Positions 1 to 35,533 of a stretch of DNA of 35,533 nt are shown piece by piece. Each line of letters opens with the position of its first letter. Position 1 is the stretch's first letter. Both the position numbers and the translations under genes were made by a program. Under the pieces are notes generated by a model. That model worked only from the letters and a program-made list of their open reading frames with translations. It did no database searches and was not told the origin of the DNA. Source of the DNA: Methanocorpusculum sp. (lineage in GTDB: Archaea; Halobacteriota; Methanomicrobia; Methanomicrobiales; Methanocorpusculaceae); NCBI GenBank assembly GCA_030539655.1, contig JAUNXT010000007.1:1-35533 (forward strand). The letters run 5' to 3'.

Positions 1-86
1 GCTCTCCGACAGAAAACCTCCTGCTGAAGAAAAAACACTTATTGTTATCCAACATATATAATATCACATCTGAATACCGAGGAGAC

Positions 87-3000
87 ATGGCGAACAAAAC
101 AACAGTACTTGAGGAACTTCGCGGAAGGCTTCTTGACCTCTCATTAAGAAACAATCTGTTAAACTATCATGTACAGGCTGCGCGGTCAATCGAAATCACC
201 GGCTCGCATGTAAGTGAAGTGTACAGCACCTTAGTCCAGAAAGAAAAGACAATGAAGTTTCAGCCCGGGGAAAACAGCAAAGATACTGCATCCCCGGAAG
301 AAAAAAATATCTGGAAATACCCGATCTTCTCCCGCGGCACAAAAAACACCGAACAGATACTCAATACCCTGTACAGTGACATAGAACTCAGAAAAAGACT
401 CTACTCCCTGCAGACAAAAAGCCGCACCGTCTTCGAAGAACAGGGATACCCGATACTCTACCTCGCCCTCGGATTCGTCGAATGGGATGACCCCGCAAAC
501 AAAGGACTAAAAGCCCCGCTCCTCCTCATACCTGTAGACTTAAACCGCAAAAACATCCGGGAAAACTATACGCTCTCCTGGTCCGGTGAAGACCCCGTGG
601 TATCTCCGTCGCTTGCCGCAAAGTTAGCCGAGGAAGGAATCTCCCTTCCTGAGTTCGGACACCCGGAAAGCCGCGAAGAGGCTGCTTCCTTCTTTGAAAC
701 AGTACAGACCCTCGTTGAGCAGAGGGGATGGAAACTCCTCCCCGGAATAATTCTTGACCTTTTCAGCTTCAAAAAATACGTCATGTACAAAGACCTCGAC
801 CCGGAAAGCTGGGGTGAAGGATTCTCCATCGAAGGAAGTCCCCTCATCAAAAGCATTTTCTCCGCCGACGAACACACGGCGCCTTCAGGTGACGGGGAGC
901 CGGTAAAAAGTCTTGACTTTTCAAACATCATGGATGCGGACTCCTCGCAGCTTGCAGTAATCGCCGAGGCAAAGACCGGAACAAACCTCGTGGTTGAAGG
1001 GCCCCCCGGTACCGGAAAGAGCCAGACGATTGCAAACATGATTGCAGAGATGCTCGCATCCGGCAAAAGTGTTCTTTTCGTCAGCGAAAAGATGGCAGCC
1101 CTGCAGGTTGTAAAGCGAAGACTTGACGCCGCAGGACTTTCCCGGTTCCTTTTGGAACTCCACAGCCAGAACGCAAAAAAGACCGACTTCCTGCATGAAC
1201 TCGAATCCTGTCTGATGATACCGTATGAGACCGGAGAGGCATCCCCTGATGCAGACACAAGGGCAAAAATCGAAACCCTGAGTTCAGACCTCTCCGGCTA
1301 CTGTGAGGAACTCAAAACCCCTGTCGGCGCCTGCGGATTTACTCCGTATGACCTCTTTGGAATCCGTGAACAGTACCGTTACGAGTTCGAGGAAAAACGC
1401 CGCACCGCTCTTCCTTACGCTCCTGTAGAGGATGCCGTTCATCTGACAGCAGACGGATACCGTGCGGCGGTTGCGGCACTCACCGATATCGTCTCGTATC
1501 TCCCGACGCTCCTCCACGAAGGAGAGACAATCTTCACCCACCCCTGGGCAGGCTCCTCCCCGGGACGCCTCCAGCCTGCAGAACGCGAGGAACTGCGGGC
1601 TCTTGCCGTCACGTTCAGAAACAACATGCAGGATGTAAACGCTCTCATTCAGAACACAGCGGCCTCTGCAGAACTTCCGTTCGTTCCCAAAAATGAGACA
1701 GGTCTTGTCATATTCACGGACACCTGCCGCGAGATAGGGAAAGCATACCCCATTACACGCGGGGTTCTGGAAAATCCCGCATGGCAGAACAAAGCGGCCG
1801 CAGAACAGCTGGTCTCCCGCACCGCAAAGAATCTTTTGATGAAGAGGACAGTGGATGAACTGTTCACCCCTGATATTGCGGCAAAGGATGTTTCAGCTCT
1901 TTATCAGGAGTACCTGAAAGTCAGCGGAAAAGGAGCACTGTCCCGCATCTTCTCCTCAAAGTACAAGGATGTAAGAGCCGAGGTCATGTCATGCCTCAGA
2001 AATCCGGATTTACCTGACGCGGAGATAAGAAACGGACTGCAGCAGGCAAAGATTTACTTCTCCGGACGCGAAGGATGGGATGCGGATAAGAAAGCCTGTG
2101 AGGAACTCTTTTCCCCGATCTGGAACGGGGATGACACGGACCCGGGTCTCCTGCAGGACTACATGAGATGGATTTACATCCTGCGTTCCTGGCTGCAGGA
2201 AGGGCGTATCACGTCCGCTACTGTTGACCGGCTGATTGCCGGAAAAACGGAAGGGTGCGCATCTGCCGCAGCTGAACTGAAGGAAAAATACGAAACCGCA
2301 ATGACGGCACGTTCAGACCTCATGGTACGTCTGCACATAACTGAAGAAAAGGAGCCTGAGTTTGAGGAGCTCCTTGCAGCCGCCGGGAAATGGGCCGACA
2401 GTATCGAGCGCATCGAAGCCTGGGGACGATTCCTCTCGTACACTGACGCTGCGAAAAACACTGCAGCCTGTCATACCGCAGAGTTGGTCCGGGCTGGAAA
2501 ACTGGATGCGGAGGGTATCATCCCCGCATTTGTTACAGGATACATCGACGACCTCTTAAAAGCGGCGTATGAGGAGCGTCCGCGGCTTGCACAGTTTGCA
2601 CAGATGCCGCACGAGCAAAAGATTGAGGCCTTCAAAGCCCTTGACCGCCGGATAATCAGCGAGAATGCAAAGCAGCTGTCGCGCAGGCTTTCAAAACAGA
2701 TGCCAGAACTTTTCGCAGGAGCATCCCGCGAATCCGAGATGGGAATTCTTGCAGGTGAATTTAACCGCAAACGCGGCCACATGTCCATCCGCTCCCTGAT
2801 GACAAAGTGCGGCGGACTGATTCAGAAGATAAAGCCCTGCTTTATGATGAGCCCCTTGTCTGTTGCCCAGTATCTGGACCCGAGGTCGGTTACTTTTGAC
2901 ATTATTATCTTCGATGAGGCAAGTCAGGTCAAACCCGAAGACGCCCTGGGGGCACTCATGCGCGGAAGGCAGCTCGTGGTAATGGGTGATTCACGGCAGC

Positions 3001-5072
3001 TTCCCCCGACATCATTCTTTGACTCGACGGGCGGTCTCTTCGACGAGGAAAACGACTTTGGAGACGGTACGGCAGAGATTACCGATATGGAAAGTCTGCT
3101 TCACGCCTGCAAACAGGTCTACCCCGTGCGGCGTCTTACCTGGCATTACCGCTCGCGCCACGAATCCCTCATAGCTGTCTCGAACGCGGAGTTCTATGAC
3201 GGCTCCCTCTTTGTCTTCCCGTCGCCGAAACATGACACAGATGACCTGGGGCTCTCCTTTGTCCATGTGGAGGGGTCGGTCTATGACCGGGGAAAGACCG
3301 GGGTAAACCGCGGAGAGGCAAAAGAAGTGGCAAAGGCAGTAATCGGGTATTACCGCAGATTCCCGGATAAGACACTCGGTGTTGCCACATTCTCCTCAAA
3401 GCAGCAGGAGGCAATCCGCCGCGAGGTGGACATTCTCCTGCGTGAAAGCCCCGATGTTGAGGCTCTGATGCAGTCCGTAAAAGGCGAGGAGTTCTTTGTC
3501 AAGAATCTGGAGACCGTGCAGGGAGATGAGCGTGATACGATTCTCATCAGCATCGGTTACGGATTTGACGGGGAGCACCGGCTTTCACGCAACTTCGGCC
3601 CCTTAAACCAGGCAGGGGGAGAGCGGCGTCTGAATGTTTTAATCACCCGTGCCCGTGAGCGCTGCGTTGTGTTTTCCAACTTCCGCGGATATGAGCTTCC
3701 GATAGACGGGGAAACGCCCCGCGGAGTCTGTGCACTTGCATCCTTCCTCATCTATGCGGGGAGCAGAAACAGTGACTCACTGGAAGCCGCCTGGTCTGCG
3801 GAACCGGCATCAGACAGGTTCTCGGATACGATTGCAGAGATGCTTGAAAGCCGCGGCTACACAGTAACCCGGAATGTGGGGTGTGCGGGATTCAGAATTG
3901 ATATTGCAGTCGCCCATCCGACAGATTCCGGCGTGTTCATGGCAGGAATTTTATCTGACGGGAGAAACTACTGGTCGGCAGCGGATGCCCGCGACCGTGA
4001 CCGTCTGCGGCTCCAGATTCTGGAAGGACTTGGATGGAACATCATCCGTGTCTGGGCGCCTGAGTGGTTCTGCGCCCCGAAGGAGTGTGAGCAGAAACTG
4101 CTGCAGGCCCTTGAGGAGGCAAAAAGCGGGAAAACAGAATCCGGTGCGGCAAAGAAGAAAGGAAGTGCCGGATCCGTGAAGAACCCTGCGGCAAAAGCAC
4201 CGGCACGGGAGGAAGAGCCCCTCCCGCAGGAAAAAACCGCGAAAACCGGACAGGAGGGAATCCGGGAAAAGCCTGCTGCAAAGCGGACGGTGCGGAAAAA
4301 GACGGAAGTCCCCGCCGAAGTGCCGAAAGAAGCGGAGAAACAGGAAAATCAGGAGGAGCTTTTCGAACCGGTGCAGAAACCTGCGCCGAAGCGTGTCAGA
4401 AAACCTGTGCAGCCTGCCGCCCCTGCAGCAGGGAGTGCTGCAGTCCCTGCTTTGTATCATGTCCCCCCCGGGGCGGCGGCAGAGGCTCTGAAAGATACAG
4501 AGACCTCCCGCGAGTGGAGACGGGTTCCTGCAGAGATGGATTTCCCGAAGTATGTCGCTGCGAAACAGTGTATCCTCCAGAAGTACAACCAGTTCGCCTC
4601 AGTTCAGGATTATGTAATAGGAACCGCGATTGTAGAAATCACGGCTGTGGAAGGGCCGATTTCGGAAAACACCCTCTACACCAGAATTAAAGAGTTAGGG
4701 CGCGTCCCGCGTCTCACGCCGGCAATTAAGGATACCATCTCAAGACAGGTGCGTGAGGTAACAGCTGACGGACAGCTTGAACGTGACGATGAGGGTTTTA
4801 TCTCGATTCCGGACGGGAAGCTGATTCCAAGGGTCCGCGGAGCGGGGTGGGTCATCACAGATGTATCACTCTCAGAGCTTTTGCTTGCGGCACAGATTAT
4901 TCTGATGCGGCAGTATGCAACACCTGCGGCGGAGCTTGCAAAGCAGACAGCGACCTCCCTCGGGTTTAAGGCAACCGCTGTCGCCCGCGAGCGTGCGGAA
5001 AAAGCGGTTAATATGGGCATCAGACTCGGCATTATCTCCGAGGAAGACGGAGTTTGTATCGTCAAATCCTAA
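87..5072 (+). CDS. DUF4011/superfamily 1 helicase/Vsr-like nuclease/DUF3320 giant protein (candidate antiphage effector)
   Basis: This is a 1661-residue multidomain protein. The N-terminal part (about 10-250) looks like DUF4011. A Dna2/NAM7-type superfamily 1 helicase follows, with Walker A GPPGTGKS at 305-312, Walker B DEASQ at 943-947, motif V-like VQGDERD near 1150 and motif VI RLNVLITRAR near 1181-1190. A restriction-endonuclease-like segment of the MTES_1575/Vsr type spans about 1243-1330. A Lys/Ala/Pro-rich linker covers about 1345-1470, and a DUF3320-like C-terminus follows. I chose the ATG at 87 because GGAG lies just upstream at 81-84; an in-frame ATG at 42 would add 15 residues. Proteins of this architecture are known from defence islands (the Hhe-type single-gene systems are similar), so nucleic-acid unwinding and cleavage against invading DNA is an inference. 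The usual acidic residue before the SDG of the nuclease motif appears replaced (L1289). What lies upstream is outside the window. Confidence 0.85.
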   Translation: MANKTTVLEELRGRLLDLSLRNNLLNYHVQAARSIEITGSHVSEVYSTLVQKEKTMKFQPGENSKDTASPEEKNIWKYPIFSRGTKNTEQILNTLYSDIELRKRLYSLQTKSRTVFEEQGYPILYLALGFVEWDDPANKGLKAPLLLIPVDLNRKNIRENYTLSWSGEDPVVSPSLAAKLAEEGISLPEFGHPESREEAASFFETVQTLVEQRGWKLLPGIILDLFSFKKYVMYKDLDPESWGEGFSIEGSPLIKSIFSADEHTAPSGDGEPVKSLDFSNIMDADSSQLAVIAEAKTGTNLVVEGPPGTGKSQTIANMIAEMLASGKSVLFVSEKMAALQVVKRRLDAAGLSRFLLELHSQNAKKTDFLHELESCLMIPYETGEASPDADTRAKIETLSSDLSGYCEELKTPVGACGFTPYDLFGIREQYRYEFEEKRRTALPYAPVEDAVHLTADGYRAAVAALTDIVSYLPTLLHEGETIFTHPWAGSSPGRLQPAEREELRALAVTFRNNMQDVNALIQNTAASAELPFVPKNETGLVIFTDTCREIGKAYPITRGVLENPAWQNKAAAEQLVSRTAKNLLMKRTVDELFTPDIAAKDVSALYQEYLKVSGKGALSRIFSSKYKDVRAEVMSCLRNPDLPDAEIRNGLQQAKIYFSGREGWDADKKACEELFSPIWNGDDTDPGLLQDYMRWIYILRSWLQEGRITSATVDRLIAGKTEGCASAAAELKEKYETAMTARSDLMVRLHITEEKEPEFEELLAAAGKWADSIERIEAWGRFLSYTDAAKNTAACHTAELVRAGKLDAEGIIPAFVTGYIDDLLKAAYEERPRLAQFAQMPHEQKIEAFKALDRRIISENAKQLSRRLSKQMPELFAGASRESEMGILAGEFNRKRGHMSIRSLMTKCGGLIQKIKPCFMMSPLSVAQYLDPRSVTFDIIIFDEASQVKPEDALGALMRGRQLVVMGDSRQLPPTSFFDSTGGLFDEENDFGDGTAEITDMESLLHACKQVYPVRRLTWHYRSRHESLIAVSNAEFYDGSLFVFPSPKHDTDDLGLSFVHVEGSVYDRGKTGVNRGEAKEVAKAVIGYYRRFPDKTLGVATFSSKQQEAIRREVDILLRESPDVEALMQSVKGEEFFVKNLETVQGDERDTILISIGYGFDGEHRLSRNFGPLNQAGGERRLNVLITRARERCVVFSNFRGYELPIDGETPRGVCALASFLIYAGSRNSDSLEAAWSAEPASDRFSDTIAEMLESRGYTVTRNVGCAGFRIDIAVAHPTDSGVFMAGILSDGRNYWSAADARDRDRLRLQILEGLGWNIIRVWAPEWFCAPKECEQKLLQALEEAKSGKTESGAAKKKGSAGSVKNPAAKAPAREEEPLPQEKTAKTGQEGIREKPAAKRTVRKKTEVPAEVPKEAEKQENQEELFEPVQKPAPKRVRKPVQPAAPAAGSAAVPALYHVPPGAAAEALKDTETSREWRRVPAEMDFPKYVAAKQCILQKYNQFASVQDYVIGTAIVEITAVEGPISENTLYTRIKELGRVPRLTPAIKDTISRQVREVTADGQLERDDEGFISIPDGKLIPRVRGAGWVITDVSLSELLLAAQIILMRQYATPAAELAKQTATSLGFKATAVARERAEKAVNMGIRLGIISEEDGVCIVKS

Positions 5073-5096
5073 TACTTACCCCGTCAAATATAATTT

Positions 5097-5393
5097 ATGT
5101 CATTATCAGTTGACGTTATCGACAAGCTTGCCGCATTAATTACGGCCGCTTTTGGTTTAATTGCCGCTCTGGCATGGAACACTGCTATTCAGGAGATTTT
5201 CACGACACTCTTCGGGGAGCAGAGCACAATTCCCGCAATGCTCGGATATGCTGTCTTTGTGACAATCCTTGCTGTATTCTTCACAGTCTGGATCGGATTC
5301 GTCTCCGGAAAGGCAAAGAAGGCCGCAGATGCAGCATCCGAGAAGGTCAAAAAAGCCGCAGCAGAAAAACTGCACTTAAAGAAGGAAGAGTAA
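5097..5393 (+). CDS. Small membrane protein, DUF5654-like
   Basis: This 98-residue protein has two hydrophobic segments, about residues 8-30 and 45-70. A highly charged Lys/Ala/Glu-rich amphipathic tail of about 28 residues follows. It starts 24 bases after the stop of the helicase gene, with no clear Shine-Dalgarno sequence, so it may be read through from upstream or have a leaderless start. The composition matches small archaeal proteins grouped as DUF5654, whose function is not established. The two membrane spans and helical cytoplasmic tail suggest a small inner-membrane protein. Whether it is a functional partner of the preceding helicase is unknown; adjacency is the only evidence. Confidence 0.72.
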   Translation: MSLSVDVIDKLAALITAAFGLIAALAWNTAIQEIFTTLFGEQSTIPAMLGYAVFVTILAVFFTVWIGFVSGKAKKAADAASEKVKKAAAEKLHLKKEE

Positions 5394-5407
5394 CTAAAAT
5401 AAAACAG

Positions 5408-5430
5408 GAGGGGTTTTACCCTCTTTTTTT
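5408..5430. terminator. Hairpin plus T-run between convergent genes
   Basis: GAGGG (5408-5412) pairs with CCCTC (5419-5423) across a six-base loop and is followed by seven T residues (5424-5430). It serves the plus-strand small membrane gene. The loop contains the TAA stop codon of the convergent tfrB gene, so the two transcripts end on top of one another. Confidence 0.6.
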
Positions 5431-6870
5431 CAATTTGTCTTTTCTCCGGTACCCGTCTGCCATCAGGGACACAATGTTTACGACCGGAAGTCCTGTTGTC
5501 TGATGAATATGATATTCACAGAAGGGGCACACAGTAACTACCGTATCAGCACCTGTGTTTTTAATCATCTCCGCACGGCGTTTCCCGATTTCTTCCGCCT
5601 CACCGGGCTTTCCGGACCGCACACCTCCTCCGGCCCCGCAGCACTGTGCTTTCAGGTCAATAAACGACCCGGTAAAGGAGGTGAGAATCTCCCGCGGCTC
5701 ATTTCCAATCCCCTGTCCCCGCAGAAGGTGGCAGGGGTCATGATAGGTGTACGTCCCGGAGGCGGTCCCCGGAATCTCGAACCCCTCTTTTATCAGGAAC
5801 TCGGTTATATCGTAGACGGTAAAAGGTGTCGTATAATCGTTTTTCAGTGTTGAGCCGCAGCCTGCACAGACGGTAATTACTGTATCTATTCCTGCAAATG
5901 CCGCGATATTTTTCTTCTGCAGTTCCGGGATAATTTTTGTAAAACCGGTTCTGATAAGGGGTGATCCGCAGCAGACCTGGGTTTTGGGAATAATCACACG
6001 ATAGCCGTTTCTTGTCAGAACAAAGACCGTATCAGACGCGGGCTGCTGTACGCGGGCATTAAACATGCACCCGACAAAAAATCCGACCGTCCCTTTGAAG
6101 GGTGTGCCTTCTGCCGGCTCATAGACCTCTTCAGCCGTTTCAAGGAAGGTGTCCTTCCCTGATACGGAGTGGCCGGTCTTTTCGATTAAATCTGCAAGCG
6201 TGGCATGTGCGGGAAGACCAAAACCTGCCGCAACCGCTTTTTCTCTCAGTTTTTCGATTGCTTTTCCCGGGATGTTGATGTGCTTCGGGCAGACCTCAAC
6301 GCACTTTCTGCAGGTGGTACAGGAGAAGAGTCCTTTTTCTACGGCAATCGGAATTCTGTCTTCTGTGTTTCTCGGATCAAAGGAGATACGCGCTTCCTTT
6401 GCAAATATCGCAGGACCTGCGTAACCGCCGACCGCAGGGCACGCGGAGACGCATGAAAGGCACTCGATACACTCCCGAAGCGGTTTTATTTTATCAAGCT
6501 CTGCATCCGTTATGCTGCGGCAGCCGCACGCATCGGGTGTGAGGCTTCCGAAGCGCTTAATGACGGGAGATACATCACAGACTAAATCCCGGATGACCGG
6601 AAGATTCAGCGGCTCGATTACATCCCCGTCTGCTGCCTGCTTCTCGCATGCGAGGGCGGGGTCTCCGTTTACCCGTACCGCACACGACCCGCATTGGGCG
6701 CTTCTGCAGCAGTGTCTGAAGGACAAGGACGGGTCAATGGTGTCGCGGATGGTTTCAAGAACGGTGAGTACTGTACATCCCGCGGGGACCTGTATGGTAT
6801 ATGATTCGGGGTGCGGAGCATTATCTGTTTCCGGACTGAACCGGGATACCGAAACGGTGATGATGCTCAT
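5416..6870 (-). CDS. tfrB: Thiol:fumarate reductase subunit B (Fe-S and CCG domains)
   Basis: This 484-residue iron-sulfur subunit belongs to the methanogen fumarate reductase that oxidises coenzyme M and coenzyme B to the heterodisulfide while reducing fumarate to succinate. The order of domains is visible. A plant-type 2Fe-2S domain has Cys54/55, 60, 63 and 75. Two 4Fe-4S motifs follow (Cys134, 137, 140, 144 and Cys184, 187, 190, 194). Two HdrB-like CCG modules come last (C268, CC300-301, C335/338; then C380, CC410-411, C448/451). The length fits the known Methanothermobacter subunit. The start at 6870 is chosen because its ATG overlaps the tfrA stop as ATGA, a classic coupled arrangement; an upstream in-frame ATG at 6921 would lie inside tfrA. 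The enzyme is expected to be cytoplasmic and to supply succinate for biosynthesis. Confidence 0.93.
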   Translation of the reverse strand: MSIITVSVSRFSPETDNAPHPESYTIQVPAGCTVLTVLETIRDTIDPSLSFRHCCRSAQCGSCAVRVNGDPALACEKQAADGDVIEPLNLPVIRDLVCDVSPVIKRFGSLTPDACGCRSITDAELDKIKPLRECIECLSCVSACPAVGGYAGPAIFAKEARISFDPRNTEDRIPIAVEKGLFSCTTCRKCVEVCPKHINIPGKAIEKLREKAVAAGFGLPAHATLADLIEKTGHSVSGKDTFLETAEEVYEPAEGTPFKGTVGFFVGCMFNARVQQPASDTVFVLTRNGYRVIIPKTQVCCGSPLIRTGFTKIIPELQKKNIAAFAGIDTVITVCAGCGSTLKNDYTTPFTVYDITEFLIKEGFEIPGTASGTYTYHDPCHLLRGQGIGNEPREILTSFTGSFIDLKAQCCGAGGGVRSGKPGEAEEIGKRRAEMIKNTGADTVVTVCPFCEYHIHQTTGLPVVNIVSLMADGYRRKDKLKKRG

Positions 6871-8513
6871 TGAAACCGATCCTCTCTGATTTCGATGCCT
6901 GCTTTTTCCCGGGCGAACCATGTGTGTCCGAAGGGTGATGTTTCATTTGTCCACGGGACCTGTATATCGGTTCTGGTATGCGACCCGCGCGACTCGCGGC
7001 GAAGCAGAGCGCCTGATACAACGAGGGATGCAGTCAGCAGCATATTTTCAACCGTTACTGCAACAGGAATTTCCTCTTTGGATGATGCATGCAGTCTGAG
7101 CCCTGAAAGGCGCTTTATTTCGCGTTCGGCTCTCCGGAGGTCCAGCTCGTTACGGTAGATGCCGGCATTGTTCCACATAATCTGCTGCAGTTCGGCTTTT
7201 ACGGCAGCAGGACGTGCGGTTCCCGAAAAAAACGCAGAGATACGTCCGGCTGCCTTTTTCAGTGCTGACTCTGCAGCGGTTTTTACCTCCGCCGTGTTGT
7301 TTGCAGGCATCTTTCCGGCAGCTGCCCCTGCACGTTTTCCAAACACCTGGGTTTCTGCAAGTGCATTTCCTCCGAGCCGGTTTCCGCCGTGCACCCCTCC
7401 TGCGGTTTCTCCCGCAGCAAAAAGCCCGGGGAGAGAGCTTTCAGCGTCTGGTGTTATCCTGACTCCGCCCATAAAGTGGTGCGCGGTAGGGGCTACCTCC
7501 ATTGCTTCGTGCCGGATGTCGATACCTGATTTCAGGAACTGGGAAAGCATCAGGGGAAGACGGGATTCGATGGTTTCTGCAGGGAGGTGCGACACATCGA
7601 GGTACACGCCCCCGTCTTTAGTCCCCCTTCCTGATGCAACCTCGGTTGCAATTGCCCGGGCTACAACGTCACGGGTGGATAACTCCATCCGTGCCGCATC
7701 ATAGGTTTTCATAAACCGCTCGCCTGCGGTATTTTTAAGCACCCCGCCCTCGCCGCGGACAGCTTCGGTAATAAGCCTCCCGCGTGAGTCAGCCGGTTTT
7801 ACAGCCCCCGTCGGGTGGAACTGCACCTCTTCCATGTCGATGAGTTCTGCACCTGCACGGTATGCCAGAGCGTACCCGTCGCCTGTTCCCGCGGTGGAGT
7901 TGGTTGTAACCGGATAGAGCTGACCTGCACCGCCTGTGGCGAGAACCACCGCATCAGCAGTGACCGCGGAAAGATTTCCTGCAGCATCAAGGAGCACCGC
8001 GCCGCAGACCGTATCCCCTGCCTTAATCAGCTCAACAGCATATGTTTCATCCCGGATTTCCGCATTAGATGCGCGAAGCTGCTCTAAAAGGGTCATAACA
8101 ATCTCATGCCCGGTGTGGTCTCCGGCATAGCAGGTGCGCGGGAACTTCTGCCCCCCGAACGGCCGCTGTGCCAGAGTACAGTCTTTTGTAACCTCAAAGC
8201 ACGCTCCCCACTGTACAAGTTCCTGTATGCGGTCAGGTGCTTCATCGGTCAGAATCCGGACAAGCTCTTCATCGTTCAGGTAGGCTCCGCCTTTTGTTGT
8301 ATCCTCAAAGTGCGAACAGCAGGAGTCGGCAGGGTTTACAGCGCCGTTAATTCCGCCTTCAGCCATAACCGTACACCCTCCTTTTCCGGTGATTGTCTTT
8401 GATATGATACAGACCGTGCCGTACTTCACTGCTTCAAGTGCAGCGCGGATTCCTGCCCCTCCGGAGCCGATGACCAGGACATGATAGTGGCTGATGTTTG
8501 TGTTATCAGGCAT
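6867..8513 (-). CDS. tfrA: Thiol:fumarate reductase subunit A (FAD)
   Basis: This 548-residue flavoprotein subunit belongs to the succinate dehydrogenase/fumarate reductase family. The dinucleotide-binding GSGGAG is at 16-21, the family HPTGA motif at 233-237, the RGEGG segment carrying the active-site arginine at 253-257, a substrate-region HH at 345-346, and the second FAD-binding stretch LFAAGE at 364-369. It pairs with the CCG-domain subunit directly downstream, which identifies it as thiol:fumarate reductase rather than a quinone-linked enzyme. No membrane-anchor subunit is present. The start at 8513 is preferred over the ATG two codons upstream because GGAGG sits seven bases before it. 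The gene begins 15 bases after the hmgA stop, so the three genes are probably one transcript. Confidence 0.93.
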   Translation of the reverse strand: MPDNTNISHYHVLVIGSGGAGIRAALEAVKYGTVCIISKTITGKGGCTVMAEGGINGAVNPADSCCSHFEDTTKGGAYLNDEELVRILTDEAPDRIQELVQWGACFEVTKDCTLAQRPFGGQKFPRTCYAGDHTGHEIVMTLLEQLRASNAEIRDETYAVELIKAGDTVCGAVLLDAAGNLSAVTADAVVLATGGAGQLYPVTTNSTAGTGDGYALAYRAGAELIDMEEVQFHPTGAVKPADSRGRLITEAVRGEGGVLKNTAGERFMKTYDAARMELSTRDVVARAIATEVASGRGTKDGGVYLDVSHLPAETIESRLPLMLSQFLKSGIDIRHEAMEVAPTAHHFMGGVRITPDAESSLPGLFAAGETAGGVHGGNRLGGNALAETQVFGKRAGAAAGKMPANNTAEVKTAAESALKKAAGRISAFFSGTARPAAVKAELQQIMWNNAGIYRNELDLRRAEREIKRLSGLRLHASSKEEIPVAVTVENMLLTASLVVSGALLRRESRGSHTRTDIQVPWTNETSPFGHTWFAREKAGIEIREDRFQ

Positions 8514-8528
8514 CTTCATCCCTCCGTT

Positions 8529-9728
8529 TTATCCTCTCGCAAGTTTTTTGTGCGAAGAGCCGAGTTTCCCTGCCGCGAGGGCTGCAAGAAGCGAGATTTC
8601 ACCTGCAAGTACTGCGGATGCAGTAATCTCTGCAAACTTCTTCGCATTGTTCTCATTTCCGTCCGCACAGCCGAGGAGCGCAATACATTCACGCTGACAG
8701 GGAAGTGCAGTTCCCCCGCCTAAAACACCAATCTGAAGCGAGGGGAGGGTGACTGCGGCATACAGTCCTCCGTTCCGGCGTTCCATGGTTGTCATGCAGC
8801 TGCTTCCTTCGACCACATGTGCCGGGTCCTGGCCGGTTGCTATAAACACCGCGGCAAGGATGTTTGCCGCATGGGCATTGAATCCAAACGCCCCGGCACG
8901 TGCAGAGCCCTCCAGATTCTTTCGCACATGCACCTCAAAAAGAGATTCAGCATCTGTTTTCAGGACGGATTTCAGAATCTCATCCGTGAGGAATACACCC
9001 GCAGACACGGTTTTACCCCGCCCCTCTATCAGGTTGACTGCGGCAGGTTTTTTGTCGCAGCAGAGATTTCCGGAGGCCGCAACGAGCCGGAGCCCTGTGT
9101 TTTCCGAGATTACATGTGCCGCGGCCTCTGCGGCGATGGTTGCCATGTTCATCCCCATCGAAAGTCCGGTATCAAAAACCATTCTCACATAGACGCTGCA
9201 GCCTGCGGTATAGACGGAAACCGATTTGAGTTTCCCGTGGGAAGTGGTAGCTTCTGCCGCTTCTTTTAATAGAGGCAGATTATTTTCTATCCAGGATGCG
9301 GCATCAGCCGCGTGTGAGATACTGTCTGCTGCAAAGACGGGCGCCCGGCTCATTCCGTCTGAAAACACCCGTGCTTCTGCCCCGCCTGCCTTACTTACCG
9401 CACTGCATCCCCGGTTTACGGATGCTGCAAGAGCACCTTCCGTTGTTGCAAGGGGAATGTAGAAGGCACCCCGGGCATATTCTCCTTTTACAGCCAACGG
9501 ACCTGCAACACCCACCGGTATCTGGATGCAGCCTATCATATTTTCGATGTTGTGTTTTACGGTGTACTCTTCCGGGATGGTGTAGCGGCCGGTATATTCA
9601 AGGGGAGCGCCTGTTTCTTCCTCTATGAAACGGCGCCGTGTACGTACCGCATCAGAAGCAGCCATTTCCGATTCAAGGGAATGGAGTTTTATGGTTCCTT
9701 TGCGAAGCTGTTCAATCGAGGTATCCAT
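8529..9728 (-). CDS. hmgA: HMG-CoA reductase (class I, NADPH)
   Basis: This 399-residue enzyme reduces hydroxymethylglutaryl-CoA to mevalonate, the committed step to archaeal isoprenoid ether lipids. Visible class I landmarks are ENMIGCIQIPVG at 62-73, TTEGAL with the catalytic Glu at 97, the NADP-region GMNMATIAAE at 192-201, DKKPA with the catalytic Lys near 226-227, GQDPAH with the catalytic Asp at 301, and a C-terminal His at 393. No N-terminal membrane segments are present, as expected for the soluble archaeal form. It is first in the apparent hmgA-tfrA-tfrB operon. Upstream, an A/T-rich TATA-like stretch lies about 10-30 bases before the ATG with no Shine-Dalgarno, suggesting a leaderless or short-leader message. 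The promoter region is shared head-to-head with thiM. Confidence 0.95.
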   Translation of the reverse strand: MDTSIEQLRKGTIKLHSLESEMAASDAVRTRRRFIEEETGAPLEYTGRYTIPEEYTVKHNIENMIGCIQIPVGVAGPLAVKGEYARGAFYIPLATTEGALAASVNRGCSAVSKAGGAEARVFSDGMSRAPVFAADSISHAADAASWIENNLPLLKEAAEATTSHGKLKSVSVYTAGCSVYVRMVFDTGLSMGMNMATIAAEAAAHVISENTGLRLVAASGNLCCDKKPAAVNLIEGRGKTVSAGVFLTDEILKSVLKTDAESLFEVHVRKNLEGSARAGAFGFNAHAANILAAVFIATGQDPAHVVEGSSCMTTMERRNGGLYAAVTLPSLQIGVLGGGTALPCQRECIALLGCADGNENNAKKFAEITASAVLAGEISLLAALAAGKLGSSHKKLARG

Positions 9729-9794
9729 GATTATATTCTATTTGTATTGAAAGGACTAATAGCTTTTCAGTTCTGCATCCTCCATACATACATC

Positions 9795-9822
9795 ATACCC
9801 CGGGGTATTCACTGAAAATACC
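9795..9822. promoter_or_regulatory. ATACC dyads between hmgA and thiM
   Basis: The divergent promoter region carries the perfect 14-base palindrome ATACCCCGGGGTAT (9795-9808). A second dyad overlaps it: GGTATT (9804-9809) with AATACC (9817-9822), seven bases apart. A further AATACC occurs just downstream at about 9841. These could be operators for thiamine genes, hmgA or both. No TPP riboswitch core was recognised here. Confidence 0.4.
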
Positions 9823-9884
9823 GGACCTCGCCGACACCTCAATACCTTTTTGTTATGCGGAAACATACATATAGTCATATTAAT

Positions 9885-10676
9885 ATGAACAGATATTCTC
9901 CGGTCCTGGATGCAGTCAGGAAGGATAAACCGCTCGTTCTCCAGATAACGAACGCGGTTACCGTAAATGATTGTGCAAATATAACAATCTGTTTCGGCGC
10001 GTCTCCTATTATGTCGGATGACCCGGATGATGCTGCAGAACTGGCAGGTAAAGCTGATTCCCTCCTTCTCAATATCGGAACTGCAAATGCAAAACAAATC
10101 GAAATTATGCGTTCTGCGGCTGATTCTGCCGAAGATTCGGGGATTCCTATCATCCTGGATCCGGTAGGTGCCGGGGCGTCGGCATTCCGAAGAGAAACTG
10201 CATACAGATTTATGAATGACTACCCGCTCTCTGTTATCCGGGGAAATGCAGGAGAGATTCACAGTCTTGCGGGGAAAGACGCATGTGTCCGCGGGGTCGA
10301 ATCGGACGAAGCGGCGGATCTGTCACTTTGTGCTGCACTGGCACAGGAAAGCGGGGCTGTAGTTGCTGCAAGCGGAGCAGTCGACCTTGTAACTGACGGG
10401 AAATCCGCGGTGGAAATTGCAAACGGCACCCCCCTTATGGGAAAAATCTGCGGAATCGGGTGTATGGCAGGAAGTGCCGCAGCCTGCGCCGCAGCCGTCG
10501 CACCCCCGTTTGATGCCGCGGTTTTTTCACACTGTGCCCTGGGAATCGCCGGAGAAAAGGCTTCCATCTATGCCAAAGGACCCGGAATGTTTAAACAGGC
10601 ACTCTTTGATGAGGTATATTCCCTTACAGCAGACAATCTGGAACGATATGCGAAAATCCTGGAGGTTAAGGTATGA
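9885..10676 (+). CDS. thiM: Hydroxyethylthiazole kinase
   Basis: This 263-residue ThiM-family ribokinase-fold enzyme phosphorylates 4-methyl-5-hydroxyethylthiazole with ATP, salvaging the thiazole half of thiamine. Typical features are LQITNAVTVNDCAN early in the protein, the MSDDPDDA segment, LNIGT, the LDPVGAGA motif, the IRGNAGEI motif, and the glycine-rich GIGCMAGS anion hole containing the catalytic cysteine region. An in-frame ATG at 9855 would add ten residues; I prefer 9885 because the product then aligns with the family length. Its stop overlaps the thiE start as ATGA, so the two thiamine genes are translationally coupled. Confidence 0.92.
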   Translation: MNRYSPVLDAVRKDKPLVLQITNAVTVNDCANITICFGASPIMSDDPDDAAELAGKADSLLLNIGTANAKQIEIMRSAADSAEDSGIPIILDPVGAGASAFRRETAYRFMNDYPLSVIRGNAGEIHSLAGKDACVRGVESDEAADLSLCAALAQESGAVVAASGAVDLVTDGKSAVEIANGTPLMGKICGIGCMAGSAAACAAAVAPPFDAAVFSHCALGIAGEKASIYAKGPGMFKQALFDEVYSLTADNLERYAKILEVKV

Positions 10677-11308
10677 TATCCGGGCTGTATGTTGTAACCG
10701 ATGAGACACTCTCTCACGGAAAAAGCCACGCGGAAATTGCAAAAGAGGCGATAGCAGGGGGGGCAGAGATTATTCAGCTGCGTGAAAAAACAGCATCATC
10801 TGCAAAATTCCTGCAGGATGCAAAAGAAATCGCGGGGATTTGCAAAAATAAGGCATTATTCATCGTAAATGACAGGACAGACATCGCAGTCGCCGCAGGC
10901 GCGGACGGTGTGCATCTGGGGCAGGATGACCTTCCTGCAGCGGACGCACGAAAACTCTTCGGGGAAGAATTTATCATCGGCGTCTCTGTAGGGTCTCTTC
11001 CGGAGGCGGAAAAGGCAGTCTCAGACGGTGCGGATTATCTGGCGGTAAGTCCGGTTTATTCCACGCTTTCCAAAAAAGATGCAGGGGAAGGGCACGGATT
11101 ATCCCTTGTGCGTGAAATCCGCGCCGCATTCCCTGATATACCGCTTGTTGGAATCGGCGGGCTGAACGCCGGGAACGTAAAAGAAGCCGTTTCTGCGGGT
11201 CTTGACTCTATTGCTGTGATTTCCGCGGTTGTAAGTGCTCCTGACATACAAAAAGCCGCAGAAGAGCTGTCAGAAATCATCCGGGGGGCACTCCATGAAC
11301 GCTCATAA
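10673..11308 (+). CDS. thiE: Thiamine phosphate synthase
   Basis: This 211-residue TIM-barrel enzyme joins hydroxymethylpyrimidine diphosphate to thiazole phosphate, giving thiamine phosphate. Motifs follow the family order: QLREK near 37, VNDRTDIAVAAGADGVHLGQ near 64-83 with the metal-binding Asp, GVSVGS, the AVSPVYST segment with a KKDAG loop, and VGIGGLNAGN near the phosphate site. It is the stand-alone ThiE type, not the archaeal ThiDN fusion. It begins inside the thiM stop (ATGA) and its own 3' end overlaps the next gene by 14 bases, so thiM-thiE-trm5 looks like one transcript. ThiM supplies its thiazole phosphate substrate. Confidence 0.95.
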   Translation: MISGLYVVTDETLSHGKSHAEIAKEAIAGGAEIIQLREKTASSAKFLQDAKEIAGICKNKALFIVNDRTDIAVAAGADGVHLGQDDLPAADARKLFGEEFIIGVSVGSLPEAEKAVSDGADYLAVSPVYSTLSKKDAGEGHGLSLVREIRAAFPDIPLVGIGGLNAGNVKEAVSAGLDSIAVISAVVSAPDIQKAAEELSEIIRGALHERS

Positions 11309-12236
11309 CGAGGCGGAACGCGGGAAACAATGGGGGGTAAAGGTCCCTCTTTCCGGTGCAGAACCGGTCCGGCGAAAGCTCATCTCGGATGGTCTCTATG
11401 ACGGAAGATTCAGACCGCGTTCGGAGAACGGATTTCTGTATATCCCTGTTTTGGAAGAGATCTGCGGGGCTGAACTGCTGGAATTTGTTAAAAACCCGGA
11501 GCGTGCGGTCCTGGCACGCCATGAGCAGGTCGGAGGCCTTGTCATTCTTCAGGAAAACAACACGGAAGAATCGGAAAAGATTCTGAAAAACAGACCAAAT
11601 GTCCATACAGTGCTCTATGCCACATCCCCGGTTGAAGGAGAGTTTCGTACCAGGAGTTTTACCGTGCTTGCGGGGCGTGACACGACTGAGACCGTTTACA
11701 CCGAATACGGGAAGAAAATGGTGATAGACCTCTCGCTTGCGTATTTTTCAGCGCGTCTTTCTAACGAGCGGCGGCAGCTTTTGTCCCAGATGCGGGATGG
11801 AGAGCGTGTCCTTGACATGTTTGCAGGTGTCGGCCCCTTTGCCGTGAGTCTTTCCGGACGCTGCAGTCTGATGATAGCCAATGATTTAAATCCGAATGCA
11901 GTTTATTTGATGCAAAAGAACCTCAGATTAAATAAAATCAGAAACGTTGTCCCGGTCTGCGGGGATGCGAGAAATCTCCCGGATATGCTCTCCGATTTAA
12001 AATTTGACCGCATAATTATGAACCTCCCCTTCACGGCGTATGAGTTTCTTGAGGCCGCGGCAAAACTTGCAGCCCCGCACTGCATCATTCACCTTTATTC
12101 GCTTGTTGAGCGGGAAGGAGAACATCTGGATGATATTTCCCGTGCATTCCCGGGCGCATCGGTCACCGAGCGGTATATCAGATCCTACTCTCCCGATTCA
12201 TGGCATGCGGTCTATGATATTGTAACAGGAGAATAA
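11295..12236 (+). CDS. trm5: tRNA (guanine37-N1)-methyltransferase, Trm5 type
   Basis: This 313-residue class I methyltransferase of the archaeal Trm5/aTrm5 family methylates G37 next to the anticodon, which protects against frameshifting. The S-adenosylmethionine site is DMFAGVGPF at 174-182, the acidic NDLNP follows at 196-200, and the catalytic-region NLPF lies at 243-246. The N-terminal 130 residues form the tRNA-recognition part. The start at 11295 is supported by a G-rich stretch six bases upstream and by the family N-terminus; an earlier in-frame start would lie deep inside thiE. Sharing an operon with thiamine genes is probably positional only. Paralogues (Trm5a/b/c) cannot be separated with confidence, so wyosine-pathway activity of a Trm5a type is an alternative. 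Confidence 0.88.
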   Translation: MNAHNEAERGKQWGVKVPLSGAEPVRRKLISDGLYDGRFRPRSENGFLYIPVLEEICGAELLEFVKNPERAVLARHEQVGGLVILQENNTEESEKILKNRPNVHTVLYATSPVEGEFRTRSFTVLAGRDTTETVYTEYGKKMVIDLSLAYFSARLSNERRQLLSQMRDGERVLDMFAGVGPFAVSLSGRCSLMIANDLNPNAVYLMQKNLRLNKIRNVVPVCGDARNLPDMLSDLKFDRIIMNLPFTAYEFLEAAAKLAAPHCIIHLYSLVEREGEHLDDISRAFPGASVTERYIRSYSPDSWHAVYDIVTGE

Positions 12237-12286
12237 GAGAAAACAAACATGTATCGTGAATCCTGAGCCGGAATCTACCGATACAA

Positions 12287-12314
12287 GCATATTTACCCGC
12301 AGAGCGCCTATATA
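12287..12314 (+). promoter_or_regulatory. Candidate tRNA-Leu promoter
   Basis: Two TATA-like elements precede the tRNA. CATATTTA (about 12288-12294) would place transcription start some ten bases before the mature 5' end and fits archaeal spacing best. CTATATAG (about 12308-12315) is probably too close. Confidence 0.35.
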
Positions 12315-12327
12315 GAATCTGCATCAG

Positions 12328-12411
12328 GCGAGGGTTGCCAAGCCCGGTCAACGGCGCCGCATTTAGGGTGCGGTCTCAAGGAGTTCATGGGTTCGAATCC
12401 CATCCCTCGCA
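12328..12411 (+). tRNA. tRNA-Leu(UAG)
   Basis: This 84-base class II tRNA folds by eye. The acceptor GCGAGGG pairs with CCCTCGC and is followed by discriminator A. The D-stem GCC pairs with GGC. The anticodon stem CCGCA/TGCGG encloses the loop TTTAGGG, giving anticodon UAG (codon CUA, leucine). A long variable arm built on TCTC/GGAG follows, then the T-stem ATGGG/CCCAT around TTCGAAT. CCA is not encoded. There is no intron. The 3' end is only eight bases from the stop of the convergent methyltransferase gene. Confidence 0.95.
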
Positions 12412-12419
12412 TCAGTATT

Positions 12420-12998
12420 CTATTTTACTTTGCAGATTTTCAGCACAACCAGCTCTTCCCCGTCCTCTTCCGTTTCTGTTCTGAAGATTTCAGCAGAGCA
12501 TCCGTGTTTTTCTGCAAAGGATATTACCTCTTCAACTCCTGTAAGTGAAGAGATGAGAAGAAGGATTTGTCCCCCGTCTTTTAGGTGATTCGGCGCCTCT
12601 TCCAGAAACCGGTATACGGTATCGCGTCCCGAGGGACCGCCGTCAAGGGCTGCCTCAAGCCAGTCATCCATCCGCTCCCCGGGTGCTGTCGGAAGATAGG
12701 GGGCATTAAAACAGATGAGGTCAAAGGACCCTGAGATGGCAGAAAAGAGGTCGCAGCGCACCACATCAACCCCGTTTACCTCCTTTGCATACCGTGCAGC
12801 ATGCGGATTTATTTCGCAGGCAAATGTATGTTCTGCAACCTTTGCAGCATATGCTGCAATCTCTCCCGACCCGGTTCCGACCTCTAACACATAATCCGTT
12901 GACCGCACCGCGGAAAGGACTGCATCGCGCAAGAGATACGTATCCTCTGCAGGGAGATACACCTGCTCCGTATCATACGGCTCAGATATTTCCGACAT
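12420..12998 (-). CDS. HemK2/Mtq2-like class I methyltransferase
   Basis: This 192-residue protein resembles archaeal HemK2, the homologue of eukaryotic Mtq2/N6AMT1 that methylates the glutamine of the release-factor GGQ motif. The S-adenosylmethionine motif EVGTGSG is at 39-45, and an acidic ENPH-like CEINPHAARY follows. The position normally occupied by NPPY reads NAPY (98-101). The start at 12998 is chosen because it gives the family N-terminus, which ends in the VYLPAEDTYLL segment. The longer frame reaching 13193 would be buried in ksgA. The gene overlaps the ksgA stop by 17 bases and is last in the trmY-to-hemK2 operon. Activity on aRF1 is inference; small-molecule or DNA substrates are less likely alternatives. 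Confidence 0.85.
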   Translation of the reverse strand: MSEISEPYDTEQVYLPAEDTYLLRDAVLSAVRSTDYVLEVGTGSGEIAAYAAKVAEHTFACEINPHAARYAKEVNGVDVVRCDLFSAISGSFDLICFNAPYLPTAPGERMDDWLEAALDGGPSGRDTVYRFLEEAPNHLKDGGQILLLISSLTGVEEVISFAEKHGCSAEIFRTETEEDGEELVVLKICKVK

Positions 12999-13767
12999 AG
13001 CTGCAGAGTATGTTGGAGAGTTCGATAAACCCGGCCACAGGGATGGTCTCCGGACGTTTTTTGAGCAGATCAGCATCGAGAGCAGATACGAATGCGGAGA
13101 CTGCCTCTTTTCCGTAGATTGGGATAAGCCCTTTGATTCCGTTTGAGATGGTTTTTCTCCGCTGTGAGAACAGTTCGCGGACGAGATTTTCAAAGACCAC
13201 TCTGTCCCTGATTGGAATCTCCGGTGTTTTCGGTGTTATAATCACAACCGCAGACCACACATCAGGTGCCGGAGAGAAGGCGTGAGGCGGGAGTTTTAAA
13301 ATCATCTGCACGTCTGCCAGGGCCTGCACCGTAACAGAAAGCCTTCCGTAGTCGCTCGTGCCGGGCGATGCTTCCATTCGCTTTGCAAACTCAAGCTGAT
13401 ACATGAGAACCGCCTGTTCGAATCCGACAGATAAAAGGCGGAAGGTGATTTTGGATGAGATAGAGTAGGGGAGGTTTGCAGCCACAAGCTCAAACGGCGG
13501 GAGAGGGACCTTGGAGGCATCTCCTAATGTGATGGTGAGCTTTCCCTCTTCAAGCTCTTTTGAAAAACGCCGGTTCAGATTGGGAAGAAGGGAACTGTCC
13601 AGTTCCACCGCATGGACAATGGCCCCGCGGCGCAGGAGAGCATCTGTAAGAATTCCTCCTCCCGGGCCTATTTCAAGAACGGTCCGCCCTGCAACAGGAA
13701 CTGCATCTGCGATACGGTTTACTGCATTCGTATCCGTTAAAAAATGCTGGTCCCGAAATGCACCCAT
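12982..13767 (-). CDS. rsmA: 16S rRNA dimethyladenosine transferase KsgA/Dim1
   Basis: This 261-residue enzyme dimethylates the two adjacent adenosines in the terminal helix of 16S rRNA during small-subunit maturation. The QHFLTD opening is at 7-12, the EIGPGGG cofactor motif at 32-38, and the catalytic NLPY at 98-101, followed by SISSKI as in the family. The C-terminal half has the RNA-binding helical domain with FSQRRKT. It begins nine bases after the DUF655 gene and overlaps the downstream methyltransferase by 17 bases. The DUF655-ksgA-hemK2 order is a familiar archaeal arrangement, which supports a shared ribosome and translation role. Confidence 0.95.
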   Translation of the reverse strand: MGAFRDQHFLTDTNAVNRIADAVPVAGRTVLEIGPGGGILTDALLRRGAIVHAVELDSSLLPNLNRRFSKELEEGKLTITLGDASKVPLPPFELVAANLPYSISSKITFRLLSVGFEQAVLMYQLEFAKRMEASPGTSDYGRLSVTVQALADVQMILKLPPHAFSPAPDVWSAVVIITPKTPEIPIRDRVVFENLVRELFSQRRKTISNGIKGLIPIYGKEAVSAFVSALDADLLKKRPETIPVAGFIELSNILCSYVGNI

Positions 13768-13776
13768 AAAAAAAGA

Positions 13777-14355
13777 TTATTTGGAAGTGAAGACGTGGTA
13801 TTTCTCATCCGGATTTTCCAGCTCGAGAAGTACACGTTCGCGAATGAAGCGTTCCGGTTTCTGCAGGGTTTTTACCCGGGCCTTAATGTCGGCAAAGCTC
13901 TCGAACGGCTTTTTCTGACGCTCTGCAAGTGTATCTGCAAGCGTCTTTTTTCCGAATCCGGGGAGGAGATTTAACATGTGCATCTTAAGGCTCATCGGAA
14001 CCGATGTGTTGTAAAACTCGATATATCTGGCCTCGTTTGCTGCAATTATCTCTTCCACAGAGCTTTCGAGCTCTCCTTTCGCCGTCGGGGTCAGCTCTTC
14101 GTATGAAATTCTGCGCTTGACACGCTCAACATCTTTGCGTTCACCATCTCCGATGTAAACGATATCATGCAGATTAATCGGCCGGTCCTTTTTGGCAATC
14201 AGTTCGAGCAGTTTAAACTGGTCGCAGCCTACAGCGAGAATAATCGGCTCACGCTGATTCAGCGGCCGTTTATCATCCGCATATCCCCACTGGAGATAGT
14301 CTAAAACGACAGCATCAACTTCCTTCTTATCGTTTCGTTCTGTTTTCGGGGGCAT
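13777..14355 (-). CDS. DUF655 helix-hairpin-helix RNA/DNA-binding protein
   Basis: This 192-residue conserved archaeal protein matches DUF655. The N-terminal half is an OB-like region (VDAVVLDYLQWGY, then a KDRPINLHDIVYIGDG stretch near 56-71). A helix-hairpin-helix follows, with LPGFGKK at 131-137. The hairpin suggests non-specific nucleic-acid binding, and the position between rpoF and ksgA suggests a role in RNA or ribosome metabolism. Its exact function is not established. It lies seven bases after the rpoF stop and nine before ksgA, so co-transcription is near certain. No catalytic motif is visible. Confidence 0.88.
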   Translation of the reverse strand: MPPKTERNDKKEVDAVVLDYLQWGYADDKRPLNQREPIILAVGCDQFKLLELIAKKDRPINLHDIVYIGDGERKDVERVKRRISYEELTPTAKGELESSVEEIIAANEARYIEFYNTSVPMSLKMHMLNLLPGFGKKTLADTLAERQKKPFESFADIKARVKTLQKPERFIRERVLLELENPDEKYHVFTSK

Positions 14356-14362
14356 AGCTTAC

Positions 14363-14734
14363 TCAGGCATATTTCTTGAGGACGTCGAGAATTGCATCGA
14401 TGTCTTCGGGAAGCATATTAAACCGTTCTTTTGCGTAAATGGCGCGGATTTCGTCACGGGATGCAGGCATGATATTTACAAGCCTTGCGGCAATATCTGG
14501 CGTCATCTTCTCAAGCTGGGAAAGCTCACCAAAGAGTTCCTTTGCAGTATCAACACTGCATTTTCCAAGCGTGTCCGCATGGTCAATGCTTTTACGCAGT
14601 TCATAGGAGAGTGCTCTGTCGGCACCTTCGGCGTCCTCGGCATTTTCTCCTCTCTTGTCGCGGATGGTGATAAGCTCATCCCGGAGTTCGGGGAGCGTCA
14701 TCATATCTTCCTGAATTATTTTTTTAACTTTCAT
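14363..14734 (-). CDS. rpoF: DNA-directed RNA polymerase subunit F (Rpo4/Rpb4)
   Basis: This 123-residue small polymerase subunit is the archaeal counterpart of eukaryotic Rpb4, forming the stalk with Rpo7. It has no catalytic residues. The HRDC-like helical fold is suggested by the C-terminal MLPEDIDAILDVLKKY and by the central YELRKSIDHA segment. The start at 14734 is preferred over the longer frame to 14818 because GGAGG lies about seven bases upstream and the shorter protein matches family length. It sits between L21e and DUF655, a conserved archaeal neighbourhood. Confidence 0.9.
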   Translation of the reverse strand: MKVKKIIQEDMMTLPELRDELITIRDKRGENAEDAEGADRALSYELRKSIDHADTLGKCSVDTAKELFGELSQLEKMTPDIAARLVNIMPASRDEIRAIYAKERFNMLPEDIDAILDVLKKYA

Positions 14735-14774
14735 GCGGGCCTCCAAAGATGGATAAAATAAGTATTTGGGAGGG

Positions 14775-15074
14775 TTAGTTTCTGAATTTCTGTGCAGAAA
14801 GATGCTGCGGTCTTGCAATAACGGTCTTGGTCATTCCGCCGTCTGCAATCTCAAGAAGCCATGCTCTTCCGCGCTGACCAATGATTGTTCCAGTCTTTCC
14901 GTGGAATCTCGGGTGCGGCTGTCCCTTCTGAACGCTTGCGTCCAGAACGATGTGGACCTTCTGCCCAATCTCGAAGTGCTGAATGCTCTTGGTTACATTC
15001 GGCATTCCGCGGGTGCGCAGGGTTTTCTGTAACTTATATCTGGTGCCTTTTTTGATACCATTGTGGTGTGCCAT
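14775..15074 (-). CDS. rpl21e: 50S ribosomal protein L21e
   Basis: This 99-residue basic ribosomal protein of the archaeal/eukaryotic L21e family is an SH3-like barrel on the large subunit. The GTRYKLQKTLR beginning, the IGQKVHIVLDASVQKG core and the PHPRFHGKTGTIIGQRG loop are characteristic. The ATG at 15074 gives the canonical MAHHNG start; the one three codons upstream is less likely. It follows pus10 by five bases. Confidence 0.96.
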   Translation of the reverse strand: MAHHNGIKKGTRYKLQKTLRTRGMPNVTKSIQHFEIGQKVHIVLDASVQKGQPHPRFHGKTGTIIGQRGRAWLLEIADGGMTKTVIARPQHLSAQKFRN

Positions 15075-15079
15075 TGTTT

Positions 15080-16330
15080 TCACGCTCCGTTATTTGACAA
15101 TCCTTCAACCTGCACAACGTCCAACTCTGTGACTTTTGCGGGTGAGGCGAGGATTTCAGAAAGACTGGGGACGGTCCGTCCCTCGTCTCCTGATATGAGT
15201 TCTTTGATGTAGAGACCGCTGTCTCCCACCACCTCAAGGCGGTAGAGGCCGTTTTCGATGCCGAGAATACTGATGTCCTGAACCTGACGCTTTCGTACCA
15301 GATCAGCTCTCCGGTGAGAGACGCGATTTGGGGTGCGCTGGCTAATCCAGGCTCCTTTCAGCTCTGAAACGGCTTTTTCGACATTCTCCATAGAGATAGA
15401 GGCATCTACTGAAACCAGAATCCTGTATGTTTTATGCCCTTTGTGTGATTTAAGCATTTCTACTGTTTTCCTGTCGGACCATCCTTCGAGCCGCACTTCA
15501 ACCGCTTTTCCCGCGGATTTATTGATGGATTCTTCCAGTTCCTTTAAATCGGCACTCCGTACGCGCGGATTTACCATCTCCATCACAAACGGTCTCCCGG
15601 TCCCGATACAGCGTGCGTCAATGTCCTCGCGGCCTGCACCGTGCAGAACTCCCGCCTCTGCTTTGAAGACCCCGACCGGCACTTTTGCAATCTCCTCCTC
15701 TACTGATGTCGGGTACTGTTTTCCGGTAAAATTGCATTTTTCACAACCGCGCCCGCCGCAGGCCCTGCAGTTCCAGTGTGTCTGCGGGATGCCGCGCTGG
15801 TATTTTAAGTACCGTCCGGCAAAGTAGAGGGATGAAATCTGAAGCTCGGTGCAGTCGTCTGCAATGTTGAGGATTACTGTTACATCGGGGTTTTTCGGGT
15901 CTCCGCGCTTCCCGTTCAGGGCTGAGACCGCTTTTCCCACCTCGCGGTTCATCTCGGACTTCAGCGGCTCGGGGTGCTCCAGTCCGATGTCTCCCCAAAG
16001 CATCTCCTCAGACTCACTCATCATCGGGGGAACGCGTGTTCCGATGACAAAGGTCTCATGCTCAATCCCTGTGACTGCCGCTGCCGCTTTTTCAGCCCAG
16101 TGGGGAATTTCATCAAAGAGGTCGCCGCAGACCCAGCAGTTTCCGTGTTCGTATGGTTTAAACGGGATGTTATAAGCAAGTGCGTGGGCAACCCTGAGGG
16201 CGTGTCCGCGCTCTTCGTTGGTAAGCCCAAAGGATAATTTTGCAAACAGTCTTCCAAGACAGTGGTCGCAGATTTCCCCGTACTCAAGGATGCGGTGGAC
16301 TTTTTCCAGAATAGCAGTATCTTCGCTCAT
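15080..16330 (-). CDS. pus10: tRNA pseudouridine synthase Pus10
   Basis: This 416-residue enzyme isomerises uridine 54 (and in many archaea 55) in the T-loop of tRNA. The N-terminal THUMP-like part carries a CxxC pair (Cys21/24 and Cys65/68) that fits the known zinc site. A second Cys cluster, CRACGGRGCEKC (188-199), is also seen in archaeal Pus10. The GREDIDAR motif at 233-240 holds the catalytic aspartate, and the RTPNRVSHRRAD segment follows near the C-terminus. The start overlaps the trmY stop as ATGA. TrmY methylates the pseudouridine made here, so the pair forms a coupled two-step pathway to N1-methylpseudouridine. Confidence 0.95.
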   Translation of the reverse strand: MSEDTAILEKVHRILEYGEICDHCLGRLFAKLSFGLTNEERGHALRVAHALAYNIPFKPYEHGNCWVCGDLFDEIPHWAEKAAAAVTGIEHETFVIGTRVPPMMSESEEMLWGDIGLEHPEPLKSEMNREVGKAVSALNGKRGDPKNPDVTVILNIADDCTELQISSLYFAGRYLKYQRGIPQTHWNCRACGGRGCEKCNFTGKQYPTSVEEEIAKVPVGVFKAEAGVLHGAGREDIDARCIGTGRPFVMEMVNPRVRSADLKELEESINKSAGKAVEVRLEGWSDRKTVEMLKSHKGHKTYRILVSVDASISMENVEKAVSELKGAWISQRTPNRVSHRRADLVRKRQVQDISILGIENGLYRLEVVGDSGLYIKELISGDEGRTVPSLSEILASPAKVTELDVVQVEGLSNNGA

Positions 16331-16908
16331 GCTTCCCTCCGGTTAACCTCTCTCCGGTCAAATTCGTTTAAGAGCACGGTTATGGTGTGGTCTGCATGAA
16401 GAACGCGTGGACCTACCGAGTATTTCGGGAGGTCTTTTATGAGTTCCTCTTCCTCTTCGGTGAAGTTCATGTGGTCACTTAGGAGGAAGTTTTCCGGAAG
16501 TGAGTCCGCCTCACGGATGTCGGTCCCGTTTTCATCAAGCACGGCAAACGGGTATTCGGCGAGGAGTTCTTTAAGCCCTCCTGCTCTGATGCGGATTCCA
16601 TCCGCTGCTTTTTTGAAGGTGTCTCCTGCCTCGGTTCCGAGTCCTTTTTTGATGAGGGCTCCTGCACTTCGTTCATCCGGATTGAGGGAGCGGATGGTCT
16701 CTCCTGAGAATACCAGGGTTTTTTCCATCTCTCCTCCTTTGAGGATGAGGAAGCACTCAACGTTGCGTCTCATATCATGACTTAAGAAGAAAGAGGTGTT
16801 GATGCAGCGGCACATAATATCCATGCGTCCCGCAGCTCCCGGCATGTCGTTTAGGGTGAAGGTTGGTTCTGTCACTGCCTTGTGACCAATAACAGCGAAT
16901 CGTATCAT
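16327..16908 (-). CDS. trmY: tRNA (pseudouridine54-N1)-methyltransferase
   Basis: This 193-residue SPOUT-class methyltransferase converts pseudouridine 54 to N1-methylpseudouridine, the archaeal replacement for ribothymidine. The family N-terminus IRFAVIGHKAV, an AAGRMDIMCRCIN segment, and the C-terminal knot region (FLLSDHMNF, then SVGPRVLHADHTITVLLNEFDRR) are all visible. The start at 16908 is chosen because it gives the family N-terminus; a start at 16938 adds ten unlikely residues. A TATA-like ACTATATCTT lies about 35 bases upstream. This gene appears to be the first in the seven-gene operon running to the HemK2-like gene, and its stop overlaps the pus10 start by four bases. Confidence 0.94.
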   Translation of the reverse strand: MIRFAVIGHKAVTEPTFTLNDMPGAAGRMDIMCRCINTSFFLSHDMRRNVECFLILKGGEMEKTLVFSGETIRSLNPDERSAGALIKKGLGTEAGDTFKKAADGIRIRAGGLKELLAEYPFAVLDENGTDIREADSLPENFLLSDHMNFTEEEEELIKDLPKYSVGPRVLHADHTITVLLNEFDRREVNRREA

Positions 16909-17007
16909 ATTTGTGTTTAGATATTTATCGCAGGGCAAGATATAGTCTTTGAATAGGCACGGGGATTACGGGAGAGTCGCAGTCTTTCTGCACGAACAGC
17001 GCGTTTT

Positions 17008-18207
17008 TTAAAACCCAAAGATATGACTTGCCGCAAAATAGATTATCCACGAGACAACAGCTGCACAGGGTATCGTAATAACCCATGCGGAAAGCATCCG
17101 AAGGACCGTCTTCCAGTTAATACCCCCGGCCCCCCTCGTCATTCCGGTTCCGATAATTGCCCCTCCTGCAACATGCGTGGTTGAAACCGGAATTCCGCAG
17201 GCGGTCATCAGGGTAAGGACCAGACCTCCTGTCGTTGTTGCGGAAAAACCCTGATACGGCATAATTCTCGTAATTCCCGAGCCGACATTTTTAATAATCT
17301 TCCAGCCGCCTAAAAGCATTCCAAGTGTGATAGCAATGGCAGAGGTAATAATAACCCAGAGGGGAAGTTCCGCAGATGCAGATACCGCGCCTGCAGAGAC
17401 CAGAATCGCAAAGATGATACCCATCGCATTCTGCGCATCGTTTCCTCCGATGGTGAGGGCCTGGAATGCCGATCCCACAACCTGAAGCCGCTGGAACCAC
17501 CTGTTTAAGCGCATCGGGGCCTTTGAACATCTAGCGAGAATACGGGTGAGAATCGCGGTAAACGTATAGGCGGCAACGATTCCAAGCATCGGGGATACGC
17601 AGATAAACAGAAGAATCGAAAGGATGTTTGAACCCGGAAAAATACCGAGAACCAATGCGAGAGGGATTGCAAGTATCCCGCCGATTCCAGCCCCGGAAAG
17701 GAGGAATAAGCCAATCCGTTCCTTAAAGATGAAGGCTAAAATAAGGGCGACTAAAGCGCCTGCAGCAGCACCTCCGAGAACGAAAAACAGAGTCCCGATA
17801 AGCATATCAGGGGTGGGCCAGAAGACTGCAGACCATCCGGCAGCGGCAATGCCTGCTCCGATTAATCCCCCCACAAGCGCGTGGGTTGATGATACTGGAA
17901 TCCCTGCACGGGAACAGATGTTAACCCAGAGAACCGAACCGCACAAACCGATAAACATCAGAACAGGGGTGAAAAGTTCAGGATTTACAATACCATTTCC
18001 AATCGTTTTGGCAACCGCGGTCGAGAACACAAACGGTCCTGCAAGACAGCATATCGAGGCAATGACAATGGCCTTCCCTGGGGATAAGGCATGTGTTGCG
18101 ACAACCGTTGCCACCGCGTTCGAAGCGTTGTTCCTGCCGTTGCTGAAGTTAAACACCAAAGCGATGATAATCCCCAGGACGACCAGGACGATTGATATAG
18201 TATCCAT
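17008..18207 (-). CDS. pit: Low-affinity inorganic phosphate transporter, Pit/PHO4 family
   Basis: This 399-residue polytopic membrane protein has two homologous halves. The signature in the first half is GRNNASNAVAT near 24-34 and in the second is GGNDAQNAMG near 253; each is followed by a GIPVSSTHA or GIPVSTTHV segment. Ten or so hydrophobic stretches are visible, with a hydrophilic central loop. The family moves phosphate, often as a neutral metal-phosphate complex, driven by protons or sodium. It starts two bases after the DUF47 gene, its usual accessory protein. Sulfate permeases of the same superfamily are an alternative, but the DUF47 neighbour favours phosphate. Confidence 0.93.
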   Translation of the reverse strand: MDTISIVLVVLGIIIALVFNFSNGRNNASNAVATVVATHALSPGKAIVIASICCLAGPFVFSTAVAKTIGNGIVNPELFTPVLMFIGLCGSVLWVNICSRAGIPVSSTHALVGGLIGAGIAAAGWSAVFWPTPDMLIGTLFFVLGGAAAGALVALILAFIFKERIGLFLLSGAGIGGILAIPLALVLGIFPGSNILSILLFICVSPMLGIVAAYTFTAILTRILARCSKAPMRLNRWFQRLQVVGSAFQALTIGGNDAQNAMGIIFAILVSAGAVSASAELPLWVIITSAIAITLGMLLGGWKIIKNVGSGITRIMPYQGFSATTTGGLVLTLMTACGIPVSTTHVAGGAIIGTGMTRGAGGINWKTVLRMLSAWVITIPCAAVVSWIIYFAASHIFGF

Positions 18208-18209
18208 GT

Positions 18210-18839
18210 TTATGTGTGCCTGATGAGAATTGCAGTCAGCACATCTGCGACATCCTTACACCTGTCCGCGGCCTCTTCAAAGTGTTCAAAGATGTCTTTC
18301 ATCTTCATAATGTGAATCGGGTCATTGGTCGCAAACAGCTGTTTTAATGCCTTTGTCTGGAGGTCATCCGCCTCATTTTCAAGCCGGCTGATTTCAATAA
18401 TCGCCTCTTTCATCCGTTTGGTATCCTTCAGGGTCCGAAGACATTTAACTCCGGTCCTGATCTCCTCTGCAGCCTTCCTGAGACACCGGGCAATCTCAAG
18501 CATCCCGTCCACGGGTTTGTCAATCTCATAGATTACCAGGAACCTGGCACCTTCATCAATGAAGTCTACCACATCATCCAGCGTGTTAATAAGACGGGAG
18601 ATCTCTTCCGGTTCAAACGGAGTGATAAACGTCCGGTTCAGCTCGTCATGGGCACGGTGTGTTATATCGTCCCCTTTGTGCTCGATCTCCTTTAATGCAT
18701 GGTATTTTGCTTCGATATCGGTATAGTCGGTAAATATAGTTACGAGCTGGTCTGCAGCACTGACGGCGACTTCGGCCTGCTGCTCGAACAGCTCAAAAAA
18801 TATTTTGTCCTGCGGGATGACAATATCTTTCAGACCCAT
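18210..18839 (-). CDS. DUF47/PhoU-like Pit accessory protein
   Basis: This 209-residue all-helical PhoU-like protein of the DUF47 family is commonly paired with Pit transporters and thought to modulate their activity. Two repeats of acidic helices are visible, with E/D-rich segments such as DDVVDFIDEGARF and the C-terminal FEHFEEAADRCKDVAD, which match the metal-binding helices of PhoU-type proteins. The ATG at 18839 gives the family start MGLKDIVIPQDKIFF; a longer frame to 18887 is less likely. Upstream (minus orientation) a CTTTATAG element lies roughly 45 bases before the start, in the region shared with divergent fae-hps. Confidence 0.9.
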   Translation of the reverse strand: MGLKDIVIPQDKIFFELFEQQAEVAVSAADQLVTIFTDYTDIEAKYHALKEIEHKGDDITHRAHDELNRTFITPFEPEEISRLINTLDDVVDFIDEGARFLVIYEIDKPVDGMLEIARCLRKAAEEIRTGVKCLRTLKDTKRMKEAIIEISRLENEADDLQTKALKQLFATNDPIHIMKMKDIFEHFEEAADRCKDVADVLTAILIRHT

Positions 18840-18979
18840 GTGTATCTGCCTGAATTGTTTAGTGAAAAAAACTATAAAGATTTTCAATAGACTCTATAGC
18901 AATCATATATTCTCAATACATTAAAGAATGACTGGGTTTATCTTTATGGAGAGCATATATTATATCAGAGATTTGTCTT

Positions 18980-20194
18980 ATGTTCTTAATTGGTGAAGCT
19001 CTCGTTGGAGACGGACCGGAATTAGCTCATATCGACCTCATGATCGGTGAGAAAAACGGACCCGTCGGAATGGCATTTGCGAACGGATTAACCCAGCTTT
19101 CTGCAGGACACACTCCGCTTCTTGGTGTTATCCGTCCGAACCTCCTGCCCAAACCGGCAGTTCTTATTATCCCGAAGGTAACATTAAAACACGGTGAACA
19201 GGTAACCCAGATTTTCGGACCTGCTCAGGCCGCAGTATCCAAAGCTGTAGCAGACTGCCTGGAAGACGGTGCGTTTGCAGATCTGGATGTTGAAGACATC
19301 GTTGTTGTTGCAAGCGTCTTTATTGACCCGTCAGCAAAGGACTTTAACAAAATTTACCGCTTTAACTACGGTGCAACACGCCTTGCAATCACCCGCGCGC
19401 TCGACAAGTTCCCGGATGTTGCAACCGTCTTAAAGGAGAAGGACAGAGCAGCCCACGGAGTTATGGGATTCAAGGTCCAGAGACTCTGGAACCCGCCATA
19501 CCTGCAGGTTGCGATGGACTTAATCGACATGAACCAGGTACAGCGTGTCTTAACCGGTGTGCCGCAGAATGACCACGTCATATTCGAGGCTGGAACCCCG
19601 CTCATCAAACAGTTCGGTCTCTCCGTCATCGGCGAAATCAGAAAGATTCGCCCGAACTGCTTCATTGTAGCTGATATCAAGACCCTTGATACCGGAAACC
19701 TTGAGGCGCGTATGGTTTCCAATGCGGGAGGAGATGCGGCAGTTGTCTCCGGTCTTGCACCGATTGAGACCATTGCAGCATTCATTAAGGAAGCCAAAAA
19801 GTGCGGAATCTACGCAATCATCGATATGCTCAATGTCGAGTCTCCCGCAAAGCTCATCGAGTCCTTAGGAAAACTCGGCGGCGCGGCTGCTCTTCCGCAG
19901 TATGTTGAGATGCACCGCGCAATCGACAAAGAGGCCGCTGCAGGCGAGTACAGCTGGGGCGACATCTTAAAGGTCAAGGAGATTGGAAAGAAGTACGGTG
20001 CAAAGATTCTTGTCGCAACCGCAGGCGGTATCAGACAGCCGGTTGTAAAGAAGGCAGTTGCTGCAGGTGCGGATATCGTTGTTGTGGGTAGAGCAATCAC
20101 CGCAAGCAAAGACATTAAGAACGCTGCAGAGAGCTTCCTTGCAGAGCTCAACTCTGAAGAAATTGATCAGTTCCGTGTAATGACGGACTTCTGA
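18980..20194 (+). CDS. fae-hps: Bifunctional formaldehyde-activating enzyme / 3-hexulose-6-phosphate synthase
   Basis: This 404-residue fusion begins with Fae (about 1-160), which condenses formaldehyde with tetrahydromethanopterin. His17 in PELAHIDLMIG matches the known active-site position. Hps follows (about 165-395), an orotidine decarboxylase-fold barrel with VADIKTLDTG near 229 and a phosphate-binding VATAGGIRQP and VVGRAI at the end. In methanogens lacking an oxidative pentose phosphate pathway, the Hps half runs backward to make ribulose 5-phosphate and formaldehyde, which Fae recaptures. TATA-like elements lie at about 18937-18946 and 18954-18966, giving a short or absent leader. Codon use looks like that of a highly expressed gene. 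It is divergent from the phosphate-transport pair. Confidence 0.96.
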   Translation: MFLIGEALVGDGPELAHIDLMIGEKNGPVGMAFANGLTQLSAGHTPLLGVIRPNLLPKPAVLIIPKVTLKHGEQVTQIFGPAQAAVSKAVADCLEDGAFADLDVEDIVVVASVFIDPSAKDFNKIYRFNYGATRLAITRALDKFPDVATVLKEKDRAAHGVMGFKVQRLWNPPYLQVAMDLIDMNQVQRVLTGVPQNDHVIFEAGTPLIKQFGLSVIGEIRKIRPNCFIVADIKTLDTGNLEARMVSNAGGDAAVVSGLAPIETIAAFIKEAKKCGIYAIIDMLNVESPAKLIESLGKLGGAAALPQYVEMHRAIDKEAAAGEYSWGDILKVKEIGKKYGAKILVATAGGIRQPVVKKAVAAGADIVVVGRAITASKDIKNAAESFLAELNSEEIDQFRVMTDF

Positions 20195-20197
20195 TTC

Positions 20198-20204
20198 TTT
20201 TTTT
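20198..20204 (+). terminator. T-run after fae-hps
   Basis: Seven T residues start four bases past the stop codon. Archaeal polymerase can terminate at U-tracts without a hairpin, so this is a likely 3' end. Confidence 0.45.
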
Positions 20205-20269
20205 AGTCTGTTATTCGTATCCGGCTGCGGTAGTTTCGCCGCTGTAGAACCGTCTGATGAAAACGATAC

Positions 20270-20286
20270 GGTACTGCTGCAGTACC
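20270..20286. repeat. 17-base perfect dyad in the fae-hps/nfo intergenic region
   Basis: GGTACTGC and GCAGTACC flank a single T, making an 8+1+8 inverted repeat. The surrounding 200 bases between the two convergent stop codons hold no gene I can support. The one-base centre makes a stable RNA hairpin unlikely, so a protein-binding site is the better guess. Confidence 0.4.
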
Positions 20287-20397
20287 TGTTACATTGAAAA
20301 ACAGTGGGGACATGGTGAGAGATAAAAAGGGAGATACCGTGAGGATAAAAAGAAGGGATTAAGGGGAGGGAGAAAAGTCCCTCTATTTCCTGTTCAT

Positions 20398-21243
20398 TTA
20401 TGCTGAGAGTCTGCGTGCGGCATCCATATTTTCCTTATCGCTGCGAACCTCATTCGAGGGGGTTTCCATAATAAATGCACAGTGGGAGATTTTCGGGAAG
20501 GTCAGTACATCACGGATTCCCGCGTCTCCAAGTGTTCCGAGGCCTAAATGCTCATGGCGGTCGAGGTGTGAACCGATGCCTCCTTTCATATCATTTAAGT
20601 GAATGACTTTCAGGCGGTCAAGGCTTCCTGCCTCATCTGAAAACCAGCCGAAAACCGTCTCCGCTCCGAATCCGGGTATATCATACCCGGCAGCTCCTGC
20701 GTGGCAGGTGTCAAAGCAGAATCCTATCCGGTCGTTTCTTCCGATACTGTCAGAGATGACTCCCACATCGGTAAAGGTCCCCCCCACAGTGTTTTTCTCA
20801 TTTGCAGTGTTTTCGAGAAGAATCATTGTGTTTCCTTCCGAGTTGTCAATGGCTGTTGTGATGGCGGAAATCACTTTTTCCTGTCCTTTTTTATGGCCGT
20901 CGTTTTGTCCGTGATGCCCCAGGTGGGTTACCAGGTAGGGAACCCCCAGTTTTGCACAGCGGTTTAACTCGTCGGTTAAGGTTGCAACAGATTTTTCATA
21001 CACATCCGGTTTTTCTGCGGCAGGGTTCGGGAGGTAGGGCATGTGGTCGACAACAGGACCTATCCCTGACTCTTTCAGAGCGTTTTGAAATGCAGCGGCC
21101 TCGGCATCCCTGATTGGTTTAGCCCCCCAGACACGCGGGCTTCTCGTAAACATCTGGAAGGTGTCACAGGTGAGGTCCTGCGCCCGTGAGACTGCAAGAG
21201 AAAAAGATCCTGCAATTGAAACATGAAATCCTAACTTAACCAT
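20398..21243 (-). CDS. nfo: Deoxyribonuclease IV (endonuclease IV)
   Basis: This 281-residue AP endonuclease with a TIM-barrel fold incises DNA 5' to abasic sites in base-excision repair. Zinc ligands are spread as in the family: the opening GFHVSIAGS, the LVTHLGHH stretch, LLENTA with Glu, FCFDTCHAGAAGYD, the KVIHLNDMKG segment, the SHLDRHEHLGLG loop, and the terminal IMETP with Glu. The length fits endonuclease IV exactly. It starts six bases after a small upstream gene (21250-21480) and is probably co-transcribed with it. Confidence 0.95.
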   Translation of the reverse strand: MVKLGFHVSIAGSFSLAVSRAQDLTCDTFQMFTRSPRVWGAKPIRDAEAAAFQNALKESGIGPVVDHMPYLPNPAAEKPDVYEKSVATLTDELNRCAKLGVPYLVTHLGHHGQNDGHKKGQEKVISAITTAIDNSEGNTMILLENTANEKNTVGGTFTDVGVISDSIGRNDRIGFCFDTCHAGAAGYDIPGFGAETVFGWFSDEAGSLDRLKVIHLNDMKGGIGSHLDRHEHLGLGTLGDAGIRDVLTFPKISHCAFIMETPSNEVRSDKENMDAARRLSA

Positions 21244-21249
21244 GGCTGT

Positions 21250-21480
21250 TTACGGGGATTCGATTTTTCCAAGCACTTCGATGAATCCGAAGGAGAGTTT
21301 TACGGTTCCTTTCCCGATGTGTCTGATGGTAATCGATGATGTTTCCTGTATCGGAATTAGGAGTTTGTGTCCTTCGTATACGAATACAGTACTGCCGTCT
21401 TTTATGTATTCCGCGGCATCTGCTCCGGTTAGCTGAGCGCAGCCGATCTCTTCAATCTGTTGTTTTAAGGAGTCCCACAT
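21250..21480 (-). CDS. Small conserved-looking protein upstream of nfo
   Basis: This 76-residue product has a mixed alpha/beta look: a short N-terminal helix followed by alternating hydrophobic strands (STVFVYEG, KLLIPIQE, TVKLSFGFIEVLG). No cysteine-pair, membrane segment or catalytic motif is seen. It ends six bases before nfo, which suggests co-transcription. A TATA-like ACATATAC lies about 7-14 bases before its ATG, so a leaderless start is possible. I do not recognise the family; the tight spacing and uninterrupted frame are the main support. Confidence 0.6.
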   Translation of the reverse strand: MWDSLKQQIEEIGCAQLTGADAAEYIKDGSTVFVYEGHKLLIPIQETSSITIRHIGKGTVKLSFGFIEVLGKIESP

Positions 21481-21548
21481 GAGGTATATGTTTGGATTGA
21501 GGGGGTATAGAGTTGACGGTTTCTTTTAAGGGATGCTTCCCCTCTCCC

Positions 21549-21561
21549 AAAAAACAAAAAA
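21549..21561 (-). terminator. T-runs after leuS
   Basis: Read on the minus strand, two runs of six T residues separated by one G follow the leuS stop by about a dozen bases. This fits archaeal U-tract termination before the next small gene. Confidence 0.45.
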
Positions 21562-21573
21562 GAATAATCTTTC

Positions 21574-24369
21574 TTACTCAACCACAATCGCCGGTTTAAA
21601 CGGCAGTGCGGAACGTGCCTTCGGGTGATCGGACCCTTCTGCAGCGCAAATCTCAACCTCAAGACCGCACTCCTTCTCAAGGAATGCTTTTGCCGCGGTA
21701 AAGATTGCAGCCTCGTCAATTCCTTCAGCCACTGCAGATACAATCTGAGGTGGGAGTGAATGGACCAGTCGTACTGTCTGAACTGCGGCATCTGCTGCCT
21801 CTTTGCCGCGTGCATGGAGACCTTCATCTGCCATCACAGTCTTTACCACATTGCGCTTGTCCTCAGCAGATGCGACAATGGAGAACACCTGACGCTTCCA
21901 CTCAGGTGCTACAAACATCCGGACCTTCTTTGCATCAATCTGAACGAGCTTTAAGATGGACTGGATATCCTCAACCGTTCTCTGCAGAAGGCCTTCCGAG
22001 AGTTCAACCTGCGGATTAATCTTTGACTCGTCAGCAACCGGCCAGTCCGCAAAGGAAATAAGCCCGTCGTGACCGGTCTTCTTCCAGAGTGCCTCTGCAG
22101 TGTAGGGGATAACAGGGGCCATAAGCCGGACCCACTCCGACATAACATCCTTTAACACAGCACCCGGTGCGCCGTCTGCAAGCCGCCTGCGGTACCAGGC
22201 AAGGTCTGATACAACACCGTTGTATGCCTCCTGCAGTGCCTGACGTGTCTGGAACTTCGTAAGTGCCGTTGTAGCTCCTGCAATTCTCTGCTGCATACGC
22301 GAAACAAGCCATGCATCAATCGGGGTGGTCCCTGTTGCGTTTTCCGCGTCGAGGACCAGCTGCCACATCCGTTCAATCTGTTTCTTCACAGATAAGACCA
22401 GTTCATTTCTCCAGTCAAAGTCCTGCCACGGCTCGGCAGAGCCCACTAAGAACATACGGACTGTATCTGCTCCGAACTCGTTTGCCGCATCCTCAAGCAG
22501 GAACACATTTCCTTTCGAGGAGGACATCTTCATACCATTTAGGAGCCCCATTCCGAAGACAACCATTCCCTTCGGCTGCAGCTCGTCGGGGAAGATTGCA
22601 CGGTGGTGGAACATCTGGAAGGTTAAGTGGTTCGAGATTAAGTCCTTTGCGCTGAAGCGGTAGTCGTACGGGTACCAGTAGAGGAACTCTGACCTTAAGT
22701 CATTTACTGTTGCCTCATCAACCGGAAGCTCTGCGGGGTTTCCTTTTCCGAGGAAGATATAATCAAAGACTGCAGGGGTCAGCTTCTCCGGCGGAATCTT
22801 TACAATCTTGTGGGAGATTGTATAGTATGCCATGTAGATGGTGGAGTCAGAGAGAGGCTCAAACAGCCACTTGGAATCCCAGGGAACGTGTGTTCCAAGC
22901 CCTACGCGGCGTGAGCACGGCCACTCGCGCAGCCAGTCAATTGTGCGCTCAAACTCTGCACGGACCTCCGGAGGCACCAGTTCGACGCTTGGCATGACCT
23001 CGTGAACCTGCTGTTTCCAGGCAGCATCTCCGTAGTTGATAAACCACTGGTCATCTAAAATCTTCACATAGACACGGTTTCCGCAGCGGCAGATAACACG
23101 CTTCTGGCTCATCTCATGGAAGATGATGGAACCCTTTTCTTCGGTGAACTCCTTTGTAACATCCTCGCGTGCCTGGCGGACCGACTTTCCTGCATGCTTT
23201 CCGCAGTTATCGTTTAACTTTCCTTTGGAGAACTCAAGAGTATAGAGCTCCTGGGTCAGAGCATCCATTCTCGGATCATCCTGATTCGGAATCCTGTTCT
23301 TCTCAACAATTTCCGCGGCGGGGGTATTCTTGTATCCCGGGACAGTGACAAGGGTAATCGGGGTAATATCGGTGTATTTACCCTTCTGCTGAAGGTCGCG
23401 GAGGGCAATATAGTCAAAGGGAGCATGTGCCGGGACGCTCATAACAAGGCCGGAACCCATGTCCGGGTCAACAAAGGATGCAGGAAGAATTGTGACCTCT
23501 TTTCCGGTGTAGGTGCAGACCGCTTTCTTATCGATTAACTCTGTACCTCTGATTGTGCCGAGTTCCTTTACCTCATGCTTCTGCATCCGGAGTTTAAGCG
23601 CCGCCTCTTTGGAGATAATCCATTTCTTTCCGTCAACTTCCGCCTTCAGATATTCGGTCTCCGGATTTGCCCAGAGGTTGGTGACGCCGAAGATGGTCTC
23701 AGGACGAAGGGTTGCACAGGGTATTTCGAACTCGCCGAATTTGAACATCACAAACACATAGTGCATGATCTCCGCAGTATCGCCTTCAAGAAGGTCGTGG
23801 TCTCCTACCGGCTGGTCACAGTTCGGGCAGTACCGGACCGGGTACTCTCCTTTCTGCACTTTGCCCTGGCCGTAGACATGGGTATACTGCCATTCGATGA
23901 ACTTGCTGTACTGCGGAATAATCGTGGTAAAGCGGCGTCTCCAGTCGATGGAGAGACCAAGCTGCTGCATTACCCGCTGGTATTCGTCAGCGAAATAGTT
24001 TACAATTGTTACCGGGTCCGTGAACTTTTCCAGGGTATCTTTCGGGACGCGGTAGAGGCCGCCGTAGAGATTTAAAGTCTTTTCATCCTTTTTGGCGATA
24101 CGCTTTGCAATTCCTAAAACAGGGGCTCCTGTCACATGGAATGCCATCGGGAACAAGACCTGTTTCCCCCTCATTCTCCAGAAACGGGCAACCACATCCG
24201 GGATGATGTATGTTCTGCCGTGGCCCACGTGCATGGCACCCGAGGGGTACGGGAAGGCGACGTTTACATACAGCTTTTCTTTTTCCGGGTTCGGATTCGA
24301 TTCAAACTGCGGAATCCAGGTTTTCCTGATTTCCGGCTCAATTTCATTCATTATCAGATTTTCAGTCAT
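21574..24369 (-). CDS. leuS: Leucyl-tRNA synthetase (archaeal type)
   Basis: This 931-residue class I synthetase charges tRNA-Leu. The HIGH-type motif reads HVGH at 47-50 within [15 protein letters not shown], and the KMSSSK loop is at 614-619. The large editing domain is inserted between them (about 170-430, with [17 protein letters not shown]), and the anticodon-binding and C-terminal domains follow. Size and motifs match the archaeal/eukaryotic LeuRS. AAGGT seven bases upstream supports the ATG at 24369; a second ATG six codons later is possible. It follows the PIN-ATPase gene by 51 bases, a gap rich in A/T that may contain its own TATA element. Confidence 0.97.
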
Positions 24370-24420
24370 ACTGGTACCTTGTGTATTTTTATTTTTATGT
24401 TTTATTATGCCGTCTTCCGG

Positions 24421-26472
24421 TTAGTCAACCGGTTTCAGTTTCAGGTCTTCTCCTTCGCTGTAGCGGCGCACCATTTCCATGGCGATACTCGATGTTCGTG
24501 CGAGATGGATTTCACCCTGTGCATCCACAGTTGCAGTAAAGAGATACTCTTTACCGGAGAAGATGTCCACAATCTTGTTGGTGTACTCCGGGCAGATAAC
24601 GGATATCTGCTTTTTCTCGCTTCGTAATTTGAATCCCGGTGTATTCCTCTCGGGAACCGGTTTTTCCGCAGATAGGGCCTCCCTCCCCGGAAGGTCTGAT
24701 AAAGAGCGGACATCGATTCCTACACCCACTTTTGTAACGATTGCAGAGATGTTCTTTCCTGCTTTTCCAATGACTGCGGGAACATCCATGTTTTCGATAT
24801 AGACCGCAGCCTTCGTGTCGGTTAACATACAGACAACAATATCTCCGACGGTATAGCGGGCAATCTCATTTCTAATCTCTTTTTCAAGAACAGCCCATGC
24901 AGGATTGCTGTTTGCGGGGGCCTTGTACGGCGCCGGGTTGTATGATGCAGACCGGTCCCGGTTTTTATCCAGTGCAGATTCCGCAGACGGTTTTTCCTCC
25001 GGCTTGTTCTCTGCCTCTGCCTGTTTTGCCCTGCTTTCCTGACGGAGCACCGGTACTGCTGCTGCTTTTGCTGCTTCTTTAACCGTTTCAACCGTTTTTA
25101 TTGATGGAAGCTCGGAAAGACCGGATGCAGGGGTCACCATAACCTCTCCCTCATAACGGAACGCTTCTGCGACGGTTTCTGCTGTGCTGATATTTGTAAG
25201 ACGCACGACGGGCCGCACAATGGGGTCGCCTATCTGCTCAAGTGCCTTCGGGACACCGAATCCTGTGGATACGGTGTAAATCTCCGAGATGTCGCCGCTT
25301 TTTACAAAGACCATCGTGGAGATTATTTGCGGAATGAGGTTTAAATCAACCAGGCTTGCGAGACGGATTAAGGCATCGAGGGCTGACTTTGCATGCAGTC
25401 CGCCTATGACTTTGATGCCTGAGAGACGAAGGTCTGCAAAGACTGCAAGTTCCTCGCTTCTGCGCATCTCATCAAAAATGACATAGTCGGGACGAAGAAG
25501 CGTTAAGACCTCTCCCGCCGCTGCAATACTTCCATCAAGCGAAGTATACTGGGTGATTTTATCATTGACCATTAAGTCACGCGGGGATTCAATCGTCTTT
25601 ACGATATAGTTTTCACCTGAGAGGTATGTTGCAATATTCTGTTCCAGAGTAGACTTTCCGGAACCCGGGGTTCCGAGAATTAACATCCCTGCACTTTCCT
25701 TTAACCTGTCCTTCAATGCCGCTGAACAGTTGTATGATTCAAAGGAAACCTCGCGTGTCGGGCGGGTCACTGTTATCTCTATTCCGTCGGAGAAGGGGGG
25801 CCTTGTTGTGGTAATCCGCATCGACCCGATCTGGGATACGGTAACGCCTGGAAGCTCTGCTTCGACAAATCCGTCCGGGTGGCGTTTTGCACGTTCAAGA
25901 CATTCCTGGGCGATGGCACGCAGTTCGTACTCTGTACAGGGAGTCTCTCTGATGGTTACGAGTTTTGACTCTTTGATGGTGCCTTTTCGTGCATACGGGG
26001 CAACACGCTCCTTGAGGTAGACTGCCGATGTGTTCTCGTCAAAGAAGGCGTCAATTAAGAGCGGTGAGAAGGTATCTCCCGTTCCTGCTTTTAAGAAGAC
26101 CACATCGAGGCCTTTTGCCTTTGCCACCTGTGACTGCACGTAGTCGCTTGTTAGAAAAACCGCATTGTTTTCTATGGCGACTTTCCGGATTATTGAATCG
26201 ATTTCGCCCCCGGGGGCGAGTTTTACTTCATCGAGTTTCGGGCGTTCGCCGACATATTTAAGGGTGATTTTTCCTGCAACTGCCAGTTCGCAGAGCTTCT
26301 GCAGTTCGGCGAGTCCGGAAAATCCAATCTCGCGCCCCTGGTTTGCCTGTGCTTCAAGCTCTGCAAAGACCGCTTCGGGTATTATTATCGTTGCGCCAGC
26401 ATATTCTCCCTTTTCAATCAGGGCTGTGACGCGGCCGTCTATGACGACACTGGTATCTGGTACGACTATCAT
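24421..26472 (-). CDS. PIN-ATPase-KH protein (PINA-like)
   Basis: This 683-residue protein has three modules. A PIN nuclease-fold domain (1-125) carries acidic residues D6, D92 and D110. A type II secretion-like ATPase follows (about 200-430), with Walker A GTPGSGKST at 267-275 and Walker B DYVIFDE at 329-335. After a charged linker (about 465-525), a KH domain has GKAG at 569-572. This order matches the archaeal PINA ATPases, a hexameric enzyme shown in Sulfolobus to act on Holliday junctions; role in this organism is inferred. The ATG at 26472 gives the family start; the longer frame to 26568 is unlikely. A TATA-like CATATATAAT lies about 15-25 bases upstream. Confidence 0.92.
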   Translation of the reverse strand: MIVVPDTSVVIDGRVTALIEKGEYAGATIIIPEAVFAELEAQANQGREIGFSGLAELQKLCELAVAGKITLKYVGERPKLDEVKLAPGGEIDSIIRKVAIENNAVFLTSDYVQSQVAKAKGLDVVFLKAGTGDTFSPLLIDAFFDENTSAVYLKERVAPYARKGTIKESKLVTIRETPCTEYELRAIAQECLERAKRHPDGFVEAELPGVTVSQIGSMRITTTRPPFSDGIEITVTRPTREVSFESYNCSAALKDRLKESAGMLILGTPGSGKSTLEQNIATYLSGENYIVKTIESPRDLMVNDKITQYTSLDGSIAAAGEVLTLLRPDYVIFDEMRRSEELAVFADLRLSGIKVIGGLHAKSALDALIRLASLVDLNLIPQIISTMVFVKSGDISEIYTVSTGFGVPKALEQIGDPIVRPVVRLTNISTAETVAEAFRYEGEVMVTPASGLSELPSIKTVETVKEAAKAAAVPVLRQESRAKQAEAENKPEEKPSAESALDKNRDRSASYNPAPYKAPANSNPAWAVLEKEIRNEIARYTVGDIVVCMLTDTKAAVYIENMDVPAVIGKAGKNISAIVTKVGVGIDVRSLSDLPGREALSAEKPVPERNTPGFKLRSEKKQISVICPEYTNKIVDIFSGKEYLFTATVDAQGEIHLARTSSIAMEMVRRYSEGEDLKLKPVD

Positions 26473-26582
26473 ATGATATTCCGTATTATATATGAGTCCA
26501 TAGGATATTAGGATAGTGATTATGCATAAGCATACTCCATCTCCTGCATGTTCCCGCAATTCCCACATATCAATCGAATTTG

Positions 26583-26604
26583 GGGTAAATACCCGATAAA
26601 TCGG
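26583..26604. promoter_or_regulatory. Tandem overlapping dyads in the PINA/thyA divergent region
   Basis: GGGTA-AA-TACCC (26583-26594) is followed, overlapping by two bases, by CCGAT-AA-ATCGG (26593-26604). Further along, CCCCTG (26623-26628) can pair with CAGGGG (26648-26653), followed by TTTT. The dyads lie about 110 bases upstream of each start codon, so they could act on either divergent gene. Confidence 0.35.
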
Positions 26605-26678
26605 TCGTTTTCCCTGCGGCGCCCCCTGCCAGACCCGCGGATTTTGTCAGGGGTTTTACAAATCCTTCGCAGATGATA

Positions 26679-26697
26679 TTTATAGGAAATTTATATC
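26679..26697 (+). promoter_or_regulatory. Candidate thymidylate synthase promoter
   Basis: TTTATAG and TTTATATC lie 46 to 28 bases before the ATG at 26725. The second is centred so that transcription would begin within a few bases of the ATG, giving a near-leaderless message. Confidence 0.4.
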
Positions 26698-26724
26698 CCT
26701 GAACAACATACATAATATTCAATT

Positions 26725-27444
26725 ATGAAACTCATTCGCACCCCGACACTATCACGCGCTCATGAGCTTGTTGTCCGCTACATTCTTGAAAAAGGAAGCT
26801 ACCTTAAAACCGAGAACGGAGAAGAGACTATGGAAACGGATGAAATCTGTATCTGTGTGGATACGCCGTTTGAATCCCCGATGGTGTCTCCTGCATCGCG
26901 CTTTAAGGAGGCGTTCTTAAAAGAGTATGCAGACAACCTGATTCACGGCTCGGATGCAGTGTTTGAGTACGACTATCACGGACGTCTTTTTGACTGGGGA
27001 TGCGGACTTGAGTTTAACGGCGCGATTCATCAGGACCAGATACAGTACATCATCGACAAACTTAAAGCAAATCCGGAAAGCCGCCGTGCGCTGGCTCTGA
27101 CCTGGTGCCCCCCCGTTGATGAAAAGCTCAATGACTGCCCGTGTCTGCAGCTTGTCCAGTGTGTTGTAAGAGATGGGAAACTCGATATGAAGATTGTTTT
27201 CCGCAGCAACGACATGCTCTCTGCTGCAGGGTCAAACATGTATGCCCTCGTCTGCCTCCAGAAGTATATTGCAGATGCAGTAGGTGTTCCAGTCGGATGC
27301 TACACCCACATCTCACTCGTACCGCACGTCTACTTCAAACGTGATGCAGCAGATATTCCGCCGTTTTGTAAGAACGGGGCCGAGTTTACCCCGGCACCTG
27401 AAGTGTGCCGTGCATGCGGCGGCTGCGCAAAATCAAAACGGTAA
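26725..27444 (+). CDS. thyA: Thymidylate synthase, archaeal type
   Basis: This 239-residue protein belongs to the short archaeal thymidylate synthase group, distinct from ThyX. It methylates dUMP to dTMP with a one-carbon pterin donor. The catalytic Cys is C140 in CPCLQLVQ, and the family RSND stretch is at 160-163, followed by NMYALVCLQ. The C-terminus ends in a Cys-rich CRACGGC tail that could bind a metal. In methanogens the donor is likely methylenetetrahydromethanopterin. The ATG at 26725 has a TATA element well placed upstream. The next gene starts 18 bases after the stop. A dCMP hydroxymethylase is a less likely alternative. Confidence 0.85.
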   Translation: MKLIRTPTLSRAHELVVRYILEKGSYLKTENGEETMETDEICICVDTPFESPMVSPASRFKEAFLKEYADNLIHGSDAVFEYDYHGRLFDWGCGLEFNGAIHQDQIQYIIDKLKANPESRRALALTWCPPVDEKLNDCPCLQLVQCVVRDGKLDMKIVFRSNDMLSAAGSNMYALVCLQKYIADAVGVPVGCYTHISLVPHVYFKRDAADIPPFCKNGAEFTPAPEVCRACGGCAKSKR

Positions 27445-27462
27445 ACGGCATCTTTGCGTCGG

Positions 27463-28116
27463 ATGTCCTCCTCTCTTTTTCCCCGGATTCTCCTGTTCGG
27501 TGCAGGACTTTACATCATGGCACTGGGGGTATCCTTATCTGTTGCCGCAAACCTCGGGACATCGCCCATCTCCTGTCTTCCGTATGTTCTAAGCGTTGTG
27601 ACCTCGCTTTCCATGGGATTTATGACCTTTCTCATGAACATTGTTCTGATTATTTTACAGATGATAATTCTGAAGCGCGGATTTAAGGTCTGGTATCTCC
27701 TGCAGCTTCCCGGGCTTCTTGTCTTCAGTCTTTTCATCGACCTGAACAATATTCTTCTTGAAGGAGTTGTTCCGGACCTCTATGCGGTTCAGCTTCCGGT
27801 CATGCTCCTAAGCTGTGTTGTTCTTGCATTCGGTATTGCACTCCTGCTCAAAGCAGACCTCATCATGATGCCCGGTGATGCTCTTGCCCGGGCAATAACA
27901 CAGGTCAGCGGAAAAAAGTTCGGAGTTATCAAGGTCGCCCTCGATGTAACCCTCGTTGCCGTTGCGGCGGCAATCTCTCTTATCTTTCTGCAGGGAATTG
28001 TCGGAATCCGCGAGGGGTCTCTTGCAGCAGCGCTGAGTGTCGGATTTCTGGCAGGTCTTTTCAGAAAACTGCTCAGTCGTCGGGAACAGACGTATATCCG
28101 GTCCCGGGGCCGATAA
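27463..28116 (+). CDS. YczE/YitT-like membrane protein
   Basis: This 217-residue integral membrane protein has about five hydrophobic segments: residues 8-30, 42-65, 70-90, 103-125 and 150-190. The sequence ALGVSLSVAANLGTSPISCLPYVL is typical of the DUF6198/YczE group of small transporters or export helpers. Substrate unknown. The ATG at 27463 is preferred to an upstream TTG at 27454. It follows thyA by 18 bases and probably shares its message. Its last 44 bases overlap the convergent radC. Confidence 0.75.
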   Translation: MSSSLFPRILLFGAGLYIMALGVSLSVAANLGTSPISCLPYVLSVVTSLSMGFMTFLMNIVLIILQMIILKRGFKVWYLLQLPGLLVFSLFIDLNNILLEGVVPDLYAVQLPVMLLSCVVLAFGIALLLKADLIMMPGDALARAITQVSGKKFGVIKVALDVTLVAVAAAISLIFLQGIVGIREGSLAAALSVGFLAGLFRKLLSRREQTYIRSRGR

Positions 28117-28729
28117 TTAAATGGTCCAGAAGCGGGATTCCGAGAAGTTCCCCGCATCGCTTTATCTCCTGCGTCAGGTGAATGTCCTGGGGGCTTGCAA
28201 CAAGTCTTCCCGACGGGTGGTTGTGCACGAGGATAATTGCTGCCGCCCGCTCCGCAATGGCATCTGCAAAGATTTCCCGCGGATGTGCCTGGCAGTTGTC
28301 CAAGATACCGCGGGTAACAAGCCTGACACTGAGAACCTCGTTTGCCCCGGTTAGGGAGATGACAATCAGATTCTCCTGCTTTTCATACCGGTACTGGGCA
28401 ACAAACGGCAGAATATCCTTTGGTCCGGCAATTATCGCGCGACGCTCCTCCGGAGGTGGAAACCGCCGTGCAAGCTCAAGGGCTGCAATTATCTGGCATG
28501 CCTTTGCGGACCCCATGCCCAAAATATCCTGCAGATCCTCCACGGTTGTTTCATAGGTTTTCTTCTTCAGAATTTTTCCAACCTCACGTCCGATTTTTAT
28601 GGCATCATACCCCACTGTTCCTCTGCCGATAATTGCTGCAATCAGTTCCTGCAGTTCAAGGGCGGCAGCCCCGCGGGAGATGAGTTTCTCCCGTGGTTTG
28701 TCAACAGAGGGAAGATCTCTGAGTTCCAT
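28073..28729 (-). CDS. radC: RadC-family JAMM/MPN protein
   Basis: This 218-residue protein has the RadC layout: an N-terminal UPF0758-type helical domain with a helix-hairpin-helix-like LGMGSAKACQ (70-79), then a JAMM/MPN domain with HNH at 169-171, PSG and D182 completing the metal-binding motif HNHPSG-x7-D. The family was named for a repair phenotype but its biochemical role is still not settled. The ATG at 28729 gives the canonical start. Its 3' end overlaps the convergent membrane-protein gene by 44 bases. The A/T-rich stretch just upstream probably holds its TATA element. Confidence 0.9.
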   Translation of the reverse strand: MELRDLPSVDKPREKLISRGAAALELQELIAAIIGRGTVGYDAIKIGREVGKILKKKTYETTVEDLQDILGMGSAKACQIIAALELARRFPPPEERRAIIAGPKDILPFVAQYRYEKQENLIVISLTGANEVLSVRLVTRGILDNCQAHPREIFADAIAERAAAIILVHNHPSGRLVASPQDIHLTQEIKRCGELLGIPLLDHLIIGPGTGYTSVPDD

Positions 28730-28790
28730 TTATTATTTGTGTGTATTTTCTATTATTTAATTATTATTTATTGGTTTAATTTGCAAAAAT

Positions 28791-28819
28791 GGTGACAAAA
28801 TGTACATCTTTTTGGCACA
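28791..28819. promoter_or_regulatory. Repeated element, copy 1 (degenerate dyad)
   Basis: GGTGACAAAATGTACAT (28791-28807) is followed by TGGCACA at 28813-28819. It shares its left half with copy 2 but its right half is imperfect. It lies about 62 bases upstream of the radC start, next to the presumed radC promoter. Confidence 0.5.
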
Positions 28820-28874
28820 CATTTTTCACGAACCCCTTTCGCGGCCGGACTTTTTCCGGCAATATCCGGAATGT

Positions 28875-28902
28875 GGTGACAAAATGTCACCATTCTGGCA
28901 CA
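28875..28902. promoter_or_regulatory. Repeated element, copy 2 (perfect dyad)
   Basis: GGTGACA-AAA-TGTCACC (28875-28891) is a perfect 7+3+7 palindrome. TGGCACA follows at 28896-28902, with the same layout as copy 1 (21 instead of 22 bases from the element start). The two copies are 84 bases apart, which is about eight helical turns. Confidence 0.55.
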
Positions 28903-29049
28903 GGATATGATGCACGATGTGCCTTGTCCTGTCCGCGTGCCGGGTAAAATCTGCGCACCGCAAATCCGGATTGGCAGTTTTTCATGCGATTTTCAACTTC
29001 CTCATCCCAAAGGGTTTTAACTGCGTCTGCCCTATACTATAATGATATT

Positions 29050-29550
29050 ATGGACACAAAAGAATGTATTGCAGCAGCATTTGCCGGTGAATCACAGGCA
29101 AGAAACAAGTACAAGGCATTTTCAGAAGCAGCAGACGATGAGGGCTACGCCCAGGTTGCAAAACTCTTCCGTGCAGCATCCCTGGCAGAGGAAATTCACG
29201 CAAGAAGACTCATGCGTGTCGGCGGCATCGTCGGAAACACCGTTGCAAACCTTGAAGCAGGAAGAGCAGGCGAGCTTGAGGAGACAAACTCCATGTACCC
29301 GGCATTCATCGAAGTTGCCCAGAAAGAGGGCAGACAGGATGCCTTAATCACCTTCGAGCACGCAAAGAAGGCAGAGGCAGCACACGCAGACCTCTACGGA
29401 AAGGCACTTGAAGCAGTCAAGGCAGGAAAGGACATTGATGTCAAGACCGTCTACTTATGTCCGGTCTGCGGAAACATCGAGATTAACCACACCTCCGAGC
29501 GCTGCCCGATCTGCGGTATTCCCGGAACCTCATTCAAGGTTATTGAGTAA
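29050..29550 (+). CDS. rbr: Rubrerythrin
   Basis: This 166-residue non-haem diiron protein reduces hydrogen peroxide in anaerobes. The N-terminal four-helix bundle carries the expected Glu/His ligands (E14, E47/48 with H50, and later E109 with H112). The C-terminal rubredoxin-like module has Cys137, 140, 152 and 155 for one iron. The start at 29050 is the family start; an in-frame ATG at 28984 would add 22 residues that resemble translated leader. A TATA-like CTATACTATAATG lies immediately upstream. The two dyad elements 160-260 bases upstream could make it stress-regulated. A U-tract follows the stop at about 29559-29569. Confidence 0.95.
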   Translation: MDTKECIAAAFAGESQARNKYKAFSEAADDEGYAQVAKLFRAASLAEEIHARRLMRVGGIVGNTVANLEAGRAGELEETNSMYPAFIEVAQKEGRQDALITFEHAKKAEAAHADLYGKALEAVKAGKDIDVKTVYLCPVCGNIEINHTSERCPICGIPGTSFKVIE

Positions 29551-29558
29551 ATTTAACC

Positions 29559-29569
29559 TTCCCTTTTTT
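29559..29569 (+). terminator. U-tract after rubrerythrin
   Basis: A pyrimidine tract containing six consecutive T residues (29564-29569) lies about nine bases beyond the stop codon. No stable hairpin precedes it. The remaining 120 bases to the next stop codon show nothing I can name. Confidence 0.4.
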
Positions 29570-29696
29570 CTGACGATAGCCGGTAATACATAGTATGCTG
29601 TCTGTCAGCTGTCACTTGTTGCAGTCAGTTACATCATTCCGGAAGAGATGATAAAAAAGTACATTCTGCCGCACACCGGATGAAACGCGGCAGTCT

Positions 29697-31385
29697 TTAC
29701 TCTCCCTTAAAGAGTTTCAGGGAACGGACCTTGTACTCTTCGGAGGTTATAATTCCCGTATCTCTCAGATGCTTTAGCTCCTCAAGCACCTTCTCAACCG
29801 ACTCCAGATCATATTCATCCTTCGGCTCAAGAGTTACCGCTTTCATAAAAGGATTCATCATTTCTGGCTGTGCGTCTGCGGATGCGGAAAAGGGGGGATG
29901 GGCCGCGGGAGATGCAGTACGATTCTCTGTGCCAGACCCGTGATTTCGCAGCACGATATTGTCCTTGTTGTTCTCCTCAAAGGGTGTCGTCTTCCGCGTT
30001 GGAGCAAGGCCTCTCATCTCATCAAACTCATAGGACGGGAGCGGTTTTGCCGGGAGAGGGACAGCCCCGTCACCTACCTCGTACGAGGGCTTCGTGGAAA
30101 GCCCTACCGAAACATCATAGTTGTCAGTAAGCCTCTCATCGCTGGGTTTCTGTCTGAAATTGACTGTCACCTCCTCCTCCCCGTCGACAGACTCATACTC
30201 CGGTTTCGGGCGCTTCATCGGTGTTAAAATGACTTCCTCCCGTTCCTTTTTTACAGCCGGTTTCGGCTTGCTTTCGTCAAGCAGTGTGTACTCAACAACC
30301 GGTGCCGCGGGTTTTTTCATCGGGGTTATAACGACTTCCTCATCCGGGGATGAAGGATACACAACCGAGTCATCGTCTTCGGGCCCGTACTCACGTACCT
30401 GTTCTGTTCCCTGTTCCGGTGCTGATACTCCGGAAGATACCGGGGGGTAGAGTACCGAGTCATCATCTTCCGGTCCGTATTCACGGAATTTACCCTTGTC
30501 TGATGCAAAGGCCTGTGCAATCCGTTTCGGATTTTCCAGAATCATGGCATCTCCGCCGCTGTTTTCACCCCACTGTTCATCGGTGACGCCGGTATCTTTC
30601 GGACCGTAAATGATCGAATCATCCTCTGTCGCTTTCAAAGCGGGTTCTTCCAGACCTGCCTCTTTACGGGCATCGGAGATTTCAGTCTCCACCGTTTCAA
30701 CAATCCGTGCGACCTTTTCGTCAGCTGCGGCATAAGGGTCTTTTGAAGCATTCTTTTCATCGGACTTGTCCTCTTCGAAGACATCCTCTCCTTCGGATGC
30801 AAAATGCGAAAACAGGGCCTCGTTTGATTCAAAGCATCCTTTCCCGGGAAGCGGCTGTTCCTCGAAGAAATCAGCATCAGCAGATGCGGGCACAGCAGTT
30901 GTTTCCTCTGCCGCACCTCCCGCGATGCTGATAATTTCTGCACCGCGGTGCACCATTTCATCTGCCCAGTACTCTTCATTTAGCAGCGTTTTCTTCTGCG
31001 AAATAACCCAGTCTTTTCCTGCCATCTGATGCATTTCGTCGGAAATGGTCATAAGCAGGGCGCGGACCTGCTGTTTGTCCGCCTGCAGACTTGAGAATGT
31101 GTATTTCTGCTTATTTACCGTGGTAAACTGGATAACTGACGGAAGCGGCGGGGATAGGATACGGACATACACAGATACCAGATCGACATACTGCATCGCA
31201 TATACGCGGTAGACAACAGATGTTTCGGGATATGCCCAGAGGATGCGTTCACGGGTAACAAGAATAGGAATCAGATATTTTTCCTTCGATCTGGCATAGA
31301 TGACTTCGAGAACCTCTTCGGTGCGCGGAATCTCATCCAAAAGCTCTATCGGAAGATCATACTGATACAAAACCTCGGAACGCAT
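29697..31385 (-). CDS. PH-like/SHOCT protein with internal acidic repeats
   Basis: This 562-residue protein has three parts. The N-terminal ~125 residues alternate strands and end in a helix, resembling YokE-type PH domains (ILVTRERILWAYP at 41-53). The long middle (about 150-520) is acidic, Pro-rich and probably disordered. It contains YGPEDDDSVxYP units at 303-314 and 333-344, exactly 30 residues apart, a weaker EDDSIIYGPKD at 254-264, and two ITPMKKP-like units at 353-359 and 387-393. The C-terminal 526-560 fits a SHOCT domain (LKHLRDTGIITSEEYKVRS). No catalytic motif or membrane span is visible. A scaffolding or sensing role is inferred from the domain pair only. A CATATAATA element sits 17-25 bases before the ATG. 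Confidence 0.8.
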   Translation of the reverse strand: MRSEVLYQYDLPIELLDEIPRTEEVLEVIYARSKEKYLIPILVTRERILWAYPETSVVYRVYAMQYVDLVSVYVRILSPPLPSVIQFTTVNKQKYTFSSLQADKQQVRALLMTISDEMHQMAGKDWVISQKKTLLNEEYWADEMVHRGAEIISIAGGAAEETTAVPASADADFFEEQPLPGKGCFESNEALFSHFASEGEDVFEEDKSDEKNASKDPYAAADEKVARIVETVETEISDARKEAGLEEPALKATEDDSIIYGPKDTGVTDEQWGENSGGDAMILENPKRIAQAFASDKGKFREYGPEDDDSVLYPPVSSGVSAPEQGTEQVREYGPEDDDSVVYPSSPDEEVVITPMKKPAAPVVEYTLLDESKPKPAVKKEREEVILTPMKRPKPEYESVDGEEEVTVNFRQKPSDERLTDNYDVSVGLSTKPSYEVGDGAVPLPAKPLPSYEFDEMRGLAPTRKTTPFEENNKDNIVLRNHGSGTENRTASPAAHPPFSASADAQPEMMNPFMKAVTLEPKDEYDLESVEKVLEELKHLRDTGIITSEEYKVRSLKLFKGE

Positions 31386-31649
31386 AATTGTTTATTCATA
31401 ATATTATATGTCATTTCTTATAGTAAAATCTCTCGATAGTGTATCTGACGGGAAATCTTTCCGCCGTCATATCTCTTTGCAGGCGTCAACCCATCCGTAT
31501 ACCCACAGTATTAATCGTTCCCGGATATACAGTCATGCGTGATTCAGGACCGGACTGCTCCGGATACTTTCTGACTCTATCCAGAGACATGGGAATTCTT
31601 TCAGCATCTCCTGTTAATTGGTTTTCTCTGCATTCCAATAGGTGCATGC

Positions 31650-32522
31650 TTACTTTCCATCTTTACCAAATATGGTATCCGCTGAGTTTTCCACAGCATC
31701 TCCATCTGCTTTCTCCCTCTCTTTTGCCTTCCCGGCAAGTTTCCGGGTAAATTTGTTCCAGAGGAATGCAATAAGAACAATGAGGCCGGCTATGGCAATT
31801 CCTTCCAGAATCGCAAACAACGGATTAATTTCCCAGAGTTTTACCAGGGAGGAGACACCAAGCGAGACCGTAAGACATGAGAGAATGCTTCCAAAGGTTA
31901 CGAGACCGATTGCCTGAAGCGGACGGTAGTTTAAAATCCGCGCGATGATTGAAGTGGTCATGGCCCCGGAACCCTGCAAAGGGATGTACATAAAGATAAG
32001 AAGCCCTGCACTCGAGAGATTTTCTATCCACGGCTTTTTCCGGAGCACTTTATCCGCGCTGCGCATAATCCAGTGGAACCAGCCGCCTATCAGCGGAATC
32101 TTGAGGAGCAGGTCGAAGTTTAAGGAGATAAACATGGCAACAAGGAGGTCGAGGATGACAATCCCTGCAACAACCGTCCATAAGGGATACCCTCCGAGTG
32201 CCGTACCTGTCGGAATGGAAATAATGGATGAGACAAGTCCTACTACAGCGGGGCCTCCTATGAGTGCTGCAGGAATTATTGTCTCTTTTCCAAACGGGGG
32301 GACAATATATGCAATCATAAGCCCTGCAAAGACGAGAAACTCAGGGCTTACCAGAGTGCCCGGTGCCGGCGGGAAGACGAACCAGAAAAAGAGCAGCATC
32401 AAAGCACCGAGTGCAACGGGGCCTAAGAGGAAAAGCACACGCTTTCCAATCAGGAATGCCCATTCTTTTCCGCTGCGTTGCGGGGCTGCCTCCCCGGAGG
32501 GGAGAGGATTTTCGTTTGTCAT
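31650..32522 (-). CDS. Small multidrug export family (Sm_multidrug_ex) membrane protein
   Basis: This 290-residue polytopic protein has about seven hydrophobic segments and a charged C-terminal tail. The sequence FMYIPLQGSGAMTTSIIARIL (around residues 192-212) corresponds to the conserved re-entrant P-x-x-G-x-G-A motif of this family. The annotation as a drug exporter comes from a loosely characterised family, so substrate is unknown. The 264 bases between it and the next gene downstream hold the promoter of that gene; nothing else is supported there. Confidence 0.7.
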   Translation of the reverse strand: MTNENPLPSGEAAPQRSGKEWAFLIGKRVLFLLGPVALGALMLLFFWFVFPPAPGTLVSPEFLVFAGLMIAYIVPPFGKETIIPAALIGGPAVVGLVSSIISIPTGTALGGYPLWTVVAGIVILDLLVAMFISLNFDLLLKIPLIGGWFHWIMRSADKVLRKKPWIENLSSAGLLIFMYIPLQGSGAMTTSIIARILNYRPLQAIGLVTFGSILSCLTVSLGVSSLVKLWEINPLFAILEGIAIAGLIVLIAFLWNKFTRKLAGKAKEREKADGDAVENSADTIFGKDGK

Positions 32523-32679
32523 GAGTTTTTGCGGTGTGTATTGTATGGAGATTTTGCTGAAGGAAACATCGATGAATGTATGAATCCGATAAGGGATTGA
32601 AATTTATTGATTATAATATTTGTCTGCAGACCTTATATTTTTACGGAAATCGTCTTATGGTCCCCTCCGTTTCCGCACG

Positions 32680-32713
32680 AAAAAAGAGGATTTGCCGGAA
32701 GAAGAGTCCGGCA
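32680..32713 (-). terminator. Rho-independent-like terminator after the GNAT gene
   Basis: On the minus strand TGCCGGA pairs with TCCGGCA across a seven-base loop, followed within seven bases by six T residues. It lies just beyond the acetyltransferase stop codon. It is the clearest hairpin-plus-T terminator in the window. Confidence 0.65.
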
Positions 32714-32716
32714 GTT

Positions 32717-33289
32717 TCAGAGTATGGTTACATCTTCGTCAATTATAACACCCATAGCTTCCAGAAATGCACGGATTTTCCTGATATCCTCTTCGGTCGC
32801 TGTGCTGCGGCACATGACCGAGAGCGGATTTCCGTTGTCGAGTATACCGATACCTGAAAGCCTGTATCCATTGCGTTCATAGAGGCGTATCCGTGCCAGG
32901 CGCTGCTGCTGGTTTTCCGCGGCCTCCGAGGGGGTTTCCACAGAGAAAAATACAAGGTGTGAAGCAAATTTCCTGTTGAAGGACTCTATTGCACGGCTTC
33001 CAAAACCCTTCCCGCGGCATTCTTCTGCAACGGCGAGGTGAAGGAGGTATGCGATTTCATCTGTGAAGAAGACTACCAGATATCCGACGGTGCGCGATTC
33101 ATACACAAGCGCCCATTCTTCGAACTGCATTGCCGGAGGGAGCACTTCCGGCAGATGTGAAATATCGGTCTGCTCATTTTCGGGAAATGAGTAGTAATAA
33201 ATCTCCATTGCTGCATCACGGCGTTCCGGACATTCTGCAAGCGGCAGAATCTGAAACGAGCCTGCGCATGAGGCTTTCTGTTCCGTCAT
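32717..33289 (-). CDS. GNAT-family N-acetyltransferase
   Basis: This 190-residue protein has the GNAT core. The strand YLLHLAVAEE leads to the acetyl-CoA pyrophosphate loop CRGKGFGSRA (R/Q-x-x-G-x-G/A), followed by a helix and the later RIRLYERNGYRLSG segment typical of the fourth motif. Substrate is unknown. The ATG at 33289 is preferred, because a TATA-like ACTATACAC lies about 12-20 bases upstream; an ATG at 33328 would add 13 residues. It is followed by a strong terminator and is likely monocistronic. Confidence 0.85.
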   Translation of the reverse strand: MTEQKASCAGSFQILPLAECPERRDAAMEIYYYSFPENEQTDISHLPEVLPPAMQFEEWALVYESRTVGYLVVFFTDEIAYLLHLAVAEECRGKGFGSRAIESFNRKFASHLVFFSVETPSEAAENQQQRLARIRLYERNGYRLSGIGILDNGNPLSVMCRSTATEEDIRKIRAFLEAMGVIIDEDVTIL

Positions 33290-33368
33290 AATTTGGGATA
33301 GTGTATAGTCTTCCCTGTTAAAATACATTTTGCATTCCGGAAATGCCCGGATAAATCTTTGTCAATGC

Positions 33369-33401
33369 AAATATTATATCTTTTCGCGTCAAATATATTT
33401 G
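33369..33401 (+). promoter_or_regulatory. Promoter of the TIM-barrel gene
   Basis: AAATATTATATC (about 33369-33380) is a TATA candidate placing transcription start near 33401. A 12-base palindrome CAAATATATTTG occupies 33390-33401, overlapping that start. Slightly upstream, GCATT (33332-33336) and AATGC (33342-33346) make another short dyad. Confidence 0.4.
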
Positions 33402-33408
33402 TACTGAA

Positions 33409-34143
33409 ATGTCCGCAGTAACAGTCTCCATCTCAACACATGCTCTTGCCCAACGTCCTCCTGAGGAAGCGCTTGAAGAGCTTGCATCCCGTACGTCCGC
33501 AGTGGAACTGATGAACGACGGCCTGCACTACACAACAGATGCCGCACTTCTGTCTTCCTTTTCCTTCCGGTACTCCATTCATGCTCCTGCACGCAGTGTA
33601 AACATCTCCTCGGTTCTTGAACCAATCCGCCGTGCCTCGGTTGAACTGGTTGAAGAGTCTTTGGAGCTTGCAGCAGAATGCAACGCATCACATGTTGTGT
33701 TTCATCCGGGATACTATACGTTTAAGGAAGAGTATGAAAAGTCTGTTTCTGCCCTGAAACAATCCCTCAAAGAGATTAACCGTTTTGCGGAGGAGACAGG
33801 TGTAATATGCTGTGTTGAAAATATGGGCAACTGGGGATATTTCTTCCTGAAGTCTCCTGATGATCTTGAGCTAACTGACGGCACAGGATTCTGTCTTGAT
33901 ATCGGGCATGCAAACGAGTGCGGGAATCTGTATGAGTTTTTGAAGCACCCGTTTTCCGCGGTTCATGTACATGACAATGACGGGACGTCGGATGCGCATC
34001 TCGGACTGGGGAAAGGAAACATCGATGTGCAGGCGGTCGTGAATGCGATTAAACAAAATCATATAACATCACCCGTGGCAGAGTGTGCAGCGCTCGAGGC
34101 GGCAGTGGAGACAAAAGTGCTGTTGGAAAAGCTGCTCGGATAA
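33409..34143 (+). CDS. TIM-barrel sugar phosphate isomerase/epimerase-like protein
   Basis: This 244-residue protein belongs to the AP-endonuclease-2/xylose-isomerase-like barrel family. Family landmarks are SISTHA at the start, the SIHAPA strand, HVVFHPGYY, a CVENMGN strand with Glu, FCLDIGHANE with Asp/His, and AVHVHDNDGTSDAHLGLGKGNID near the C-terminus. Together these supply the metal-binding His/Glu/Asp set. It is shorter than true endonuclease IV and lacks its full zinc set, so a sugar epimerase or isomerase is likelier than a repair nuclease. Substrate cannot be predicted. It is well separated from its neighbours. Confidence 0.82.
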   Translation: MSAVTVSISTHALAQRPPEEALEELASRTSAVELMNDGLHYTTDAALLSSFSFRYSIHAPARSVNISSVLEPIRRASVELVEESLELAAECNASHVVFHPGYYTFKEEYEKSVSALKQSLKEINRFAEETGVICCVENMGNWGYFFLKSPDDLELTDGTGFCLDIGHANECGNLYEFLKHPFSAVHVHDNDGTSDAHLGLGKGNIDVQAVVNAIKQNHITSPVAECAALEAAVETKVLLEKLLG

Positions 34144-34242
34144 GAGCGGTTTTTCTGCAGGGTGTTAATTTCATTTATTTAATTCATCTTACAAAATTTC
34201 CATACTATTTTAAACTTTGAAGGCCCATTATATGCAGAGAGT

Positions 34243-35433
34243 ATGAAACACAGCGCATCCCTTATATCCCTGTGTGTTCTCTTCCTTCTCCTCTGCGGCA
34301 TCTGTACTGCTGCCGCGGCAGCGGAAGAGACACGTTCGTTTACCGATGATCTCGGACGGACAGTCGAGCTTCCCGCAGAAATCGACAAGGTCATCCCGTC
34401 GGGACATCTGGCACTGTCGGTTCTGATTGCCTATGACCCGGAATATCTCGCATCCTGCGGCGACGGACTGCCCGCAAATGCGGACCGGTATCTTCCGGCG
34501 GTTGCCGCACAGAATCTTCCAAAGACCGGCGCCATTTTTTATTCAGGGGGCACGGTAAATTATGAGGAGGTTATGCAGCTTGCATCCATCGGTGCGGATA
34601 TCTTTATTGATATCGGGCAGAAAACGGACGGAATCGGTGAGTCACTCGATGAATTTACCCGTATTTCAGGTATCCCCGCGGTTTTTATCAGCCAGAATTC
34701 GTTAGATGAGATCCCCTCCTCCTACCGGAAGATCGGGGAGATTCTTGGCGAAAAAGAGCGCGGAGAGGAACTGTATGCATACATGAAGAACTGGATTGAT
34801 ACATTCCAGGCAGGGATGCAGTCAGTTAATAAGACCACTGCCGCACAGATTAATGTGATTGACGGGAACAACTACTATCTCCTCGGAGGATTTAATGAGG
34901 ACAAATCCCTCGGCTATCAGTCTACTGCTCTTTCCACATTTGCGGACAACGTAATTGCCGCACAGACACCAAAGGGTCTTGGGGACATCTACGGTATGGA
35001 GGCAGTTCTTCGCATCTTTTCGGAAAAGGACCCGGAGTATATTTTCATTGCGGGTTCGACTGACCACAGATACTACAGGGATTTTCTCTCGAACCCCTCA
35101 TTTGCCGGACTTTCCGCTGTGAAAAACGGGCATGTGTATGAGATTCCAAAGGACTGCCCTTATATCTGGACTGCGATGCCGTTTTCAGGATGGGGTATCT
35201 GCGGGATGATTTGGATTGCAAACATTCTGTATCCGGAGACGTTCGATTATAACGCGAAGGAGAATGTGCAGGAGTTTTATCAGAAGATGATTGGGTACAA
35301 TCTCACGGATGCAGAGTACGATGCGCTTACCAATGTGAGTGTGCCTGCATCAACTCCGGGTCCGGCTGCGGGGATTCTTGGCGGACTTGCGGCTGCAGGT
35401 CTCGTGTTTGGGCTGCGGACGGGAAGAAGGTAA
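34243..35433 (+). CDS. Secreted substrate-binding protein of an ABC transporter (BtuF/FepB-like)
   Basis: This 396-residue protein starts with a hydrophobic signal peptide (about 1-27, ending ICTAAAAA). A periplasmic-binding-protein fold of the cobalamin/iron-chelate class follows, with the opening FTDDLGRTVELPAEIDKVI and later PEYIFIAG and GHVYEIPKDCPY typical of that class. The C-terminus has a Pro/Thr-rich linker, then a hydrophobic segment (about 373-392) ending in RTGRR, which looks like a membrane anchor or archaeosortase-type sorting tail. Permease and ATPase genes are not in the window; they may lie downstream. A TATA-like ACTATTTTAAAC lies about 30 bases before the ATG. Confidence 0.88.
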   Translation: MKHSASLISLCVLFLLLCGICTAAAAAEETRSFTDDLGRTVELPAEIDKVIPSGHLALSVLIAYDPEYLASCGDGLPANADRYLPAVAAQNLPKTGAIFYSGGTVNYEEVMQLASIGADIFIDIGQKTDGIGESLDEFTRISGIPAVFISQNSLDEIPSSYRKIGEILGEKERGEELYAYMKNWIDTFQAGMQSVNKTTAAQINVIDGNNYYLLGGFNEDKSLGYQSTALSTFADNVIAAQTPKGLGDIYGMEAVLRIFSEKDPEYIFIAGSTDHRYYRDFLSNPSFAGLSAVKNGHVYEIPKDCPYIWTAMPFSGWGICGMIWIANILYPETFDYNAKENVQEFYQKMIGYNLTDAEYDALTNVSVPASTPGPAAGILGGLAAAGLVFGLRTGRR

Positions 35434-35449
35434 ACAATTTTCACTTTAA

Positions 35450-35484
35450 ACACCTGTTCTCTTTTTTTCTACTGCTGCAGGTGT
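35450..35484 (+). terminator. Inverted repeat with T-run after the binding-protein gene
   Basis: ACACCTG (35450-35456) pairs with CAGGTGT (35478-35484). The seven-T tract (35462-35468) lies in the loop rather than after the stem, so the T-run alone may terminate and the repeat may do something else. The rest to the window end shows no gene. Confidence 0.4.
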
Positions 35485-35533
35485 TGAATGACCGCTCGTA
35501 CGCCCTTTTGTCGTGCTCCGGTTTCGCGCCTCA

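Follow-up and report, generated by a model that had tools for sequence, protein, structure and literature searches.

Between the divergently oriented genes for a RadC protein and a rubrerythrin, the genome of a Methanocorpusculum sp. carries two short modules with the same internal layout. What are these modules, and which genes would they serve? A sequence-only reading had taken them for target sites of a shared oxidative-stress or DNA-damage regulator. We re-read the modules in the window (the whole stretch of 35,533 nucleotides that was analysed) and looked for further copies in the same genome and in its relatives.

Two modules between radC and rubrerythrin

Re-reading the sequence confirmed two modules whose starts are 84 bases apart, exactly where they had first been noted (Table 1). 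The core of module 1 is GGTGACAAAATGTACATCTTTTTGGCACA (28791-28819), in which outer inverted half-sites (28790-28797 and 28813-28819) enclose a central TGTACATC. Module 2 contains GGTGACAAAATGTCACC at 28875-28891, initially described as a perfect dyad of 17 bases; the dyad is indeed perfect, and it extends over 19 bp (TGGTGACA-AAA-TGTCACCA, 28874-28892). The heptamer TGGCACA, which follows at an offset of 22 in module 1 and of 21 in module 2 (third half-site, 28896-28902), had been listed as an element of its own. This parsing was mistaken: the heptamer is the opposite arm of a larger, outer dyad, TGGTGACA...TGKCACM, most clearly visible in module 1 as TGGTGACA-N15-TGGCACA. A 17-bp dyad with three mismatches allowed is found twice in the window against 1.28 expected and is not unusual; the full 29-base patterns m1 and m2 described below are far beyond chance. 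The hexamer TGTGCC on the 3' side of module 2 may be a chance match, since it is found 15 times on the plus strand of the window.

Table 1 Coordinates of the modules, of the neighbouring features in the window and of the membrane-peptide genes (prefix L, other loci)
Feature	Position	Strand	Remarks
radC	28073..28729	-	UPF0758 N-terminal and RadC JAB domains
Presumed radC promoter region	28730..28789	-	A+T-rich; TATA assigned by eye, congeners compared
Module 1 (m1 form)	28790..28820	+	TGGTGACA-AAA-TGTACATC-TTTT-TGGCACA(C); dyad centre ~28805; profile 47.4 bits, E 1.4e-12, top site overall
Inter-module spacer	28820..28873	none	Module centres 83.5 bp apart, ~8 helical turns
Module 2 (m2 form)	28874..28903	+	TGGTGACA-AAA-TGTCACCA-TTC-TGGCACA; outer dyad centre ~28888.5; profile 34.7 bits, E 1.4e-8
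TGTGCC, candidate extra inverted half-site	28918..28923	none	3' of module 2
Presumed rubrerythrin BRE/TATA	29008..29024	+	CCCAAAGGGTTTTAACT; assigned by eye; congener counterpart CCAAA-CTTTAT
Rubrerythrin gene	29050..29550	+	Rubrerythrin domain and weak rubredoxin-like match
Peptide gene	L169:301-405	+	
Peptide gene	L050:2459-2566	-	
Peptide gene	L069:66-170	+	
Peptide gene	L222:1501-1605	+	
Peptide gene	L220 ~1500-1600	-	

MsvR is a type of regulator that has been proposed for methanogen redox genes, and its boxes have the form TTCG...CGAA. Neither module contains TTCG or CGAA, in agreement with the earlier distinction of the motif from the MsvR type. The inter-module spacer contains an inverted repeat CGAA-N5-TTCG (CGAACCCCTTTCG, 28829-28841), the reverse order of the MsvR box.

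A dispersed palindrome family in two gut species

When the intergenic region was compared by BLAST with its own genome and 60 relatives, other copies of the module were found in the own genome (G000) and in that of Ca. Methanocorpusculum equi (G023). Both modules belong to one dispersed family of imperfect palindromes of ~30 bp, which exists in two interchangeable forms: m1, KGTGMCA-N3-TGTACATC-N4-TGGCACA, and m2, TGGTGACA-N3-TGTCACCA-N3-TGTCACC. A genus-wide search with the 29-base patterns and up to three mismatches returned nine m1 and six m2 sites, all in these two genomes, and no match in 23 congeners; the reversed patterns, used as a control, gave no match in the two genomes and one in another congener. 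All 15 can be aligned from end to end, m1 and m2 diverging around a single-base indel in the middle (ATGTACATC versus ATGTCACCA), and the palindromes are ~80% alike across copies. A profile built from them added one orthologous site per genome (C28 and C4), which brought the total to 17.

The sequence-only reading had made its case depend on further genomic copies and on conservation in relatives. Both were found, with eight sites at five loci in the own genome and nine at six loci in the sister species; both assemblies are incomplete (77% and 70%, respectively). All sites are intergenic, one of them overlapping the thiL stop codon. Among 199 genomes of the order, the 197 others gave a single chance-level match to the profile. 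As judged from these searches, the palindrome is restricted to two closely related gut Methanocorpusculum species.

Looser or more distant candidates were discarded. The generalised dyad TGGNGACA-N3-TGTCNCCA showed no clear enrichment across the genus outside the two species. The congener G019 has TGTCTCC...GGAGACA elements 83 bp apart in the corresponding intergenic region; they have no dispersed copies, and we took them as a coincidence. In viral contigs m1 was unmatched, and the short m2 dyad was matched 31 times, which we regarded as near chance. Rfam models matched neither the site loci nor the peptide cassettes described below, and a literature search found no description of the motif or of a matching methanogen regulator. 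An open reading frame at L050:3073-3673 appears to contain a stretch resembling a different dispersed repeat, GGCTCACGATTCGCTGCGCTCATCCCTC, which also occurs near the C42 site; repeats similar to it (CAGTCCTTCGGAC...) are found at scattered places in the intergenic DNA of both genomes.

Pair spacing and neighbouring genes

The sites are usually paired and near promoters, ~84 bases (eight helical turns) apart. The centre distances of five independent pairs are 83.5 bp (window), 83.5 bp (C42), 84.5 bp (C84), 84 bp (C160) and 73 bp (C132); at 10.5 bp per turn these correspond to 7.95, 7.95, 8.05, 8.0 and 6.95 turns, all of them integral. The orthologue of C160 in the own genome, C47, has a spacing of 83 bp. 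When spacings were simulated uniformly over 40-150 bp, a range of our own choice, four of five fell within 1 bp of each other with P ~1e-5. The spacers themselves are mutually unrelated except in the orthologous C47/C160 pair, and the window spacer has no similarity to those of non-orthologous pairs. Conserved sites at a conserved distance, separated by unrelated DNA, are what is expected of twin operators on one face of the helix.

REPINs and MITEs, too, are dispersed between genes as paired palindromes, and the family could represent such a mobile repeat, with palindromes ~85 bp apart being copied by a transposase and tolerated between genes. This would fit the multiple palindromic copies and the inverted relative orientation of three of the five pairs. 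Several contigs end near copies, and the stretches flanking C84, C46, C132 and C42 are not alignable between the two species, so that these copies may have been rearranged recently or be of mobile origin. However, copied elements should share their spacers, and here the spacers are unrelated and unconserved between copies even though the palindromes are so much alike. Moreover, single copies and direct pairs exist besides the inverted ones, and the position relative to promoters is fixed, two unrelated promoters having the site at the same distance from the start codon (see below). We therefore consider a mobile repeat rather unlikely. No transposase was noticed beside the copies.

The fixed position is best seen at two single sites. 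One precedes an archaeal type IV pilin gene (Pilin_N), which is followed by a gene for a large InlB-repeat protein; the other precedes the gene for a T2SSE pilus-type ATPase, after which comes a T2SSF gene. The two promoters are unrelated to each other. Each of them, in either species, has exactly 36 bp between the end of the outer half-site and the ATG, as counted on the printed sequence, and a TATA-like box, assigned by eye, directly follows the site. These two sites are retained wherever the genes are retained in the two species compared.

The C42 and C84 pairs lie at homologous positions upstream of paralogous, previously unannotated genes for hydrophobic peptides of 34-35 amino acids that resemble a single membrane span (MSSNFITLICMVVMTILQVVHSICELADRLNKKR). 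The two promoters align through the operator, where one has m1 and the other m2. The gene family is found in four Methanocorpusculum species: Ca. M. equi has a further paralogue, and homologues occur in G002 and G019. The paired operator lies upstream of the copies that belong to the own species and to Ca. M. equi. In members of the family, a conserved hairpin in the leader (CCGGA...ACCGG) is accompanied by a second, terminator-like one, and dN/dS values of ~0.21 and ~0.23 for two gene pairs argue for translation. Pfam gave no meaningful match to the peptide, and NCBIfam none at all. To judge from these sequence features, the gene is type-I-toxin-like in layout, and it may act in its own right as a small-protein gene or an element of the type-I-toxin kind.

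The C160/C47 pair, retained in both species, adjoins the position of a YhcG (DUF1016) nuclease gene close to orc1/cdc6. In Ca. M. equi (C160) the nuclease gene is present, and in the own genome (C47) only a stretch of its 3' end is kept. The C47 sites score 39.1 and 37.6 bits with the profile, compared to 46.5 and 44.3 bits for C160; the lower scores where the gene has been lost are suggestive of a link between site quality and gene, in this one case. One end of the stretch that is missing at C47 lies at or within ~50 bp of the palindrome pair. Finally, the C132 pair is found downstream of ndk, and the single site C46 upstream of a gene for a CAP-family protein. The neighbouring genes make no obvious functional set.

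Such functionally mixed surroundings, the dispersed phased pairs and the pair near orc1/cdc6 would suit a site for chromosome organisation (parS-like, or bound by replication or nucleoid proteins) in place of a gene-regulatory operator. Yet the sites abut promoters at fixed distances, and no other congener has the family, which is unexpected for a core chromosome function; we find this explanation quite improbable.

The same list of neighbours bears on the original proposal that one oxidative-stress or DNA-damage regulator controls radC and rubrerythrin together. It was suggested by the location of the modules between the two divergent genes. However, no stress genes accompany the other sites, which are found at pilin, pilus operon, membrane-peptide, YhcG nuclease and CAP-protein genes, and since radC-rubrerythrin is only one target among functionally mixed ones, a stress regulon is unsupported. 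Nothing among these other targets supports control by peroxide or DNA damage. Furthermore, the presumed TATA box of rubrerythrin is ~214 bp downstream of module 1 and ~130 bp downstream of module 2, and congeners, as well as some further genera of the order, retain the divergent gene pair without the module. The intergenic regions there are mostly shorter than that of the window; the assembly of Ca. M. equi, 70% complete, does not contain the locus. Control of the two genes by a stress regulator is thus hardly credible. What stands of the earlier interpretation is the shared motif with the character of a regulatory site.

Putative operators of a lineage-specific regulator

Considering this evidence together, we regard it as probable that the two modules of the window are twin operators, that is, binding sites of one sequence-specific transcription regulator. 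The family points to a gene regulator that has not been described, and not to an oxidative-stress one. The best reading of the sequence pattern is that the sites are operators of a lineage-specific regulator that would bind cooperatively in phased pairs. We infer protein binding and regulation, whether positive or negative, from the arrangement of the sites, and of the window genes radC would most likely respond, module 1 ending 60 bp upstream of its start codon beside the presumed promoter; rubrerythrin is the less likely target.

In the proposed mechanism, a single ~30-bp site comprises three half-sites: an inverted outer pair (TGKYGMCA / TGKCACM) separated by about two helical turns, and a central one placed a turn inwards. 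With ~eight turns (84 bp) between two such sites, interacting oligomers would occupy both from one face of the DNA, and the stretch between them would be looped or wrapped. Where a site abuts a TATA-like box, as at the pilin and pilus ATPase genes, the protein may act directly on the recruitment of TBP/TFB, as an activator or as a repressor.

The geometry is partly reminiscent of known operators. NikR operators consist of two inverted half-sites ~22 bp apart, and in this respect the outer inverted half-sites, 22-23 bp apart, resemble those of NikR and ribbon-helix-helix proteins; the central half-site and the twin sites 84 bp apart set the present family apart. No nickel-uptake or hydrogenase genes were seen among the neighbours inspected in these incomplete genomes. 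Archaeal operators of the Lrp/AsnC type, such as those of Ptr2 from M. jannaschii and Ss-LrpB from S. solfataricus, are clusters of imperfect dyads set at integral helical turns, with interacting dimers wrapping ~100 bp; at activated promoters, a site lies a few bp upstream of BRE/TATA (PMC2995911). The dyad beside BRE/TATA and the helically phased clusters are found here as well, so a mode of action like that of Lrp operators is conceivable, although Lrp sites are two or three turns apart (PMC2995911) and those described here eight or seven. Membership in the Lrp/AsnC group does not follow, because the only Lrp-family (PF01037) protein found in the own genome is orthologous to proteins of congeners without sites. 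With its range mismatching that of the sites, this protein is a poor candidate for the binder, a diverged specificity being possible; in the 70%-complete assembly of Ca. M. equi no Lrp-family protein was found. Among the window's open reading frames, judged from the starts of their translations and in part by Pfam, no regulator gene was recognised.

More tentatively, a new archaeal regulator that was re-specified or acquired in a single gut Methanocorpusculum lineage may use the twin operators to co-regulate surface pili, small membrane peptides with structured leaders, the YhcG nuclease and radC, a possible surface- or conflict-type regulon with DNA looping. To our knowledge, few operators have been defined in Methanomicrobiales. 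The family provides a 30-bp bait, a list of predicted targets and a rule on spacing (84 or 73 bp) that can be put to the test, and an operator that is present in only one lineage within the genus would allow the emergence of a new regulatory network to be watched.
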